Assembly (NCBI RefSeq): GCF_030161095.1
Contig: NZ_BSPP01000011.1
Location: 248,001-312,000 of the forward strand
DNA from: Cypionkella aquatica
Lineage (GTDB): Bacteria; Pseudomonadota; Alphaproteobacteria; Rhodobacterales; Rhodobacteraceae
DNA length: 64,000 nucleotides
Reading direction: 5' to 3'
In this document: one piece after another, positions 1 to 64,000 of the stretch
How the letters are laid out: every line of letters begins with the position of its first letter
Numbering within the stretch: position 1 is the first letter of the stretch
Position numbers and translations under genes: made by a program
Notes under the pieces: model-generated
Databases searched by the model: none
Told to the model about the DNA's origin: nothing
Seen by the model: only the letters and a program-made list of their open reading frames with translations

Positions 1-1
1 C

Positions 2-994
2 GCCGACGTGCGCGCGGTGATGGATGAGATGGGCAAGGCGATGATGGGCACCGGCGAAGCCACCGGCGACAACCGCGCCGTGGAAGCTGCCGAGAAAGCC
101 ATCGCCAACCCGCTGCTGGATGAAATCAGCCTGCACGGTGCCAAGGGTGTGTTGATCAACATCACCGGCGGCTATGATTTGACGCTGTTTGAACTGGACG
201 AAGCTGCCAATATCATCCGCGAAAAGGTTGATCCTGACGCGAATATCATCGTGGGGTCTACCTTGGACACCTCGATGGAAGGCACTCTGCGGGTTTCCGT
301 GGTCGCCACTGGTATCGACGTTGGCCAGAACCGCGCCGAAATGCCAGCCACCCGCCGCTCGATGGCGGAACCGCTGAAGCCGACCGCGCCTGCACCAGAG
401 CCGCGTCAGGCGATTGCCCCGGCACCCGCGCCTGTGCAGCAGCCTGCTCCGGTCATGCAGCAGCAAGCTCCAGCGCAAGATCTGTTCCAGTCGCATCAGC
501 CCAGCTTTCATGATCACGCTGAAGAGATGATGGAAGAAGAAATGCCAGCGCCCGCCTATCGCCCGGCAGCGCAGGCTCCGGTGCAACAACCGCGCGCGGC
601 AGCCCCGGCACCGTTGTCGTTGGATGCAGATGCGGGCAGCTTTGTCGCACCGCGCCCACGTTCGGCTGGCACACCATCGCCCGAGGCTTTGGCGCGCCTG
701 CAAGCTGCCGTGTCGAAATCGCCGTCGCAAGCTGGTGCGCCGCGTCAGCCGATGCAGCAACCGCAACAGCGGATGGCTGCCCCGGCCCCGGCGGCGAAAC
801 CGGCCGAGCGCCCGCGCTTTGGCATCGGCAACCTGATCAACCGCATGGCCGGTGGTGGTGCCGAACAAGCGCCGGAACGTCAGCAAACCGCGCGCCAGCA
901 GCCGCCCGTCACCGCCTATGATGACGAGCAAGAATTGTCTGCAGATCAAGAGCGGATTGAAATTCCGGCCTTCTTGCGTCGTCAAGCCAACTGA
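2..994 (+). CDS. ftsZ: Cell division protein FtsZ, 3' part
   Basis: C-terminal about 330 codons of the tubulin-like GTPase that forms the cytokinetic ring; the start lies before the window. The first visible residues ([20 protein letters not shown]) align with the FtsZ C-terminal subdomain, followed by the VVATGI strand. After about residue 120 comes a long low-complexity linker rich in Pro, Ala and Gln, as is usual in alphaproteobacteria. The protein ends in the conserved C-terminal peptide [11 protein letters not shown], which binds FtsA and ZipA-type partners. It is followed by a strong terminator and by lpxC, the classical end of the division and cell wall cluster. The identity is secure; only the 5' boundary is an artefact of the window. 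Confidence 0.97.
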
Positions 995-1030
995 GTCGGG
1001 CTGGCACAGTCTGACATATATCGGTAACAG

Positions 1031-1053
1031 GCCCGGATTTGTCCGGGCCTTTT
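1031..1053 (+). terminator. Rho-independent terminator of ftsZ
   Basis: A 7-bp perfect stem GCCCGGA/TCCGGGC with a TTTG loop is followed by cttttgcctttt. It ends the ftsZ transcript and separates it from lpxC. Confidence 0.85.
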
Positions 1054-1114
1054 GCCTTTTATATCAATGCATTATGCCGTTAATTTCCTGTTACACTCCG
1101 TTACAAACTGTGAG

Positions 1115-1143
1115 TTGAGATAACACCCCATCAGACTTAGGTA
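1115..1143 (+). promoter_or_regulatory. Candidate sigma-70 promoter of lpxC
   Basis: TTGAGA, 17 nt, then TAGGTA lies about 50 nt upstream of the lpxC start and just after the ftsZ terminator, where a new promoter is needed. The match is by eye and the -10 is weak. Confidence 0.3.
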
Positions 1144-1192
1144 ATCTTGCGGCCCCAACTATGGCCAAAGAGGTAACGTTCGGAGAAGTCTG

Positions 1193-2110
1193 TTGCAAAA
1201 CACGCTCAAAACCACGGCTGTCTTTACCGGCTTCGGGTTGCACTCGGGTGCTGCCGTCACGATGAAGGTGCATCCGGCGGCGGCGGGCCACGGCATCTGG
1301 TTCAAACGCTCGGATGTTTCTGGTGATGCGATGATCCCGGCGCGTTGGGATGCGGTTGTTCCGTCAAAGCTTTGCACGTTGGTCGCCAATGCAGCGGGCG
1401 CTTCGGTCTCGACCATTGAACATGTGATGGCGGCCCTTGCAGGCTCGGCGATCCACAATGCGTTGATTGAAATTGATGGGCCGGAAGTGCCGATTTTGGA
1501 CGGCTCGGCGGCGCTGTTTGTCGAAGGTTTCCTCAACGCAGGCATCGCGGCGCAAGCAGCCCCGGTGGTGGCGATCCGTATTCTGCGCCGCGTCGAAGTG
1601 CGCGACGGTGCCGCTTTTGCGCGGTTGGAGCCGTCGGATATGCTGGAAATCGACTTCAAGATTGATTTTGAGGATGCGGCCATCGGCCAGCAATCCAAGG
1701 TGCTGAACATGTCAAACGGCGCGTTTGTGCGCGAGTTGTCGGACAGCCGCACCTTTTGCCGCAACGCCGATGTGATCGCGATGCAGGCGCGCGGCTTGGC
1801 TTTGGGTGGCACGCTGGAAAATGCCGTGGTGTTTGACGGCGCAGAAGTGCTGTCGCCGGGCGGTTTGCGCCATTCTGACGAACCTGTGCGCCACAAGATG
1901 CTCGATGCCGTGGGCGATCTGGCTTTGGCCGGCGCGCCGATCCTTGGCCGCTACATTGGCGAGCGGGCAGGTCATGCGATGACGAACCGTCTGTTGCGCG
2001 CGCTTTTCGCAACGCCGGGTGCGTGGATGTTGCAAGATTGTGAAGGCCTTGCGGGCGGAAAGCTGCCCGGCGTTGGTGTTCATCGGGGTGATCTGCCTTT
2101 GCGCAGCTAA
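1193..2110 (+). CDS. lpxC: UDP-3-O-acyl-N-acetylglucosamine deacetylase
   Basis: Zinc amidase that removes the acetyl group from UDP-3-O-acyl-GlcNAc, the committed step of lipid A synthesis in the cytoplasm. The 305-residue product has the family's usual length. Visible landmarks are GFGLHSG near residue 15, STIEHVMAAL with zinc ligand His77, the RHKMLDAVGDL segment with zinc ligands His234 and Asp238, and the general-acid histidine in GHAMTN (His261). The start is TTG: a good ribosome site GGAGAAG sits 4 nt before it, while the nearby upstream ATG at 1161 is in another frame. It has its own promoter region after the ftsZ terminator and is followed by bamD on the same strand after 125 nt. Confidence 0.96.
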   Translation: MQNTLKTTAVFTGFGLHSGAAVTMKVHPAAAGHGIWFKRSDVSGDAMIPARWDAVVPSKLCTLVANAAGASVSTIEHVMAALAGSAIHNALIEIDGPEVPILDGSAALFVEGFLNAGIAAQAAPVVAIRILRRVEVRDGAAFARLEPSDMLEIDFKIDFEDAAIGQQSKVLNMSNGAFVRELSDSRTFCRNADVIAMQARGLALGGTLENAVVFDGAEVLSPGGLRHSDEPVRHKMLDAVGDLALAGAPILGRYIGERAGHAMTNRLLRALFATPGAWMLQDCEGLAGGKLPGVGVHRGDLPLRS

Positions 2111-2235
2111 AACCATCCAAGAAAGCGCGAAAGCCGTTTTGCGCCTGCGATTTTTCTGTGCTACGAGAGGCGAAAGCGCGGTGAACATGGCCCCGACTAT
2201 GGGGCCTTCGGCGCGGCAAGTGGGGTAGGCGGAAG

Positions 2236-3090
2236 ATGGCAGGCGGACAGTCGGGCAAAGCTCTGCGGATGCTGGGTATGGTGGTGCTTGTGGCCAGCTT
2301 GGCCGCGTGCTCTGCGAAAAAGCAGAATGATACCGAGGCTTTATCGGATCTGACCGCCGAGCAGCTGTATAAGCGCGGCGAACTTGCGTTGCAAAACCGC
2401 AAGGGCAAGAACGAAGACGCTTTGGCGGATTTTCAGGCGGTTGAGCAGCTTTACCCCTATTCCGAATGGGCCAAACGCGCGCTGATCATGCAGGCGTTCA
2501 CCGAACATAAGAACAAAAAATACGAAGAAGCCCGCATCGCGGCGCAGCGCTACCTTGATTTTTACCCCGGCGACGAAGATGCGGCCTATGCCTCTTACCT
2601 GCTTGCGTTGTCCTATTACGATCAGGTCGACGAAGTTGGCCGCGATCAGGGCCTGACCTATCAGGCGCTGCAGGCGCTGCGTGTGGTGATCGAGCAATAT
2701 CCCGACAGCGAATATGCGCGTTCTGCGACGCTGAAATTCGACCTCGCCTTCGACCATCTTGCGGCCAAGGATATGGAGATCGGGCGCTATTACCTTAAAC
2801 GCGGCAATTACACTGCGGCGATCAACCGATTCCGCTCGGTTGTCCAGGATTTCCAGACGACGACCCATACCGCCGAAGCTCTGCACCGCTTGGTCGAGGC
2901 CTACCTTGCACTAGGTCTGACCGATGAGGCGCAAACCGCCGGGGCGATTCTGGGGTATAACTACCAGTCCTCGCCGTTCTATCAGGACAGCTTCAATTTG
3001 CTGAAAAAGCAGGGTCTGGCACCAGAGGCCAAAGGCACCAGCTGGCTTTCGCAAATCTACCGCCAGACGATCAAAGGCGAATGGCTGTGA
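2236..3090 (+). CDS. bamD: Outer membrane assembly lipoprotein BamD
   Basis: Lipoprotein partner of BamA in the machine that inserts beta-barrel proteins into the outer membrane. The N terminus carries a signal peptide with a lipobox LAAC near residue 25, the acylated cysteine being in AACSAKK. The remainder is a chain of TPR-like helices (for example AEQLYKRGELALQNRKGKNE and the YYLKRGNYTAAINRF repeat), about 284 residues as expected. It sits between lpxC and recN, a common order in Rhodobacteraceae. The 125 nt before it contain no other recognisable gene. Confidence 0.95.
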   Translation: MAGGQSGKALRMLGMVVLVASLAACSAKKQNDTEALSDLTAEQLYKRGELALQNRKGKNEDALADFQAVEQLYPYSEWAKRALIMQAFTEHKNKKYEEARIAAQRYLDFYPGDEDAAYASYLLALSYYDQVDEVGRDQGLTYQALQALRVVIEQYPDSEYARSATLKFDLAFDHLAAKDMEIGRYYLKRGNYTAAINRFRSVVQDFQTTTHTAEALHRLVEAYLALGLTDEAQTAGAILGYNYQSSPFYQDSFNLLKKQGLAPEAKGTSWLSQIYRQTIKGEWL

Positions 3091-3132
3091 TCCCGCAGCG
3101 CTGCGGCGCTGCGGCTGGCATAGGGCAAAGCG

Positions 3133-4770
3133 ATGCTGCGCACACTTGATATCCGCGATGTGCTGATCATTGATCGGCTTACCTTGGAATTTGCTCCGGG
3201 CCTGAACGTGCTGACCGGGGAAACCGGGGCGGGCAAGTCGATTTTGCTCGATGCCTTGGGCTTTGTGTTGGGCTGGCGCGGTCGGGCTGAATTGGTCAGG
3301 GCAGGGGCTGCGCAGGGCGAAGTGGTGGCCGAATTTGATCTGCCGCCCGGCCATGCCGCCCGCGCCGTGCTGCTTGAGGCGGGCTTTGACGACCCCGAGG
3401 AATTGATCCTGCGCCGCGTCAACACCGCTGATGGCCGCAAGACCGCCTATATCAACGATCGACGCGTCTCGACCGAAGTTCTGCGCGATTTGTCCGATAC
3501 GCTGGTGGAACTTCACGGCCAGCACGACGACCGTGGCCTGTTGAACCCGCGCGGTCATCGCAATCTGCTGGATGCCTTCGCCGGGCTTGACCTGACAGCG
3601 GTGCGCAGCGCCTGGCGCGGTCAGGCGCAGGCGCGCGAGGCTTTGACCACCGCCCGCACCGCATTGACGCGGGCGCAGGTTGAGGAAGACTTCCTGCGCC
3701 ATGCCGTTGCCGAGTTGGACAAGCTGAACCCCGAACCCGGCGAGGAAGCCAGTCTGGACACCCGCCGCCGCGCCATGCAGGCGGCCGAGCGGATCCGCTC
3801 GGATGTCCAGCGTGCCCATGCAGCCTTGGGAGAGGGCGCCGAGAACGCCATCAGTGACGCGATGCGCTGGCTGGGGGGCGCCGCTGACAAGGCCGAGGGG
3901 CGGCTGGATGGCGCACTTGCTGCCTTGGGCCGGGTGTTGGTTGAATTGGGCGAAGCGCAAGACGGCATCGAAGACTGCCTGCGCGGCCTTGATTTCCGCC
4001 CCGGTGATCTGGAACAGCTGGAAGAACGCCTGTTCGCCATCCGGGCCATGGCGCGCAAGCACAGCGTGCTGGCCGACGATCTCGGCAGTTTCGCCGAAAA
4101 CGCCCGCGCACGCCTTGCCGCGATTGATGGCGGTGCGGCTGGGCTTACCAAGCTGGAAAAAGCGCAGGCCGAGGCAGAACTTGCCTATCAACGTGAGGCG
4201 ATGGCTTTGTCGAAAGCCCGCAAAGCTGCAGCAATTCGGCTAGACCGGGCCATGGCCGCCGAACTCGCGCCGCTCAAGATGGAACGCGCGGTGTTCACCA
4301 CCGCAGTCTCAAACGGCGATCCGGGGCCGGATGGGCTGGATGCGGTGCAATTCACCGTCGCCACCAACCCGGGCGCGCCCGCGGGTGCGTTGAACAAGAT
4401 CGCCTCAGGCGGCGAGTTGTCGCGGTTTTTGCTGGCGCTGAAGGTTTGTCTGACTGCCAACACCCCCGGCCTTACGATGATCTTCGATGAGATTGACCGC
4501 GGTGTGGGCGGCGCTACCGCCGATGCAGTGGGGCGGCGGCTGAAGGCATTGGCCAGCACAGCGCAAGTGCTGGTCGTGACCCATAGCCCGCAGGTGGCAG
4601 CCTTGGGTGGCCATCATTGGCGTGTGGAAAAACGTGTCACAAAGGGCCAGACCCTGTCGACCGTGGTGCCGCTGGCCCCTGATGCGCGTATAGAGGAAAT
4701 TGCGCGGATGCTGGCTGGTGACCGCGTGACCGAGGCCGCCCGAGACGCCGCACGCGCGTTGTTGGATTAG
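3133..4770 (+). CDS. recN: DNA repair protein RecN
   Basis: SMC-like ATPase that holds broken DNA ends during double-strand break repair. The N-terminal half has the Walker A motif GETGAGKS near residue 35, the middle is coiled-coil-forming (roughly 160-370), and the C-terminal half has the ABC signature ASGGELSR and Walker B FDEIDRGVGG followed by the H-loop THSPQVAA. The length of 545 residues is typical. It lies 42 nt after bamD and is probably cotranscribed. RecN genes are often under SOS control, but no GTTC-N7-GTTC box is visible in the short gap before it. Confidence 0.95.
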   Translation: MLRTLDIRDVLIIDRLTLEFAPGLNVLTGETGAGKSILLDALGFVLGWRGRAELVRAGAAQGEVVAEFDLPPGHAARAVLLEAGFDDPEELILRRVNTADGRKTAYINDRRVSTEVLRDLSDTLVELHGQHDDRGLLNPRGHRNLLDAFAGLDLTAVRSAWRGQAQAREALTTARTALTRAQVEEDFLRHAVAELDKLNPEPGEEASLDTRRRAMQAAERIRSDVQRAHAALGEGAENAISDAMRWLGGAADKAEGRLDGALAALGRVLVELGEAQDGIEDCLRGLDFRPGDLEQLEERLFAIRAMARKHSVLADDLGSFAENARARLAAIDGGAAGLTKLEKAQAEAELAYQREAMALSKARKAAAIRLDRAMAAELAPLKMERAVFTTAVSNGDPGPDGLDAVQFTVATNPGAPAGALNKIASGGELSRFLLALKVCLTANTPGLTMIFDEIDRGVGGATADAVGRRLKALASTAQVLVVTHSPQVAALGGHHWRVEKRVTKGQTLSTVVPLAPDARIEEIARMLAGDRVTEAARDAARALLD

Positions 4771-4789
4771 AACATCATCGCGCGTGGCC

Positions 4790-4831
4790 GCAATTCGCGC
4801 GAATTGCGTGTCGGATTTCTGCGCAGAAATC
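4790..4831. repeat. Double-hairpin intergenic repeat, copy A
   Basis: Two perfect 18-nt palindromes stand side by side: GCAATTCGCGCGAATTGC (4790-4807) and GATTTCTGCGCAGAAATC (4814-4831), joined by gtgtcg. It lies between the converging recN and DUF1638 genes. It belongs to a family of four copies in this window; this copy is in the opposite orientation to the other three. Confidence 0.75.
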
Positions 4832-4834
4832 GCT

Positions 4835-5473
4835 CTAGCCTGCCGCTTGCGCCATCACCACAGCCAGATCGCCATAGCCGGTAAACCGCCGCTCATAGGC
4901 CAGACCCAGACGCCGGGCGCAATCCTCGGCCTTGGCATCCAAGGCGGTATCATTGGTTTGCGCCTGATACACCAACTTGGTGTAATTGCCGAAATACATG
5001 TCGCGCAACTGCGGATGCCGGTCCAACCCCATCGGGCGCCAGACAAAAGCATCGAACTGCCGCACCAGAAAATCAGTGAGGTAAAAGGCGGTGAACTCGT
5101 CAGGGTGGGCGGCGAAAGCGGCGTTGCCTTCAAAAAACGAATAACAATGCGGGCCTTCGATCATCTCAACGCCCAGTTCTTTGCACTTTTCCAACAACTG
5201 CCCGCCAGTGCCGCAATCGGCATACAAAACGAAGATGCTGTCATACTCGGCCCGGTGGGCAGCCACTGCTTTGGCCACAGCTTCGGTGATCCGGTCAGGA
5301 TAAAGATGCAGATTGGCGGGTAGGCATTGCAGATCCAGATGCTGCCATTGGTTTGCCCGCTTCAGCGCCAGCACCTCATGCGCCAGCGCCCCGCAGGCAA
5401 TCAGCAGCACCCGTCCCTGATGTGAAGGGGCCAAGCCTTCAGTTGTCAGCACATCGTCGTCGATCAGTGCCAT
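4835..5473 (-). CDS. DUF1638 family protein, likely corrinoid/methionine accessory
   Basis: Soluble protein of the DUF1638 family, 212 residues from the ATG at 5473. It shows the family's conserved core: VLLIACGALAHEV near the N terminus, FVLYADCGTGG in the middle, and GPHCYSFFEGN. Its genes are repeatedly found next to corrinoid proteins and methyltransferases, and here it lies downstream of the corrinoid gene. I recall genetic work linking it to methionine synthesis in bacteria with a split MetH, so a role in charging or reactivating the cobalamin is plausible, but the biochemical function is inferred. The ATG overlaps the stop of the preceding small gene by 10 nt, suggesting translational coupling; a GTG at 5503 is an alternative start. 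Confidence 0.8.
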   Translation of the reverse strand: MALIDDDVLTTEGLAPSHQGRVLLIACGALAHEVLALKRANQWQHLDLQCLPANLHLYPDRITEAVAKAVAAHRAEYDSIFVLYADCGTGGQLLEKCKELGVEMIEGPHCYSFFEGNAAFAAHPDEFTAFYLTDFLVRQFDAFVWRPMGLDRHPQLRDMYFGNYTKLVYQAQTNDTALDAKAEDCARRLGLAYERRFTGYGDLAVVMAQAAG

Positions 5474-5619
5474 TTCAGCGTGCGCACGAACAAAGCAAAG
5501 CACAAAGCCAGCAGGCCAAGCCAGACGAATGACAGACCAGCGGCATGCACCACTGCGACAGAGGCTCCGGCAGCAAGCACGACCCCGATGATCAGGCTTA
5601 GGAAGGTTGGCAGCGGCAT
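5464..5619 (-). CDS. Small two-helix membrane protein, 51 aa
   Basis: An ORF of 51 codons reads MPLPTFLSLIIGVVLAAG and so on, with two hydrophobic segments (about residues 5-25 and 30-46) and a short basic tail ending VRTLKWH. It has one of the best ribosome sites in the area, AAAAGGAG, spaced about 7 nt before the ATG. Its stop codon overlaps the ATG of the DUF1638 gene (ATGGCACTGA), so the two are almost certainly translated together. No family is recognised. A small membrane protein coupled to a corrinoid accessory protein could be a localisation partner or part of cobalamin handling, but that is speculation. Confidence 0.65.
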   Translation of the reverse strand: MPLPTFLSLIIGVVLAAGASVAVVHAAGLSFVWLGLLALCFALFVRTLKWH

Positions 5620-5655
5620 GGCATGCTCCTTTTATCTTCCCTCAAGGTGGCAATT

Positions 5656-5683
5656 AAAAAGCCCCGGGGCAAGACCCCGAGGC
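5656..5683 (-). terminator. Terminator after the corrinoid protein gene
   Basis: Read on the minus strand, GCCTCGGGG-tcttg-CCCCGGGGC forms a 9-bp stem (one G-T pair) followed by TTTTT. It should end most transcripts from the corrinoid gene before the small membrane protein gene. Confidence 0.85.
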
Positions 5684-5728
5684 TTTCACATTAGCATTAG
5701 GCCAGTTCTAGCCGCTCATTTGGCAGTG

Positions 5729-6424
5729 TTAGGCGTTCAGCTGGTTGTGCTTGCGCAACACCAAAGCTTTCGCGGTTTCCACAGCCACAGCCGCGTCGCG
5801 GCAATAGGCATCCGCGCCAATGGCCTTGCCGAATTCTTCGTTCAACGGCGCACCGCCGACCAGAACGATATAGTCCTCGCGCATGCCCTTTTCCTTCATC
5901 GTGTCGATCACGACTTTCATATAGGGCATCGTGGTGGTCAGCAGCGCTGACATGCCAAGGATATCGGGCTTTTCCTGCTCCAGCGCTTCCAGATACTTCT
6001 CAACCGAGTTGTTGATGCCCAGATCGCGCACTTCAAAGCCTGCGCCTTCCATCATCATGCCGACAAGGTTCTTGCCGATGTCATGTATGTCGCCCTTGAC
6101 GGTGCCAATCACCATCTTGCCCATGCGCGGTGCGCCGGTGGCGATCAGCAGCGGTTTGAGGATGAACATGCCACCCTTCATCGCATTGGCGGCCAGCAGC
6201 ACTTCTGGCACGAACAAGATGCCGTCGCGGAAGTCTGCGCCCACGATGGTCATGCCCGCAACAAGCGCCTTGGTCAGCACGTCGTAGGGTGCCCAACCGC
6301 GCTCGATCAGGATGTTGACGCCATCCTCGATCTCTTCCTTCAGGCCATCATAGAGATCGTCGTGCATTTGCAGCACAAGTTCATCGTCGGAAAGATCAGC
6401 AAGGATGATTTCGTCTTCGGCCAT
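5729..6424 (-). CDS. Corrinoid (cobalamin-binding) protein of a split methionine synthase
   Basis: Carries the methyl group on cobalamin between separate methyltransferase polypeptides. The 231 residues split into an N-terminal helical cap domain (about 1-95, EDGVNILIERGWAPYDVLTK) and a Rossmann B12-binding domain with the signature GDIHDIGKN, where His114 is the lower cobalt ligand (DxHxxG), then GMSALLTTTMPYMK and the GGAP loop. The start at 6424 is set by AAGGAGT just upstream; longer readings lack a ribosome site. The homocysteine-side enzyme is encoded at 7766-8782, and a DUF1638 gene lies downstream. In Rhodobacterales MetH is known to be divided among polypeptides, so this is the probable B12 module; a role with another methyl donor cannot be excluded from sequence. 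Confidence 0.85.
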   Translation of the reverse strand: MAEDEIILADLSDDELVLQMHDDLYDGLKEEIEDGVNILIERGWAPYDVLTKALVAGMTIVGADFRDGILFVPEVLLAANAMKGGMFILKPLLIATGAPRMGKMVIGTVKGDIHDIGKNLVGMMMEGAGFEVRDLGINNSVEKYLEALEQEKPDILGMSALLTTTMPYMKVVIDTMKEKGMREDYIVLVGGAPLNEEFGKAIGADAYCRDAAVAVETAKALVLRKHNQLNA

Positions 6425-6549
6425 CTGGGAACTCCTTGGGCGGTTGTTTGTGTGATGCTGCCAAAGTGAGCACGACACTATACGAATAGCGACATACGCC
6501 AACAGAAAGCCGACTTAAAGCGACGGCTGGCACGAAAATGCTTGGATAT

Positions 6550-6564
6550 GTTCTCTATATGTTC
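6550..6564 (+). promoter_or_regulatory. LexA (SOS) box
   Basis: GTTCTCTATATGTTC is an exact match to GTTC-N7-GTTC, the direct-repeat SOS box of alphaproteobacteria. It ends 12 nt before the ATG of the radical-SAM gene, so bound LexA would block transcription or its promoter. Confidence 0.7.
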
Positions 6565-6576
6565 TAGTTTTGCGCG

Positions 6577-7662
6577 ATGGAGAAACCGATCAGCACAATC
6601 ATGCCGGGGGTGCGGCCTCGCGGGCGCGGTGCCTTGGGCAATGCGGTGGGGCGGTTTGAAGGCAACGCGCGCGAGGCGTTCGAGGATGGCTGGCAGCCGC
6701 ACGAGGACCGGGTGTTGCGCACCGAAGTTCGTCTGGAAGTGCCGCGTTCTGCAATCAGCTACAGCACGTCGCCCGACCTGCCGTTTGACCGCTCGATCAA
6801 CCCGTATCGCGGCTGCGAACATGGCTGCATCTATTGCTTTGCCCGCCCCAGCCATGCGTTTCTCAATATGTCGCCGGGGTTGGATTTTGAAACCAAACTG
6901 ATCGCGCGACCTGGCATCGGCGCGGTGCTGGAGCGCGAGTTGCGGGCGAAATCCTACAAGGTGGCGGTGATGGCCCTCGGCACCAACACCGACCCCTACC
7001 AACCGATAGAGGCCGAATATGGCGTGATGCGTGAGGTGCTGGACGTATTGCGCGCCTTCAACCATCCGGTGGCGATCACCACCAAAGGCACGTTGATCGA
7101 GCGTGACATTGATCTTCTGGCCGATATGGCTGCGCAGGGCCTGTGTCGCGTCGGCATTTCGGTGACAACTCTGGACGCCGATCTGTCGCGCAAGATGGAA
7201 CCGCGCGCCGCCAGCCCCAAGCGACGTTTGCAGGTGATCCGGCGGCTGGCTGATGCGGGTATTCCGGTGCGGGCAATGATCTCGCCGATGATCCCCGGCC
7301 TGACCGACCACGAATTAGAGCCGATCATGGCCGCAGCCCGCGACGCCGGGGCAACGGCGGCCAGCTACATCGCTTTGCGGCTGCCACGCGAGGTGTCGCA
7401 GCTGTTTCAGGATTGGCTGGCCGAACATGTGCCGGGGCAGGCGGCCAAGGTGATGGGCCGGGTGCGGCAGCTGCATGGGGGTATGGACTACGATCCCGCT
7501 TTCGGAAAACGCATGCGCGGCGACGGGCCTTGGGCCGATCTGATGGCGCGGCGGTTTCGCGTGGCAGTGGATCGGTTGGGGCTGGCGGTGAAATTGCCGC
7601 CGATGCGCTGTGATCTGTTTGCGCCACCTGCGCGGGCGGGCGATCAGATGACGTTGTTCTGA
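6577..7662 (+). CDS. PA0069-family radical SAM protein, LexA box upstream
   Basis: Radical S-adenosylmethionine enzyme of 361 residues, related to the spore photoproduct lyase-like group often called the PA0069 family. The [4Fe-4S] cluster motif is RGCEHGCIYCF with Cys80, Cys84 and Cys87 (CxxxCxxC), and the preceding SINPYRG is typical of this family. The C-terminal part has GLTDHELEPI and ends in DQMTLF. The substrate is not established. The exact LexA box 12 nt upstream suggests induction by DNA damage and therefore a role in repair. It stands alone on its strand, between the two halves of the split methionine synthase, which are on the opposite strand. Confidence 0.88.
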   Translation: MEKPISTIMPGVRPRGRGALGNAVGRFEGNAREAFEDGWQPHEDRVLRTEVRLEVPRSAISYSTSPDLPFDRSINPYRGCEHGCIYCFARPSHAFLNMSPGLDFETKLIARPGIGAVLERELRAKSYKVAVMALGTNTDPYQPIEAEYGVMREVLDVLRAFNHPVAITTKGTLIERDIDLLADMAAQGLCRVGISVTTLDADLSRKMEPRAASPKRRLQVIRRLADAGIPVRAMISPMIPGLTDHELEPIMAAARDAGATAASYIALRLPREVSQLFQDWLAEHVPGQAAKVMGRVRQLHGGMDYDPAFGKRMRGDGPWADLMARRFRVAVDRLGLAVKLPPMRCDLFAPPARAGDQMTLF

Positions 7663-7677
7663 ACCGGAACACGCACC

Positions 7678-7740
7678 CGATTTCCGACGCGGAAATCGTG
7701 CCGGAATTTCTCAAATTCCGGGGCGCTTGGGTCAAGCGCC
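7678..7740. repeat. Double-hairpin intergenic repeat, copy B, with extra stem
   Basis: A first stem CGATTTCC/GGAAATCG (7678-7698), then tg, then a second stem CCGGAATTT/AAATTCCGG (7701-7721), immediately followed by an 8-bp hairpin GGCGCTTG/CAAGCGCC (7722-7740). It fills the gap between two converging genes and could act as a bidirectional terminator or REP-like element. Confidence 0.75.
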
Positions 7741-7765
7741 CCGCAACAGTTCACGCCGCCAATGC

Positions 7766-8782
7766 TCAGCCGCGACGGCCGCGCCGCTCGCGCTTCGGAT
7801 CACCAGAGGTATCGCCCGTGCCATCAGAGGCCGAGGAAAACGCCCCCAGCTTGGCGGTGATCTCTTCAGGCGAGGGCAGCGGCCCTTTCGGGGTATTCTC
7901 CAACGCCGCGCGCATCGCTTTCAGATGCTCTGGCATCGTGCCACAGCAGCCGCCGATGATCCGCACACCCGCATCGCGCGCCAGCACCGCATATTCGCCC
8001 ATCAACTGGGGGGTGCCGTCGTAATGGATATGGCCGTCGTGATATTTCGGGATGCCGGCATTGCCCTTGGCGATCAGGGGCCGAGCCGAGCCCGTGGCGG
8101 CAAAACCCAGCACGGTCCGCATCAGATCAGACGCGCCAACACCGCAGTTCGCGCCAAAGGCAATTGGCGGGTTGGCGAGTTTCTCGACCATTTCGGCCAT
8201 CGCCGCCGAAGTCGTCCCCATCATCGTCCGGCCCGCCGTATCAAAGCTCATCGTGCCGCACCACGGCATCCCCGCCAAAGCCGCAGCCTCGGCCGCAGCG
8301 GCGTATTCCTCGGGGGCGGAGATGGTTTCCACCCAGAGCACATCCGCGCCGCCTTCTTTCAGTCCCTCGGCTTGTTCATGAAACATCTCAACCGCCGCGC
8401 GATGCGTCAGCGTGCCCATCGGCTCAAAAATCTCACCCGTCGGCCCGACAGAGCCTGCAACCACAACCACGCGCCCTGAGGCATCGGCAATTTCGCGGCC
8501 CAAGGCAGCACCGATACGGTTCAACTCGCGCACCCGGCCCTGCGCGCCATGCAACTTCAGGCGGCTGGCGTTGCCGCCAAAGGTGTTGGTCAGGAAAATA
8601 TCCGACCCGGCATTGACCGCATTGCGATAGAGGCTGCGGATATTGTCGGGCTTGTCAGTGTTCCAGAACTCTGGCGGCTCGCCCGATTCCAAACCCATAT
8701 TGAACAGGTTGGTGCCTGTTGCCCCATCGGCCATCAGCCAATCGCGGCTGGCAAGCAATTTGGAAAGCGCGTCTTGGGACAT
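7766..8782 (-). CDS. Homocysteine S-methyltransferase (BHMT/MetH N-terminal type)
   Basis: Zinc-dependent TIM-barrel enzyme of 338 residues that methylates homocysteine. Zinc ligands are visible as Cys213 in GANCGVG and Cys279-Cys280 in GGCCGT; DGATGTNL and TNTFGGN near the N terminus are also conserved. It corresponds to the first domain of MetH. Genomes annotate it as betaine-homocysteine methyltransferase, but the nearby corrinoid protein (5729-6424) makes it more likely the homocysteine-binding subunit of a split cobalamin-dependent methionine synthase. The folate-binding part is not in the window. The C-terminal 25 residues are a charged, disordered tail (GDPKRERRGRRG). Confidence 0.88.
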   Translation of the reverse strand: MSQDALSKLLASRDWLMADGATGTNLFNMGLESGEPPEFWNTDKPDNIRSLYRNAVNAGSDIFLTNTFGGNASRLKLHGAQGRVRELNRIGAALGREIADASGRVVVVAGSVGPTGEIFEPMGTLTHRAAVEMFHEQAEGLKEGGADVLWVETISAPEEYAAAAEAAALAGMPWCGTMSFDTAGRTMMGTTSAAMAEMVEKLANPPIAFGANCGVGASDLMRTVLGFAATGSARPLIAKGNAGIPKYHDGHIHYDGTPQLMGEYAVLARDAGVRIIGGCCGTMPEHLKAMRAALENTPKGPLPSPEEITAKLGAFSSASDGTGDTSGDPKRERRGRRG

Positions 8783-8905
8783 GGGCGACCTCGTCTGTTC
8801 AAGTTGAATCTGTGTTTGCCACGCGCGCCACGGCGAGGCAAATCTATATTCTGCATAACATTATGTGGTGGACCACAACTGCCGCCCACAGCTGGCATGC
8901 GCATG

Positions 8906-8936
8906 AAAAAGGCCGCCGCCGATCCGGCAGCGGCCC
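8906..8936 (-). terminator. Terminator of the zeta-subunit gene
   Basis: On the minus strand GGGCCGCTGCC and GGCGGCGGCC form a GC-rich hairpin followed by TTTTT, 22 nt after the stop of the DUF1476 gene. Confidence 0.8.
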
Positions 8937-8958
8937 GAAAGCATCACCGAAAACGGGC

Positions 8959-9273
8959 TTACAGCTCGGTCATAAGCTGCGATTTGGCGACGGGCAGCAA
9001 CTCGGCCATCTTGGCGCGCACGGCATCGGCGCTCGACAGGCTGCCCAGATCGGCTGCAACCTTGCGCACTACATCCTCGATACCGGCCTCTTCAAAGTCG
9101 GCGCTGACCACCGACATCGCATATTCCGCCGCATCGTCGCCGGTTTTGCCCAGCAATCCCGCCGCCCAAAGCCCGGTCAGCTTGTTGCGCCGCGCTTCGG
9201 CGCGGAACTGCATATCGGCATCATGGGCGAATTTGGTTTCAAATGCATTTTCGCGGTCGTCATAACTGGTCAT
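8959..9273 (-). CDS. ATP synthase zeta inhibitor subunit (DUF1476)
   Basis: Protein of 104 residues matching the DUF1476 family, known from Paracoccus denitrificans as the zeta subunit that inhibits F1-ATPase in alphaproteobacteria. It begins MTSYDDRENAFETKFAHD, the region used for inhibition, and continues as a four-helix domain (RNKLTGLWAAGLLG, VVSADFEEAGIEDVVRKV). It acts at the cytoplasmic face of the F1Fo ATP synthase. It lies divergently from purC, an arrangement common in this family, and has its own terminator. The function is transferred from the Paracoccus protein. Confidence 0.88.
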   Translation of the reverse strand: MTSYDDRENAFETKFAHDADMQFRAEARRNKLTGLWAAGLLGKTGDDAAEYAMSVVSADFEEAGIEDVVRKVAADLGSLSSADAVRAKMAELLPVAKSQLMTEL

Positions 9274-9379
9274 AGCTGGCCCTCTGGGTCATGGAACATT
9301 GCCTTCCATATGCCCATGCCGCGCCCGCCGTTCAAGATAAAAAGCCACTCCGGCGGCTGCGGCTTATGCGCCGCAGACC

Positions 9380-9408
9380 TTGCCCCCACCCCCGCCTTGT
9401 CATATAGG
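9380..9408 (+). promoter_or_regulatory. Candidate promoter of purC
   Basis: TTGCCC, exactly 17 nt, then TATAGG, ending 61 nt before the purC ATG. A GC-rich hairpin CTGCGGC/GCCGCAG stands just upstream. Found by eye. Confidence 0.5.
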
Positions 9409-9469
9409 CTCGTAAAAAAGGGCAGGGGTGGCGCAGCCGCCCCCGTTTCCTATTGGCATCGGAGCATCC

Positions 9470-10234
9470 ATGGCGCGCAGGAAGAAGGTTTACGAGGGCA
9501 AGGCGAAGATCCTGTATGAAGGACCGGAACCGGGCACTCTGATCCAGTATTTCAAAGACGACAGCGCGCCAACCGCAGCCGAGGCAGCACCTGCGGCGGT
9601 AGAGGGCAAAGGTGTTTTGAACAACCGCTTGTCAGAGTTTTTCATGGCCGGGCTTAACGCCATTGGTGTGCCGACGCATTTCATCCGCCGGGTGAATATG
9701 CGCGAACAACTGGTGCGGATGGCGGAAATCATCCCGCTGGAAGTCGTGGTGCGCAATTTCGCGGCGGGCGAAATCTCGACCAGACTTGGCATCCCCGAAG
9801 GCACGCCACTGCCGCGCCCGATTGTCGAGTATTATCTGAAAGACGACCGTCTGACCCTGCCAATGGTCGCCGAAGAACATATTGTCGCCTTCGGCTGGGC
9901 CACCCAGCAAGACCTTGATGACATGATCGCTTTGGCGTTGCGGGTGAATGATTTCATGTCCGGCGTGATGCTGGGCGTTGGCATCCGTCTTGCCGATTTC
10001 CGCATCGAGATCGGCCGGATCTGGGAAGGCGACTATATGCGTCTGATCGTCGCCGATGAAATCAGCCCCGACTCTTGCCGGTTGTGGGATTTGCGCGGTC
10101 TGGTGGATCGCGGCGACGGCCAGCCGATCCCCGAGCCGGGGCCGCTTGCCGATGTCTACACCGAACTCGCGCGGCGCTTGGGCGTGTTGCCGTCGAACGT
10201 CACGCACACGGTCAAGCCAACCCTGATCAACTAA
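9470..10234 (+). CDS. purC: SAICAR synthase
   Basis: Phosphoribosylaminoimidazole-succinocarboxamide synthase, which joins aspartate to CAIR in purine synthesis. The 254 residues show RKKVYEGKAKILYEG at the N terminus, KGVLNNRLSEFF, EVVVRNFAAGEIS and the C-terminal LADFRIEIG and DEISPDSCRLWD active-site segments. The ATG at 9470 is chosen because GGAG lies 5 nt upstream; an in-frame ATG at 9428 lacks a ribosome site. purS and purQ follow on the same strand, so it heads the purCSQ group. Confidence 0.95.
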   Translation: MARRKKVYEGKAKILYEGPEPGTLIQYFKDDSAPTAAEAAPAAVEGKGVLNNRLSEFFMAGLNAIGVPTHFIRRVNMREQLVRMAEIIPLEVVVRNFAAGEISTRLGIPEGTPLPRPIVEYYLKDDRLTLPMVAEEHIVAFGWATQQDLDDMIALALRVNDFMSGVMLGVGIRLADFRIEIGRIWEGDYMRLIVADEISPDSCRLWDLRGLVDRGDGQPIPEPGPLADVYTELARRLGVLPSNVTHTVKPTLIN

Positions 10235-10402
10235 GCAAATCACCACCCCCACGCCCGCTTGGTCATCCTCTCTGCACAAGTATCCTCGGGGTCTGGGGGC
10301 GAGCCCCCAGCTTGCGAGCTGCATCCACAGCCAAGCTTCCACCCTTGTCGAACAAACCAGAGCAGGCTAAGGGAGCCTCACCTCAAACCTGCGGAGATTG
10401 CT

Positions 10403-10642
10403 ATGAAAGCGCGCGTCACAGTCATGTTGAAATCCGGCGTTCTCGATGTGCAGGGCGAGGCCGTGCGCCACGCACTTGGCACGCTTGGCTTTGCGGGCGT
10501 GAATGGGGTCCGGCAAGGCAAGGTGATCGAGTTGGATCTGGCCGAAACCGATGCTGCAGCAGCCGAGGTTGCCGTCAAAGCGATGTGCGAAAAGCTGTTG
10601 TCGAACACCGTGATCGAAAGCTACCGCGTCGAGTTGCTCTAA
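10403..10642 (+). CDS. purS: FGAM synthase subunit PurS
   Basis: Small structural subunit (79 residues) of the multi-protein phosphoribosylformylglycinamidine synthase PurLQS. It shows the family pattern MKARVTVMLKSGVLDVQGEA, then HALGTLGF and GKVIEL, and ends in YRVELL. The ATG at 10403 has GGAG 7 nt upstream. It lies between purC and purQ; the large subunit purL is not in the window. The 168 nt before it are not coding. Confidence 0.95.
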   Translation: MKARVTVMLKSGVLDVQGEAVRHALGTLGFAGVNGVRQGKVIELDLAETDAAAAEVAVKAMCEKLLSNTVIESYRVELL

Positions 10643-10906
10643 TCCCTAAGCCACTGCGGCGCATCTTAAGATTTTTGGCATATCTTAAGATTTGATGAAT
10701 CATCGCCTGCAAGCCATTGATTTTGCTTGCATGCAATTTTGTCCACGCGTGGACACGCCGCAACCTCGCCCGCAAAAGCGATTTTCGCGCGAAAATCGTG
10801 CACGGAATTCGCGCGAATTCCGCCCTGCCCGAATGGCGGTTTCTACTGGCAGCCGGGCGCGGATTGCGCTAATCGCGGGCTATCCAAATCCTTCGGAGTG
10901 CCGCCC
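10643..10906. other. purS-purQ spacer packed with palindromes
   Basis: The 264-nt gap has no gene. It contains two copies of the palindrome ATCTTAAGAT (10663-10672 and 10682-10691), a 14-nt palindrome GTCCACGCGTGGAC (10741-10754) and double-hairpin repeat copy C. It is unusually long for a gap inside the purSQ pair and may hold a promoter or processing site for purQ. Confidence 0.6.
10779..10822. repeat. Double-hairpin intergenic repeat, copy C
   Basis: CGATTTTCGCGCGAAAATCG (10779-10798) is followed after four bases by CGGAATTCGCGCGAATTCCG (10803-10822). Both are perfect palindromes of 20 nt. Unlike the other copies, this one sits between two genes on the same strand. Confidence 0.75.
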
Positions 10907-11575
10907 ATGAAAGCCGCCGTCGTCACCTTTCCCGGATCAAACTGTGATCGCGACCTTGCCGTGGCCTTTGAAAGCGCGGGGTTTGAGGTCTCGCGGGTCT
11001 GGCACAAGGACAGCACTCTTCCAGCGGGCACCGACGTGGTGGGGGTTCCGGGCGGTTTTTCGTTCGGTGATTATCTGCGCTGCGGTGCCATCGCCGCGCA
11101 ATCGCCGATTGCTGCCGCGATCCGCAGCCACGCCAGCCGCGGCGGCTATGTGCTGGGGGTCTGCAACGGCTTTCAGGTGCTGACCGAGATGCAGCTGTTG
11201 CCGGGCGCATTGATGCGCAATGCCGGGTTGAAATTCATCTGCAAGACCGTCGGCCTGAACGTGATCACCACCGACAGCGCCTTCACGAGCGCCTATGCCA
11301 AAGGCCAGCAGATCGCCGTGCCTGTGGCGCATCACGACGGCAATTACACCATTGATGCTGAAGGTCTCGCCGCCTTGCGCGCCGAAGATCGCATCGCCTT
11401 CACCTATACTCAAAACCCCAACGGCGCTGCCGCCGACATTGCAGGCGTGCTTTCCGCCAATCGCCGCGTGCTTGGCATGATGCCGCACCCCGAGCGGGTG
11501 GTGGATGCCCGCGCCGGGGGCACTGATGGTGCGGCGCTGTTTGCCAGCCTGATGGGCGGGATGGCGCTGGTTTAA
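10907..11575 (+). CDS. purQ: FGAM synthase glutaminase subunit PurQ
   Basis: Class I glutamine amidotransferase subunit (222 residues) that supplies ammonia to PurL. It starts [16 protein letters not shown], has the nucleophile cysteine in the elbow VLGVCNGFQ near residue 87, and the catalytic His/Glu pair in MMPHPERV near residue 197. The ATG at 10907 is preceded by CGGAG; longer in-frame reading into the spacer is not supported. It completes the purCSQ group. Confidence 0.95.
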
Positions 11576-11621
11576 GCCGCTTTGGCTTGAGGCCCCCTTC
11601 GGGCAGGCTTAATGTCGCGCC

Positions 11622-13385
11622 ATGCAAAGCCGCAGCCGTTCCAAACGTTTGAGCGAAACCTCGCCTGGGAAATCCTGGCGCATCAGGCTTGCCGCGACGC
11701 TTTTGATCATGCTTGCCGTGGGGGTGGTGCTGGTCACCAACCGCTGGCTGTCCGAGCGATTCACCGAAACCACCCGCAACCGGGCCGAACTGCGATTGGC
11801 GCTGTATTCCGGCAACATGCTGTCCGAAGTGCAGCGCACGTCCGTGGTGCCGTTGCTGCTGGCCGATGATCCGGCGATTCGCGACAGCTTGCGCAAAAAT
11901 CTGTTCGCCAACACCACCTTGCGCCTGATCGAGGTGCAAAAGGAAATCGGCGTCGCATCCATCTTGCTGCTGGACAAAGATGGTTTGGCGGTCGGATCGA
12001 CCAACCGCAATTTGCTGGGGTCGGCGCACCGCTCGGAAAGTTATTTCGTCGATGCGATCCGCACCAAAGATACGGTGTTTTCGGTCACCGCCCGCGATGG
12101 CGGTGCATTTGATTTCAGCTATGCGCGTGTGATCGAGGCCGATGGTCAGGTGCTGGGCGTGATCGTGGTGGCCGTCGATATGATGAAGCACGAGCGGGCT
12201 TGGGCAGGCTTGCAGGATGCGGTGCTGGTGGCCAATTCGGAAGGCACGGTGATTTTGGCGACCGAGTCATCGTGGCGCAGCAAACCGCTGGGTGAGGCGC
12301 TGACCCCGACCGACAAGCCTTCTGCTTTGGACCGCGCGCTGAAAGGCGCCGCCGACTGGGCGCAGAACCCACCCGATGCCTATGTCTCTGGTGAGGCCGT
12401 GCTGCGCACCGAAGCGCGGGTGCCGTTTCAGGGTTGGAAGATGGTGACCTTCACCGCCTACGATTCGGTACGCGAGCGGGTGAACGGCGTGATTGCCTTG
12501 GAAATCATGGGCTTTGCCATCCTTGCCGCTTTGACGTTTTACGTCTTGTCGCGCCGGGCTTGGTCGCAATCGGTGTCGTTCCAACGCGAATCTGCCGAAT
12601 TGCGGCTGCTGAACGCACGGCTTTCCCGCGAGATTGCGGAGCGCGAAAAAGTGCAGAAAACGCTGGAAGTGGCCGAGCTGACGCTTGCGCAATCCTCGAA
12701 ACTCGCGGCTTTGGGCGAAATGTCGGCGGCGGTCAGTCACGAGTTGAACCAGCCATTGGCGGCGATGAAAACCTATCTGGCGGGCGCGCGATTGCTGTTG
12801 CAGCGCAAACGCCCGGATGAAGCCTTGTCGTCGTTCCAGCGCATTGACGATCTGATCGACCGCATGGGCGCGATCACCCGTCAGCTGAAATCCTACGCGC
12901 GCAAAGGTGGCGAAGCCTTCGAGCCTGTCGATCTGCGCGCCTGTGTGTCTTCGGCTTTGGCGATGATGGAACCGCAACTGAAGCAGCGCGTTGTAAAGAT
13001 AACCCGCACCGTGCCGCGCCAACCCGTGATGGTGATGGCCGATCGGTTGCGATTGGAGCAGGTGATCATCAACTTGTTGAGAAACGCGCTGGATGCCACC
13101 AAAGATATGCTTGATCCGCAAATCGACCTGTTGTTGACCATGGGGGAAACAGCGACTTTGGCAGTGCGCGACAACGGCACTGGCATCGGCGATATCGGCT
13201 CGATCTTTGAGCCGTTCTACACGACCAAAAAACCGGGTGAGGGCGTTGGCCTTGGTCTGGCGATTTCATCGGGCATTGTGACCGATCTGGGCGGGCGTCT
13301 GACGGCGCATAACGCCACAGGCGGCGGTGCAGTGTTTGAAGTACAACTGCCCTTGTTGGGCAAAGAAGCAAAAGCAGCGGAATGA
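11622..13385 (+). CDS. dctB: Sensor histidine kinase, DctB-like
   Basis: Membrane sensor of 587 residues, partner of the regulator encoded 7 nt downstream. Two membrane spans (about 22-40 and 290-310) flank a periplasmic double-PAS type sensor region, the arrangement of the C4-dicarboxylate sensor DctB. Then come a coiled coil (320-355), the phosphorylated histidine His373 in AAVSHELNQPLAAM, and the ATPase boxes NLLRNALDA, DNGTGIG and GVGLGLAISSGI. It is likely to sense C4-dicarboxylates, but no dctPQM transporter is nearby, so the ligand is inferred from family resemblance only. Confidence 0.85.
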   Translation: MQSRSRSKRLSETSPGKSWRIRLAATLLIMLAVGVVLVTNRWLSERFTETTRNRAELRLALYSGNMLSEVQRTSVVPLLLADDPAIRDSLRKNLFANTTLRLIEVQKEIGVASILLLDKDGLAVGSTNRNLLGSAHRSESYFVDAIRTKDTVFSVTARDGGAFDFSYARVIEADGQVLGVIVVAVDMMKHERAWAGLQDAVLVANSEGTVILATESSWRSKPLGEALTPTDKPSALDRALKGAADWAQNPPDAYVSGEAVLRTEARVPFQGWKMVTFTAYDSVRERVNGVIALEIMGFAILAALTFYVLSRRAWSQSVSFQRESAELRLLNARLSREIAEREKVQKTLEVAELTLAQSSKLAALGEMSAAVSHELNQPLAAMKTYLAGARLLLQRKRPDEALSSFQRIDDLIDRMGAITRQLKSYARKGGEAFEPVDLRACVSSALAMMEPQLKQRVVKITRTVPRQPVMVMADRLRLEQVIINLLRNALDATKDMLDPQIDLLLTMGETATLAVRDNGTGIGDIGSIFEPFYTTKKPGEGVGLGLAISSGIVTDLGGRLTAHNATGGGAVFEVQLPLLGKEAKAAE

Positions 13386-13392
13386 GGGTTTC

Positions 13393-14721
13393 ATGGCACG
13401 GGCAATGAAAGTGGCGATTGTGGACGATGAGGCAGATATGCGCGCCTCGATCAGCCAGTGGCTGGCCCTGTCAGGGTTTGATACGGAAACTTATGCCAGC
13501 GCTGAAGAAGCCCTGAAGGTGCTGGGGCCGGAATGGCCGGGCGTCGTGGTGTCTGATATCAAGATGCCGGGCATGGATGGCATGGCGTTTCTAAAGCGGT
13601 TGATGGGGATGGATTCCGGGCTTCCGGTCATCCTGATCACGGGCCATGGCGATGTGCCGATGGCGGTTGAGGCGATGCGGGTCGGTGCTTATGATTTCCT
13701 TGAAAAGCCGTTCAACCCGGATCGGATGACTGAACTTGCCAAACGCGCGACGATGGCGCGGCGGCTGACGCTGGACAACCGTGCTTTGCGTAAAGAGCTG
13801 TCGGATGGTTCGATCCTGATGAAGAAGCTGGTCGGCGCCAGCCCCGCGATGGAACGGCTGCGTGAGGATATTCTTGATCTGGGTCAAGCCGATAGCCATG
13901 TGTTGATTGATGGCGAAACCGGCACCGGCAAGACTTTGGTGGCGCATGCTTTGCATGCGGTTGGCCCGCGCGGATCAAAGAAGTTCGTGACGGTATCTTG
14001 TGCGGCTTGGGGGGAAGACCAGCTCGCGGCCAAGTTGTTTGGCCCTTCGGATGATGGCAACCTGCCGTTGGTGGAAGAAGCCCGCGGTGGCACTTTGTGC
14101 CTTGAGGATATCGAGGCACTGAGCCATCCGTTGCAATCGCGCCTGCTGACTTTGATCAACGAGCAAGGCACGCCGCCCGAAACCCGCATCATCGCGATCT
14201 GCAATGAACACGCGCCCAACAAGACGCTGGAAGACGTGTTGCGCTCGGATCTGTTTTATCGTTTGGGGGCGATGACGATCATTTGTCCGCCGCTGCGCGC
14301 GCGCGGCGAGGATATTCTGACGCTGTTCACCCGCTCGTCAGAGCAGTTTGCCGAAGAATACGGCTGCGACGCGCCGCAGGTGACTGCACAAGAGGCCGCA
14401 CAGTTGTTGCAAGCGCCATGGCCCGGCAACGTCCGGCAACTGGTCAATATCGCGGAGCGCGCGGTGCTGCAGAATCGGCGCGGTTCGGGTTCAATCGCCA
14501 GCCTTTTGATGGCCGATAACGAGGCTTCTGGCCCGGCGCTGACCACCGAAGGCAAGCCGCTGAAAGACTATGTCGAGGCGTTTGAACGCATGCTGATCGA
14601 CAATACCATGCGGCGCCACAAAGGCTCTATCACCGGGGTGATGGACGAGTTGTGCCTGCCACGCCGGACCCTGAACGAAAAGATGGCCAAGTATGGCTTG
14701 CAGCGGCAGGATTATGTGTAG
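13393..14721 (+). CDS. dctD: DctD-like response regulator lacking GAFTGA
   Basis: NtrC-family regulator of 442 residues: receiver domain (about 5-120, phosphorylated Asp55 in VVVSDIKMPG), AAA+ domain (about 147-375, Walker A GETGTGKT at 174-181) and a C-terminal Fis-type helix-turn-helix (KGSITGVMDELCLPRRTLNEK). Where sigma-54 activators have ESELFGHEKGAFTGA this protein has AAKLFGPSDDGNLPLVEEA, so the GAFTGA loop that contacts sigma-54 is missing, and the Walker B acid pair reads ED instead of DE. It may therefore act like Rhodobacter capsulatus NtrC, which lacks GAFTGA and works with sigma-70. The start ATG has GAGGG upstream and overlaps nothing. Confidence 0.87.
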   Translation: MARAMKVAIVDDEADMRASISQWLALSGFDTETYASAEEALKVLGPEWPGVVVSDIKMPGMDGMAFLKRLMGMDSGLPVILITGHGDVPMAVEAMRVGAYDFLEKPFNPDRMTELAKRATMARRLTLDNRALRKELSDGSILMKKLVGASPAMERLREDILDLGQADSHVLIDGETGTGKTLVAHALHAVGPRGSKKFVTVSCAAWGEDQLAAKLFGPSDDGNLPLVEEARGGTLCLEDIEALSHPLQSRLLTLINEQGTPPETRIIAICNEHAPNKTLEDVLRSDLFYRLGAMTIICPPLRARGEDILTLFTRSSEQFAEEYGCDAPQVTAQEAAQLLQAPWPGNVRQLVNIAERAVLQNRRGSGSIASLLMADNEASGPALTTEGKPLKDYVEAFERMLIDNTMRRHKGSITGVMDELCLPRRTLNEKMAKYGLQRQDYV

Positions 14722-14751
14722 TCTGTGGTTCGACCCAAGCTATGCCTGCGC

Positions 14752-14770
14752 GGTGGGGTTAATCCCCACC
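14752..14770 (+). terminator. Hairpin after dctD
   Basis: GGTGGGG-TTAA-TCCCCACC forms a stem of 7-8 bp 30 nt after the dctD stop. No T-run follows, so it may be a weak terminator or an mRNA end-stabilising hairpin. Confidence 0.5.
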
Positions 14771-14800
14771 CAATGCTGCCGATCTGACGTAAATCACCCA

Positions 14801-15179
14801 TTGTCATAGCTGGCTGTTTCCCGTTAGGGTTACAGTCAGGTGACAGCATGTCGCCACGGAATTCTCTGCCCCGATGATCTGGCGCTATATGCGCGCCGAA
14901 AGCCGGGGTGGTCGGATCGGTCGCAAGGCCGGATTATTGCCCGTAAGTGACTGATAAAACAGAAACAAACCGGGCTTTTTAAGGTGGGCGCGCGCAAGCG
15001 GCCCAAACGTGAACCGCGATGATGTGCGCGACATTGGCAAGTCAAGGCGAGGGGTGCCCACCGGGCACAGCCCGCCTGTTTGCGTTGCGCGCAGCCGCCC
15101 GAACAAGCCGCCTCTCTATGGGAAATAACCCCTCCGGTCCGCCGGGGGGCATTTTGCATGACGGGCGCAATGGATTGAT
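14801..15179 (+). promoter_or_regulatory. Candidate rne promoter and long structured leader
   Basis: TTGTCA (14801-14806), 17 nt, then TTAGGG is a possible promoter, leaving a leader of about 340 nt before rne. The leader has no gene. It holds GCCCG (14939-14943) and CGGGC (14971-14975) followed by TTTTT, and a GC-rich hairpin at 15129-15149 just before the start codon. Long leaders in rne genes of other bacteria serve autoregulation by RNase E cleavage; that role here is inference. Confidence 0.4.
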
Positions 15180-17945
15180 ATGTCAAAGAAAATGCTTATC
15201 GACGCCACCCATGCCGAGGAGACTCGGGTTGTTGTGGTCGATGGAAACAAGGTCGAAGAATTCGATTTTGAAACCGTAAACAAGCGCCAGCTTGCCGGAA
15301 ATATCTACCTTGCCAAAGTCACGCGGGTAGAGCCTTCGCTGCAAGCGGCTTTTGTCGATTACGGCGGCAACCGCCACGGCTTTCTTGCCTTTGCCGAAAT
15401 CCACCCGGATTATTACCAGATCCCGGTTGCCGACCGCAAAGCCCTGCTGGATGAAGAGCGCGCCTATAACCGCGCGCAGGATGAAGAAGATAACCGCCGC
15501 GCGCGCCCGCGCCCGCAATCCAAACCGCAACAGCGTCCGCGCGCTGAAACCGTTGAAGGCGACGCGGTGCAGGTTGCTGAAATCAGCAGCATGGATGTGG
15601 TTGATCTTGGGGATGAAACCGGGGCAGACGCATTGGTGCAATCTGCGCCCGCCGATGTGGTCGAGCAGCCGCACCATGGCCACGACCACCATGATCACAG
15701 CCACAGCCACGACGTAGTTTCGGCAGACAGCGACGACGCTGAACCTGCGTTCCGCTCGATCGACCACGCATCGGATACCGATGACGAGATTGAATCCATC
15801 GCCGAAGAAGACGTGTCGGAAGAAATCTCTGCCCCGCGCAAACCTCGGGCGCGACGTTACAAAATCCAGGAAGTGGTGAAGGTTCGCCAGATCATGCTGG
15901 TGCAGGTGGTCAAGGAAGAACGCGGCAACAAGGGGGCTGCGCTGACCACTTATCTGTCGCTCGCCGGCCGTTATTGCGTGCTGATGCCGAACACCGCGCG
16001 CGGTGGTGGGATTTCCCGCAAGATCACCCAAGCCGCCGACCGCAAGAAGCTGAAAGAGATCGCGACCGAGATCGAAGTGCCGGAAGGCGCGGGTCTGATC
16101 ATTCGGACGGCGGGTGCCAAACGCACCAAGCCCGAGATCAAGCGCGATTACGAATATCTGATGCGGTTGTGGGAACAGATCCGCGAATTGACCCTCAAGT
16201 CGATTGCTCCGGCTGCGATCTACGAGGAAGGCAACCTGATCAAGCGCACGATCCGCGACCTTTACAGCCGCGAGATTGACGAAATTCTGGTTGAAGGCGA
16301 GGCGGGCTATCGCACCGCGAAAGACTTCATGCGGATGATCATGCCAAGCCACGCGAAATCTGTGGTGCGCTATGATGAACAAACCCCGCTGTTCGCAAAA
16401 TATCAGGTCGAAAGCTACCTTGGCGGCATGTTCAACCCAACCGTGCAGCTGAAATCAGGCGGCTACATCGTCATCGGTATCACCGAGGCCTTGGTTGCCA
16501 TCGACGTGAACTCGGGCCGCGCCACCAAAGAGGGGTCCATCGAGGACACCGCTTTGAAGACTAACCTTGAGGCCGCCGAAGAAGTTGCGCGTCAGTTGCG
16601 TCTGCGCGATCTCGCCGGCCTGATCGTGATCGACTTCATCGACATGGAAGAGCGTCGCAACAACGCCGCCGTCGAGAAGAAGCTGAAAGACAAGCTGAAA
16701 ACCGACCGCGCGCGGATCCAAGTAGGGCGGATTTCTGGCTTTGGCCTGATGGAAATGTCGCGTCAGCGCTTGCGTCCGGGGATGCTGGAAAGCACCACGC
16801 AGCCTTGCTCGCATTGCCACGGCACGGGTTTGATCCGCTCGGACGACAGCCTTGGTCTGCAAGTTTTGCGCGCCTTGGAAGAAGAAGGCACCCGCAAACG
16901 CAGCAAAGAAGTGCTGCTGCGCGCCCCGATTGGCATTGTGAACTTCCTGATCAACGGCAAGCGCGAGCATATCGCGCTGATCGAGGCCCGCTATGGCATG
17001 GCGGTACGGATCGAATGTGATCCGTTGATGATCTCTCCCGATTTCTCGATTGAGAAATTCAAAACCGCGACCCGCGTGGTGCCGGAAGTGTCCTCGGTGA
17101 TTTCGGGCAATGCTTCGCTGATGGGCGCGCCGGTCGCCGAAGAAGAAGACGATGATATCATCGACGACGTGGATGATGTTGAAGAGGCCGAAGTTGTCGA
17201 AGTGGTGGCGGTGCCTGTCGCTTCTGCCGCTGCTGCTGCGGCAACTGGCGATGGCACTGGCAAAAAGCGCCGCCGTCGGCGTCGCCGCAAAAAGCCGGGC
17301 CAACCGGGAGAGGCCAATGCAGCGCCGGGTGGCGAAGGCGAAGATGGCGACGAGGATGATGGCGACGACGAGGCAGGCGATGACACCGCCCGCGAAGGTG
17401 TAGCGGATTCTGCAACCGTCATCGCGCAACCTGCCGCCGAAGCTGTGGCCGAGGTTCCTGTGAAAAAGCCGACCCGCACCCGCGCCCCGCGTGGCAGCAA
17501 ATCAGCTGCAACCTCACCTGAAGCCGCTGCACCTGAAGCCGTGGTCGAGACGGTGAAACCTGCCAGCCGCACCCGCAGTCGTGGCGCAAAATCTGCGCAA
17601 GTGGCTGAAGTGGCTGTCGAAACGGCGGCGGAAGCCGTGGTTTCGGATGCTCCGGCGTCGCCAGACGAAAAGCCGAAAGCGACCCGCAGCCGCACCAGCC
17701 GCGCCAAGCCAAAAGCGGAAGCTGTGGTTGAAGCGGCACCCGAAGTCGTGGTTGAAGCGCCGCCGGTTGTTGAAGCCTCAGCACCGCAGGCGGAACCCGC
17801 TGCGCCGACGTTGGAACCTGCAGTGGCCCCGGCCGCGACAAGCGCGCAACCAGAACTCAGCCAAAGCAGTGATGCGGTCGAGCCTGCGGAAGAAGACGGC
17901 CCACCGAAACCGAAAAAACGCGGTTGGTGGTCTTTGGGCCGCTAA
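15180..17945 (+). CDS. rne: Ribonuclease E
   Basis: Endoribonuclease that starts mRNA decay and processes rRNA, and scaffolds the degradosome. The 921 residues contain an S1 RNA-binding domain near the N terminus, split by an alphaproteobacterial insertion (about 95-225) that here includes the histidine-rich HHGHDHHDHSHSH. The RNase H-like and DNase I-like catalytic core follows, with GGYIVIGITEALVAIDVNSG and LIVIDFID holding the metal-binding aspartates, and the zinc-link CSHCHGTG. After about residue 650 the chain is disordered, with an Arg-rich patch and long Ala/Pro/Glu runs, ending KKRGWWSLGR. No strong ribosome site precedes the ATG. Confidence 0.96.
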   Translation: MSKKMLIDATHAEETRVVVVDGNKVEEFDFETVNKRQLAGNIYLAKVTRVEPSLQAAFVDYGGNRHGFLAFAEIHPDYYQIPVADRKALLDEERAYNRAQDEEDNRRARPRPQSKPQQRPRAETVEGDAVQVAEISSMDVVDLGDETGADALVQSAPADVVEQPHHGHDHHDHSHSHDVVSADSDDAEPAFRSIDHASDTDDEIESIAEEDVSEEISAPRKPRARRYKIQEVVKVRQIMLVQVVKEERGNKGAALTTYLSLAGRYCVLMPNTARGGGISRKITQAADRKKLKEIATEIEVPEGAGLIIRTAGAKRTKPEIKRDYEYLMRLWEQIRELTLKSIAPAAIYEEGNLIKRTIRDLYSREIDEILVEGEAGYRTAKDFMRMIMPSHAKSVVRYDEQTPLFAKYQVESYLGGMFNPTVQLKSGGYIVIGITEALVAIDVNSGRATKEGSIEDTALKTNLEAAEEVARQLRLRDLAGLIVIDFIDMEERRNNAAVEKKLKDKLKTDRARIQVGRISGFGLMEMSRQRLRPGMLESTTQPCSHCHGTGLIRSDDSLGLQVLRALEEEGTRKRSKEVLLRAPIGIVNFLINGKREHIALIEARYGMAVRIECDPLMISPDFSIEKFKTATRVVPEVSSVISGNASLMGAPVAEEEDDDIIDDVDDVEEAEVVEVVAVPVASAAAAAATGDGTGKKRRRRRRRKKPGQPGEANAAPGGEGEDGDEDDGDDEAGDDTAREGVADSATVIAQPAAEAVAEVPVKKPTRTRAPRGSKSAATSPEAAAPEAVVETVKPASRTRSRGAKSAQVAEVAVETAAEAVVSDAPASPDEKPKATRSRTSRAKPKAEAVVEAAPEVVVEAPPVVEASAPQAEPAAPTLEPAVAPAATSAQPELSQSSDAVEPAEEDGPPKPKKRGWWSLGR

Positions 17946-17952
17946 ACCATTG

Positions 17953-17980
17953 GGGCGGCGGGGAAACCTGCCGCCCTTTT
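17953..17980 (+). terminator. Terminator of rne
   Basis: GGGCGGC and GCCGCCC pair around a 10-nt loop and are followed by TTTT. It lies between rne and a converging gene. Confidence 0.85.
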
Positions 17981-18210
17981 CATATCCCGCGCCGGATCAG
18001 ATGGGCATGACCACCTGCAACCTCGCAAGCCTCCAGATAATCGTGCCCAGCCTCCACACAGAAATGCGGCAGATCAATCGCCGCCATTCTGTCGCTTGCC
18101 AGCACCCGCAAAACCTCGCCCGGCTGCATGCCAAGCAACCGCTTGCGGGCCCGCAAAACCGGCAGGGGGCACAACAATCCCAGGCAATCCAACTCCACAT
18201 TCCAATTCAT
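17980..18210 (-). CDS. TusA-like sulfurtransferase
   Basis: Protein of 76 residues of the TusA/SirA fold. The family signature is VELDCLGLLCPLPVLRARKRL, in which the cysteine of LLCPLPV is the sulfur-carrying residue. The C-terminal part (VLASDRMAAIDLPHFCVEAGH) matches the second half of the fold. The start at 18210 (MNWNVELD) is preferred because it gives the standard family length; a GTG-type longer reading to 18270 is not needed. It converges with rne and is divergent from ccdA, so a link to cytochrome c or sulfur transfer is possible but unproven. Confidence 0.85.
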   Translation of the reverse strand: MNWNVELDCLGLLCPLPVLRARKRLLGMQPGEVLRVLASDRMAAIDLPHFCVEAGHDYLEACEVAGGHAHLIRRGI

Positions 18211-18348
18211 CGACGTCACCCCATCCTCTGTGCGCAAATATCCCCGCCGCCGGTCTATAGGCCAGCCCAAAATGCCGCACCAAGACGTGATGCGCGCGGG
18301 CGTGACCTTTGCGATCCACCGCGCTAGACCTGAGAAAACGGAGTCCCC

Positions 18349-19089
18349 ATGTTCGGCATCGACATCTTTGACGCAAGCCTGCTTCCGGCCATTCTGGTCG
18401 CCCTCGTGGCGGGGATCCTGTCTTTCCTGTCGCCTTGCGTGCTGCCGATTGTGCCGCCCTATCTGGCCTATATGTCCGGTATTTCGGTGTCCGAGATGAA
18501 AACTGGCCGCTCACCTTTGCTGGCTGCGCTGTTTTTCGTGCTGGGTCTATCCACGGTTTTCCTGCTCCTTGGCCTTGCGGCCTCGGCGTTCGGTGCGTTT
18601 TTCTTGGGCAATGCCAACATGTTCGCCACGATCGCCGGGGTGGTGGTGATGATATTCGGGGCGCATTTCATCGGCATTTATCGTATCGGCTTTCTGGATC
18701 GCGAGATGCGTTTGGATGCAGGCGATCAAGGCGGATCGGCCTTCGGCGCTTATGTTCTGGGCCTGGCCTTTGCCTTTGGCTGGACCCCTTGCATTGGCCC
18801 GCAGCTGGGCGCGATCCTGTCGCTAGCAGCACAAGAGGGCAATGTCGCCCGTGGCATGACCCTTCTGGGCGTCTATGCGGCGGGCCTTGGCATCCCCTTC
18901 CTGCTGGTTGCCGCGTTTTTCGCCCGCTTGCAGCCGTTCGTCTCTTTCATGAAGCGTCATGCCGAGCGGATTGAGAAAATCATGGGCCTGCTGCTGTGGA
19001 CAATCGGCCTGCTGATGCTGACGGGGGGCTTTTCATCCTTCTCGTATTGGCTGCTGGAGAACGTGCCGTTTCTGGCAAGCTTGGGCTAG
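18349..19089 (+). CDS. ccdA: Cytochrome c biogenesis protein CcdA
   Basis: Six-helix inner membrane protein (246 residues) that passes electrons from cytoplasmic thioredoxin to periplasmic thiol proteins for cytochrome c maturation. The two redox cysteines are visible in SFLSPCVLPIVPPYLA (helix 1) and FGWTPCIGPQLGA (helix 4), each followed by the conserved prolines. GGAG lies 6 nt before the ATG. It is followed at 60 nt by an alpha/beta hydrolase gene whose ribosome site is part of a hairpin. Confidence 0.93.
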   Translation: MFGIDIFDASLLPAILVALVAGILSFLSPCVLPIVPPYLAYMSGISVSEMKTGRSPLLAALFFVLGLSTVFLLLGLAASAFGAFFLGNANMFATIAGVVVMIFGAHFIGIYRIGFLDREMRLDAGDQGGSAFGAYVLGLAFAFGWTPCIGPQLGAILSLAAQEGNVARGMTLLGVYAAGLGIPFLLVAAFFARLQPFVSFMKRHAERIEKIMGLLLWTIGLLMLTGGFSSFSYWLLENVPFLASLG

Positions 19090-19113
19090 TTTCGCCCTTA
19101 GAATCGCCCGATT

Positions 19114-19145
19114 CCTCTGCCATGATGCTGCCAACAGGGCAGAGG
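19114..19145 (+). promoter_or_regulatory. Hairpin overlapping the ribosome site of the next gene
   Basis: CCTCTGCC (19114-19121) is complementary to GGCAGAGG (19138-19145). The second arm contains the AGAGG that would serve as the ribosome site for the ATG at 19150, so the stem could limit translation or act as a terminator-like end of ccdA mRNA. Confidence 0.4.
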
Positions 19146-19149
19146 CAGT

Positions 19150-20370
19150 ATGGAACCGATCACCGAAGTGGCACAGACCGATCAGCGCGTGCGCCGCCGG
19201 CGGGTGTTCTATATCCCCGGCTATGATCCGTTTCATCCGCGCCGCTACCGTGAACTTTACCGCAAGGAAGGTGAGGCACAGGCGCAGATTTCCGGCTATG
19301 AGCTTGGTTTGAAACCGAAAAAAACAGGCGGCGCTTATGGTTGGCATGTCACGACCAACATCAAGGAGGTTGTGACTGACGCAGATGTCGAAGTTCTGGT
19401 CTGGTCCGATATCGTCAAAACCTCGATGTCGCGCGGAATTTTGGCGACATATGCACAACTGGTTCGCACAGCCTACGCCTATATCGCGTCCGGGGCGCTG
19501 TTCCGGCTGGCGGGTCTGCGCAAGGGGCCGATGATCGCGGCGCTTTATCCGTTCGTGTTCCTGCTGGTGCAGCTTTTTCTGGCGATTTTGGCGGGTTGGG
19601 GCGTGGGAATGTTGGTTTCTGCTGTCCACCCGGTTTTGGGTTGGGCGGCGGGTCTGGGCGTGCTTTGGGCGGTTCTGCGTGCGTTTAAGCGCTGGGATAA
19701 CAAGGTGTTCGCCTATTATCTGATGCATGATTACGCCTATTCTGCCCAAGCTGGCGGTGCGAACCCACCCGAACTTGAGGCCCGAATGACCGCGTTTCGG
19801 CTTTCCATCCGCGCGGCTTTGAGCGCCGGATTTGACGAGGTTCTGGTGGTCGGCCATTCTTCAGGCGCGCATCTGTCGGTGTCGATTCTGGCTGATCTTT
19901 TGCGCGAAGGATTGCCGCAAGACACTGCAAAAATTGGATTTTTGTCGCTGGGCCAAGTCGTGCCGATGGTGTCTTTTCTGCCAAAAGCCCGGCGTTTGCG
20001 GGCTGATCTGCACTATCTGGCCGCGCAGGATCGACTGGTTTGGGTCGATGTGACCGCCCCCGGCGATGGCTGCGCCTTTGCTTTGTGCGACCCTGTTGCG
20101 GTGACGGGAGTGGCTCCCGAGGCCAAGGTTTGGCCATTGGTGATCTCGGCCGCCTTCACGCAAACTTTGTCACCTGCACGTTGGAAAGCGTTGCGATGGA
20201 AGTTTTTTCGTCTGCATTTTCAATACCTTTGCGCTTTTGATCGCCCCGGCCACTATGATTATTTCCAGATCACGGCAGGGCCGTTGAGCTTGGCAGATCG
20301 CTACCGCGACCGAGCGGCCTCGAAAAGTCGGATCGAACGGCCCGCTTCTGGTTATCGGGATATGGCATGA
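19150..20370 (+). CDS. Membrane-anchored alpha/beta hydrolase fold protein
   Basis: Protein of 406 residues with a serine-hydrolase elbow VVGHSSGAH near residue 237 (G-x-S-x-G) and an N-terminal RRRVFYIPGYDP strand that fits the oxyanion region. One or two hydrophobic segments around residues 133-178 (MIAALYPFVFLLVQLFLAIL and WAAGLGVLWAVL) would anchor it in the inner membrane. The substrate is unknown. The next gene, a cytochrome P450, begins inside its stop codon (ATGA), so the two are translationally coupled and probably work in one pathway, perhaps lipid or hydrophobic-compound modification. Confidence 0.75.
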   Translation: MEPITEVAQTDQRVRRRRVFYIPGYDPFHPRRYRELYRKEGEAQAQISGYELGLKPKKTGGAYGWHVTTNIKEVVTDADVEVLVWSDIVKTSMSRGILATYAQLVRTAYAYIASGALFRLAGLRKGPMIAALYPFVFLLVQLFLAILAGWGVGMLVSAVHPVLGWAAGLGVLWAVLRAFKRWDNKVFAYYLMHDYAYSAQAGGANPPELEARMTAFRLSIRAALSAGFDEVLVVGHSSGAHLSVSILADLLREGLPQDTAKIGFLSLGQVVPMVSFLPKARRLRADLHYLAAQDRLVWVDVTAPGDGCAFALCDPVAVTGVAPEAKVWPLVISAAFTQTLSPARWKALRWKFFRLHFQYLCAFDRPGHYDYFQITAGPLSLADRYRDRAASKSRIERPASGYRDMA

Positions 20371-21722
20371 TCCCGCCAAAACCACAGCCGCGCGCAGACA
20401 AGGTTTCTTTGCTGCAATACCTGCGGTTGTTTCGGGCGGACATTCTTTCGGCGCAACCTGCGCGGCTGTATCGGGCTTGGATGGCGGTGTTTAAGACCCC
20501 GTTTTTCCACAGCTATTTGTGCAACGATCCTGCTTTGGTAAACCGCGTTCTGGTCGAGCGGCCCGATGATTTTCCGAAATCCAACCGCATCCGGGAGGGG
20601 CTTAACCCTTTGCTCGGAAACTCGGTTTTCGTGACCAACGGCGAGGTTTGGCGGCGGCAGCGCCGCATTATTGACCCCGCATTTGAGGGGGGGCGGTTGC
20701 GCGACACCTTTCCGGCGATATGGGCGGCGGGGCTGGCTGCGGTGGCGCGGATGCCTGTGGGCGAGGTCGAGGTTGAAGCGGAGATGAGCCATGCGGCGGC
20801 GGATGTGATCTTTCGCACGTTGTTCTCAATCCCGATCGAACACGAGGTGGCATCGGCAGTTTTTGCCGAATTTCGCACCTATCAACGCACGCAACCTATT
20901 CTAAACATTGCGGCTTTTCTGCCATTGCCTGCTTGGGTGCCGCGGTTTCACAAGTCTGCCACAAAGCGGTCAGCCGCGGTTATTCGGGCACTGATCCGGC
21001 GGTTGACAGAGGCGCGGGCGGCGGAGATTGCGGCGGGTTTGGCGCCGGATGATCTGGCGACCAAGATCATGACCACCGCCGATCCGCAGACCGGGCAACG
21101 GTTTGATACCGAGGAAATGGTTGATCAGGTTGCGATTTTCTTCCTTGCGGGCCATGAAACCAGTGCCTCGGCTTTATCTTGGGCCTTGTTGATGTTGGCG
21201 ATGGACCCCGACACGCAGGAAAAGGTCGCCGCCGAGGCGCAGGCTTTGGGCGAAGCACCTGAATTTGCTGCACTTTCCAAGATGCGTTTCACCCGCGATG
21301 TGTTCCGCGAAGTGCTGCGGCTGTATCCGCCGGTGCCGATGATGGTGCGCGAGAACGCAGAGCCCGAGGTGATGCGCGGCCGCAATGTCGCCCGCGGCGC
21401 GCAGATTGTGCTGAGCCCTTGGCACCTGCATCGCCATGAACGGATCTGGGACAGGCCCGATGAATTTGACCCAAGCCGTTGGCAAACCGAGGAAAATCGC
21501 GCCTGCGCCCGCGATGCCTATATGCCGTTTTCGGCGGGGCCACGGGTTTGCACCGGGGCTGGGTTTGCGATGGTAGAAGGGGTCTTGCTGCTGGCCCAAC
21601 TGGCGCGAACGTTTCGCTTTGAATGTGTGGCCGGGCGGGAAGCGGTGCCTGTGGCGCATTTGACGGTGCGGGCACGCGATGGGATTTGGCTGCGGATTTC
21701 CCGGCGTGAGCTAAGCGCTTGA
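20367..21722 (+). CDS. Cytochrome P450
   Basis: Soluble haem mono-oxygenase of 451 residues. It has the oxygen-binding I-helix motif AGHETSA (261-267), the K-helix ExxR (EVLR, 315-318), the PERF-like region and the haem loop FSAGPRVCTGAG with the proximal cysteine Cys395. The pattern resembles the CYP102/CYP4-like fatty-acid oxidising group more than the usual short bacterial camphor type, but the substrate cannot be named. It overlaps the upstream hydrolase gene by 4 nt. No ferredoxin partner gene is adjacent. Confidence 0.92.
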   Translation: MIPPKPQPRADKVSLLQYLRLFRADILSAQPARLYRAWMAVFKTPFFHSYLCNDPALVNRVLVERPDDFPKSNRIREGLNPLLGNSVFVTNGEVWRRQRRIIDPAFEGGRLRDTFPAIWAAGLAAVARMPVGEVEVEAEMSHAAADVIFRTLFSIPIEHEVASAVFAEFRTYQRTQPILNIAAFLPLPAWVPRFHKSATKRSAAVIRALIRRLTEARAAEIAAGLAPDDLATKIMTTADPQTGQRFDTEEMVDQVAIFFLAGHETSASALSWALLMLAMDPDTQEKVAAEAQALGEAPEFAALSKMRFTRDVFREVLRLYPPVPMMVRENAEPEVMRGRNVARGAQIVLSPWHLHRHERIWDRPDEFDPSRWQTEENRACARDAYMPFSAGPRVCTGAGFAMVEGVLLLAQLARTFRFECVAGREAVPVAHLTVRARDGIWLRISRRELSA

Positions 21723-21852
21723 GAACGCATCGTTAATCGTCGACTTTATGAAAGATTAACGACCCAGAAAGCGGCCATATTCCGTATGGAAAGCGGCCAT
21801 ATGCGGTGCTGGATTTGTGGCGGCTTTGGTCTGTTAACCAAACTGCGGCGAA

Positions 21853-22068
21853 TCAGCGCCGCAGTTCCGCAAAAACGAACACCCGGATAGCCGAGGCGAG
21901 GCCGATGTCATCCTCTCGGCCCGCGTCGATCTCGGCGGCAAGGGCGTTGAGGGTTTGGCCACGGGCACGGGCGATTTCGCAGAAACCGTCCCAGAACGCC
22001 GCCTCTAGCGACACAGAGGTGCGGTGGCCTTTCAGCGTGAGGGAATGTTTGACGGGACGGCCGCTCAT
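21853..22068 (-). CDS. Ribbon-helix-helix domain protein
   Basis: Small protein of 71 residues beginning MSGRPVKHSLTLKGHRTSVSLE, then FWDGFCEIARARGQTLNALAAEID, which fits a ribbon-helix-helix DNA-binding fold. It is the last gene of the fumC-DUF4169-RHH operon and its start overlaps the stop of the DUF4169 gene (ATGA). The same trio is common in Rhodobacteraceae. It may regulate the operon, but no target is visible. Confidence 0.75.
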   Translation of the reverse strand: MSGRPVKHSLTLKGHRTSVSLEAAFWDGFCEIARARGQTLNALAAEIDAGREDDIGLASAIRVFVFAELRR

Positions 22069-22253
22069 TCTGGGTCTTTTGGTGTCATCGCATGGCCGTC
22101 GAGATCGCGCTTGGCCTTTTCAAGCTGTGCGGCCTCAAGCCGTTTGTCGACTTTGCGGCGACCGAATTTCACAGCGTTGGCGTCCGCCTGCGCGCGGGTT
22201 TCCAGCCGTTCTTTGGCTTTCCGCACCGCGCGCAGGTTGATAATTTCTGCCAT
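22065..22253 (-). CDS. DUF4169 family protein
   Basis: Highly charged helical protein of 62 residues, [20 protein letters not shown], with the DUF4169 pattern of an N-terminal INLR motif and a basic helix. Its ATG overlaps the fumC stop (TAATG), so it is coupled to fumarase. No function is established for the family. Confidence 0.75.
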   Translation of the reverse strand: MAEIINLRAVRKAKERLETRAQADANAVKFGRRKVDKRLEAAQLEKAKRDLDGHAMTPKDPE

Positions 22254-23647
22254 TAGCCTTTCGGCCCAACCATGTCTTCTGGCCGCACGACGCGGTCAAA
22301 AGTTTCGCCATCCACATAGCCCAAAGCGATGGCTTCCTCGCGCAGGGTAGTGCCGTTTTTATGCGCGGTTTTGGCGACTTTGGTGGCGGCATCATAGCCG
22401 ATGGTCGGGGCCAAAGCGGTGACCAGCATCAGCGATTCCTTCATCAGCTTGTCGATGCGGGGAATGTTGGCCTCGGTGCCGATCACCATGTTATCGGTAA
22501 ATGAGCCTGCGGCGTCGCCCAAAAGTTGCATGGATTGCAAGACGTTATAGGACATCATCGGGTTGTAGACGTTCAGCTCGAAATGGCCCTGCGATCCGGC
22601 AAAACCGACAGCTGCATCATTGCCCATCACCTGCGCGCAAACCATGGTCAGAGCCTCGGCCTGAGTCGGGTTAACCTTGCCCGGCATGATCGACGATCCC
22701 GGCTCGTTTTCCGGCAAGATCAACTCGCCCAGACCCGAGCGTGGGCCGGAGCCGAGCAAGCGCAGGTCGTTGGCGATCTTGAACAGCGAGGCTGCGACGG
22801 TTTTCAGCGCGCCTGAGAACATCACCATCGCATCATGCGCGGCCAAAGCCTCGAATTTATTCGGGGCGGTGACGAAAGGCAGGTCGGTGATCTCGGCAAT
22901 CGCTGCCGCGACGCGGGTATCCCAGCCGACGCGGGTGTTCAGGCCGGTGCCAACTGCGGTGCCACCCTGCGCCAGTTCGTAAATATCGGGCAGGCACATC
23001 TTGACGCGCGCGATGCCTTTTTCGACCTGTTTGGCGTAGCCGGAAAATTCCTGACCCAAGGTCAGGGGCGTCGCGTCCTGGGTGTGGGTGCGGCCAATCT
23101 TGATGATGTCTTTGAAATCATGGGATTTTGCATCCAGCGCTGCGTGCAGTTTTTCCAAGCCCGGCAGCAGGGTGTCGCGCGCCATCATGCCGATGGCGAC
23201 ATGCATCGCGGTGGGGAAAGTGTCGTTGGACGACTGACCCATATTGACGTGATCGTTCGGATGCACGGGTTTTTTGGAGGCCATCACGCCGCCAAGCATT
23301 TCAATCGCGCGGTTTGAGATCACCTCATTCGCGTTCATGTTCGACTGGGTGCCAGAGCCGGTTTGCCAGACCACCAGCGGGAAGTTGTCGTCGAACTTGC
23401 CGTCGATCACCTCTTGCGCGGCTTTCGCAATCGTTTCGCCCAATGCCGCATCAATGTCGCCTTGCGCGATATTGACCAGCGCACAGGCCTTTTTGATCAC
23501 GCCCAAAGCGCGGACGATGGCCGTGGGCTGACGCTCCCACCCGATCGGGAAATTCAGGATCGAGCGCTGGGTCTGCGCGCCCCAGTATTTATCGGCAGGA
23601 ACCTCTAGCGGGCCAAAGCTGTCGGTTTCGGTACGAGTGGCGGACAT
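22253..23647 (-). CDS. fumC: Class II fumarate hydratase
   Basis: Oxygen-stable fumarase (464 residues) that hydrates fumarate to malate in the citric acid cycle. The catalytic signature [13 protein letters not shown] is present near residue 320, along with the [14 protein letters not shown] and [16 protein letters not shown] loops that form the shared active site of the tetramer. The start [13 protein letters not shown] at 23647 is the conserved N terminus of the family; an in-frame ATG further up adds only a leader-like stretch. An imperfect inverted repeat GGTAT/ATACC (23707-23724) lies upstream and might be an operator. Confidence 0.95.
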
Positions 23648-23752
23648 ATGCAAGCCTCTTGGATGGGATGGCTGTGGCATAGCGGGGAAATGTTAAGAAT
23701 TCAATCGGTATGCAGATGTATACCAAATCGCCATGCCAGAACTGCGTGGTTT

Positions 23753-24307
23753 TTACGCCCTGCGGAAGTGGAAAACCCGGGCGGGGGGGATGTTGAGCCA
23801 GACTTTCGGGCCTGCGCTGACCTTCAGGCCCAGTTTCGCAAGCTGCTCCTCCGTCAGGGCCGGTTTGGTGCCATAGGTGAACTGGACGTAAACGCCATCA
23901 GGGGCAAGGATGTCGAAGGCGGCTTTGACGATGGATTCGCGCACCGCCAGCGGCATCGACAGCAGCGGCAGGCCGGAAATGACGGCCGAGACGCCGGGCT
24001 TCATATCGCCCACAACGGCTTGGGCGGCGGCGTTGTGAATGGTGACTTTGGGAAATTTCGCGCGCAACAGCTTGGTGAAGCTGGGGCTCATTTCATAGAG
24101 GGTCAGGTTTTCCGGCGGCACGCCTGCGGCCAGAATACCTTCGGTCAGAACGCCTGTGCCAGGGCCGAATTCAACGACGCGGCCCGAGTTTGGACCCAAG
24201 CCCTGCGCCATGGCGCGCGCCAGCCAGCGGGAGGATGGCACGACAGACGACACTTGCAGCGGATTGGTCAGAAATTGACGCAAGAACAGCGCAGCCTCTT
24301 TGGCCAT
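23753..24307 (-). CDS. pmtA: PmtA-like phospholipid N-methyltransferase
   Basis: SAM-dependent methyltransferase of 184 residues with motif I VVEFGPGTGVLTEG and an N terminus FLRQFLTNPLQVSSVVPSS, typical of the Rhodobacter-type phosphatidylethanolamine N-methyltransferase that makes phosphatidylcholine at the membrane surface. The C-terminal YVQFTYGTKP segment is also shared. Ribosomal RNA adenine dimethylase-like proteins have the same fold, so the exact substrate is inferred. It lies 18 nt from sspB, in the order sspB then pmtA on the minus strand. Confidence 0.75.
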   Translation of the reverse strand: MAKEAALFLRQFLTNPLQVSSVVPSSRWLARAMAQGLGPNSGRVVEFGPGTGVLTEGILAAGVPPENLTLYEMSPSFTKLLRAKFPKVTIHNAAAQAVVGDMKPGVSAVISGLPLLSMPLAVRESIVKAAFDILAPDGVYVQFTYGTKPALTEEQLAKLGLKVSAGPKVWLNIPPARVFHFRRA

Positions 24308-24325
24308 GGCAGGCTTCCTTATCGG

Positions 24326-24784
24326 TTATTGCTTGCGGAACTTGTCCAAGCGCAGGATTTGCGCATCGCCTTGCGGCGGGGTTGGATCGTCTTCGGGATC
24401 GTTTTCGTCATCCTCGTCTTCGTCGTCATCCTCGTGGGTTTCAAACCGCAGGCCAAATTCAACCGACGGATCGACAAAGGTGCGCACGGCGTCGAAGGGG
24501 ATCACCAAATGCTCGGGCTGATTGCCGAAATTCAGTGTGATTTCAAAGCCGTCGTCGGAGACGATCAGGTCTTCAAACCAATGCTGCACCACTATCGTCA
24601 TCTCACCCGGATAGCGCGAGCGCAACCAATCGGCCATGACAACGCCGTCAATCGTGGTGTCAAAGGTGATGAAGAAATGGTGCGCGCCGGGCAGACCTTC
24701 GGCCCCTACATCCTTGAGAACGGTCTGAATCAATCCCCGCATCGCGCGGTGCATGAGGTTTCCGTAATCAATAGATTTCGCCAT
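24326..24784 (-). CDS. sspB: ClpXP adaptor SspB (alpha type)
   Basis: Adaptor of 152 residues that delivers ssrA-tagged proteins to ClpXP. It begins KSIDYGNLMHRAMRGLIQ and has the tag-binding core HHFFITFDTT and DDGFEITLNF, as in Caulobacter SspB-alpha. A very acidic flexible stretch (DDDEDEDDENDPEDD) precedes the C-terminal ClpX-docking peptide ILRLDKFRKQ. The tmRNA gene that produces its substrate tag lies about 2.5 kb away at 27.1-27.4 kb. Confidence 0.92.
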   Translation of the reverse strand: MAKSIDYGNLMHRAMRGLIQTVLKDVGAEGLPGAHHFFITFDTTIDGVVMADWLRSRYPGEMTIVVQHWFEDLIVSDDGFEITLNFGNQPEHLVIPFDAVRTFVDPSVEFGLRFETHEDDDEDEDDENDPEDDPTPPQGDAQILRLDKFRKQ

Positions 24785-24846
24785 GAGCCGCCCCTTTGTA
24801 ATTCGGTCAGCATAGGGGATTTGGTTTCAAAGGGAAGGGGGGCGGC

Positions 24847-26091
24847 TCAGAATGCTGCAACTGCAGCGGAAGAAATCGCGCAGAGGGCGAGTACCGCGGG
24901 CAAGGGCCAGTGGCGGCGCAGCAGTAGGTAGGCGGCGATCAGCGCAAGGGCTGTCGGCAGCAGTTTCAGGCTGGTAAGGTCGGGGGCGATCAGGTGGAGC
25001 GGGCCAAAGCTGACGGTGCTGACGGCGGCGAAGATCACATGCGCGGCAAACCAGAGTGACAAGTTGGCGATGGTGCCGACGACGGCTGCGGTGATGGCTT
25101 GCAGGGCTTGGGACAGGCGGGGGGCGTGGGTTAGCCGGGCGATCCACGGGGCTCCGGCAAAGACCCACAGAAAGCAGGGGGCAAAGGTCATCCAGAGCGT
25201 GATTGCGGCGGCGGCAAGGGCCATGGGGATGCCCTGTTTGACGGCGGCAAGGTAGCCCACAAATTCGGTCACAAGGATCAGCGGGCCGGGGGTGGTTTCA
25301 GCCAGACCCAGCCCATCAATCATTTGAGGCAGGGTAAGCCATTGTTTTTGCTGCACCACATCCTGCGCCATCCATGTCAACACAGCATAGGCGCCGCCGA
25401 AGGTCAGCACCGCAAGCTTTGAGAAGAACAGCGCGATCTCGGCGAGGATGGGTGGGGCGAACAGCAGGATCAGGGCAAGCGGGATCAGCCAGACCGCAGC
25501 CCAGATGGCTGTGGCTTTCAGGGTTTCGGCCCATGGCGCGGCGGTTGTCGGGGCGGTTGTTCTAGGGGGGGTGGCGGTGAAAAAGCCCCATGCTCCGGCG
25601 GCAAGGATCACGGCGGGGAAGGGGGCTGCAAAGGCGAACAAGGCCGTGAAAGCAAGCGCGGCGATGATCCATTGCGCGCGGGATTTCAGGGCGCGTTTTG
25701 ACACACGCAGCAGGGCCTCTATCACCACGGCAAGCACGGCGGCTTGGATGCCGGTGAACAAGGCGGCGACGAGCGGGATGTCGCCCCAAGCGGCGTAAAT
25801 CATGGATAATGCTAGCACGATAGCCGCACCGGGGAGGACGAACAGGCCCCCCGCGATCAGCCCGCCAATGGTGCCGTGTTTGCGCCAGCCGATCCATGTC
25901 GCCAATTGCATCGCCTCGGGTCCGGGCAACAGCATGCAGAAAGAGAGGGCCGAGAGGTATTCTTCCTCGGTCACCCATTTTTTTTCATCGACAAGCTCGC
26001 GGTGCATCAATGCGATTTGGGCTGCGGGACCGCCGAAGGACAGGATGCCGATGCGGGCGAAGGCACGGGTAAGGTCGGGGAGTGTGGTCAT
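24847..26091 (-). CDS. chrA: Chromate efflux transporter ChrA
   Basis: Inner membrane transporter of 414 residues made of two homologous halves, the long-chain CHR family. Each half has the conserved SFGGPAAQIALMHRE / TFGGAYAVLTWMAQ pattern and the LPGPEAMQLATWIGW / TPGPLILVTEFVGYLA motif. It expels chromate from the cytoplasm. Its ATG overlaps the end of the upstream chrB gene by 4 nt, so the two form an operon. In some bacteria these proteins have roles beyond chromate; that cannot be decided here. Confidence 0.9.
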   Translation of the reverse strand: MTTLPDLTRAFARIGILSFGGPAAQIALMHRELVDEKKWVTEEEYLSALSFCMLLPGPEAMQLATWIGWRKHGTIGGLIAGGLFVLPGAAIVLALSMIYAAWGDIPLVAALFTGIQAAVLAVVIEALLRVSKRALKSRAQWIIAALAFTALFAFAAPFPAVILAAGAWGFFTATPPRTTAPTTAAPWAETLKATAIWAAVWLIPLALILLFAPPILAEIALFFSKLAVLTFGGAYAVLTWMAQDVVQQKQWLTLPQMIDGLGLAETTPGPLILVTEFVGYLAAVKQGIPMALAAAAITLWMTFAPCFLWVFAGAPWIARLTHAPRLSQALQAITAAVVGTIANLSLWFAAHVIFAAVSTVSFGPLHLIAPDLTSLKLLPTALALIAAYLLLRRHWPLPAVLALCAISSAAVAAF

Positions 26092-26888
26092 TGCGCACGC
26101 CCTGCTGGCCAGTCGTGGCCTTCGTCATGGCCATCGCGTGCCCAACGGTAGAGCGCGTCATAAAGCGTTAATCCGACGGCGAGTTGTTCAAGATCATCGC
26201 GGTATTGCCGCGACAGGCCGACAGAAATCGCAAGCAGTCCGGCGGCCTGCGGCGACAGGTCATGACGGTCGGTATCCGCAGCGCGCACCACTGTCGCAAG
26301 GCGGCGCAAGGGCGCGGTGTGCAGCGCGAATTCGGTCAGAAAGGTATCAAAGGTGCAGGTATCATCGCGGTGGCTGAAGAAAGTGTCTTCAATGTCAAAG
26401 GGGGTGGCATCGAAACGCTCGGCCACCGATTGCACCTCGGACGGCGTGACGAACAGAAAGCGGGCGGTCGGGTCGATGAAGCGGCGGATCAGCCAAGGGC
26501 AGGCGATGCGGTCGATTTTCGGGCGGTGGCGTGTGACCCAAAGGTTGGTTTTGGGATAGGCTGAAAGCGGGATCATCGGCAGGGCGGCATCGGCCCAAGC
26601 TGTTGATCCACCTTCTAAAATCTGTGCCTCGATGGATTGCGCGCGCAATAGGGCGGCGACGCCTTCGGACAGTTTGCGCCCCTTTTGGCAGACCACGATC
26701 ACGCGCTTACCCGCCAAGGTGGCAGTGGCGGGGTCGAAGCTGTCATGCGGCCTGACCACGCTTCCGGGGATCAGCCGGGGATCGGCAGCGATGTCTTCGG
26801 GGATGCGGACATCAACGATTGCGGGCGCATCGGGCAGGCCAATCAGGCGCATCAGTTGGGCGGGGGTGATCTGGTTTGGGCCGGGCAT
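26088..26888 (-). CDS. chrB: Chromate resistance protein ChrB with rhodanese domain
   Basis: Two-domain protein of 266 residues. The first about 100 residues form a rhodanese-like domain (PAIVDVRIPED, then the active-site loop VVCQKGRKLSEG). The second half is the ChrB C-terminal domain, with WVTRHRPKIDRIACPWLIRRFIDP and DDTCTFDTFL. It is transcribed directly before chrA and is thought to assist or regulate chromate export. The start at 26888 (MPGPNQ) has AGGA upstream; a longer frame to 26993 lacks support. The rhodanese fusion is a variant of the usual ChrB. Confidence 0.87.
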   Translation of the reverse strand: MPGPNQITPAQLMRLIGLPDAPAIVDVRIPEDIAADPRLIPGSVVRPHDSFDPATATLAGKRVIVVCQKGRKLSEGVAALLRAQSIEAQILEGGSTAWADAALPMIPLSAYPKTNLWVTRHRPKIDRIACPWLIRRFIDPTARFLFVTPSEVQSVAERFDATPFDIEDTFFSHRDDTCTFDTFLTEFALHTAPLRRLATVVRAADTDRHDLSPQAAGLLAISVGLSRQYRDDLEQLAVGLTLYDALYRWARDGHDEGHDWPAGRAQ

Positions 26889-27072
26889 GGGGCATCCTGT
26901 GCGGTGACATGGGATGCGATACTTGGGCCTAAGCCTCACGGGGCGTTCGCGGACCCCATGGGTTTGGATAGGAAATTCGGGGGGGCGCGTCAAGCGTGGG
27001 ATGCGGACGCGCGTTGGAAAATCTGCGCAGATCTATACGCCGAAGCGGCGCGCAATACTTTGAAAATAAAGG

Positions 27073-27396
27073 GCTAAGGTGCCGGATTCTGTTGCCAGGT
27101 TCCGGCGGACCCCGCCTTACGCGGCTAAGCGCAAGGACTTAGTTTCGGCGACTCGAACTGCTTACGCAGCCAAAGCCATTGCCGGAGCACGGTTGTCATT
27201 TGCAACTGTACGTTTGGACCGATAACGGTAGTACCTCACCGAGCAAAAGCTGGCCCCTTTAGACGTTCGTCGATCCTGTTTCGACCCCACACGCCCCAAA
27301 TGAAAGGGTGAATTGGTGGAGTCGCCGGGTACCGCCCCCGGGTCCGAGCCGTTTATTATGGGTGCGTTTATCGCCATAGTCCGAGTTGCCCCGGAC
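27073..27396 (-). ncRNA. ssrA: tmRNA, two-piece permuted type
   Basis: Rescues stalled ribosomes. On the minus strand the acceptor piece comes first and ends CGACTCCACCA (3' end at 27314). After a short loop the coding piece starts GGGGTCG (27288), and these two ends pair over 7 bp to form the acceptor stem (one G-U). The resume reading frame at 27203-27162 encodes ANDNRAPAMALAA followed by TAA, a typical alphaproteobacterial tag. This circularly permuted layout is known in alphaproteobacteria. The outer 5' and 3' limits are estimates: the start from the promoter, the end from loss of the structured sequence. The apparent 89-codon frame over it is not a protein gene. Confidence 0.93.
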
Positions 27397-27402
27397 AGAG
27401 TG

Positions 27403-27431
27403 AATATAGGGCCGGGCGGATGCGGGCGCAA
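27403..27431 (-). promoter_or_regulatory. Promoter of ssrA
   Basis: On the minus strand TTGCGC, exactly 17 nt, then TATATT, placing the start of transcription just before the acceptor piece. Confidence 0.6.
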
Positions 27432-27457
27432 GGGGTGAGGGGCAGGCGCGGGGAGGG

Positions 27458-27483
27458 TCAGGGAGGGGGACGCCCCTCCCTGA
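27458..27483 (-). terminator. Hairpin terminator of the polyamine-type binding protein gene
   Basis: TCAGGGAGGGG and CCCCTCCCTGA form an 11-bp stem 11 nt after the stop at 27494. There is no T-run, so termination may be partial; ssrA follows. Confidence 0.6.
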
Positions 27484-27493
27484 TGTTTGGCGA

Positions 27494-28543
27494 TCAGAAG
27501 CCAGATTTGATCATCTCAAACTCTTGCGTCATGCGATCCCGCATCGCGGGGTCGATCGGGACTTGGCTGAGCAGCGTGCCATCAATCGGGTCAACGTCTG
27601 CGGCTTTCAGCTCTTCCATTGGAATGTCCTTCATCGCCACATCATTGGCGTGGACATAGCCGAAGTTTTCCAAAAGCCCCTTGGCCGAGCCGTGATCAAG
27701 CCATGCGTTGATGAAATCATAGGCTTTTTCTTCAGAGCCCGGCGCGTCCTTGAAGTTGACGTAGCCGCAGAACCAGTTCGCCACGCCCTCTTTCGGGGTG
27801 CGCTGGAACGCCACCGGCACGCCTTCGCGCTTGAGGTTGGCGACACCGTCGTTCCATGTCCACGCGATGACAACTTCGCCGGTTTTCATCAGCTGCGCCA
27901 GCTCGGACGGATCCGCCCAATAGGTGCGGACATTGGCATGCGCAAGGCGCAGCCAAGCGGCGGCGGCGGCAAATTGCTCGTCCGTCACATTTGTCCAATC
28001 CGACACCCCGGTGGCCAGCAGCGCCAGCGACCAAGTGTCATCGGTGTTGTCGGGCAGCGAGATTTTGCCCGCAAACGCCGGATCGGTGAACACTTGCAGC
28101 GAGGCAACCTGATCGGCTTTCACGAGATCGGTGTTATAGGCGACGGCGGTGTAGGCGCCATCGGTGGGAATGTACCAAACCCCACCCTCATCGGCGAAGA
28201 TCTTGGAGTTTTTGTAACGCTCGCCGATTTCGCCATAAAGCGGGATCTTGCTGACATCCCACGGCTCGATCAGGCCCGCGTCGCGGTATTTCTGCACCAT
28301 TTGCGCGCAGGGGTGCGCGACATCGGCCTTGAAGCCGTTCGAGACTTTCTGGAAGGCTTCGTCGTCGTCCCCAAAGAAGGAATAGGTCGGCATTTGACCG
28401 TTTTTGGCGACATATGCCTCAATCAGGGCCTGATTCTCAAAACCGGCCCAATCGAACACAGTCAGATCGGGGTCGGCGGCATGGGCAAGCGTGGCAAAGC
28501 TGAGGGCGATGGCGGTGCTGGAGATCAGATGTGTGAGGCGCAT
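27494..28543 (-). CDS. Periplasmic binding protein, PotD/PotF polyamine type
   Basis: Secreted substrate-binding protein of 349 residues for an ABC importer. The signal peptide is about residues 1-22 (ISSTAIALSFATLAHAAD). The mature part starts LTVFDWAGFENQALIEAY, like spermidine/putrescine binding proteins, and has GGVWYIPTDGAYTAVAYNTD and WTWNDGVANLKREG. The start at 28543 has GGAAGGAA upstream. No permease or ATPase genes are adjacent, so it is an orphan that must use a transporter elsewhere. The palindrome TTTTGATCAAAA lies about 130 nt upstream and recurs before an aminotransferase gene at 47.7 kb. Confidence 0.82.
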   Translation of the reverse strand: MRLTHLISSTAIALSFATLAHAADPDLTVFDWAGFENQALIEAYVAKNGQMPTYSFFGDDDEAFQKVSNGFKADVAHPCAQMVQKYRDAGLIEPWDVSKIPLYGEIGERYKNSKIFADEGGVWYIPTDGAYTAVAYNTDLVKADQVASLQVFTDPAFAGKISLPDNTDDTWSLALLATGVSDWTNVTDEQFAAAAAWLRLAHANVRTYWADPSELAQLMKTGEVVIAWTWNDGVANLKREGVPVAFQRTPKEGVANWFCGYVNFKDAPGSEEKAYDFINAWLDHGSAKGLLENFGYVHANDVAMKDIPMEELKAADVDPIDGTLLSQVPIDPAMRDRMTQEFEMIKSGF

Positions 28544-28673
28544 GAAGTTCCTTCCGGCTGTTGGGGGTCGCTTATGAGGTGCGGTTTGAGGATGGGCCAA
28601 GGCTAGAGCGGGGGACGCGGTGGCTCAAGTGGTTATTGTGCGGTGGGGCTGGCTTGGGCAGGGTTTGGTCGAA

Positions 28674-28685
28674 TTTTGATCAAAA
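28674..28685. promoter_or_regulatory. TTTTGATCAAAA palindrome
   Basis: A perfect 12-nt palindrome upstream of the polyamine-type binding protein gene. Its core TTTGATCAAA is also found at 47662-47671 upstream of the class-III aminotransferase. It may be a shared regulator site. Confidence 0.4.
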
Positions 28686-28760
28686 CGGACTTTGCTGCTG
28701 GCCGGGTAGGCGGGGGTTTCACACCCGTCATGCCCTAAGTGGGATAGCAGAGCAGACAGG

Positions 28761-28789
28761 TTGGCCAACGCGGATAGCAATTTTATACA
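28761..28789 (+). promoter_or_regulatory. Candidate promoter of the class-V aminotransferase gene
   Basis: TTGGCC, 17 nt, then TATACA, with a leader of about 200 nt before the gene at 29005. In the wider 28544-29004 gap nothing else was recognised apart from the palindrome at 28674 and an AATTCC/GGAATT inverted repeat at 28790-28803. Confidence 0.4.
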
Positions 28790-29004
28790 AATTCCGGGGA
28801 ATTATTTCAGACAGATTTTGGTGGATGGAGCGGGGGGTTTACGGGTTGAAATTCCGCGGCTAGATTTGCTGTGAGCCTGCTTTGTGCAGGATCTGCCATG
28901 GCGCCATTGCGGCGTTGCGGCTTGGCTGGAAGACCTGCCACGGCCTTGCTTTTACCGTGGAACTTCGCCGGGCCGTCTGATGAATCGCAATGAAAGAGTG
29001 TCTG

Positions 29005-30237
29005 ATGACCCAACTTGATCTGAACTTTGTGCGCAGCCAGTTTCCGGCGTTTGATAGCCCTGTGCTGTCGAGCCATGCGTTTTTTGAAAATGCCGGCGGA
29101 TCCTATCCCTGCCGTCAGGTGGTGGACCGCCTGCATCGGTTCTATCTTGATCGTAAGGTGCAGCCCTATGGGCCCTATCCGGGTGCGCAGGCCGGCGGGG
29201 CCGAGATGGATGAGGCGCGGAGCCGTTTGGCGGGGCTGATCGGGGTGAAGGACGAGCAGGTGTCGTTCGGCCCGTCGACCAGCGCAAATACTTATGTTTT
29301 GGCGCAGGCAGTGCGGGTGTGGCTGCGCGGGGCGAATGCCGCGATTGTGGTGACAAATCAGGATCATGAGGCGAATTCGGGCGTCTGGCGGCGGCTGAGC
29401 GATGAGGGCATCGAGGTGCGCGAGTGGCAGATTGATCCGCAGACGGGTTCTCTGGATCCGGCGGATCTGCAGGCGTTGCTGGCGGATGGTCGGGTGAAAC
29501 TGGTCTGTCTGCCGCATTGCTCGAACGTGGTGGCAGAGATCAATGATGTGGCCAGCCTGTCCGCGATGGCCCGGGCTGCGGGGGCGCGGGTCGTGGTGGA
29601 TGGGGTGTCTTATGCGCCGCATGGGCTGCCGGACTTCGCGGCGCTTGGCTGCGATGTGTATCTGTTTTCGGCCTACAAGACCTACGGGCCGCATCAGGGC
29701 ATCATGGTGATCTCGGAGGATTTTGGCGCAGAGCTGCCGTCGCAGGGGCATTATTTCAACGCGGGCAGCTTGCATAAGCGCTTCACCCCCGGAGGGCCGG
29801 ACCATGCGCAGATCGCGGCTTGTGCTGGGATGGCGGACTATATCGACGCTGTGCACACGCATCATTTCGGGGCTGAGAGCGACCCGGCGGCGCGCAATCG
29901 GGCGGTGCATGATCTGATGCGGGCGCATGAAGTGGCCGTGGTGGCGCCTTTGTTAGATTATCTGGCGGCGCGCAATGATCTGCGGCTGATCGGGCCGCGA
30001 CGGGGCGAGGACCGTGCGCCGACGGTGGCGGTGGTGCTGGACCGAGCGGCAGAGCCGGTGTCCGAAGCTTTGGGCCGCGAGGGCATCGGCTGTTGGGCGG
30101 GTGATTTCTACGCGGTGCGCCCGTTGACCGCGATGGGGGTCGATCTGGAGCAGGGCGTGCTGCGGATGTCTTTGGTGCATTACACCTCGGCCGAAGATGT
30201 TTCCAAATTGATCGCTGCATTGGACCGCGTGTTGTAA
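29005..30237 (+). CDS. Cysteine desulfurase-like class V aminotransferase
   Basis: Pyridoxal-phosphate enzyme of 410 residues with the class V fold. The cofactor lysine is Lys225 in LFSAYKTYGPHQG. The VVVDGVSYAPHGLPDF segment provides the aspartate that contacts the pyridine ring, and FENAGGSYPCRQVVD near the N terminus fits the substrate side. It lacks a clear active-site cysteine loop of IscS, so it may be a lyase or desulfurase of the SufS-related CsdA-like branch with unknown substrate. The start at 29005 (MTQLDLNF) is chosen over an ATG 15 nt upstream; both are possible. It stands alone, followed by a hairpin and the phr promoter. Confidence 0.8.
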   Translation: MTQLDLNFVRSQFPAFDSPVLSSHAFFENAGGSYPCRQVVDRLHRFYLDRKVQPYGPYPGAQAGGAEMDEARSRLAGLIGVKDEQVSFGPSTSANTYVLAQAVRVWLRGANAAIVVTNQDHEANSGVWRRLSDEGIEVREWQIDPQTGSLDPADLQALLADGRVKLVCLPHCSNVVAEINDVASLSAMARAAGARVVVDGVSYAPHGLPDFAALGCDVYLFSAYKTYGPHQGIMVISEDFGAELPSQGHYFNAGSLHKRFTPGGPDHAQIAACAGMADYIDAVHTHHFGAESDPAARNRAVHDLMRAHEVAVVAPLLDYLAARNDLRLIGPRRGEDRAPTVAVVLDRAAEPVSEALGREGIGCWAGDFYAVRPLTAMGVDLEQGVLRMSLVHYTSAEDVSKLIAALDRVL

Positions 30238-30258
30238 CGATTCTTCACCTAAAAAATC

Positions 30259-30277
30259 GGGGGGCTGTGCGCCCCCC
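30259..30277 (+). terminator. GC-rich hairpin after the aminotransferase gene
   Basis: GGGGGGC and GCCCCCC form a 7-bp stem 22 nt after the stop. No T-run follows. Confidence 0.5.
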
Positions 30278-30325
30278 GCCTTTGGCTTCCCCGGCAGGAT
30301 ATTTGTGCACAGAAGATGGAACTTG

Positions 30326-30355
30326 TGATCTGACTGCACGTCTGATGCGTAAGCA
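30326..30355 (+). promoter_or_regulatory. Sigma-E (RpoE-ChrR type) promoter of phr
   Basis: TGATCT, exactly 18 nt, then TAAGCA, close to the Rhodobacter sphaeroides sigma-E consensus TGATCC-N18-TAAGA. It lies 20 nt before the photolyase ATG. In that species photolyase and cyclopropane fatty acid synthase genes are members of the singlet-oxygen regulon, which supports the reading. Confidence 0.55.
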
Positions 30356-30375
30356 TTTGAAAGTTGTGGGATGTG

Positions 30376-31821
30376 ATGACAGATAAGCCGTTGATTTTGT
30401 GGTTCAGGCGGGATTTCAGGCTGTCGGACCATCCGATGCTGGCGCAAGCTGTGGCGACGGGTCGCCCCCTTATCCCGGTGTTCGTGCTTGATGCGCAGGC
30501 CGAAGTTTTGGGCGCTGCGGCGAAGTGGCGGCTGGGCTTGGCTTTGGCACATTTTTCTCAGGTTCTTGCCAGATTGGGGCAGCGGCTGATCTTGCGGCGC
30601 GGCGATCCATTGGCAATTTTGCAGGATTTGGTTGCTGAGACTGGCGCTGCGGGCGTTATGTGGCAGCGGATGTATGATCCGCAGGCGGTGGCGCGGGATA
30701 CAGCGGTGAAAGCTGCATTGAAGGCCAAGGGTTTGGTTGCGGAAAGTTTCCCGGGGGCCCTGCTGATCGAACCTTGGGAGGTGGCGACCGGGCAGGGTGG
30801 CTTTTATAAAGTGTATTCGCCGTTCTGGCGGGCGGTGTCCGCGCGTGGCTTTGCGGCACCTGTGCCGTCGGTGACTTCGATGTGCACGCCCGATGTCTGG
30901 CCAGCCTCTGACAATTTGGCGGATTGGCAGCTGGGGGCTGCGATGCGGCGCGGGGCTGCGGTGTGCTTGCCGCATCAGCGGGTTGGGGAAGCCAAGGCTT
31001 TGGCCCGGCTTGATGAGTTCATAGAAGAGAGCGTCGAGCGCTATCGTGCGGCGCGGGATTTTCCGGGGCAGATTGGCGCGACTTCGGGATTGTCAGAGAA
31101 CCTCGCTTGGGGAGAAATCGGGCCGCGGACGATTTGGGCGGCCGGACAGCGCGCGTTGCATGAGGGCGCTGCGGGTGCCGAACATTTTTGCAAGGAACTG
31201 GTCTGGCGCGAGTTCGCCTATCATTTGATGCATCATTCACCGCAGATTTTGACGCAAAGCTGGCGCGACGGCTGGGAAGGTTTTGCGTGGCGCGGTGATA
31301 ACCCGGATGCCGAGGCCTGGCGGCGCGGCATGACCGGCGAGCCGTTTGTCGATGCCGCGATGCGGGAGATGTATGTCACCGGGCGGATGCACAATCGTGC
31401 GCGGATGGTGGTGGCCTCGTATCTGACCAAGCATCTGCTGACCGATTGGCGGGTGGGGCAGGCGTGGTTTGCTGAGTGTCTGACCGATTGGGATGAGGCC
31501 GCCAATGCGATGGGCTGGCAATGGGTTGCGGGCTCTGGTCCCGATGCGGCACCCTATTTCCGGGTGTTCAATCCGGCGGGTCAGGCGGAAAAATTTGACA
31601 GCGATGCGGCCTATCGGCGACGCTGGCTTGCCGAGATCAGCCCAAAACCGGGGCCGGATGCGCTGAGTTACTTTGCGGCGGTGCCAGAGCGCTGGCAGTT
31701 GCGCCCGCGCGCGGCCTATCCTGCGCCGATTGTGACGCTGGCCGAGGGGCGGGCGCGGGCTTTGGCGGCTTATGCGGCGCGGGATGGTGCCGAACCAACA
31801 CAGACACACGGGGAAGAATGA
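30376..31821 (+). CDS. phrB: Deoxyribodipyrimidine photolyase
   Basis: FAD-dependent enzyme (481 residues) that uses blue light to split cyclobutane pyrimidine dimers. The N-terminal antenna domain begins PLILWFRRDFRLSDHP. The C-terminal FAD domain has LSENLAWGEIGPRTIW, FCKELVWREFAYHLM, GRMHNRARMVVASYLTKHLL and the DWDEAANAMGWQWVAGSG signature with the conserved tryptophans of the electron-transfer chain. The ATG at 30376 is preferred over a TTG 12 nt upstream. A sigma-E-like promoter precedes it, and the stop overlaps the start of the cfa gene, so they are coupled. Confidence 0.95.
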   Translation: MTDKPLILWFRRDFRLSDHPMLAQAVATGRPLIPVFVLDAQAEVLGAAAKWRLGLALAHFSQVLARLGQRLILRRGDPLAILQDLVAETGAAGVMWQRMYDPQAVARDTAVKAALKAKGLVAESFPGALLIEPWEVATGQGGFYKVYSPFWRAVSARGFAAPVPSVTSMCTPDVWPASDNLADWQLGAAMRRGAAVCLPHQRVGEAKALARLDEFIEESVERYRAARDFPGQIGATSGLSENLAWGEIGPRTIWAAGQRALHEGAAGAEHFCKELVWREFAYHLMHHSPQILTQSWRDGWEGFAWRGDNPDAEAWRRGMTGEPFVDAAMREMYVTGRMHNRARMVVASYLTKHLLTDWRVGQAWFAECLTDWDEAANAMGWQWVAGSGPDAAPYFRVFNPAGQAEKFDSDAAYRRRWLAEISPKPGPDALSYFAAVPERWQLRPRAAYPAPIVTLAEGRARALAAYAARDGAEPTQTHGEE

Positions 31822-33035
31822 TGGACGTGCTGCGGACAACCAAGGGCCAGAAGCGCCTGCCTCGTTACTTTGCGACGGTGTTTGAAATGGCGCAAAAGCT
31901 GCGCCATGGCCGGATGGATTTCGTGCTGCCGGATGGACGGCGGTTTCGGGTTGAGGGCCAGGCGCCCGGACCTGCGGCTGAGATTGAGGTCCACGATCCC
32001 GACCTGTTCGCGCGGCTGATCCGCGAGGGCGATCTGGGGTTTTGTGAGGCTTATGTCGAAGGCGGTTGGTCCAGCCCGGATCTGATGACCTTTATGGATC
32101 TGGTGCATGAGGGCAATGGCGACGTGTATGACGCTTTCCCGGGCATGGCTTTGGTGCGGGCATACGAACGGTTTCGGTTCTGGCTGCAGTCAAACTCCAA
32201 ACGGCAGGCCAAGAAGAATATCGCGGCGCATTATGATCTGGGCAACGACTTTTACCGGTTGTGGCTGGATGACAGCATGACCTATTCGGCGGCGATTTAT
32301 CGCACTGGTCAGGAAAGTTTGGAAACCGCACAGGCGCAGAAATATGCCTCGATGGTCGATCAAATGGGGGTGAAAGCCGGCGATCATGTGCTGGAAATCG
32401 GCTGTGGTTGGGGTGGTTTTGCTGAATATGCCGCGAAAGAGCGTGGGCTGCGGGTGACGGCTTTGACGATTTCGCAGGCGCAACATGATTATGCAGTGGC
32501 ACGGATGCAACGGCTGGGGCTGTCCGAGCAGGTGCAGATCAAGCTGCAGGACTACCGCGACGAGACCGGGCTTTACGACGGGATCGCCAGTATCGAGATG
32601 TTTGAGGCGGTGGGCGAGAAGTATTGGCCCGTCTATTTCGACACGGTGCGGGATCGGTTGAAACCCGGGGCAAGTGCGACATTGCAGGTGATCACCGTGC
32701 AAGAGGCGCGGTTTGAAACCTACCGTAAGGCCGTTGATTTCATTCAAAAATACATCTTTCCGGGCGGCATGCTGCCCAGCCCGTCGGTATTGCGCCGCGA
32801 GGCAGAGCGCGCTGGGCTGCGGGTGAAAGGGTCGATCGAGTTTGGCAAAAGCTACAGCCAGACTTTGCGGCGCTGGTACGAGGTTTTCAACGCGCGCTGG
32901 GCCGAGGCTTCGGGTCTGGGCTTTGACGATCGCTTCCGTCGGATGTGGAACTTTTACCTCGCCTCTTGTGCGGGCACGTTTGAGGGTGGAAACTGCGATG
33001 TAACGCAGATCACCCTGACCCGTCCGGTTGGATAA
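31821..33035 (+). CDS. cfa: Cyclopropane-fatty-acyl-phospholipid synthase
   Basis: Transfers a methylene group from SAM to unsaturated fatty acids in membrane phospholipids, protecting against stress. The 404 residues have HYDLGNDFYRLWLDDSMTYS, the SAM motif VLEIGCGWGGFAEYAA, and EMFEAVGEKYWPVYFDTV with YIFPGGMLPS, all standard. ATGs at 31818 and 31821 are both possible; the second has the better spacing to GGGGAAG. It overlaps the phr stop and is followed by trgA after 38 nt. The phr-cfa pair recalls the singlet-oxygen regulon of Rhodobacter sphaeroides. Confidence 0.93.
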   Translation: MDVLRTTKGQKRLPRYFATVFEMAQKLRHGRMDFVLPDGRRFRVEGQAPGPAAEIEVHDPDLFARLIREGDLGFCEAYVEGGWSSPDLMTFMDLVHEGNGDVYDAFPGMALVRAYERFRFWLQSNSKRQAKKNIAAHYDLGNDFYRLWLDDSMTYSAAIYRTGQESLETAQAQKYASMVDQMGVKAGDHVLEIGCGWGGFAEYAAKERGLRVTALTISQAQHDYAVARMQRLGLSEQVQIKLQDYRDETGLYDGIASIEMFEAVGEKYWPVYFDTVRDRLKPGASATLQVITVQEARFETYRKAVDFIQKYIFPGGMLPSPSVLRREAERAGLRVKGSIEFGKSYSQTLRRWYEVFNARWAEASGLGFDDRFRRMWNFYLASCAGTFEGGNCDVTQITLTRPVG

Positions 33036-33073
33036 AGCGCAGGCGATCTGAGCCGTTGTTGAGAAGGATCGCC

Positions 33074-33514
33074 ATGCCAACCGCTTCAAAACTTGTGGCA
33101 GCCGTCTGCTTTGCCGTGTTGGGCTTTGTCGCCGCGCTGACCTTTCGCAAATATCTGCCCGAGGGCACGCCCGTGGGGTTTTTCCGCGAAATTACCGCCG
33201 CGATTGGCTTTGCGGTCGGTTGGTTTTTGATGGGAAAGTTGACCCGTCAAGGCTACCGCGAGGCGATCAATTCGGGGGTGATGACGGCGCTGGTGTTGGT
33301 GTTCTGGGTGCTCGTGACGTTTTCGATCTACTACATGCTGAAAAAATCCAGCCGCATGATGTATGACGGCCCGTCAGAGGCGGTGCTGGGCGTGTTTCAA
33401 CTGATGTACGACTATGGCCGGATGCTGATTGTGCCGGATATGGCGGTCGTGGTGCTGGGCGGTGGTGCTCTGGCCGGGTTGATCACGGAATGGGCGGGGA
33501 AGCGCTGGTCTTGA
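33074..33514 (+). CDS. trgA: TrgA family membrane protein
   Basis: Inner membrane protein of 146 residues with about four hydrophobic segments (KLVAAVCFAVLGFVAAL, EITAAIGFAVGWFLMG, ALVLVFWVLVTFSIYYML, MAVVVLGGGALAGLI). It matches TrgA, found in Rhodobacter sphaeroides as part of a locus giving tellurite resistance. AAGGA lies 7 nt before the ATG. The following trgB gene overlaps its stop codon. The mechanism is unknown; it follows the phr-cfa genes without a visible terminator and may share their stress control. Confidence 0.82.
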   Translation: MPTASKLVAAVCFAVLGFVAALTFRKYLPEGTPVGFFREITAAIGFAVGWFLMGKLTRQGYREAINSGVMTALVLVFWVLVTFSIYYMLKKSSRMMYDGPSEAVLGVFQLMYDYGRMLIVPDMAVVVLGGGALAGLITEWAGKRWS

Positions 33515-34635
33515 ACCGTTTGTATTTCTTTTGCGGCACGCTGCGGCATTTGCCGCTTTTGGAAATCGTGCTGGGCCATCCGGTGGTGGCAGAGCCCGCT
33601 TGGCTGGCCGATCATGCGCTTTACTGCGCGACAGACAGTAGTTTTCCGGCGGTGGTGCCGCAACCGGGCGCGCGGGCCGAGGGGATTTTGCTGCGGGTTG
33701 GCACTGATCTTGAGGTGGCGCGGCTGGATTTCTTCGAGGGCGGTTTTGGCTTTAGCGCGCATCCGATGCAGGTGATGCAGCAGGGCGGAGCCGTCGAGGC
33801 TTTGGTGTTTCATCCAGAACCTTTGGGACATAAGCCCGCACTTGGCGCGCCGTGGCGGTTGCAGGATTGGCAGGCGCAATATGGCGCAGAGTTTGAGGCG
33901 ATGGCGCGGGATTATCTGGCGCTGTTTGGGGTAAAGCCGCCACGGGCGGTGGCGGCGCGGTTTGAGCAGATGCTGACCCGTGGCGCGTCACGGGTGAGGG
34001 CCGGGCGTGCGGGTGCAGTGACGCTGCGCCATAATGCGGTGGCGGCGGATGTGGCGGTGGCCGCAAGACGCGAACCCTATGCGCGGTTTTTCGCCATCGA
34101 AGAGGTCGATATCAGCTTTCGCCGCTTTGATGGCAGCATGAGCCCGCAAGTGACGCGGGCGGGATTTATCGCCTCCGATGCGGTGACGGTGTTGCCCTAT
34201 GATCCTGTGCGCGACCGGGTTCTGGTGGTAGATCAGTTCCGCGCCGGGCCCTATTTGCGCGGCGATCCGCAGCCGTGGCAGATCGAGGCGATTGCGGGGA
34301 GGATTGATTCCGGCGAGACTCCTATTGAGGCCGCGCGACGCGAGGCAGTGGAAGAAGCGGGTCTGGTGCTGGATGATCTGCTGCCCATTGCCAGCTATTA
34401 CCCAAGCCCGGGCTGTTCATCCGAGTATCTGTATTCGTTCGTAGCACTGACCGATTTGCCCGATGCGGCGGCGGGGGTGTTTGGGGTGGAGGGCGAGGCG
34501 GAAGATATTCGCGGCCATCTGCTTAGCTTTGCGCGGTTGATGGAGCTGGTGACGTCGGGCGAGATTTCCAACGCGCCGACGCTGCTAAGCGCGCTGTGGC
34601 TGGCCCAAAACCGGGATCGGTTGCGCAAGGCTTGA
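33511..34635 (+). CDS. trgB: TrgB: GGCT-like plus Nudix hydrolase
   Basis: Two-domain protein of about 374 residues. The N-terminal 150 residues look like a gamma-glutamylcyclotransferase-type domain (YFFCGTLRHLPLLEIVLGH). The C-terminal part is a Nudix hydrolase of the ADP-ribose pyrophosphatase group, with the Nudix box GRIDSGETPIEAARREAVEE (G-x5-E-x7-REUxEExGU). It corresponds to TrgB of the Rhodobacter tellurite locus. The start is a TTG overlapping the trgA stop (TTGA), with GGGGAAG well placed upstream; an ATG at 33490 is the alternative. In Rhodobacter sphaeroides cysK follows trgAB, but here cysK is 15 kb away. Confidence 0.85.
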   Translation: MNRLYFFCGTLRHLPLLEIVLGHPVVAEPAWLADHALYCATDSSFPAVVPQPGARAEGILLRVGTDLEVARLDFFEGGFGFSAHPMQVMQQGGAVEALVFHPEPLGHKPALGAPWRLQDWQAQYGAEFEAMARDYLALFGVKPPRAVAARFEQMLTRGASRVRAGRAGAVTLRHNAVAADVAVAARREPYARFFAIEEVDISFRRFDGSMSPQVTRAGFIASDAVTVLPYDPVRDRVLVVDQFRAGPYLRGDPQPWQIEAIAGRIDSGETPIEAARREAVEEAGLVLDDLLPIASYYPSPGCSSEYLYSFVALTDLPDAAAGVFGVEGEAEDIRGHLLSFARLMELVTSGEISNAPTLLSALWLAQNRDRLRKA

Positions 34636-34646
34636 CCCAGCGCAAC

Positions 34647-34691
34647 CGATTTCCGGCGCGGAAATCGTGCCGGAATTTTGGAAAATTCCGG
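34647..34691. repeat. Double-hairpin intergenic repeat, copy D
   Basis: Stem CGATTTCC/GGAAATCG (34647-34667) then tg then CCGGAATTTT/AAAATTCCGG (34670-34691). An outer pair GCGCAACCG (34640-34648) and CGGTTGCGC (34689-34697) could close both into a three-way junction. It lies between the converging trgB and Gfo/Idh genes. Confidence 0.75.
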
Positions 34692-34711
34692 TTGCGCGGG
34701 GGGCAGCGGCG

Positions 34712-35872
34712 CTACAGCGCGAGTTTTGTCCAAGCGCCGTTTTTGGCAGAAGACCGGACGCAGGCATCGACAAAGGCGACGCCTTCAAGCCCCTCTTTCA
34801 GGCCCGGGAAGCTGACGGCAGCATCCAAGGCGCTGCCATCGCGCCGCGCGATGATGGCGCGACCGGCTTCGGCGTAGATATTGGCGAAGCCTTCCAGATA
34901 ACCTTCGGGGTGGCCGGGGGGGATGCGGGTGACGCGGGCTGCGGCTTCTCCGGATCCCGCCCCACCACGGGTCAGACGGTAGCGAGGCGCACCGATGGGC
35001 GTGACCCACAGGTAATTGGGGTTCTCTTGCTCCCATTCGATGCCCGCTTTGGTGCCATAAATCCGCAGGCGCAGGCCGTTTTCCTGACCTGCCGCGACTT
35101 GTGAACACCACAGCATGCCCCGCGCGCCAGAATTGTAGCGCAGCAGCACATGGGCGTTGTCATCAACGCGGCGACCGGGGACGAAGCTTTGCAGGTCGGC
35201 GGCGAGTTCGGTGAGGGTGAGGCCGCTGACAAAATTGGCAAGGTTGAAGGCATGGGTGCCAATGTCGCCGGTTGAACCGCCCGCACCAGAGCGCGCCGGG
35301 TCGGTGCGCCAATCGGCCTGTTTGTTGTCAACCTCATGCGCCAGCCAGTCTTGCGCGTATTCGACCTGCACCAGACGGATCTCGCCCAGATCGCCCGCTT
35401 GCACCATGGCTTTGGCTTGGCGGATCATCGGGTAGCCGGTGTAGTTATGGGTCAGCGCGAACACCACGCCTGAGGCTTCGGCGGCTTTGGCGAGTTTCTT
35501 CGCTTCGGGCAAGGTTGCGGTCAGCGGTTTGTCACAGATCACATGGATGCCACGCTTCAGAAACTCCAAGGCGACCGGAGCGTGCATGTGGTTCGGTGTG
35601 ACGATGGCGACGGCCTCAATGCCGTCTTTGCGCCGCGCTTCTTTCTGCGCCATCTCGGCGAAGGAGCCGTAGCTGCGTGAAACCCCAAGATCGGCAGCCG
35701 AGGCAGCGGAGCGGTCGGGGTCGGATGAAAACGCGCCGGCGACCAGTTCGTATTGGTCGTCAATGCGGCTGGCGATGCGGTGGACGGCGCCGATGAAAGC
35801 GCCACGGCCGCCGCCGACCATGCCAAGACGGATGCGGGGAGCGCGGGCTGTGTGTGCTGCGGTGATCGCCAT
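34712..35872 (-). CDS. Gfo/Idh/MocA oxidoreductase
   Basis: NAD(P)-dependent sugar dehydrogenase of 386 residues. The Rossmann motif is LGMVGGGRGAFIGAVH near residue 16, the conserved CDKPLTATLPEAKKLA holds the EKP-type lysine, and GGSTGDIGTHAFNLANF carries the GDIGxH motif that binds the sugar. It is the last gene of the leftward arm, 3 nt after the isomerase gene, and pairs with a second similar dehydrogenase at 45.7 kb. The likely substrate is a hexose or glycoside oxidised at a ring hydroxyl; the exact sugar is not known. Confidence 0.88.
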   Translation of the reverse strand: MAITAAHTARAPRIRLGMVGGGRGAFIGAVHRIASRIDDQYELVAGAFSSDPDRSAASAADLGVSRSYGSFAEMAQKEARRKDGIEAVAIVTPNHMHAPVALEFLKRGIHVICDKPLTATLPEAKKLAKAAEASGVVFALTHNYTGYPMIRQAKAMVQAGDLGEIRLVQVEYAQDWLAHEVDNKQADWRTDPARSGAGGSTGDIGTHAFNLANFVSGLTLTELAADLQSFVPGRRVDDNAHVLLRYNSGARGMLWCSQVAAGQENGLRLRIYGTKAGIEWEQENPNYLWVTPIGAPRYRLTRGGAGSGEAAARVTRIPPGHPEGYLEGFANIYAEAGRAIIARRDGSALDAAVSFPGLKEGLEGVAFVDACVRSSAKNGAWTKLAL

Positions 35873-35875
35873 GGT

Positions 35876-36931
35876 TTACTCCAATCCCAACATGCGGCGG
35901 TTGGCGGCGCGGTCGGTGCCTGCGTCGGCGAAGTCGTCGAAGGCTTTCTCGGTGACACGGATGATCTGCTTGGCGACATAGGCCGCCCCTTCGCGGGCGC
36001 CGTCTTCGGGGTGCTTGATGCAACATTCCCATTCCACCACTGCCCAGCCGTCGAAGCCGTATTGCGTGAGTTTGGAGAAGATGCCGCCGAAATCAACCTG
36101 CCCATCGCCGACCGAGCGGAAGCGGCCCGCGCGGTTCACCCAAGACTGGAACCCACCGTAAACGCCTTGGCGCCCTGTTGGGTTCAGCTCGGCATCCTTG
36201 ACGTGGAACATCTTGATACGCTCGTGATAGATGTCGATATGCTCAAGATAATCAAGGTGTTGCAGCACGTAATGGCTGGGATCGTAAAGCATGTTGGCGC
36301 GAGGGTGGTTGTTGACACGCTCCAGAAACATCTCGAACGTCACGCCATCATGCAGGTCTTCGCCAGGGTGAATCTCGTAGGCGAGATCAATGCCGCAGGC
36401 GTCGGCGTGGTTCAGAAGCGGTGTCCAGCGGCGGGCGAGTTCGTCAAAGGCTTCCTCGACCAGACCCGCTGGGCGCTGTGGCCATGGGTAAAGGTAGGGC
36501 CACGCGAGCGCACCAGAGAAGGTGGCGTGCGCAGTGAGGCCGAGGTTCTTGCTGGCTGTGATCGCTTTGGTGACCTGATCGACCGCCCATTCTTGCCGGG
36601 CTTTCGGATTACCGCGCACCGATGGGGCTGCAAAGCCGTCAAACTGAGTGTCATAGGCGGGATGCACGGCAACCAACTGGCCTTGCAGGTGGGTTGAAAG
36701 CTCGGTGATTTCCACGCCGTTTTGCACGGCCACGCCCTTCAATTCGTCGCAATAGGTTTTCGACGTTGCGGCTTTATCCAGATCAATCAGCCGCGCATCC
36801 CATGACGGCACTTGCACGCCCTTGTAGCCGCAATCGGCGGCCCATTTGGTGATGCTATCAAAGCTGTTGAACGGGGCGCTATCGCCTGCGAATTGCGCCA
36901 GAAACAGCGCCGGTCCTTTGATCGTCTTCAT
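35876..36931 (-). CDS. Xylose isomerase-like TIM barrel (sugar phosphate isomerase/epimerase)
   Basis: TIM-barrel protein of 351 residues of the AP endonuclease 2/xylose isomerase-like family. Metal-binding residues are suggested by AYEIHPGEDLHDG, YDPSHYVLQH, IKMFHVKDAELNP and WAVVEWECCI. It is 9 nt from the LacI regulator gene and 3 nt from the dehydrogenase gene, forming a three-gene arm. Members of this superfamily include epimerases, isomerases and 3-keto-glycoside hydrolases, which fits a partner of a Gfo/Idh dehydrogenase. Confidence 0.83.
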   Translation of the reverse strand: MKTIKGPALFLAQFAGDSAPFNSFDSITKWAADCGYKGVQVPSWDARLIDLDKAATSKTYCDELKGVAVQNGVEITELSTHLQGQLVAVHPAYDTQFDGFAAPSVRGNPKARQEWAVDQVTKAITASKNLGLTAHATFSGALAWPYLYPWPQRPAGLVEEAFDELARRWTPLLNHADACGIDLAYEIHPGEDLHDGVTFEMFLERVNNHPRANMLYDPSHYVLQHLDYLEHIDIYHERIKMFHVKDAELNPTGRQGVYGGFQSWVNRAGRFRSVGDGQVDFGGIFSKLTQYGFDGWAVVEWECCIKHPEDGAREGAAYVAKQIIRVTEKAFDDFADAGTDRAANRRMLGLE

Positions 36932-36940
36932 GGTCTCTCC

Positions 36941-37972
36941 CTAGTTTCCCGTGCGGAAGTCCGAGGCTTGCGGCACTTCCAAAGCTTGTCCCTGATCGGC
37001 TGCGCGACCCTCTATCGCGGCCATCACTGCATGTGCCAGAAAATTCCCGGCGCGCGCCACATCTTCCTGCACCACGATCATCTCTTTCCGAAATCGGTGC
37101 AACAGGCGGATGGCTTCTTTTGCCGAGATGTCGAAATCTTGCCCAATGCGCAGACCGACACGCTCGGCCCCCGCAACGGCGGCAATCGCACCCGTGGTCG
37201 ATCCCGCGATGATGGCATCGGGCGGATTGCTGGCAAAGCGGCAGGCGATGTCAACTTCGATGGCGTCGGCGGAACTGTCCGAGGTGATTTCATCGGCCAA
37301 CTCGAACCGCATGCCACGCGCGGCGGCCTCCTGACTGGCGCCCATGATCATGTGGCGGGCATACATGTGGTTGCGCGGCGGGGCGATCATATAGACATGG
37401 CGGCGATTGCGGTCGGACAGGGCCTGCACGGCAAGACGACCGTAGCTTTCGTTGTCATAATCGAAATAGGGGTGGTCGAGGCCCATATCGGTGCGGCCAT
37501 GCGTGGCAAAGGGGATGTTGTGTTCGGTCATGTAGCGGATGCGCGGATCGTCAGGCTTGGTCTGGTTGAGGATAATGCCATCCGCGCTTTCAGATTCGAC
37601 GATATAGCGCACCGGGTCCATCGGGTCTTGGTCGCGGAAGAACGGCATCACCACCAGATGATAGGCCGTGCCACGCAGGGCATCGGCGATAGAGTATAAA
37701 AGCTTTGAAGTATGGTTCATCACATCGGATTCGGTCGACAGCAGCAGGGCGATCACATTGGTCTTGCCTGTGCGCAAACGCACAGCGGCGCGGTTTTGAC
37801 GGTAGCCTAGGCGCAGTGCGGTTTCGCGCACCCGGCGCTTGGTTTCCTCGCCTATATCGGGGGCATCTTTCAGCGCCCGGCTGACCGTGGCGATCGCAAG
37901 CCCGGTGGCGGCTGCGATGGTTTTCAGCGTGGGCCGTTCCGCCCCGACGGGGGGCAGGGGTGATTCTGTCAT
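36941..37972 (-). CDS. LacI family transcription regulator
   Basis: Repressor of 343 residues: an N-terminal LacI helix-turn-helix (LKTIAAATGLAIATVSRALKD, about 16-36) and a periplasmic-binding-protein-like effector domain with NVIALLLSTESDVM and PDAIIAGSTTGAIAAVAG. It probably senses a sugar and controls both the genes downstream of it and the divergent transporter, whose promoter contains two palindromic operators. The ATG at 37972 is chosen because the DNA-binding domain starts close to it; in-frame ATGs at 37981 and 37999 and a longer open frame to 38206 are alternatives without a good ribosome site. Confidence 0.9.
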   Translation of the reverse strand: MTESPLPPVGAERPTLKTIAAATGLAIATVSRALKDAPDIGEETKRRVRETALRLGYRQNRAAVRLRTGKTNVIALLLSTESDVMNHTSKLLYSIADALRGTAYHLVVMPFFRDQDPMDPVRYIVESESADGIILNQTKPDDPRIRYMTEHNIPFATHGRTDMGLDHPYFDYDNESYGRLAVQALSDRNRRHVYMIAPPRNHMYARHMIMGASQEAAARGMRFELADEITSDSSADAIEVDIACRFASNPPDAIIAGSTTGAIAAVAGAERVGLRIGQDFDISAKEAIRLLHRFRKEMIVVQEDVARAGNFLAHAVMAAIEGRAADQGQALEVPQASDFRTGN

Positions 37973-38219
37973 CGCTTCCATTTCCGAAATCTGCCGCATG
38001 GTGTGGCGGTATTTCGCGCATTCTTCCAGCCCTGTGATTCGCTGAAACACCGGGACATGCTGCTTTGCATCCTGTGGTTGCGCGCGCGGGCTGCCCGCCA
38101 ACTTTCCCGATATTTCAGAGACTTCCACCTTAGACCTGTCGTCAGTGCTTAGGTTTTTCGCGACGACAGTGCCCCCGATCAGGGCGCAGAAATTCACTGG
38201 AAACAAGCGAAAAGATTGC

Positions 38220-38247
38220 TTGATTGAAAAAACTATAACGTTATAGG
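38220..38247 (+). promoter_or_regulatory. Promoter of the sugar transporter operon
   Basis: TTGATT, 16 nt, then TATAGG, with the -10 inside the first operator palindrome. Repressor binding there would exclude RNA polymerase. Confidence 0.5.
38233..38246. promoter_or_regulatory. LacI-type operator 1
   Basis: CTATAACGTTATAG is a perfect 14-nt palindrome with a central CG, the usual form of LacI-family operators. It overlaps the -10 of the transporter promoter. Confidence 0.75.
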
Positions 38248-38253
38248 ATCGGA

Positions 38254-38267
38254 CTATAACGATATAG
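38254..38267. promoter_or_regulatory. LacI-type operator 2
   Basis: CTATAACGATATAG differs from operator 1 at one base and lies exactly 21 bp further, two helical turns, so two repressor dimers could sit on the same face. Confidence 0.7.
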
Positions 38268-38301
38268 ACTTCAAGAATATCAAGCGATCTGGGAGGATCT
38301 T

Positions 38302-39531
38302 ATGAAAAATTGGAAACTGGCCGCTGGCCTGCTGTTGTCGGTTGCGCTGCCCTCGCAGGCTTTCGCCACCGACCTAGAGGTTACGCATTGGTGGACAAGC
38401 GGCGGTGAGGCTGCGGCGGTGGCAGAGCTGGCCAAGGCGTTTGATGCCTCGGGTGATCACTGGGTGGATGGCGCGATTGCAGGTGGCGGCGATACCGCGC
38501 GCCCGGTGATGATCGCGCGGATCACCGGCGGCGATCCGATGGGGGCGACGCAGTTCAACCACGGTCAGCAGGCGTTGGAATTGGTGCAAGCCGGGTTGAT
38601 GCTGGATCTGACTGATGTGGCCGAGGCCAACAAGTGGCGCGAGGTGGTCAATCCAGTGTCTTTGCTGGATGGTTGCACGATTGACGGCAAGGTTTACTGT
38701 GCGCCAATGAACATCCACTCGCCGGAATGGCTTTGGATCAACAACAAGATTTACGAAGATCTGGGCATCCCGGTGCCGCAGAACTGGACCGAATTCGTGG
38801 CCTCGGCGCCGCAAGTAGAGGCTGCTGGCAAGATCCCGTTGGCGCTGGGCCGTCAGCCTTGGCAATCGACGCTGGCGTTCAATGCCATTACCGTGGGCGT
38901 GGGCGGGCTGGATCTGTGGAAAAAGGTCAACCTTGACAAGGATATGGAGGTCGCCGCGGGGCCCGATATGCTGAAGGTGTTCCAGGCGGCGGCGGATGCG
39001 CGCAAGCTGGCGGTGAAATCGACCGTGCAGGATTGGAACCAAGCCACCAACATGGTGATCAGCGGTGACGCGGCAGGCCAGATCATGGGCGATTGGGCGC
39101 AGGGCGAATTTGCGGTGGCGGGCAAGGTTGCGGGCAAGGATTACACCTGCCTGCCGGGGCTGGGGTTGAACGCATATCTCTCGACCGGTGGCGATGCGTT
39201 CTACTTCCCGAAGCTGAGCGATCCTGATCAGGAAGCTGCACAAAAGCGTCTGGCCGCGTTGTTGGTCAGCCCCGAAGTGCAGGTGGCGTTCAACCTGAAG
39301 AAGGGTTCGCTGCCGATCCGGGGTGATATTGATATGTCGTCGGCCAACGATTGCATGAAGAAAGGGCTGGAGATTTTGAAATCCGGCAATGTCGTGCCGT
39401 CGGGTGATCAGGCGTGGTCGCCGGATGTGCAGACTCAGCTGAATGACATGCAAAGCGAATTCTGGAGCGCCGACATGACCCCAGAGGATGCGCAGGCGCG
39501 CTATGTCGAAATCCTGAAAACCGGGCTGTAA
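38302..39531 (+). CDS. Sugar ABC transporter substrate-binding protein (CUT1)
   Basis: Periplasmic sugar-binding protein of 409 residues. Signal peptide about 1-22 (LAAGLLLSVALPSQAFATD). The mature chain starts LEVTHWWTSGGEAAAVAEL, typical of family 1 binding proteins for oligosaccharides. GGGAGGA precedes the ATG. It heads the operon SBP-permease-permease-ATPase-GH2 mannosidase and is followed by a hairpin, which should raise its level over the permeases. The downstream enzymes suggest beta-mannosides or related oligosaccharides as substrate. Confidence 0.92.
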   Translation: MKNWKLAAGLLLSVALPSQAFATDLEVTHWWTSGGEAAAVAELAKAFDASGDHWVDGAIAGGGDTARPVMIARITGGDPMGATQFNHGQQALELVQAGLMLDLTDVAEANKWREVVNPVSLLDGCTIDGKVYCAPMNIHSPEWLWINNKIYEDLGIPVPQNWTEFVASAPQVEAAGKIPLALGRQPWQSTLAFNAITVGVGGLDLWKKVNLDKDMEVAAGPDMLKVFQAAADARKLAVKSTVQDWNQATNMVISGDAAGQIMGDWAQGEFAVAGKVAGKDYTCLPGLGLNAYLSTGGDAFYFPKLSDPDQEAAQKRLAALLVSPEVQVAFNLKKGSLPIRGDIDMSSANDCMKKGLEILKSGNVVPSGDQAWSPDVQTQLNDMQSEFWSADMTPEDAQARYVEILKTGL

Positions 39532-39543
39532 GCCTGCGCCTGC

Positions 39544-39578
39544 AAAAGCGCCGCCCGACCCGTTCGGGCGGCGCTTTT
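39544..39578 (+). terminator. Attenuating terminator between binding protein and permease genes
   Basis: A 15-bp perfect stem, AAAAGCGCCGCCCGA with TCGGGCGGCGCTTTT, 13 nt after the binding protein stop. Partial read-through would supply fewer permease transcripts. Confidence 0.8.
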
Positions 39579-39615
39579 GTCACCAACTGCGGATTTTCGG
39601 GGGGGAAAGCAGAGC

Positions 39616-40509
39616 ATGTCGGGTAAACCAAGGGGGCTGCGGCTGTTTCGCAACCTGAACGCCAAGGTTGCGGCGGTGCCGATGGTGCTGACGACACTGG
39701 TGGTGTTTGTCGGCGGCACTTTGTGGACGGTGCTGTATTCTTTCACAAATTCCAAGCTGTTGCCGCGCTGGCAGTTCGTCGGCCTTGATCAGTACAAACG
39801 GCTTTGGTCGAACGATCTATGGAATGCCGCGATCTGGAATCTGGCGTTTTACGGCGTGATGTCGCTGATCTTCACCATCGCGATGGGCTTTGTACTGGCG
39901 GTGCTGCTGGATCAGAAAATCCGCTTTGAAAGCACGTTCCGCACGATCATGCTCTACCCGTTTGCGCTGTCGTTCATCGTTACGGGCCTTGTCTGGCAGT
40001 GGATTTTGAACCCCGAGATGGGGATTCAAGAGGTCGTGCGCCGGATGGGGTTTGAAACCTTTACCTTCGATCCGCTGCACAACCCCGACACGGTGCTGTA
40101 CGGTTTGCTGATCGCGGGTCTGTGGCAGGGCACGGGGTTTACCATGTGTCTGATGCTGGCAGGTCTGCGCGGCATTGACGAAGATATCTGGAAAGCTGCG
40201 CGGGTGGACGGCATCCCAAAGTGGAAAACCTATCTGTTCGTGGTGATCCCGATGATGCGCCCGGTGTTCATCACGACGCTGGTGATCGTCGCGGCGGGTA
40301 TCATCAAGCTTTATGATCTGGTGGTGGCGCAGACGGCGGGCGGGCCGGGCAATGCCAGCCAAGTGCCTGCGATGTATGTCTATCGCTATATGTTTACAGC
40401 CCAAAACCTTGGCCAAGGCTTTGCCGCCAGCACGATGATGCTGTTGTCGGTGCTGATCGTGCTGATCCCGTGGGCCTATCTGGAATTTGGAGGCAAAAAA
40501 CATGGCTGA
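39616..40509 (+). CDS. Sugar ABC transporter permease (MalF type)
   Basis: Inner membrane permease of 297 residues with about six helices and the EAA loop WKAARVDGIPKWKTYLFVVIP that docks on the ATPase. The N-terminal helix is AAVPMVLTTLVVFVGGTLW. The start at 39616 has a purine-rich GGGGGGAAAG upstream. It overlaps the next permease gene by 8 nt. Confidence 0.9.
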   Translation: MSGKPRGLRLFRNLNAKVAAVPMVLTTLVVFVGGTLWTVLYSFTNSKLLPRWQFVGLDQYKRLWSNDLWNAAIWNLAFYGVMSLIFTIAMGFVLAVLLDQKIRFESTFRTIMLYPFALSFIVTGLVWQWILNPEMGIQEVVRRMGFETFTFDPLHNPDTVLYGLLIAGLWQGTGFTMCLMLAGLRGIDEDIWKAARVDGIPKWKTYLFVVIPMMRPVFITTLVIVAAGIIKLYDLVVAQTAGGPGNASQVPAMYVYRYMFTAQNLGQGFAASTMMLLSVLIVLIPWAYLEFGGKKHG

Positions 40510-41404
40510 TGTCAGCATGGCGGGCGTGCAACCGCGCGGGGCCAAGCCTCGCCGCAGGTTCTCGGGCAGCAATATCATGCTGTATGGCGTGTTGTTCGTG
40601 GTCTCGGTCTACTACCTGTTGCCGCTTTGGGTGATGGTGATGACCTCGCTGAAAGGCATGCCGGAAATCCGTATGGGCAATATCTTTGCGCCCCCGGTTG
40701 AGATCACGTTTCAGCCGTGGGTCAAGGCTTGGTCCGAGGCCTGCACGGGGCTGAATTGCGACGGGCTGTCACGGGGCTTCTGGAACTCGGTGCTGATCAC
40801 GGTGCCGTCGGTGATCATCTCGATCATCGTCGCATCGGTGAACGGTTATGCACTCGTCAACTGGCGCTTTAAGGGCAGCGAAGTGTTCTTCACTATCCTG
40901 ATTTTCGGCAGCTTCATCCCTTATCAGATCATGCTGTATCCCATCGTGATCCTACTGCGCGAGCTGGGGATTTACGGGACGCTTTACGGGTTGATCTTGG
41001 TGCATACAATCTTCGGGATGCCGATCCTGACCCTGCTGTTCCGCAACTATTTCAGCAGCTTGCCGGAGGAGTTGTTCAAGGCCGCGCGCGTGGATGGGGC
41101 CGGGTTCTGGCGGATTTACTTTCAGATCATGGTACCGATGAGCCTGCCGATTTTCGTCGTCGCACTGATCCTGCAAATCACTGGCATCTGGAACGACTTC
41201 CTGTTCGGCGTGGTGTTCACCAAGCCCGAGATTTACCCGATGACGGTGCAACTGAATAACATCGTCAACTCGGTGCAGGGCGTGAAGGAATACAACGTCA
41301 ACATGGCGGCGACTTTGCTGACGGGCCTCGTGCCGCTGTTCGTTTACTTCGTCTCTGGCAAACTTTTTGTGCGCGGCATTGCTGCGGGTGCCGTGAAAGG
41401 CTGA
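40502..41404 (+). CDS. Sugar ABC transporter permease (MalG type)
   Basis: Second permease of the importer, 300 residues, with the EAA loop FKAARVDGAGFWRIYFQIMVP. Six hydrophobic helices are visible, beginning IMLYGVLFVVSVYYLLPLWV. GGAGG lies 8 nt before the ATG inside the upstream gene, showing coupling. It precedes the ATPase gene by 3 nt. Confidence 0.9.
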   Translation: MADVSMAGVQPRGAKPRRRFSGSNIMLYGVLFVVSVYYLLPLWVMVMTSLKGMPEIRMGNIFAPPVEITFQPWVKAWSEACTGLNCDGLSRGFWNSVLITVPSVIISIIVASVNGYALVNWRFKGSEVFFTILIFGSFIPYQIMLYPIVILLRELGIYGTLYGLILVHTIFGMPILTLLFRNYFSSLPEELFKAARVDGAGFWRIYFQIMVPMSLPIFVVALILQITGIWNDFLFGVVFTKPEIYPMTVQLNNIVNSVQGVKEYNVNMAATLLTGLVPLFVYFVSGKLFVRGIAAGAVKG

Positions 41405-41407
41405 CCT

Positions 41408-42490
41408 ATGACCCATTCTATCCAAGTCAAAGACCTGACGCTCAGCTTCGGTTCGGTTTCGGTGTTGAAAAATATGAACATCGACGTGGCCGAGGGCGAG
41501 TTCATCGTGCTGCTGGGGCCATCGGGCTGCGGGAAATCGACGCTGCTGAACTGTCTGGCGGGATTGTTGGACATCACCGATGGCGAAATCTGGATCAAGG
41601 GCAAGAATGTCACTTGGGCCGAGCCGTCCGAGCGTGGCATCGGTATGGTGTTCCAATCCTACGCGCTTTATCCGCAGATGACGGTGCGGGGAAACCTGTC
41701 GTTCGGGCTGAAAAACGCGCGGATGCCGAAGGAAGAAATCGACAAACGCATCGCGCGGGCGGCGGAGATCTTGCAGATCGGGCCGCTGCTGGACCGCAAG
41801 CCAGCGGCGCTGTCGGGCGGGCAGCGGCAGCGGGTGGCGATTGGGCGGGCGCTGGTGCGTGATGTCGATGTATTCCTGTTTGACGAGCCTTTGTCGAACC
41901 TCGATGCCAAGTTGCGCAGCGAGTTGCGGGTGGAAATCAAGCGGCTGCACAGCCGGTTGAACAACACCATGGTTTACGTCACGCATGATCAGATCGAGGC
42001 GTTGACACTGGCCGACCGCATCGCGGTGATGCGCGGCGGCATCATCCAGCAACTGGCCGCCCCGCAGGAAATCTACAACCGCCCGTCGAACCTTTTTGTG
42101 GCCGGGTTCATCGGCAGCCCGTCGATGAACTTCCTGCATGGCGCGACGGTGGAAGGTGGGCGGGCGTTTCAATTTGGAGCGACGCGGATTGATCTTGCTG
42201 GCTATGAGGGCGGTGCGATTTTGGAGCGCCCGAAAGCAATCCTTGGCCTGCGGCCCGAGCATCTGGTGATTCAGGACCACGCCGAGCTGGGGCTGACAAT
42301 TCCAGCGGTGGTTGAGATTGACGAGCCGATGGGCGCGGATTCTCTGGTGTGGCTGGAGGCCGAGGGCGGCTTGAAAATGTCGGTCCGCGTGCCGGTAGAG
42401 CGCCGGATGTCCGCGGGAACGCAGGTGCATCTGAAGGTCGATATTGCCAAAGCTTCGATCTTTGACACGGTTAGCGAGCAGCGGGTTTGA
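41408..42490 (+). CDS. Sugar ABC transporter ATPase (MalK/UgpC type)
   Basis: ATPase of 360 residues energising the importer. Walker [11 protein letters not shown]-loop, signature [18 protein letters not shown], Walker [15 protein letters not shown] and H-loop YVTHDQIEA are all present, with the C-terminal TOBE-like regulatory domain (LGLRPEHLV) from about residue 240. It lies between the permease and the mannosidase gene, whose ATG follows its stop by one nucleotide. Confidence 0.93.
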
Positions 42491-42491
42491 C

Positions 42492-44882
42492 ATGGATTTG
42501 GCCGAAGGCTGGACGCTGACCGACGACAGCGGCACTTACGCGGTGCCGTTTGCGTTGCCGGGCGATGGGGTCAGTGCCTTGCATCAGGCGGGGGTGATCC
42601 CTGATCCCTATCGGGGGCAGAATGAATATGATCTGCGCTGGATTTGCGGGCGAGATTGGGTGGCGCGACGTAGCTTCAGCGTGACGCGGACTGACCTCGC
42701 GCTGGTGGTGTCGATGCTGGATACCGTTGCGGAAATTGCGGTGAATGGGATCGTGGTTTTGGCCTCGGACAATATGTTCCGCAGCCACCGGGTTGATGTG
42801 TCTGGCGCGCTGCGGCTGGGCGCGAATGACATTGAGATTATCTTCCGCTCGCCCGAGGTCGAGGCTGCCAAGAGGCAAGCGGCGCAGCCGTATTTCGTGC
42901 CGTTCAGCGCCAATAACACCCCGATCCACAACGGAAACATGCTGCGCAAGCCGTCGTGTGATTTCGGCTGGGATTGGAATATCGCGCTCGCCAGCTTTGG
43001 GGTTTACGGCGCATTTTATCTGGAACCGCTGGGGGCGGCGCGGATGTCTTCTGTGGTGGTTTCACAGCAGCACTCCGCCAACCGGGCTGTCGTGCGGGTG
43101 CAAGTGGCGATGGAGGGTGCGGCAGAGGGGGCGCTGCTGTCTTTCGCGCTGGGCATATTGCGCACGACAGCTACGGTGCATCAGGGGCAGGCGAGCGCTG
43201 AGATTACGATAGAGAATCCGGTGCTGTGGTGGCCTGCGGGGCAGGGCGCGCAGGTCTTGCATGATCTGGTGATCGGCTTTGGTGATCAGGTGCTGATGCG
43301 GCGGATCGGTCTGCGCGAAGCGGCGCTGATCACCGAGAAGGATGCAGCGGGCCTTGGCTTCAAGTTCCGTATCAATGGTCGCGATATTTTTGCCAAGGGC
43401 GCGAACTGGATACCACAGGATGCGCTGGCGGGGCGGATCACGCCCGAGGCCACCCGCGATTTGCTGCAATCGGCTGTGGATGCCAACATGAACATGATCC
43501 GGGTCTGGGGGGGTGGTCGGTATGAGGCCGACTGGTTCTATGATCTGTGCGATGAATTGGGCCTGATGGTCTGGCAGGATTTCATGTTTTCCTGCCATAT
43601 TTATCCGGCTGACCGGGCTTTTCTGGATGATGTGGCGATCGAAGTGGCCGAACAGGGCAAACGGCTGCATCACCATGCCAGTATGGTTTTGTGGTGCGGC
43701 GATAATGAACTGATCGGGGCGCTGACGTGGTTTCCTGAAACGCGCGCCAATCGTGACCGCTATCTGGTCGGGTATGACCGCCTGAACCGCACGATTGAAA
43801 CCGCCTTGAAGGCGGCTGTTCCGGAGGCGGCGTGGTGGCCATCCTCGCCCAGCCCCGGCCCGATGGATTTCGGCGATGCATGGCATGACGATTCCAAGGG
43901 CGACATGCACTTTTGGAGCGTCTGGCACGAGGGGCGCGATTTCGACCATTACCGCGATGTAAGCCCTCGGTTCTGTTCAGAGTTTGGCTTTCAAAGCTAT
44001 CCCAGCATGCAGGTGATCCGTCGCTTTGCTGACCCTGCTGATTTCAACATTGCAGCGCCCGTGATGGAGAGCCATCAGAAAAACGCCGGTGGCAATGCGC
44101 GGATTGCCGAGACGATGTTCCGCTATTTCCGCTTTCCGGTGGATTTTGAGAATTTCGTCTATCTGTCGCAAGTGCAACAAGGCTTGGCGATCAAAACCGC
44201 CGTGACGCATTGGCGCAGCCTGAAGCCGCATTGCATGGGCGCGCTGATTTGGCAGTTGAACGACACTTGGCCGGTATGTTCGTGGTCAAGCCTTGATCAC
44301 GGTGGCGGCTGGAAGCTGTTGCATCATATGGCAAAGCAGTTTTTCCAAGCCGTGCTGGTCTCGGCGGTGCCCGTCAAGGGTGGTATTGAATTGCGCGCCG
44401 TGAATGATGGCGCGGCCTTGGATGTGACGGTCACGGCGAGCGCCGTGGCGATGGATGGTCAAACGCGGCATTTGGGTGCGGCCACTATTCAGGTCGCGGG
44501 AAGCGCTGTGCTGGCGTTGACGATTGCGGCAGATGCGTTGGGCCCGCAAGAGATGCTGGCCTATACTTGGTCCGATGGCAGCCAGCTGATCTCGGGCGAT
44601 TGCTTTGCGCCAAAGCCTTACAAACATTACAATCTTCTGCCCGCGCAACTGCGCCATCAGGTGACCGAAGCCGATGGCCAATATCACATCACCCTACGTG
44701 CCGAGGCATTGGCCTTGTTCGTGGCGGTAGAGGCCGACCAGCCGGGTCGGTTTTCGGCCAATGCCATCACGGTTTTCCCCGGTTTTCCGGCGGCGATCAG
44801 CTTTACTCCGACAACGCCGGGCGCTGCGCCCCGTTTCACCATCCGCGACCTTCATTCCGCAACCTATGGTCCGACCGCCTGA
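42492..44882 (+). CDS. Beta-mannosidase (GH2)
   Basis: Glycoside hydrolase family 2 enzyme of 796 residues. The sugar-binding jelly-roll domain comes first (DLRWICGRDWVARRSF), then an immunoglobulin-like domain and the TIM barrel. The general acid is Glu406 in WCGDNEL and the nucleophile is Glu497 in FCSEFGFQSYPS. NMIRVWGGGRYEADWFYD is also typical. The absence of a signal peptide places it in the cytoplasm, after import of beta-mannosides by the preceding transporter. GH2 also contains beta-galactosidases and exo-glucosaminidases, but the motif set fits mannosidase best. Confidence 0.87.
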   Translation: MDLAEGWTLTDDSGTYAVPFALPGDGVSALHQAGVIPDPYRGQNEYDLRWICGRDWVARRSFSVTRTDLALVVSMLDTVAEIAVNGIVVLASDNMFRSHRVDVSGALRLGANDIEIIFRSPEVEAAKRQAAQPYFVPFSANNTPIHNGNMLRKPSCDFGWDWNIALASFGVYGAFYLEPLGAARMSSVVVSQQHSANRAVVRVQVAMEGAAEGALLSFALGILRTTATVHQGQASAEITIENPVLWWPAGQGAQVLHDLVIGFGDQVLMRRIGLREAALITEKDAAGLGFKFRINGRDIFAKGANWIPQDALAGRITPEATRDLLQSAVDANMNMIRVWGGGRYEADWFYDLCDELGLMVWQDFMFSCHIYPADRAFLDDVAIEVAEQGKRLHHHASMVLWCGDNELIGALTWFPETRANRDRYLVGYDRLNRTIETALKAAVPEAAWWPSSPSPGPMDFGDAWHDDSKGDMHFWSVWHEGRDFDHYRDVSPRFCSEFGFQSYPSMQVIRRFADPADFNIAAPVMESHQKNAGGNARIAETMFRYFRFPVDFENFVYLSQVQQGLAIKTAVTHWRSLKPHCMGALIWQLNDTWPVCSWSSLDHGGGWKLLHHMAKQFFQAVLVSAVPVKGGIELRAVNDGAALDVTVTASAVAMDGQTRHLGAATIQVAGSAVLALTIAADALGPQEMLAYTWSDGSQLISGDCFAPKPYKHYNLLPAQLRHQVTEADGQYHITLRAEALALFVAVEADQPGRFSANAITVFPGFPAAISFTPTTPGAAPRFTIRDLHSATYGPTA

Positions 44883-44892
44883 GGAGGCTCAC

Positions 44893-45642
44893 ATGTTCAG
44901 CTATCAACTTTATTCTTCGCGCAACTTCCCGCCACTGGCCAAGACCTTGGAAATGCTGGCCGAAACCGGCTACCGCGCCTGCGAAGGCTTTGGCGGGTTA
45001 TATGCCGATCAGGCCGGGCTGACCGATCTGCATGCGGGGCTGCATGCCTGCGGGTTGCAGATGCCCTCGGGGCATTTTGGGCTGGCGCAGGTCGAGGAAA
45101 CCCCGGATTGGGCGATCAAAGTGGCGCAGACTTTGGGGATGCACACGGTGATCGTGCCGTGGCTGCCGCCCGAAATGCGGCCCACCAGCGGCAAGGGCTG
45201 GCATGATCTGGGCGCGCGGTTGCAAAAAGCGGGGGCGCCCTTGCGCGATGCCGGGCTGAAATTCGGCTGGCACAACCATGATTTTGAGTTCTTCAAGACC
45301 GCCGATGGCGCTGTGCCGCAAACTGCTTTGTTTGAAGGTGGCCCGGATCTGGCATGGGAAATCGACGTGGCTTGGGTGGTGCGTGGCGGTGCTGATCCCT
45401 TGGTTTGGATCGACGATCACAAATCTCGGATCGTGGCGGCGCATGTCAAGGATATCGCGGCTGCGGGCGAGAATCTTGCCGAGGATGGTTGGGCCGATCT
45501 GGGCCATGGCACCGTCGATTGGGCGCGCATCCTGCCCGCCTTGCGCAAGATTGGCGTGCGCAATTTCGTGATGGAACATGACAACCCCAGCGATCATGCG
45601 CGGTTTGCGGCGCGATCCTTGGCAACTGCGGAAAATCTGTAA
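44893..45642 (+). CDS. Second sugar phosphate isomerase/epimerase
   Basis: TIM-barrel protein of 249 residues, MFSYQLYSSRNFPPLAKTLEML, with metal-site strands KFGWHNHDFEF, LAWEIDVAWV, AAHVKDIAA and FVMEHDNPSDH. GAGGAGG precedes the ATG. It forms a coupled pair with the Gfo/Idh gene 9 nt later, mirroring the pair on the opposite arm. A role in converting keto-glycosides or sugar acids is inferred. Confidence 0.85.
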   Translation: MFSYQLYSSRNFPPLAKTLEMLAETGYRACEGFGGLYADQAGLTDLHAGLHACGLQMPSGHFGLAQVEETPDWAIKVAQTLGMHTVIVPWLPPEMRPTSGKGWHDLGARLQKAGAPLRDAGLKFGWHNHDFEFFKTADGAVPQTALFEGGPDLAWEIDVAWVVRGGADPLVWIDDHKSRIVAAHVKDIAAAGENLAEDGWADLGHGTVDWARILPALRKIGVRNFVMEHDNPSDHARFAARSLATAENL

Positions 45643-45651
45643 GGAAATATC

Positions 45652-46785
45652 ATGGCAAATTTGGGAATCGGCATCATCGGATGCGGCAATATCTCGACCT
45701 CTTATCTGCGGCTGGCACCGATGTTCAAAGGGCTGGAGGTGCGCAGCGTCGCCGACATGAACATGGCAGCCGCGCAGGCGCGCGGGGCAGAGTTTGGCGT
45801 GGCTGCTCAATCGGTCGATGATCTGCTGGCCAATCCTGCGGTGGATGTGGTGATCAACCTGACCATTCCAGACGCGCATTACGGCGTGACGCGGCGGATA
45901 CTTGAGGCCGGCAAGCACGCCTATTCGGAAAAGCCTTTGGTGCTGACGCTGGCGGAAGGTGTCGCGTTGCGTGATCTGGCGGCCAGCAAGGGCCTTGCTG
46001 TTGGCTGCGCCCCGGATACCTTTCTTGGTGGCACGCATCAGCAAGCCCGCGCCTTGATTGACGAAGGCAAGCTGGGCGCGATCACCACCGGCTGTGCGGC
46101 GATCCAAGGCCATGGCCCGGAAAGCTGGCACCCCAGCCCGGAGTTTTTCTATCTGCCCGGTGCCGGGCCGATCATGGATATGGGGCCGTATTACATCGCC
46201 AATCTGATCAACCTGCTTGGCCCCGTGCGCAGGGTCGGGGCGCTGACATCCTCGGCCACTCCGGCGCGGGTTATCGGTTCAGGCGATCGGGCGGGGCAAG
46301 AGATTGCGGTGAAAACCCCGTCTAACATTCAGGCTTTGCTGGAATTTCACTCTGGGGCCACCATCAGTTTCTCGGCCTCGTGGGATGTCTGGCACCACAA
46401 GCGCAACCATTTCGAGCTCTATGGCACCGAAGGCACGCTTTACGTCCCCGATCCGAATTTCTTTGGCGGGCCGCTGCAGATCGCGGGGCGCGATGGCGTG
46501 GTGCAAGATGTGGCACCGTGGGATCACCCCTTCGGCATCATCAACCAAAAGGGTCATCACGGCGAAGATCTGGCGAATTATCGCACTGCAGGGATGGCGG
46601 ATATGGTGCTGGCGATCACCGAGGGGCGCGATGCGCGCTGCTCGTTGGAACGGACGCTGCACGGGGTGGATGTGATGACGGCGGCGCTGCGCTCGGGCGA
46701 GACGGGTGAGTTCATCACGCTGACCACCACCTGCACCCGCCCTGCGGCTTTGGGGCCGGATCAGGCGCGGGCATTGTTGAAATAG
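45652..46785 (+). CDS. Second Gfo/Idh/MocA oxidoreductase
   Basis: Sugar dehydrogenase of 377 residues with IGIIGCGNISTSYL at the Rossmann fold, SEKPLVLTLAEG holding the catalytic lysine, and PIMDMGPYYIANLI in the substrate-binding part. It is the last gene of the rightward arm and is followed by a long hairpin. The sugar substrate is probably related to the imported oligosaccharide. Confidence 0.88.
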   Translation: MANLGIGIIGCGNISTSYLRLAPMFKGLEVRSVADMNMAAAQARGAEFGVAAQSVDDLLANPAVDVVINLTIPDAHYGVTRRILEAGKHAYSEKPLVLTLAEGVALRDLAASKGLAVGCAPDTFLGGTHQQARALIDEGKLGAITTGCAAIQGHGPESWHPSPEFFYLPGAGPIMDMGPYYIANLINLLGPVRRVGALTSSATPARVIGSGDRAGQEIAVKTPSNIQALLEFHSGATISFSASWDVWHHKRNHFELYGTEGTLYVPDPNFFGGPLQIAGRDGVVQDVAPWDHPFGIINQKGHHGEDLANYRTAGMADMVLAITEGRDARCSLERTLHGVDVMTAALRSGETGEFITLTTTCTRPAALGPDQARALLK

Positions 46786-46829
46786 GCAAAGGCCGGGGGG
46801 GAAGCGTCCCCCCCGGAGCCCCCTTTGCC
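46785..46829 (+). terminator. Long hairpin ending the sugar cluster
   Basis: GGCAAAGG (46785-46792) pairs with CCTTTGCC (46822-46829) around an inner GC-rich stem of 46793-46815. No T-run is present, so the terminating strength is uncertain. Confidence 0.55.
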
Positions 46830-46968
46830 CGTGGGCAAATCTGCAGAAAGCTTGATCCAAAGCGGCTGCGTCGTGTTGATTTTGTCCAGTTCAGCGATCA
46901 CGCGGCGCTGGAGCAAACGCCGGGCTTGCAACGCAGGCCATTGCCGTCATAAACGGCGCTCAGAGCTA

Positions 46969-47637
46969 ATGAGTACAGGCCGCATGACCGAAGACGCCCG
47001 TAAAATTCCGACCCATGAGGTCACCTACACCCGCCTGCGCGACATGATCCTGTTTGGCGTGTTAGAGCCGGGTCAGCCGGTGACGATTCAGGGGCTGACG
47101 GCGGGCTTGGGAGCAGGCATGACGCCGGTGCGCGAGGCCATTCGGCGGCTGGCGGCCGAAGGGGCTTTGCTGCCGCAGGGCAATCGGCGGGTAACTGTGC
47201 CCCGGTTGAGTGCGACAGACCTCGATCAAGTGGCATTTGCGCGACTGACGATTGAGCCGCATCTGGCGGGGCTTGCTGTTGTCACACCTGCATTGATCGC
47301 GCGGCTGGAGGCATTGGATAGCTTGGTTGATGCGGCGATCCGGGCGGATGATGTCTCGGGCTATCTGCAAAGCAATCACGCTTTCCATTTCGCTTTGTAC
47401 GAGGCCGCGGGGGCGGGGGTGCTGTTGGATATGGCGCGCTCGCTTTGGCTGCGGTTTGGGCCAAGTTTGCGGGTGGTGTCCAGCCAATCCGGTGCGACCA
47501 GCCTGCCAGACAGCCACAAGGAAGCTTTGGCGGCGATGCGGGCGGGCGATGCGCTTGGCCTGTCCGCCGCGATGCAGCGCGATATCGCGCAGGGGGTCGA
47601 GCAGGTGCGCGCGGCCTTGCAGCGCGGCGAGATCTGA
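46969..47637 (+). CDS. GntR family transcription regulator (FCD type)
   Basis: Regulator of about 222 residues with a winged helix-turn-helix (VTYTRLRDMILFGVLEPG, then GAGMTPVREAIRRLAAEGAL) and a C-terminal all-helical FCD-like effector domain (SNHAFHFALYEAAGAGVLLD). It lies just before an aminotransferase gene, whose upstream region carries ATTTGATCAAAT, a plausible operator. The start is uncertain (46969 or 46984); a longer in-frame stretch to 46825 has no ribosome site. Confidence 0.85.
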   Translation: MSTGRMTEDARKIPTHEVTYTRLRDMILFGVLEPGQPVTIQGLTAGLGAGMTPVREAIRRLAAEGALLPQGNRRVTVPRLSATDLDQVAFARLTIEPHLAGLAVVTPALIARLEALDSLVDAAIRADDVSGYLQSNHAFHFALYEAAGAGVLLDMARSLWLRFGPSLRVVSSQSGATSLPDSHKEALAAMRAGDALGLSAAMQRDIAQGVEQVRAALQRGEI

Positions 47638-47660
47638 GCGACGCAACGCGCAGCTGCATA

Positions 47661-47672
47661 ATTTGATCAAAT
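47661..47672. promoter_or_regulatory. ATTTGATCAAAT palindrome
   Basis: A perfect 12-nt palindrome between the GntR and aminotransferase genes, with a related half-like copy TTTGATCATA at 47691-47700. The core matches the site upstream of the polyamine-type binding protein gene at 28674. Confidence 0.45.
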
Positions 47673-47760
47673 TCCTTGAACGCGCGGAAGTTTGATCATA
47701 TCCTGACCCAAAGGCCGCCCGGATTCGGGGCTTGGCCTGTGCCAATCAAGGGGTCATGCG

Positions 47761-49146
47761 ATGAACAAAATCACCAATCATATGCCGACGGCTGAACTGC
47801 AGGCGCTGGATGCGGCTCACCATATGCACCCGTTCACTGCTAATACTGCATTGGGCAGCAAGGGCGCGCGGATCATGACCCAAGGCAAGGGCGTCTGGCT
47901 GACCGATTCCGAGGGCAACAAGATCATTGATGGGATGGCAGGGCTGTGGTGCGTCAATATCGGCTATGGCCGCACCGAATTGGGCGATGTCGCCAAGCGG
48001 CAGATGGACGAGTTGGCCTATTACAACACGTTTTTCCAAACCAGCCATGTGCCCGCGATCGCTTTGGCCGCCAAGATCGCCGAGTTGGCGCCGGAAGGCA
48101 TGAACCATGTGTTCTTTGCGGGTTCAGGCTCGGAAGCCAACGACACCAATATCCGTCTGGTGCGGCGCTATTGGGATGCGAAGGGCCAGCCGGAAAAGCG
48201 CATCATCATCGCGCGGACAAATGGCTATCATGGCTCGACCATCGGCGGCGGGTCTTTGGGCGGCATGTCGGGCATCCATGCACATGGCGGCAAGATCGCC
48301 GGTGTGGTGCATATTGGCGAGCCGAACTATTGGGCGCAGGGCGGCGATATGACGCCCGAGGCGTTCGGGCTGGCGCGGGCGCAAGAGTTGGAGGCCATGA
48401 TCCTCAACCTCGGCGTTGAGAATGTCGCGGCGTTCATCGGCGAGCCGGTGCAGGGGGCGGGCGGGGTGATTGTGCCGCCAAGCAGCTACTGGCCCGAGAT
48501 TCAGCGTATCGTTGATAAATACGGGATTCTGCTGATCGCGGATGAGGTGATCACCGGGTTTGGTCGGACCGGGAATTGGTTCGGCTCGCAAAGCTTCGGG
48601 ATCAAGCCGCATATCATGACCATCGCAAAAGGCTTGTCGTCGGGGTATCAGCCGATTGGCGGATCTATCGTCTGTGATGAAGTTGCGGCGGTGATTGGCT
48701 CGGATGAGTTCAATCACGGCTACACCTATTCCGGGCATCCGGTGGCGGCTGCGGTGGCGCTGGAGAACCTGCGGATCATGCAGGAAGAAAACATCGTCGC
48801 GCATGTCCGCGATGTGGCGCATCCTTATCTGGCCAAGAAATGGGCTGGGTTGATGGAGCATCCGATGGTGGGGGATGCGCAGCTGGTGGGGTTGATGGGA
48901 TCCATCGCTTTGACGCCCAACAAGGCGGCGCGGGCGAAGTTTTCTTCGGATGTGGGGACGGTGGGCTATCGCTGTCGCGAGCGGTGTTTTGCCAACAATC
49001 TGATCATGCGGCATGTTGGGGATCGGATGATTATTTCGCCTCCGCTGGTGATCACGCTGGAAGAAATCGACGTTCTGATCGAGCGGGCTTGGGTGTCGAT
49101 TGATGAATGTTATGTCGGCCTGAAGGGCGATGGCTTGTTCAAATAA
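47761..49146 (+). CDS. Class III aminotransferase (omega-transaminase, SpuC-like)
   Basis: Pyridoxal-phosphate enzyme of 461 residues that moves amino groups from omega-amines, most likely putrescine or other diamines, to pyruvate. The cofactor lysine is Lys290 in TIAKGLSSGYQP, and FFAGSGSEANDTNIRLVRRYW, GYHGSTIGGGSLGG and LIADEVITGFGRTG are typical. Beta-alanine and taurine enzymes are close relatives, so the donor is inferred. It follows a GntR regulator gene and has palindromic sites upstream. Confidence 0.87.
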   Translation: MNKITNHMPTAELQALDAAHHMHPFTANTALGSKGARIMTQGKGVWLTDSEGNKIIDGMAGLWCVNIGYGRTELGDVAKRQMDELAYYNTFFQTSHVPAIALAAKIAELAPEGMNHVFFAGSGSEANDTNIRLVRRYWDAKGQPEKRIIIARTNGYHGSTIGGGSLGGMSGIHAHGGKIAGVVHIGEPNYWAQGGDMTPEAFGLARAQELEAMILNLGVENVAAFIGEPVQGAGGVIVPPSSYWPEIQRIVDKYGILLIADEVITGFGRTGNWFGSQSFGIKPHIMTIAKGLSSGYQPIGGSIVCDEVAAVIGSDEFNHGYTYSGHPVAAAVALENLRIMQEENIVAHVRDVAHPYLAKKWAGLMEHPMVGDAQLVGLMGSIALTPNKAARAKFSSDVGTVGYRCRERCFANNLIMRHVGDRMIISPPLVITLEEIDVLIERAWVSIDECYVGLKGDGLFK

Positions 49147-49183
49147 GGCCCGGTTCGGTCAGGGCGATCTTTAAGAAAAATCG

Positions 49184-49213
49184 GGGCGGGGCTGTAAGGC
49201 TCTGCCCTTTTTT
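49184..49213 (+). terminator. Terminator of the aminotransferase gene
   Basis: GGGCGGGGC and GCTCTGCCC form a 9-bp stem (two G-T pairs) followed by six T residues. Confidence 0.85.
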
Positions 49214-49608
49214 CATCGGTCCCGAGTTGGGACCGTTTGGATTATGATTTGAGATCAATGGGTTGATTTTTTCCCTTTAGGATTTGTTAAGGATTGAGGT
49301 GGGTTTGCAACTGCGGCGCGGTTGGCAGATGCGGGCATGGTTTTTCGCAAAAATCGAGCGCGGGGTGGCCATTCAGGGCCATGTTCTGGGGCTTTGGCGT
49401 TTGCGGTGAGCTTGAAGCCTCCGGCGGGGATATTTGGGCCAGTCTGAAAGCCGCAAGCCGGGGATTGTTTGGCTTGCCCTGCGATTGTCGGGATGGGGTT
49501 CGGGGCGGGTCGGGGTGTTCTGGGCGGATCTCCTTTTCGGTGGGGCTGTGCTTGAGTTTGCCGGCCCGCTCGCTTATTCCTTTGGCAACGGTAAAAAGGA
49601 CAAGCCCC
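49214..49608 (+). other. Gap before cysK
   Basis: About 395 nt between the terminator and cysK. Open frames here have no ribosome site or family resemblance. There may be a cysK promoter near TTGAGT at 49553 but no convincing pair of boxes is seen. Confidence 0.4.
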
Positions 49609-50643
49609 ATGCGGATTCACTCTGATCTGGCTGACACGATCGGCAACACCCCGCTTTTGAAGCTGAAACGCGCGTCAGAGCTGACGGGCTGCACGATTTT
49701 GGGCAAATGTGAGTTCCTGAACCCCGGTCAATCGGTGAAAGATCGTGCGGCTTTGTATATGATCCGCGATGCGGTGGCCAAAGGCCAGTTGCAGCCCGGC
49801 GGCACGATTGTTGAAGGCACTGCGGGCAACACCGGGATTGGCCTTGCGCTGGTTGGCGCGAGCATGGGCTTTCGCACCGTGATCGTCATTCCCGAGACGC
49901 AGAGCCAAGAGAAAAAGGACATGCTGCGACTGGCGGGCGCCGAATTGGTGCAGGTGCCAGCGGCCCCCTACAAGAACCCCAACAATTATGTGCGCTATTC
50001 GGGCCGCTTGGCGGAAGCTTTGGCGCGCACCGAACCCAACGGCGCGATCTGGGCCAATCAGTTTGACAATGTCGCCAACCGTCTGAGCCATATTGAAACC
50101 ACCGGGCCAGAGATTTGGGAGCAAACCGATGGCAAGGTTGATGGCTTTATCTGTGCGGTAGGCTCGGGCGGGACTTTGGCGGGCGTTGGCATGGCACTGC
50201 AGCCCAAGGGCGTGAAGATCGGCTTGGCCGACCCGGAAGGCGCAGCGCTGCATGCGTTCTATACCACCGGCAAGTTTGAATCCCCCGGCAGCTCGATCAC
50301 CGAAGGCATCGGCCAGGGGCGGATCACTGCCAACCTTGAGGGGTTCACACCCGATTTCAGCTATCGTATCCCGGATGCCGAGGCGCTGCCTTTGGTGTTT
50401 GAGATGCTGGAGGATGAAGGGATATGTCTCGGCGGATCGTCTGGCATCAACATCGCCGGTGCGGTGCGGATGGCGCGCGAAATGGGGCCGGGGCACACAA
50501 TCGTCACCATCCTGTGCGATTACGGCAATCGCTATCAGTCTAAGCTGTATAACCCGGCCTTCCTGAAGGAAAAGGGTTTGCCGGTGCCGCAATGGCTGGA
50601 CCGTGCGCCTTTGAGCATCCCAACGGTGTTTGAAGACGCATGA
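49609..50643 (+). CDS. cysK: Cysteine synthase A
   Basis: Pyridoxal-phosphate enzyme (344 residues) that makes cysteine from O-acetylserine and sulfide. The cofactor lysine is Lys44 in NPGQSVKDRAALYM, with EGTAGNTGIGLALVG for the substrate loop and GSGGTLAGVGM for the phosphate cup. AAGGA precedes the ATG by 9 nt; the open frame extends 315 nt further upstream but without signals. It is translationally coupled to the following channel gene (ATGA). In Rhodobacter sphaeroides a cysK lies with trgAB in the tellurite locus; here they are apart. Confidence 0.95.
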   Translation: MRIHSDLADTIGNTPLLKLKRASELTGCTILGKCEFLNPGQSVKDRAALYMIRDAVAKGQLQPGGTIVEGTAGNTGIGLALVGASMGFRTVIVIPETQSQEKKDMLRLAGAELVQVPAAPYKNPNNYVRYSGRLAEALARTEPNGAIWANQFDNVANRLSHIETTGPEIWEQTDGKVDGFICAVGSGGTLAGVGMALQPKGVKIGLADPEGAALHAFYTTGKFESPGSSITEGIGQGRITANLEGFTPDFSYRIPDAEALPLVFEMLEDEGICLGGSSGINIAGAVRMAREMGPGHTIVTILCDYGNRYQSKLYNPAFLKEKGLPVPQWLDRAPLSIPTVFEDA

Positions 50644-53162
50644 TCGGATCGCTGCTGCGCGCATGCCTGCTGGTTCTGGTGCTGGCAGCGCCCGCTGTTG
50701 CGCAGGATCAGCCCAAGGCCGAAGATTACAAAACCTTTGACACCACCACGACGCAGATCGAGGGGCTGGTCGCGCAAGCGCAGGTCGATGACGAGCGTTT
50801 GGGCAATATGCGGGCTGAAATGGTGCGTTGGCGCGCGACATTCACCGCAGCGCAAAGCGCCAATGCCGATCAGATCAGCACGGTGAAAAGCCAGATCGCA
50901 GCGCTTGGCGCGGTGCCTGCGGATGGGGTGGCTGAGGATCCCGCGATTGCGGCGCGGCGGGCGGCATTGACTGAAAGCCTGTCGAAATTGCAGGCCCCGG
51001 TGCTGACGGCGACCGAGGCTACGACGCGGGCCGACAGCACAATCGGCCTGATCGACAAGCTGATCCGCGAGCGGCAGGCAGACAAGCTGCTGCGGCTGTC
51101 GCCCTCTGTCGCCAATCCGGTGAACTGGCCTGCGGCGGCGAAGATGTTCCGCTGGATGGGGCAGTGGATGTGGGATGAGACGCGCTGGCGCTTCACCCGG
51201 CCGATGAACGTCGATCAGCTGCGCGACAATGCGCCATTGATCATAGGGCTGTTGTTGCTGGCGGTGTTCTTGCTGGTGCGTGGTGGGCATTGGATGCAGC
51301 GCCTGCACCGCTGGCTGCTGAACAAGACCCATATGCGCGGGCGCAATCTGATCACCGGGTTCGTGTCATTGGGGCAGGTGGTTTTGCCCGTTGTGGGGGC
51401 GGTGCTGCTGTCTTTGGCATTGCAGCGTGCCTCGTTGTTTGGCCCGATCGTGTTGTCGCTTTTTGCCAATCTGCCGGGCTTTGTGCTGACGATCCTGCTG
51501 ACGCGCTGGCTGGCTTTCCGCATCTTCCCCAGCGATCCCGAGCAGGAAAGCGTCTTGGGGATGGGGCCTGAGGGCCGCGCCGAGGGCCGTCTGCAAGCGG
51601 TGCTGCTGGGGCTTGCTGTGGCGCTGTACAACCTGGTCACGGTCTGGATCGTGCCACGGGCGGCGGATTTTCTGGGCGGTGCGGCCAAGCTTGCTGCGGA
51701 TCGCGCGCAAGAAGTGGCGCAATATACTGATGCCGCGATTTCGGTCGTGCAGACGCCGTTGCAGATTTTCGCGGCGATTGCGCTGTTTCGCTTGGGGCAG
51801 ATTTTGCGCCAGCAAAGTGCCTCGGGGCAGGATGGGGATGCGGCGGCGTTCCGCTCCAAGCTGATCGTATGGGTCAGCACGGTGGTGACGGCGATTGCAA
51901 TTGCGGCCCCGGTGCTGGGGGTGATCGGCTATGTCTCGGCGGCCAATGCGCTGATCTGGCCTGCGATCAACACGCTGACGCTGTTTGCGGTGATGGTGGT
52001 GTTGCAGGGCTTTATCGCCGAGCTTTACGTGACGGTGTCGCGGTCGGCAGAGGCGCAGCGCGAAGCGTTGGTGCCGGTGTTGGCGGGGTTTGTGATCACC
52101 TGTGCGGCGATGCCGTTGCTGGCGCTGATCTGGGGCGCGCGGGTCGTTGATCTGTTAGACCTGTGGGATTCGTTCCGCAGTGGTGTCTCGCTGGGCGGGG
52201 TGCGGATTTCGCCGACGAATTTCCTGATCCTCGCCATCGTGTTTGCGGTCAGCTATGCGGTGACGCGACTGGTGCAGGGCGGGTTGAAATCCTCGATCCT
52301 GCCGCGCACCTCGCTGGATCAGGGTGGGCAGAATGCGATTGTCTCGGGCGTAGGCTATGCCGGGGTGATGCTGTCGGCGCTGTTGGCGATCAATGCCGCC
52401 GGGATTGATCTGTCAGGTCTGGCACTGGTGGCGTCGGCCTTGTCGGTCGGCATCGGGTTTGGCCTGCAAACCATCGTGTCGAATTTTGTCTCGGGCATCA
52501 TCCTGCTGGTCGAGCGTCCGGTGTCCGAGGGTGACTGGATCGAGGTTGGCACCACGCAGGGCATCGTGCAGGCGATTTCGGTGCGCTCGACGCGGATCCA
52601 GACCTTTGACCGATCAGATGTGATCGTGCCGAACTCTGATCTGATCACTGGTCGGGTGACGAATTGGACGCGCTTCAACATGTCAGGGCGGATCACCCTG
52701 CCGGTCTCTGTGCCGTTCACTTCGGACAGCCGTAGGGTCGAGGCGATCTTGCGCGCAATCGTCGAGGCGCAACCCTTGGCCATTCTGACGCCGCCGCCGG
52801 TGATCGCGCTGATGGGCTTTTCCGGCGAGGTGATGAACTTTGAAATCCGGCTGATCCTGCGCGATATCTATTTTCAGGTGGCGGTGCGATCCGAGATCAA
52901 CCACCAGATTGTCGAGCGTTTTGGCAGCGATGGTGTGCTGATGTCGAACGCCCACCGCGACTATTTGAAGAAGGCGGCGGATGACGCGAAAGCCGAACTC
53001 AAGGCTTTGGCAGAAGAGCAGGCCAATCTTGATGCGGTTGAAACGTTCTTGGCGCCGGCGCGAAAATCCAGCCGCAGCGTCTTTGGTGCCGATCTGGATG
53101 ATGCCAATGCCGACGATACTTATGCCGACCCGCACCCTGCAGCGAAAGACCCTGACGCATGA
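50640..53162 (+). CDS. MscS-type mechanosensitive channel with DUF3772
   Basis: Membrane protein of 840 residues. It has a signal peptide (LLVLVLAAPAVAQ), a periplasmic coiled-coil DUF3772-like region (about 25-180), about ten membrane helices, and the MscS core near 590-760: the pore helix (ALSVGIGFGLQTIVSNFVSG) and the beta domain (SEGDWIEVGTTQGIVQAI, RIQTFDRSDVIVPNSDLI). It should release solutes on hypo-osmotic shock. The C-terminal 60 residues are charged. It overlaps cysK at its start and alaX at its end. Confidence 0.88.
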   Translation: MIGSLLRACLLVLVLAAPAVAQDQPKAEDYKTFDTTTTQIEGLVAQAQVDDERLGNMRAEMVRWRATFTAAQSANADQISTVKSQIAALGAVPADGVAEDPAIAARRAALTESLSKLQAPVLTATEATTRADSTIGLIDKLIRERQADKLLRLSPSVANPVNWPAAAKMFRWMGQWMWDETRWRFTRPMNVDQLRDNAPLIIGLLLLAVFLLVRGGHWMQRLHRWLLNKTHMRGRNLITGFVSLGQVVLPVVGAVLLSLALQRASLFGPIVLSLFANLPGFVLTILLTRWLAFRIFPSDPEQESVLGMGPEGRAEGRLQAVLLGLAVALYNLVTVWIVPRAADFLGGAAKLAADRAQEVAQYTDAAISVVQTPLQIFAAIALFRLGQILRQQSASGQDGDAAAFRSKLIVWVSTVVTAIAIAAPVLGVIGYVSAANALIWPAINTLTLFAVMVVLQGFIAELYVTVSRSAEAQREALVPVLAGFVITCAAMPLLALIWGARVVDLLDLWDSFRSGVSLGGVRISPTNFLILAIVFAVSYAVTRLVQGGLKSSILPRTSLDQGGQNAIVSGVGYAGVMLSALLAINAAGIDLSGLALVASALSVGIGFGLQTIVSNFVSGIILLVERPVSEGDWIEVGTTQGIVQAISVRSTRIQTFDRSDVIVPNSDLITGRVTNWTRFNMSGRITLPVSVPFTSDSRRVEAILRAIVEAQPLAILTPPPVIALMGFSGEVMNFEIRLILRDIYFQVAVRSEINHQIVERFGSDGVLMSNAHRDYLKKAADDAKAELKALAEEQANLDAVETFLAPARKSSRSVFGADLDDANADDTYADPHPAAKDPDA

Positions 53163-53881
53163 GCACGACTTTGCTGTTTCGCGATGACGCCTATCTGCGC
53201 GAGGCCGAGGCCGTGGTGCTGGCGCATACGCCTGAAGGGGGCATCGTACTGGATGCCACGATCTTTTATGCCACTGCAGGCGGGCAGCCCGGTGACAATG
53301 GCTGGCTGATCTGGCCCGGCGCGCGACTGCCGATTGCGACGGCGGTGAAGGTCGAGGGCGGCTTGATCGCCTTGGTGCCCGCCGAAGCAAGCGCGCTGCC
53401 GCCTGTCGGCAGTCAGGTGCTACAGCGGCTGGATTGGCAGCGCCGTCATCGCCATATGCGGGTGCATACCGCGCTGCATCTGTTGTCGGTGGTGATCCCG
53501 CTGCCGGTGACCGGCGGGCAGATTGGGGCGGACAAGGGCCGTCTGGATTTCCTCATGCCAGAGCCTCCGACTGATGTGGCGGCCCTGAATATCGCGCTTA
53601 ACCTGTTGATCGAGCGTGATCTTCCCGTCACCGATACTTGGATCAGCGATGACGAGTTGCTGGCAAATCCGGGATTGGTGAAGACGATGTCGGTCAGCCC
53701 GCCCATGGGGCAGGGCAGGATTCGTCTGGTGCGGATCGGACAGGGCGATGCCCAGATCGACCTGCAGCCCTGCGGTGGCACCCATGTCGCTCGCACCGCC
53801 GAGATCGGACGCGTCGAGATCGGTCGCATCGAGAACAAAGGCAAGCAAAACCGCCGGGTAAACCTGCTGCTGGTGGACTGA
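53159..53881 (+). CDS. Alanyl-tRNA editing protein AlaX
   Basis: Free-standing editing domain of 240 residues that hydrolyses mischarged Ser- or Gly-tRNA(Ala). The zinc-binding motifs MRVHTALHLL (HxxxH) and LQPCGGTHVART (CxxxH) are present, with TIFYATAGGQPGDNGW at the N terminus. It starts inside the stop of the channel gene. It lies directly before tRNA-Ser, which may be coincidental. Confidence 0.9.
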   Translation: MSTTLLFRDDAYLREAEAVVLAHTPEGGIVLDATIFYATAGGQPGDNGWLIWPGARLPIATAVKVEGGLIALVPAEASALPPVGSQVLQRLDWQRRHRHMRVHTALHLLSVVIPLPVTGGQIGADKGRLDFLMPEPPTDVAALNIALNLLIERDLPVTDTWISDDELLANPGLVKTMSVSPPMGQGRIRLVRIGQGDAQIDLQPCGGTHVARTAEIGRVEIGRIENKGKQNRRVNLLLVD

Positions 53882-53930
53882 TCCGCCACAAATCCCCGCA
53901 AATACCGCCCGAAAACCCCAGTTTCCCCCC

Positions 53931-53959
53931 TTGCGCCCACGCATTATTGCAGGCTAAAC
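53931..53959 (+). promoter_or_regulatory. Promoter of tRNA-Ser
   Basis: TTGCGC, exactly 17 nt, then CTAAAC, ending 9 nt before the tRNA. Confidence 0.5.
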
Positions 53960-53968
53960 ACCCGCAAC

Positions 53969-54058
53969 GGATCGGTGGCCGAGTGGTCGAAGGCGCACGC
54001 CTGGAAAGTGTGTAGGCGGGGAACCGTCTCTAGGGTTCGAATCCCTATCGATCCGCCA
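53969..54058 (+). tRNA. tRNA-Ser (anticodon GGA)
   Basis: A 90-nt class II tRNA: acceptor stem GGATCGG paired with TCGATCC, anticodon GGA at 54003-54005 in the loop CTGGAAAG, a long variable arm (GCGGGGAACCGTCT region), T loop GGTTCGAATCC and an encoded CCA. It decodes UCC and UCU. Everything downstream looks acquired, so its 3' end may be an integration site. Confidence 0.95.
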
Positions 54059-54083
54059 CTTGCACACCGCAAACCCGAGATGA

Positions 54084-54106
54084 GGTCCCTGACGGGGCCT
54101 TTTTTC
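54084..54106 (+). terminator. Terminator of tRNA-Ser
   Basis: GGTCCC-TGAC-GGGGCC followed by seven T residues, 25 nt after the tRNA. Confidence 0.8.
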
Positions 54107-54141
54107 TTTTGATGTCAAAGGGGTTTAGCGAGGCCGTCCGA

Positions 54142-54183
54142 CTTTCAGAGACTGGCGTTTCGGTCGAAGTCAGTCTCTGAAAG
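54142..54183. repeat. 13-bp perfect inverted repeat near the island edge
   Basis: CTTTCAGAGACTG (54142-54154) and CAGTCTCTGAAAG (54171-54183) around a 16-nt spacer. No T-run follows. It may be a recombination or binding site rather than a terminator. The rest of the 54110-54395 gap shows no gene. Confidence 0.7.
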
Positions 54184-54395
54184 CCCCGCGTCTCTTTCCA
54201 CACGCCCTTCACCAAAATCGAGATGGATTCAAAAGGTGATGGATTTTCAGCCACTTGGCAAAAGCGGATTGCGTCGGAGTTGAGGCGCGTTCGACCGCTG
54301 TCGATGCGAACGGAGACCCCCGAAGGCGGCGTGGTTGTGCGGAGTGGTGCGAAGTCTTTGATGACAACAGAACTTCGCCCTCATAGCCTGGCGCA

Positions 54396-55229
54396 ATGTC
54401 GAACGGGCCCTGGACGGATGCAGAGAACGACCTGATCGTCGCGGATTACTTCGCGATGCTGGCCGACGATATCGCCGGACGGCCCTACAACAAGGCCGAG
54501 CACAATCGGGACCTTCAGGCCCGCATCGACCGCAATCGCAGTTCCATCGAGTTCAAGCACCAGAACATCAGCGCGGTGCTCAAGGGGCTCGGCGAGGACT
54601 GGATCCTTGGCTACAAGCCTGCCTTCAACTTGCAGATGACGTTGGTAGACGCCGTGGCACGTTGGCTGGCACTGAATCCGGCATGGCTCGGCCGCCAAGT
54701 TGGTTTGCGACCCGCAGGTGGTCTGCGAGAAGCGGCGCAGATCTGGATCGGTCCGCCGCCTACCATGTCGAACCATCCGCCGCCACAAGAGCTGGAGCAG
54801 ATGCTTCACATCGCCCAGAAGTTCGACGTGGCGGGCCGGGATGAGCGCAACCGCGCCCTTGGCCGCGCGGGCGAGGAACGTGTGCTGGCGCATGAGCGGT
54901 CGGTTTTGAGGTCGGCGGGCCGGGACGATCTGGCGCGAAAGGTCCGCTGGGTGTCGGAGGAGGACGGCGATGGCGCAGGCTACGACATCGCGAGTTTCGC
55001 CTCGGATGGGTTGCCCCGGCTGATCGAGGTGAAAACGACGAACGGCTGGGAACGCACGCCCTTCCACATCACGCGCAATGAACTGGCCGTGGCCGAGGAG
55101 CGGCGGTCGGAATGGCGCCTGTTCCGGCTGTGGAACTTCTCACGCGAGCCGAAGGCGTTCGAACTGCACCCGCCGCTCGGTGCGCATGTATCGCTGACCG
55201 CCATGTCTTTTCAGGCGAGTTTTCATTGA
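54396..55229 (+). CDS. DUF3883 putative nuclease
   Basis: Protein of 277 residues. The C-terminal half has the DUF3883 pattern: GRAGEERVLAHE (about 156-167), GDGAGYDIASF with Asp197, and LIEVKTTNGWE with Glu211 and Lys213, a PD-(D/E)xK-type nuclease core. The N-terminal part (WTDAENDLIVADYFAMLADD and RSSIEFKHQNISAVL) is a separate helical domain often seen in such proteins. Such genes are common in defence islands. The start ATG lacks a good ribosome site. It converges with the recombinase operon, leaving only 3 nt between stops. Confidence 0.75.
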   Translation: MSNGPWTDAENDLIVADYFAMLADDIAGRPYNKAEHNRDLQARIDRNRSSIEFKHQNISAVLKGLGEDWILGYKPAFNLQMTLVDAVARWLALNPAWLGRQVGLRPAGGLREAAQIWIGPPPTMSNHPPPQELEQMLHIAQKFDVAGRDERNRALGRAGEERVLAHERSVLRSAGRDDLARKVRWVSEEDGDGAGYDIASFASDGLPRLIEVKTTNGWERTPFHITRNELAVAEERRSEWRLFRLWNFSREPKAFELHPPLGAHVSLTAMSFQASFH

Positions 55230-55232
55230 CGG

Positions 55233-55616
55233 TCAGCCATGCGCTCGTTCAGTTTGCTCCTGCCATGTTTCCCCGGAAAGCCGACATAGATCGTAGAGGG
55301 TGACGGTTGACGGCTCACGCCCGCAGGTCAGCCGTTTCAACACCTCCGGCGCGAGGTATGCGAGCCGCAATTGTCGGCTGACGTGGCGCTCTGCTAGCCC
55401 AATAGCCTCGGCCAGTTCCTGGATCGTGGCAAAATCGCCAGCCTCCATTCGCCGCCGCCAACCCCATGCGCGGCCTATGGCGCGGAGAACGTGCGGGTCC
55501 TGCGTCTGGTCATCGCTGGGCCGGTAGTCGGCAGGTGGCATGATTTTCGGCCGACCATTCTTCTTCCGAACCGTTAAGGGGATCAGGACGCGGATCGTAT
55601 CGTCTGGCTTGGTCAT
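55233..55616 (-). CDS. HTH protein coupled to a serine recombinase
   Basis: Protein of 127 residues with a helix-turn-helix in its middle (FATIQELAEAIGLAERHVSRQLRLAYLAPEVLK), reminiscent of ParB/KorB-type DNA readers. It starts MTKPDDTIRVLIPLTVRKKNGRPK. Its ATG overlaps the stop of the recombinase gene (ATGA), and proteins of this kind usually accompany such recombinases in alphaproteobacteria. It may choose DNA sites or direction for the recombinase. Confidence 0.7.
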   Translation of the reverse strand: MTKPDDTIRVLIPLTVRKKNGRPKIMPPADYRPSDDQTQDPHVLRAIGRAWGWRRRMEAGDFATIQELAEAIGLAERHVSRQLRLAYLAPEVLKRLTCGREPSTVTLYDLCRLSGETWQEQTERAHG

Positions 55617-56941
55617 CCTGCAGCCTCCATCTGGCGCGGCGCGACCATTTCACGGATAACGCCCGCGATGCCTTCGCGCCGAATGTCGACTTCGAGCCCG
55701 GCGCTGGTTACCGTGACACGCCGCACCAGAAGCTGGATGATCCGCGCCTGCTCGGCCGGGAAGAGTTGCGACCATAGGGCATTGAACTCGTGAAGGGCTG
55801 CGATGGCATCCGCCTCAGATGCTCCGCCGCCGTCGCGTTTCAGGGCCGCCAGCACCTGCGTTACCACCTCCGGCGTTTGCAGGATGCGCCGAACTTCGGT
55901 CACGACCGCGTCATCGACCATTCCGGCGGCGAGCCGTGGCGGCGCGGTCTCCTCGCCGGTCTCGCGGTTCCGGATCACGTCCATGGACACATAGTAGCGG
56001 TAGAGCTTGGCCCCCTTCTTCGTGCTGGTCGGCGTCATGGCGGCACCATTTTCGCTGAAGATCATCCCCTTCAAGAGCGCTGGCGTCTGCGCGCGGCTGT
56101 TGTTGGCCCGCTTGCAGGGGCTTTCCTTCAGGATGCTATGCACACTATCCCAAACTTCCGCGTCGATGATGGCGTCATGCTCTCCGGGATAGGCCTTGCC
56201 CTTGTGCAGGGCCTCACCCCGATAAACCCTGTTGTTCAGCAACCGGTACAGGTAGCCCTTGTCGATCAGCGTGCCCTGCTTGCTGCGGAAACCCTCGCCA
56301 CGCAGTTCCCGCGCCAGCACTGTGGCGGAGCCCAGATCAATGAACCTCTGGAAGATCCGCCGCACATTGGCAGCCCCTGCCTCGTTCACCACCAGCTTGC
56401 GATCCTGCACATCGTAGCCGAGGGGCACATAGCCGCCCATCCAGATGCCGCGCTTGCGCGAGGCTGCCACCTTGTCGCGGATGCGTTCGCCGATGACCTC
56501 GCGCTCGAACTGGGCGAAGGACAGCAGGATATTCAGCGTCAACCGCCCCATTGAGGTGGTGGTGTTGAAGGACTGTGTCACCGAGACGAAGGTCACCCCG
56601 TTTCGGTCGAACACCTCGACCAGCTTGGAAAAATCCATCAGCGAGCGCGACAGGCGGTCGATCTTGTAGACCACCACGACGTCGATCAGCCCATCGTCGA
56701 TGTCTGTCAGCAACTGCTTCAGGCCGGGGCGGTCCAGATTGCCCCCCGAGAACCCGCCATCGTCATAGCGTTCGCGCGTGGCGACCCATCCCTCGGATTT
56801 TTGGCTGGCGATATAGGCTTCGCAGGCCTCTCTCTGCGCATCGAGGCTGTTGAATTCCATGTCGAGCCCTTCCTCGCTCGACTTGCGGGTGTAGATGGCG
56901 CAGCGCAGGCGGCGGTTTGCGCGGGCGTTGTTGTCCATCAT
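55613..56941 (-). CDS. Large serine recombinase
   Basis: Site-specific recombinase of 442 residues. The resolvase-type catalytic domain (about 12-160) has the nucleophile Ser21 in YTRKSSEEG, YKIDRLSRSL and FAQFEREVIGERIRDKVAA; the recombinase domain follows with RGIWMGGYVPLGYDV and GYLYRLLNNRVYRGEALHKG. The region that normally holds a zinc ribbon reads LLKGMIFSENGAAMTPTSTK, without its cysteines, as in related alphaproteobacterial proteins. A coiled-coil C terminus ends the protein. It should integrate or invert the surrounding element; the target site is not known. Confidence 0.9.
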   Translation of the reverse strand: MMDNNARANRRLRCAIYTRKSSEEGLDMEFNSLDAQREACEAYIASQKSEGWVATRERYDDGGFSGGNLDRPGLKQLLTDIDDGLIDVVVVYKIDRLSRSLMDFSKLVEVFDRNGVTFVSVTQSFNTTTSMGRLTLNILLSFAQFEREVIGERIRDKVAASRKRGIWMGGYVPLGYDVQDRKLVVNEAGAANVRRIFQRFIDLGSATVLARELRGEGFRSKQGTLIDKGYLYRLLNNRVYRGEALHKGKAYPGEHDAIIDAEVWDSVHSILKESPCKRANNSRAQTPALLKGMIFSENGAAMTPTSTKKGAKLYRYYVSMDVIRNRETGEETAPPRLAAGMVDDAVVTEVRRILQTPEVVTQVLAALKRDGGGASEADAIAALHEFNALWSQLFPAEQARIIQLLVRRVTVTSAGLEVDIRREGIAGVIREMVAPRQMEAAG

Positions 56942-57438
56942 GCCCCCTCCTGCATGCGCTCGCGCAGCCCGAAGAAGCGGTATCCGTTCCAGCGGGTGCC
57001 GGTGATTTCACGCGCCACGGCCGAGAGCGATTTGAACCTGCGACCCTTCCAGTCGAAGCCGTCCTTCAGCACAGTGACGGTGTGCTCGATGCCATCCCAT
57101 TTGCGCAGAAGTTTCGTGCCCGCCACGGGATTACGGGGATCCGCGATCTGGTGCTTGCGTCGATTGTGCCCTTCGACCTCGTCGGCCAGCAGTTCCAGCA
57201 TGCGGCGGGTGTCGCGATCGGGGCCGCCGTAGGTCAGCTCCTGCAGCCGATACGCGATCCGAAGCTCCAGAAACGCTCGGCTATTATTCGGGGCGGCGGT
57301 GCCGATCAGCTTTTCCCATTCGACTTTCAGCTCCTTCACGGACATGGCTTTCAACGCGGCCAGGCGCGACAGAACCGTTTGATCCAAGCGTGGACCTTGG
57401 CTTGGTTTCGAGGGAGATATCTTATTGTTTCGCTTCAT
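56938..57438 (-). CDS. DUF2924 family protein
   Basis: Basic protein of 166 residues of the DUF2924 family: SRLAALKAMSVKELKVEWEK, AFLELRIAYRLQELTYGG, and the C-terminal HTVTVLKDGFDWKGRRFKSL followed by AREITGTRWNGYRFFGL. The family almost always stands before a serine recombinase, as here, with overlapping stop and start (ATGATG). The start at 57438 is set by GGAGGAATTT upstream. It may be a recombination directionality or DNA-binding factor. Confidence 0.85.
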   Translation of the reverse strand: MKRNNKISPSKPSQGPRLDQTVLSRLAALKAMSVKELKVEWEKLIGTAAPNNSRAFLELRIAYRLQELTYGGPDRDTRRMLELLADEVEGHNRRKHQIADPRNPVAGTKLLRKWDGIEHTVTVLKDGFDWKGRRFKSLSAVAREITGTRWNGYRFFGLRERMQEGA

Positions 57439-57670
57439 AAATTCCTCCGATGCGGATACGTTTCGCACGACGACCACCGCTCTTTCGGGGCAAGAAGTCC
57501 ACGAAACTGTCTCCGCCGTTGGCAGATAAATCACTGGGCTGAGCAGCGTTCAGGCGAACGACGCCAGCGGCCAGGATGCGGCCGATTTCCGCGAGGCGCG
57601 CCTCGGCCGACATCCGGTCGGGGCATAGGGGGTTGGGCCCCGAGATCGGGCCTTCTGATGTAGGTAACAT
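57422..57670 (-). CDS. Small hypothetical protein of the recombinase operon
   Basis: ORF of 82 residues overlapping the DUF2924 gene start by 17 nt. The middle part AEARLAEIGRILAAGVVRLNA looks like a conserved short helix seen in similar operons, and the tail is basic (PRKSGGRRAKRIRIGG). A start at the ATG at 57613 (MSAEARL) would give 63 residues and may be the real one, since the 20 residues before it are poor in structure. The function is unknown. Confidence 0.55.
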   Translation of the reverse strand: MLPTSEGPISGPNPLCPDRMSAEARLAEIGRILAAGVVRLNAAQPSDLSANGGDSFVDFLPRKSGGRRAKRIRIGGIYEAKQ

Positions 57671-57677
57671 GGCGACT

Positions 57678-57715
57678 TTTCGCGATTGGGATGATGGTCA
57701 AAAGGTATCGCGAAA
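57678..57715. repeat. Inverted repeat TTTCGCGAT/ATCGCGAAA
   Basis: Nine-base arms at 57678-57686 and 57707-57715 upstream of the recombinase operon. Possible operator. The surrounding 165-nt gap has no gene. Confidence 0.4.
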
Positions 57716-57835
57716 TCCGAAAAACACAAGTCTTTCAATATCTTGTGGACAGTCGCGGCTCATGAGAAGCAGCGCGCAAATCTGCGCACGCGCTCCTTCG
57801 TCTCAAAGGCTGTCAATGAGGCGCTGGGCCGCGAA

Positions 57836-58768
57836 TCAACCTGCGTTGCCGCTCATGAACTTGTCGAAGGTGTCGAGGGTGGGTTCTTCCTCGAGTTCAG
57901 CCAACTCCCATCGCGACGGGGCACGGTCGGGATAGAGCAGCAGTGAAATCGACATCTCGTTGCCGGGCGAGAACACGGTCATTTCGCGCACCGGCTCGGA
58001 ACCTGCCCAGACGCCCGCCGGATGTTGGTGGCCGTGGCGACCGGAGTCCCCATCCACTTCTTGCGCAGCCAGGGAGCCAGCTGGCAGCTCGAGCACCGAC
58101 TGTCGCGCCCGGTAGAAGACGCCGGATTTCAGCAACGGTTCGCTGGACCACGCCCAGTCGATGAAGCCTTCCTTGCCAACCACGATCATGGCGCGCTTGT
58201 CGGTGATGGTCATCCATTTCAGGATCGCCGCGGTTAGCGACACTGCATAGCGGTCCGACAACTCGGTCATCACGTCGATGTCGATGACCCGTCCCTTGAT
58301 CTGCGCGCGGAAATCGTCGAGCGGCATCAGCAAGTAGGAGGCGAAGGTGTTAGCCTCACCCTCGATCTTGTTCCGTGCCTCATCCCAATCAGCCATGTTG
58401 CGGTTGGTGCATTCTAGGCCGCCGGGATGAGCACGTCTGTGGAGCAGGTAGTGGCCCAGTTCATGCGCAAGCGTGAAGTTGCGCCGCCCCACGGACCGGA
58501 TGGTTTCGTTGTAAATGATGCCCCATTCACCTGATCCACCCGGGCGCGGCATCAACATGCCCTCGACACCTTTGGAGAGATTTAGCCCGCCGACCATCGT
58601 GATCGGGGCGTCAGGAAAGACCTGCCGTGAGAAGTCCTGCGCCAGCGCTGCCACATCGACCGGAAAGCGGGGTAGTCCATGCGCTGCCTGATGCAACGAC
58701 AGGATCTTGGTCAGGCGATTGGCCCAACTCTGTGGCGTCGCAGGAAGGTTCAATCCTTTTTCCCCCAC
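57836..58768 (-). CDS. ImmA/IrrE family metallopeptidase
   Basis: Protein of 310 residues with a zinc protease motif HELGH at 102-106 (TLAHELGHYLLH) and the third-ligand glutamate in EGEANTFASYLLMP near residue 136. These enzymes cut XRE-type repressors, as with ImmA/ImmR in ICEBs1 and IrrE/DdrO in Deinococcus. After the protease domain there are about 130 residues, including a possible sensing region (EGFIDWAWSSEPLLKSGVFY). The start is GTG at 58768, 18 bp inside the end of the repressor gene, so both are coupled. No ribosome site is obvious for it. Confidence 0.87.
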   Translation of the reverse strand: MGEKGLNLPATPQSWANRLTKILSLHQAAHGLPRFPVDVAALAQDFSRQVFPDAPITMVGGLNLSKGVEGMLMPRPGGSGEWGIIYNETIRSVGRRNFTLAHELGHYLLHRRAHPGGLECTNRNMADWDEARNKIEGEANTFASYLLMPLDDFRAQIKGRVIDIDVMTELSDRYAVSLTAAILKWMTITDKRAMIVVGKEGFIDWAWSSEPLLKSGVFYRARQSVLELPAGSLAAQEVDGDSGRHGHQHPAGVWAGSEPVREMTVFSPGNEMSISLLLYPDRAPSRWELAELEEEPTLDTFDKFMSGNAG

Positions 58769-59070
58769 ATGTCGATCATCTGGTTGATCTTGGCCTGATC
58801 GTCGGGGGCGAGCTTGCTGAACTTGCGGAAGAAGGCCTCCTTCAAGACCTCGTTGCCGGGCTCTTCACTGTCATCGAGGAGGTAATCGGTCGTTACCTCG
58901 AGTGCTTGGGCGATGCGAGTCAACTTCTCGCCTGACGGCTTGCGTGTATCGCGGTTCTCGAGTTCCCAGATGTAGCTCTTGCTCGAGTCGGTAAGGTCGG
59001 CGAGCTTGTCGAGGGAGAATCCCTTTTCCTGACGGTGGCGCTTGATCTTGGCGCCGAGGGACGTGGTCAT
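58750..59070 (-). CDS. XRE-family HTH repressor
   Basis: Small DNA-binding protein of 106 residues. The helix-turn-helix is at about 5-60: LGAKIKRHRQEKGFSLDKLA, then DSSKSYIWELENRDTRKPSG, with EKLTRIAQALEVTTDYLLDD. It resembles phage and ICE repressors. The C-terminal part EVLKEAFFRKFSKLAPDDQA could hold the cleavage point for the coupled ImmA-type protease. It is divergent from the unknown gene at 59229; two palindromes in between are likely its operators. Confidence 0.87.
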   Translation of the reverse strand: MTTSLGAKIKRHRQEKGFSLDKLADLTDSSKSYIWELENRDTRKPSGEKLTRIAQALEVTTDYLLDDSEEPGNEVLKEAFFRKFSKLAPDDQAKINQMIDMWGKKD

Positions 59071-59105
59071 CGTTCCATCCTTGATTCCTTGGCTGCAGGA
59101 GGCGC

Positions 59106-59121
59106 GTTCGGTATGCCGAAC
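59106..59121. promoter_or_regulatory. Operator 1 of the XRE module
   Basis: GTTCGGTATGCCGAAC, 6-bp arms GTTCGG/CCGAAC. On the minus strand TTGCGA, 17 nt, CATACC forms a promoter for the repressor gene whose -10 overlaps this site, fitting autorepression. Confidence 0.65.
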
Positions 59122-59154
59122 AAAAATGTGCTTCGCAAGTAGACGTATTGGTTT

Positions 59155-59172
59155 GTTCGATATATATCGAAC
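59155..59172. promoter_or_regulatory. Operator 2 of the XRE module
   Basis: GTTCGATATATATCGAAC is a perfect 18-nt palindrome sharing the arms GTTCG/CGAAC with operator 1, 50 bp away centre to centre, and lies 57 nt before the rightward gene. Confidence 0.7.
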
Positions 59173-59228
59173 GCCATCGTATCGCGCTGCGCTGATTCCC
59201 TCCTCCCCTGGCCAAGAAAGGGCCCCGC

Positions 59229-60455
59229 ATGACCGCCATTGCCGCCTTCCTCCGCAAGACCCCCGTCACCCGTTTGCAGGATTACTTCACTGCCGGTGGG
59301 TTCACCTCTCTTTCGCCGATCGACTGGACCAAGCCCGAGCCGGACGTCGTCGAGCCGCTGATTAAGGCCGTCGACGGCATGTCCGACAACGAAAAGCAGC
59401 GGGTGGTCCTCGATGCGGGTCGTGTAGCGGCACTGGCTGATGAACCGGGCCAAAATGCCCTGCAGAACGTTGTGGTGAACCGTGCTGTCTTCGATACGCT
59501 AGAAGGGGCCAACAACCGTTCGCTGTGGGTTTTTCTGAAAGAACCTGATCGGTTCCGTCTCGCGGAAGAAGTCCGCTACAACGATGAGCGTCGTCGGACG
59601 CGGTCCTGGAGCGGGTTTGGCGTCGATGCCGATCTAGAGGTGAAGAACGACCCGATCTCGGTCGCGGCGTTTACGGCGGCAATTCGGGTGCGGTTTGAGA
59701 CGCCCAATGTCCATGTCGACATCTTCGACCGCCACCGTGTGATCCTCGACGGCGAAGAATGCGAGCTCGTTCAGGTCGCGGTATATCGCGAAGGGCGCCC
59801 TGAAGACATGCTGGGCTTCGATTCCAACAGCACCTTGTCGCGCCGGATCGTGAAACCGGTTTTCGAGGCTGCGCTGACCTATGAAGCTGCGACTGGCGTG
59901 ATCGAAGTCGTGGCTAAGACCCGCGAGGACCGGATCGATCTGACCCGGTTTATGGCGCGCGATCTGCTCGGGATCACCCTTGGTGAAGACCAGTCGCTGC
60001 CGCTGCGCGAATACGACCTCAGCATGTTGCTGCGGCCGTTCGACTTCCCGACCGACCCTGCCGACGGGATTGCCAGCGTGACCGTCAAGGAATTGCGTCT
60101 GATGGAACTCGGCGATGCAAAGGAGCGTATCACGCTTGAATCCATGTCGGGCGCCGACCGCACGATCTGGCAGATGGCGGAACACCGTATCGGACTGGAC
60201 ATCGGGGGCGGTGCCCATTTGTTCGGTCACGCAGGTGACGTGCCGGAATGGGTGATTACCCGCGCACGCTTCACCATCAAATTCCATCCCGGCACCTCGG
60301 GCGGTCGAGGAAAGTCTCTGGCCCTGACCGTGACTATGCCGCATGGCTGCAATCTGAAGGACATGACGCCGCAAGAGCGCTTGATCGGCGAGAAGTATCT
60401 GCGTCTTTGGGGAATCCTGAAAGATGACAATGACGATGGCGACGTCCTTGAGTAA
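59229..60455 (+). CDS. Unrecognised protein of the XRE/ImmA module, 408 aa
   Basis: I do not recognise this 408-residue protein. It is soluble with mixed alpha/beta composition and no membrane span, signal or obvious catalytic motif. It begins MTAIAAFLRKTPVTRLQDYF, has a Gly/Ser-rich C-terminal region (KFHPGTSGGRGKSLALTVTM), and ends in an acidic tail (KDDNDDGDVLE). GAAAGGG lies 8 nt before the ATG. It is divergent from the XRE/ImmA genes across twin operators and overlaps the next gene by 32 nt, so it is probably the regulated payload. It might be an effector of a defence or plasmid stability system. Confidence 0.65.
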   Translation: MTAIAAFLRKTPVTRLQDYFTAGGFTSLSPIDWTKPEPDVVEPLIKAVDGMSDNEKQRVVLDAGRVAALADEPGQNALQNVVVNRAVFDTLEGANNRSLWVFLKEPDRFRLAEEVRYNDERRRTRSWSGFGVDADLEVKNDPISVAAFTAAIRVRFETPNVHVDIFDRHRVILDGEECELVQVAVYREGRPEDMLGFDSNSTLSRRIVKPVFEAALTYEAATGVIEVVAKTREDRIDLTRFMARDLLGITLGEDQSLPLREYDLSMLLRPFDFPTDPADGIASVTVKELRLMELGDAKERITLESMSGADRTIWQMAEHRIGLDIGGGAHLFGHAGDVPEWVITRARFTIKFHPGTSGGRGKSLALTVTMPHGCNLKDMTPQERLIGEKYLRLWGILKDDNDDGDVLE

Positions 60456-61374
60456 GCGGGCGATCGACCTTCTGCTGCGGGCCATGGAAGCCCGCAGCTC
60501 GTCGTTGCAGGCATCAACACTGCAACAGGTTTCGCGCCGCGCGACCGACCTGCTGATCGAGGCAAAGCTCCTGTTGGCGAACGGCCACGTCCCTGTAGTC
60601 GCTGCGATGGACGAATACGAAGATGAGCCTATCGAGGCCACCTGGTCGCCCGAGCAAAAGTCATTTGGCTACCACGACAGCACAGGCCGCTGGATCAAAG
60701 TCGACAATCAGGAGATCTCGGCGTGCAGGGTCGACTACGGGCTGGCGCTTGCCAGGATGCTGGTCGCGTTCGAGCGGGCCGGGCCACCGCGCCCGGCACC
60801 TTTGATCGCCGATCTTGTCTGGGATGTCGGCACTATCAAGCTTTCCGGAACGAAAGCCCCCGTGCCGGTCTGGTTTTCGCGGCGGCTCAGCGACCCTGCG
60901 GTATGGGCACAGCTCGACGGACTGCTAGCGCGCAGGCCGCCAGAGGAAGTCCGCGTCATCCTGACATCGACGCCGGGCGATCGTATTTCGGTCAACACCC
61001 AGAAGCGCAATCACGTCATCAGCGCTGCAGACGTAATAGGGACCAGCAAGCTCGCGATCTCGCCTCAAGTTCTGGGAGCGCTGATCTTCCCCGGTCAGGT
61101 CCAGCGTCGGTTCCCAATCGATCACTCGGACGATTACGGGATCATCTGGCTGAGAGGTGAGACAATCACCTTCCGCAGCGACAAGCAGCGGCAGCTGTTG
61201 GGCCTGTTGTTCGATCCGTACTGGTCCGGTTCGCCCGTATGTCGGACAGCCGCCGTTCTGTTTGAAGCCGGTTACAAGGATGGCACGAACGCCCTAGCAA
61301 AGGTCTTCAGCGGCCGTGACGACTGGCGTTCATTCATCAAGTACGCTGATGGAAACTGCTGGATCGAGCCCTGA
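60424..61374 (+). CDS. Unrecognised protein of the XRE/ImmA module, 316 aa
   Basis: A 316-residue protein with no family I recognise. The N terminus has three possible ATGs (60424, 60430, 60436). The first 60 residues form helices (KRAIDLLLRAMEARSSSLQ). The middle is alpha/beta (LIADLVWDVGTIKLSG and VRVILTSTPGDRISV). The C-terminal about 70 residues resemble a winged helix (ITFRSDKQRQLLGLLF, then VLFEAGYKDGTNALAKVFSG). It overlaps the 408-residue gene and ends in a strong terminator, so the two form one unit. A DNA-binding partner of the first protein is a guess. Confidence 0.65.
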   Translation: MTMTMATSLSKRAIDLLLRAMEARSSSLQASTLQQVSRRATDLLIEAKLLLANGHVPVVAAMDEYEDEPIEATWSPEQKSFGYHDSTGRWIKVDNQEISACRVDYGLALARMLVAFERAGPPRPAPLIADLVWDVGTIKLSGTKAPVPVWFSRRLSDPAVWAQLDGLLARRPPEEVRVILTSTPGDRISVNTQKRNHVISAADVIGTSKLAISPQVLGALIFPGQVQRRFPIDHSDDYGIIWLRGETITFRSDKQRQLLGLLFDPYWSGSPVCRTAAVLFEAGYKDGTNALAKVFSGRDDWRSFIKYADGNCWIEP

Positions 61375-61400
61375 TCCGAGCAAAAGCACGCGATGACAAA

Positions 61401-61430
61401 GGCCGCCTTCGGGGCGGCCTTTTGCTTTTT
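61401..61430 (+). terminator. Terminator of the two-gene unit
   Basis: GGCCGCC and GGCGGCC with a short loop, then TTTTGCTTTTT. A clean end to the module. Confidence 0.85.
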
Positions 61431-61534
61431 GTCGCTTTCCTACCGGGTGCCCTACCGTCCGCCTCCCTGAGCCCTACCACCCCGTCGGCCATGTTGAACC
61501 CGCAAGTGTTCGCACAAATCCGAAGGAGGTTCAC

Positions 61535-61744
61535 ATGGCGCTAAGACATCTGTCCCAGATCGAGCTGGCGGCTCGCTGGAACATTTCACACCGCACGCTG
61601 GAGCGTTGGCGGTGGACGGGCGAAGGCCCGAAGTTCATCAAACTCGGCGGGCGGGTGATCTATCGCCTCGAAGATGTCGAGGCTTTCGAGGCGGAGCAGA
61701 TCCGCGGCTCGGACCACGAACCCCATCGCCCGTTGTCGGCGTGA
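61535..61744 (+). CDS. Excisionase/AlpA-like HTH protein
   Basis: Protein of 69 residues with a MerR/AlpA-type winged helix: LSQIELAARWNISHRTLERW, then GPKFIKLGGRVIYRLEDVEA. It has an ideal ribosome site AAGGAGG before the ATG. Such genes open prophage or integrative element modules. It is followed by a gene 10 nt later. Confidence 0.82.
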   Translation: MALRHLSQIELAARWNISHRTLERWRWTGEGPKFIKLGGRVIYRLEDVEAFEAEQIRGSDHEPHRPLSA

Positions 61745-61754
61745 GGGGTCGGTC

Positions 61755-62243
61755 ATGAACATCCCCAATCGCATCACCCTCAATGACCTGCGCGGCATGC
61801 AGGTCGGCGCCATCGCCGCACTTTCGGGCGAAGAACTCGCCCCTCTGCGTCTGGAAGCCGAAGACCAACTGCGCACCGCAAAGGGCCTCTGCGACTGGCT
61901 CGATGGGGCGATCGCGCTGAAGTACGGCGACCGGGCCAATGCTGCGCGCAATGCCGATGGCAAAGACACCGGCACGATCCGCTTCGCCGATGGCGCCGTG
62001 ACCGTGGTCGCTGAACTGCCCAAGCGGGTCGATTGGGACCAGGCGCAGGTCGCGTCCCTTGTCGAGCGCATCAAGGCGGATGGCGACGATCCCACGGAGT
62101 ACGTCGACATCTCCTTTGATGTTGCCGAGCGCAAGTACTCCGCTTGGCCCGCGCATATCCGCATGGCGTTCGAGGGCGCGCGCACGGTGCGGACCGGCAA
62201 GCAGCGCTTCCGCCTTTCCCTGAACGACGAGGTGACGAAATGA
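61755..62243 (+). CDS. Phage-type hypothetical protein, 162 aa
   Basis: Protein of 162 residues, MNIPNRITLNDLRGMQVGAI, with LRLEAEDQLRTAKGLCDWLD as a helix and a beta-rich middle (DTGTIRFADGAVTVVAELPK). It has no motif I can name. The start at 61755 follows GAGGGG; it overlaps the next gene (ATGA). Likely part of a phage recombination operon. Confidence 0.7.
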   Translation: MNIPNRITLNDLRGMQVGAIAALSGEELAPLRLEAEDQLRTAKGLCDWLDGAIALKYGDRANAARNADGKDTGTIRFADGAVTVVAELPKRVDWDQAQVASLVERIKADGDDPTEYVDISFDVAERKYSAWPAHIRMAFEGARTVRTGKQRFRLSLNDEVTK

Positions 62244-62536
62244 TCGGCCAGAGGAAAATGGGCCAGCTGCGCGCGCGCCATTATGGCCTCGAGAAGCTGC
62301 CAGAAACCGTCCGGATCCCCGCGTTGGGCAACCGCCGCGAGGAGACGGTCAAGCCGATCGAAACCGCGACTGTGGACGATCTGGCCTTCGCGCTCATCGC
62401 ACTGAACGAACAGTCCTCGGTTCTTTACCGCGAGATCGATGCTTTGCGGACCTTGCAGGACGAAGCGCGCAAAGTCGGCGCTCGGGGCGCAGACATCGCT
62501 GGCGATGCGTTGATCGCAGCGAAGGGGGGCAAATAA
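62240..62536 (+). CDS. Phage-type hypothetical protein, 98 aa
   Basis: Small protein of 98 residues, MIGQRKMGQLRARHYGLEKL, with a helical second half (LAFALIALNEQSSVLYREID). It overlaps the preceding gene by 4 nt and shares a base with the following ATPase gene (TAATG), so the three are coupled. No function is recognised. Confidence 0.65.
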   Translation: MIGQRKMGQLRARHYGLEKLPETVRIPALGNRREETVKPIETATVDDLAFALIALNEQSSVLYREIDALRTLQDEARKVGARGADIAGDALIAAKGGK

Positions 62537-63426
62537 TGGCCCTCCCGATCATCAGCGCCGACGAACGGCTGACGCAACGCAAAGGCATCAAGGGCTGCAT
62601 CTTTGGCCGGTCGGGCATCGGCAAGACCAGCCTCCTGTGGACGCTGAACGCCTCGACCACCTTGTTCATGGATCTCGAAGCCGGGGATCTGGCGGTCGAG
62701 GGCTGGAACGGCGACACGCTGCGGCCCCGCACATGGAAAGAATGCCGCGATTTCGCGGTGTTCATCGGCGGGCCGAACCCGGCACTGCGCGAAGACCAGC
62801 CCTACAGCCAGGCGCATTTCGACGAGGTCTGCGGCCGGTTCGGCGATCCGGCGGTGGTGGAGCGCTACGAGACGATCTTCATCGACAGCATCACTGTGGC
62901 GGGGCGGCTTTGCTTTCAGTGGTGCCGGGGGCAGCCCGAAGCCTTCTCGGACAAAACCGGCAAGCCGGACATCCGGGGGGCCTACGGGCTCCATGGCCGC
63001 GAGATGATCGGGTGGTTGACCCACCTGCAGCATGCGCGCGGCAAGCATGTCTGGTTCGTGGGCATCCTCGACGAGAAGCTGGACGACTTCAATCGCAAGG
63101 TCTTCCAGCCGCAGATCGATGGCAGCAAGACTGGCCTCGAGCTGCCCGGGATTGTCGATCAGGTCATCACGATGGCCGACATCGCCGATGCCAATGGCCA
63201 ACCCCAGCGCACCTTCGTCTGCCAGACGCTGAACCCTTGGGGCTACCCCGCCAAGGATCGTTCGGGGCGTCTGGCCTTGATCGAGGAAACGCACCTCGGG
63301 CGGCTGATGGCCAAAATCCAAAGCCCGATCCGCCCGGCATCGGAGCGCCTGAGTTATCCGGCCGTCGCCTCGGCCGACCCTGCCGCATCGTCGGCAGAAA
63401 TCACCCCTTCCACCAACTCCAACTGA
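62536..63426 (+). CDS. Sak4-like phage ATPase
   Basis: RecA-like ATPase of 296 residues. Walker A is GRSGIGKTS (24-32), LFMDLEAGDLAVEGW is the strand after it and IFIDSITVAGRLCFQW the Walker B region, the pattern of AAA_24/Sak4 annealing ATPases in phages. These proteins promote single-strand annealing, often with an SSB-like partner, and the following gene fits that. The C-terminal 30 residues are Ser/Ala-rich and probably disordered. Confidence 0.83.
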   Translation: MALPIISADERLTQRKGIKGCIFGRSGIGKTSLLWTLNASTTLFMDLEAGDLAVEGWNGDTLRPRTWKECRDFAVFIGGPNPALREDQPYSQAHFDEVCGRFGDPAVVERYETIFIDSITVAGRLCFQWCRGQPEAFSDKTGKPDIRGAYGLHGREMIGWLTHLQHARGKHVWFVGILDEKLDDFNRKVFQPQIDGSKTGLELPGIVDQVITMADIADANGQPQRTFVCQTLNPWGYPAKDRSGRLALIEETHLGRLMAKIQSPIRPASERLSYPAVASADPAASSAEITPSTNSN

Positions 63427-63439
63427 AAGGAACCGTGCC

Positions 63440-64000
63440 ATGTCCGGTATCTGGAACGACTTCAACTCCGCCCAATCCAACTCCAACGTCATCCCCAAAG
63501 GCACGCTGGCCAAGGTGCGCCTGACCATTCGCCCCGGCGGCTTCGATGATCCGTCGCAGGGCTGGACTGGCGGTTTCGCCAAGCGCGCCGCGACCGGTGC
63601 GGTTTATCTCGACGCCGAATACACGGTCGTCGACGGGCCCTATGCGCGCCGCAAGATCTGGTCGCTGATCGGCCTCTACAGCCCGAAGGGCCCGGACTGG
63701 GCCAACATGGGCCGCAGCCTGATCCGCGCCATCCTGAACTCGGCGCGCGGGATTTCCGACAAGGACAACTCGCCCGAAGCGCAGGCCCGCCGCCGCATCA
63801 ACGGGTTCGGCGATCTGGATGGCTTGGAATTCGTTGCCCGGATCGACATCGGCCAGGACACCAATGGCGATGATAAGAACGAAGTGCGGGGCGCTGTCAC
63901 GCCGGACCACCGCGACTATGCCGCCCTGATGGGGACGGCCGCCTTGCCGATCGGCACCGCCGCCCCGCAGGGCTATGCCCCGCAGCAGACGGCCACCACC
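63440..64000 (+). CDS. SSB-like phage protein, 5' part
   Basis: Open frame of 187 codons that runs past the end of the window, starting MSGIWNDFNSAQSNSNVIPK after AAGGAA. It contains KGTLAKVRLTIRPGGFDDPS, TGAVYLDAEYTVVDGPYARR and KIWSLIGLYS, a beta-barrel-like pattern as in phage DUF669/SSB partners of Sak4-type ATPases. The Pro/Ala/Gln-rich stretch near the end suggests a disordered tail. The true length and end are not visible. Confidence 0.7.
   Translation, partial: MSGIWNDFNSAQSNSNVIPKGTLAKVRLTIRPGGFDDPSQGWTGGFAKRAATGAVYLDAEYTVVDGPYARRKIWSLIGLYSPKGPDWANMGRSLIRAILNSARGISDKDNSPEAQARRRINGFGDLDGLEFVARIDIGQDTNGDDKNEVRGAVTPDHRDYAALMGTAALPIGTAAPQGYAPQQTATT

Follow-up and report, generated by a model that had tools for sequence, protein, structure and literature searches.

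Among described systems, spore photoproduct lyase (SPL or SplB; TIGR04070; PDB 4FHC-4FHG, 4K9R, 4RH0) is the closest solved fold to the protein discussed here, a radical SAM protein of the PA0069 family encoded in a stretch of 64,000 nucleotides of Cypionkella aquatica DNA (hereafter the window), and the CX3CX2C cluster motif is common to both. That SplB-like radical SAM genes are under LexA control is already published and not new: it was predicted in 2012 for alpha- and beta-Proteobacteria, where the SOS gene was called splB and SOS-controlled photoreactivation was supposed (PMC3323433), further predictions concern Bacteroidetes (PMC8565304) as well as Gram-positives and Balneolaeota (PMC7739468), and the LexA regulon of Streptomyces venezuelae, based on ChIP-seq and RNA-seq, lists a radical SAM gene (PMC9380542). 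The initial annotation of our locus had described SOS-induced repair as a function not yet attributed to this family, a statement which in view of these four papers has to be withdrawn; in the passages concerned, however, the genes are neither identified as members of NF033668, the NCBIfam entry of the PA0069 family, nor is a clamp motif mentioned. As in our case, these 'splB' or COG1533 genes combine SOS control with group-specific motifs, and we infer that they very probably are the same or sister genes. Where a function is given in those passages, it is photoproduct repair, whereas the PA0069 family lacks the Cys residue on which SPL relies as hydrogen donor.

The bacterial consensus for binding the beta sliding clamp is QL(S/D)LF, and SOS polymerases conform to it, E. 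coli Pol II with its C-terminal QLGLF and UmuC with QLNLF (PMC3716654, PMC9690074, in their passages on this motif). The gene described here resembles them in being an SOS-type gene with the clamp motif at the extreme C-terminus of its product, but it encodes a radical SAM enzyme, and its clamp binding is a predicted one. In Archaea, a SplB-like protein is found beside NreB and the link to the sliding clamp is provided by the PCNA-binding PIP motif of the Nre proteins (PMC4929162), that is, by a neighbour protein; the one haloarchaeal homologue examined by us has no clamp-like tail. SplB-like proteins have also been linked with ImuB-C domains (PMC3765255), and both the ImuB-C and the NreB links, as far as these passages describe them, fit a function at the clamp. 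The Rv2578c family (NF038135), an actinobacterial sister, is homologous to the PA0069 family and has a clamp-like tail in all four examples from plasmid records, but it is curated separately and the window protein stays under its cut-off (238.6 bits versus 430). TIGR03916 (rSAM_link_UDG), a putative DNA modification/repair radical SAM family, resembles ours in having a LexA box at 13 and a Q[LM]xL tail at all of 14 loci from the bacterial family of the window, yet it is a different family, for which no NCBIfam cross-match to NF033668 is listed; its gene in the genome of the window (contig C7, 395092-396354) has a LexA box and ends with QLALF. This family we take to be identical with COG4277. 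A link of COG4277 to a uracil-DNA glycosylase has been described (PMC8565304, in the passage on this group). Searching the literature for PA0069 together with LexA, or for the family name, yielded no publication, and two publications on PA0069, judged by their passages on it, have subjects other than SOS control. Cirz and co-workers reportedly listed PA0069 among the LexA genes of P. aeruginosa in 2006.

The gene in the window (6577..7662, forward strand) encodes 361 amino acids and belongs to NF033668 with 482.7 bits against a cut-off of 360; the match to Pfam Radical_SAM (PF04055) reaches 78.4 bits, and the best identity to named relatives among the matches listed is 70%, in Rhodobacteraceae. 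Upstream of it, the LexA (SOS) box GTTCTCTATATGTTC (6550-6564, forward strand) fits GTTC-N7-GTTC exactly and is separated from the ATG at 6577 by 12 nt (6565-6576), just as had been noted initially. The frequency of this pattern is not above chance: the window contains two matches versus 1.78 +/- 1.45 in shuffles, the second one (at 48111) being located inside an open frame of 478 codons, and the whole genome (4.04 Mb, 99.91% complete) contains 65 sites versus 222 of the reversed pattern, which makes the box rarer than its control. The count alone was therefore not used as evidence, and it is the conservation before orthologues that places the box of the window above chance. Its position is that of a regulatory site in the alphaproteobacterial LexA regulon, at a probable promoter: TTGGAT (6542..6547, forward strand) and TAGTTT (6565..6570, forward strand) are the probable -35 and -10 elements, the 17-bp spacer between them consists of positions 6548-6549 and the box, and 6 nt separate TAGTTT from the ATG. 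In 73 same-family upstream regions aligned on the box, T, T and G are found at positions -8 to -6 in 93, 72 and 76%, the box is directly followed by T in 78% and by A in 93%, T is present at +20 in 73%, and the first in-frame ATG lies 12 nt 3' of the box in 51 of the 73. A consensus promoter scanner reported no sigma-70 promoter at its threshold at the window locus. From this layout, transcription probably starts close to the first base of the ATG, rendering the mRNA leaderless or nearly so, and since the box fills the spacer between -35 and -10, bound LexA would cover the core promoter.

The NF033668 cut-off is exceeded in 71 of the 100 family genomes and in 111 of the 299 phylum genomes searched, four genomes, including that of the window, being common to both sets. 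The upstream DNA was read for 79 same-family loci (the window included), 60 other loci of the same class and 39 other loci of the same phylum. Within -150 to +20 of the HMM match start, and in either direction, the exact GTTC-N7-GTTC occurs at 74/79, 28/60 and 0/39 of these loci, respectively, versus 0/79, 2/60 and 0/39 for the reversed pattern, and further upstream, between -400 and -230, it occurs at 4/78, 3/60 and 0/38. The count of 28/60 could be taken to mean that relatives in the same class mostly are box-less, an idea which was rejected, as in most of the remaining loci a longer coding N-terminus shifts the box further upstream: in forward direction and within -400 to +20 the box is found at 73/79 same-family and 56/60 other same-class loci, the controls CTTG-N7-CTTG and CAAG-N7-CAAG giving 1/79 and 5/60, and 0/79 and 0/60, respectively. 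Out of the five same-family exceptions in the narrower interval, two (L145, L081) carry versions with one mismatch, and three (L076, L125, L230) show no box there by the relaxed pattern. With 74/79 same-family loci and 56/60 in other Alphaproteobacteria, the check suggested in the initial annotation, alignment of the upstream regions of orthologues, thus came out in favour of a conserved box, as is to be expected of a member of the alphaproteobacterial LexA regulon.

Outside the class, a different motif takes its place. The E. coli-type LexA box CTGT-N8-ACAG precedes 28 of the 39 relatives, and the rotated control GTCT-N8-AGAC none of them. Among the 11 loci without it, L165 carries TTAGTAATAATACTAA, which presumably is the Xanthomonas-type LexA motif, L189 by eye has the appearance of a decayed box, and in the rest no LexA motif is visible, so that 10 of the 39 have none of the LexA motifs looked for. 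A LexA box was likewise looked for and not found at the PA0069-family gene on a Legionella adelaidensis plasmid (L353, 2980-4068), which is divergent from polX and whose product has the tail GQLDLF. The four actinobacterial Rv2578c-type homologues sampled, all on plasmid records, are preceded by the actinobacterial LexA motif GAAC-N4-GTTC, exact in two (GAACATGTGTTC in L354 and TCGAACTGCTGTTC in L365) and imperfect in the two others (TCGAACATACATTC in L355 and TCGAACGAGATGTTCGA in L366); the Streptomyces LexA consensus is given as tCGAAC-N4-GNNCGa (PMC9380542, in the passage on this motif). A LexA site which is kept while the LexA motif itself changes between host groups argues for selection for SOS control, the same argument having been made earlier for splB with two motifs (PMC3323433, in the passage on this gene). 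Judged by the upstream sequences, SOS control of the PA0069-family gene is very likely.

The genome of the window also provides the regulatory background. Two of its 65 box sites are situated in the window, the other 63 were checked for covering open frames, and at 28 of the 65, picked as AT-rich or intergenic, the downstream genes were inspected. Exact boxes precede lexA, recA, uvrA, a gene for a PcrA/UvrD-type helicase and the TIGR03916 gene; UvrA and the helicase score below whole-protein cut-offs because the fetched stretch cuts both genes. An exact box is also present before a Y-family polymerase-like gene adjoining DnaE2 (DnaE2 at C8:149267), which by reading is ImuB. The genome thus has a LexA regulon of the usual alphaproteobacterial kind, and the PA0069-family gene looks like one of its members. 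Some other sites deserve mention in their own right. A photolyase/cryptochrome-like gene has two overlapping GTTC-N7-GTTC matches across its start codon (C10:471190-471215), a double match which may be a coincidence of coding (MNVLIWF) or may reflect true SOS control. A textbook box, GTTCTCTTTATGTTC (C4:196384-196398), precedes a gene whose 97-aa product matches no NCBIfam entry, and exact boxes are located before three DNA methyltransferase genes (L026, L030 and L031), one Dam-like, one Dcm-like and one, by eye, for an adenine methylase, which perhaps are prophage genes.

The protein itself ends with QMTLF (residues 357-361; 7645..7659, forward strand), a predicted beta sliding clamp binding motif which corresponds to the usually C-terminal pentapeptide of the QL[S/D]LF type. 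A 40-member alignment shows a variable linker followed by a conserved end, and in a separate alignment Q357 is invariant in 55 of 55 rows. Among 161 full-length proteins, which were no random draw (the 60 best-scoring family/phylum loci, 20 of the 39 outside the class, the best 80 of at least 596, and the window protein), QxxL[FL] is found within the last 25 residues of 156 and an exact Q[LM]xL[FL] ending in 127, the commonest ending being QLSLF (38/161); four of the five exceptions have QLTFDFD, QLGLDI, QLALNL and QLSFF, and the fifth, by inference, ends with QLEMF. For the shuffle control a tighter version of the motif was used, Qxx[LMI]F close to the C-terminus: 109 of the 161 have it, whereas 500 shuffle runs gave 0.84 on average and never more than 5. 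Of the 276 frames of at least 100 codons in the window, the PA0069-family gene is the only one ending in the motif. Genome-wide, a degenerate pattern of Q-[ILMF]-x-[LF]-F followed by TAA or TGA gives two hits, a count weak by itself since the backwards control gives three; what is not weak is that both hits are in frame at the ends of LexA-box radical SAM genes, namely the PA0069-family gene and, at C7:396337, the TIGR03916 gene.

A clamp-like tail is absent from five distant homologues (Bacteroides, Paenibacillus, Haloarcula, Runella, Nostoc), and the actinobacterial Rv2578c-type tails read QLTLL, EQLRLL, GQEPLF and LQESLF. The SplB-like Runella homologue without the tail is encoded on a plasmid (L372, 1084-2898), immediately followed by a UvrD-helicase gene and preceded by HipA genes. 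It should also be noted that pentapeptides are short and that other partners may be possible. A role on DNA is supported independently of the box by the conserved C-terminal motif, as judged from its sequence. Among the matches listed, no publication describes a clamp motif for radical SAM proteins of this kind, and as far as our searches reach, the conserved clamp tail, common with TIGR03916, is the new element.

With respect to the catalytic part, CEHGCIYC (6814..6837, forward strand; C80, C84 and C87) provides the CX3CX2C ligands of the [4Fe-4S] cluster characteristic of the PA0069 family; it does not vary among the 40 aligned members, and there is no further cysteine among the invariant columns. 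The predicted model has a mean pLDDT of 84.7 and a pTM of 0.84, the N-terminal stretch and the tail being less certain, and the low pLDDT of the last residues is consistent with a flexible tail. Among the solved structures compared with this model, those of SPL take the six best places (Z 20.1-20.7; for the best one, Z 20.7 with an rmsd of 3.3 over 279 residues), followed by NifB (Z 14.9) and the PFL-activating enzyme (Z 14.8), and Foldseek agrees on SPL (E 2.2e-09). By sequence, the best of the solved structures is SkfB (E 9e-05), SPL not being found in this search; the SPL family TIGR03886 is matched with 16.2 bits, far below its cut-off of 437.55, and TIGR04070 is not listed at E 0.01. The distant relationship to spore photoproduct lyase assumed at the outset is therefore confirmed by this weak match and by the fold.

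The residue in question is T136 (6982..6984, forward strand). In a MAFFT alignment with SPL-like proteins (L362-L364), the cluster cysteines coincide and the Cys of the SPL-like motif FEASCYTDP, which we take to be the SPL hydrogen donor Cys140/141, aligns with T136, a column occupied by T, A, I, S, V or G and by no Cys in 40 of 40 members; this mapping of the N-terminal half rests on MAFFT, as hhalign with the three SPL-like proteins aligned residues 161-281 only. Titles of SPL entries in the PDB name C140 as mutated residue, and the reference L362 has 278.4 bits to TIGR04070, under the cut-off of 400. With the hydrogen-donor Cys missing, reversal of the spore photoproduct by the SPL route is improbable; the protein resembles SPL in its fold but probably not in its reaction, and an SPL mechanism is, on this alignment, doubtful.

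How, then, should the locus be read? The protein could in effect be a spore photoproduct lyase that uses the SPL mechanism to reverse a thymine dimer made by UV, as the six best folds, well above the rest, the retained CX3CX2C motif and the name splB given to the SOS gene (PMC3323433, in the passage on it) would suggest; given the substitution at the position of T136, the scores under the SPL-family cut-offs, and the fact that three genomes (G127, G247 and G263) hold an SPL-like gene without box and without tail besides their PA0069-family gene, we regard this as unlikely. In agreement with the latter, neither LexA box nor clamp tail is present at seven SPL or SPL-family loci examined. Alternatively, an SOS-induced radical enzyme might perform no direct repair and have a protein or a nucleotide at the clamp as its target, for example to adjust the mutasome or delay replication. 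The clamp tail and SOS control would suit such a regulator equally well, and DnaE2 above cut-off is found in 92 of the 110 genomes that carry the gene versus 21 of the 188 that do not (298 genomes of the phylum, that of the window left out, phylogeny not corrected). Yet 18 of the 110 have the gene and no DnaE2 above cut-off, and SPL, whose fold comes closest, repairs DNA and ranks clearly ahead of radical SAM enzymes that modify peptides or proteins, such as SuiB, SkfB and the PFL-activating enzyme, which leaves such a modifier rather improbable. A gene unrelated to DNA damage, its box and tail being chance matches, would accord with the chance frequency of the box pattern in the window and its rarity in the genome relative to the reversed control, but is hardly credible in view of box conservation, replacement of the LexA motif and a tail in 156/161 proteins, all far beyond the controls.

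The reading which we consider likely is an SOS-controlled, clamp-docking DNA repair enzyme. The initial proposal of an SOS-induced radical enzyme repairing DNA damage is thereby strengthened with regard to its regulation and its place on DNA, by the conserved box and the clamp motif; SPL chemistry is not supported, the Cys being absent in 40/40. In such a scheme, LexA on its box in the -35/-10 spacer would keep the gene off until RecA triggers LexA cleavage, giving rise to a short-leader or leaderless mRNA. Sequence and predicted fold suggest a partial TIM barrel like that of SPL with a radical SAM [4Fe-4S] cluster; its flexible tail would deliver the enzyme to beta clamps at stalled forks and gaps, the same clamps at which SOS polymerases dock, and the 5'-deoxyadenosyl radical might then reverse or convert a base lesion directly. 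Going further, and tentatively, we suggest a class of SOS-induced clamp-docking radical SAM enzymes (PA0069, Rv2578c and TIGR03916) which may act directly on a lesion that blocks replication, reversing it or converting it where it stands. They would thereby compete with the ImuB-DnaE2 mutasome or assist it, in an error-free manner and not by photoreactivation.

The SplB-like SOS enzyme has so far been read as a photoproduct lyase, against which assumed reaction the missing Cys argues, and no report of its substrate was found in the literature; the clamp motif in turn suggests that the enzyme acts at the clamp, on forks and gaps, and the same tail is found in two different LexA-controlled radical SAM families. 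If this is true, a radical SAM enzyme would join the polymerases among the clients of the clamp. The gene is dispensable, as 29 of the 100 genomes of the family have no NF033668 match. Homologues in phage records cover at most about half of the protein, and in one genome (G100:C65:19693-20503) pieces of NF033668 with shifted frames and TGA stops represent a decayed copy.
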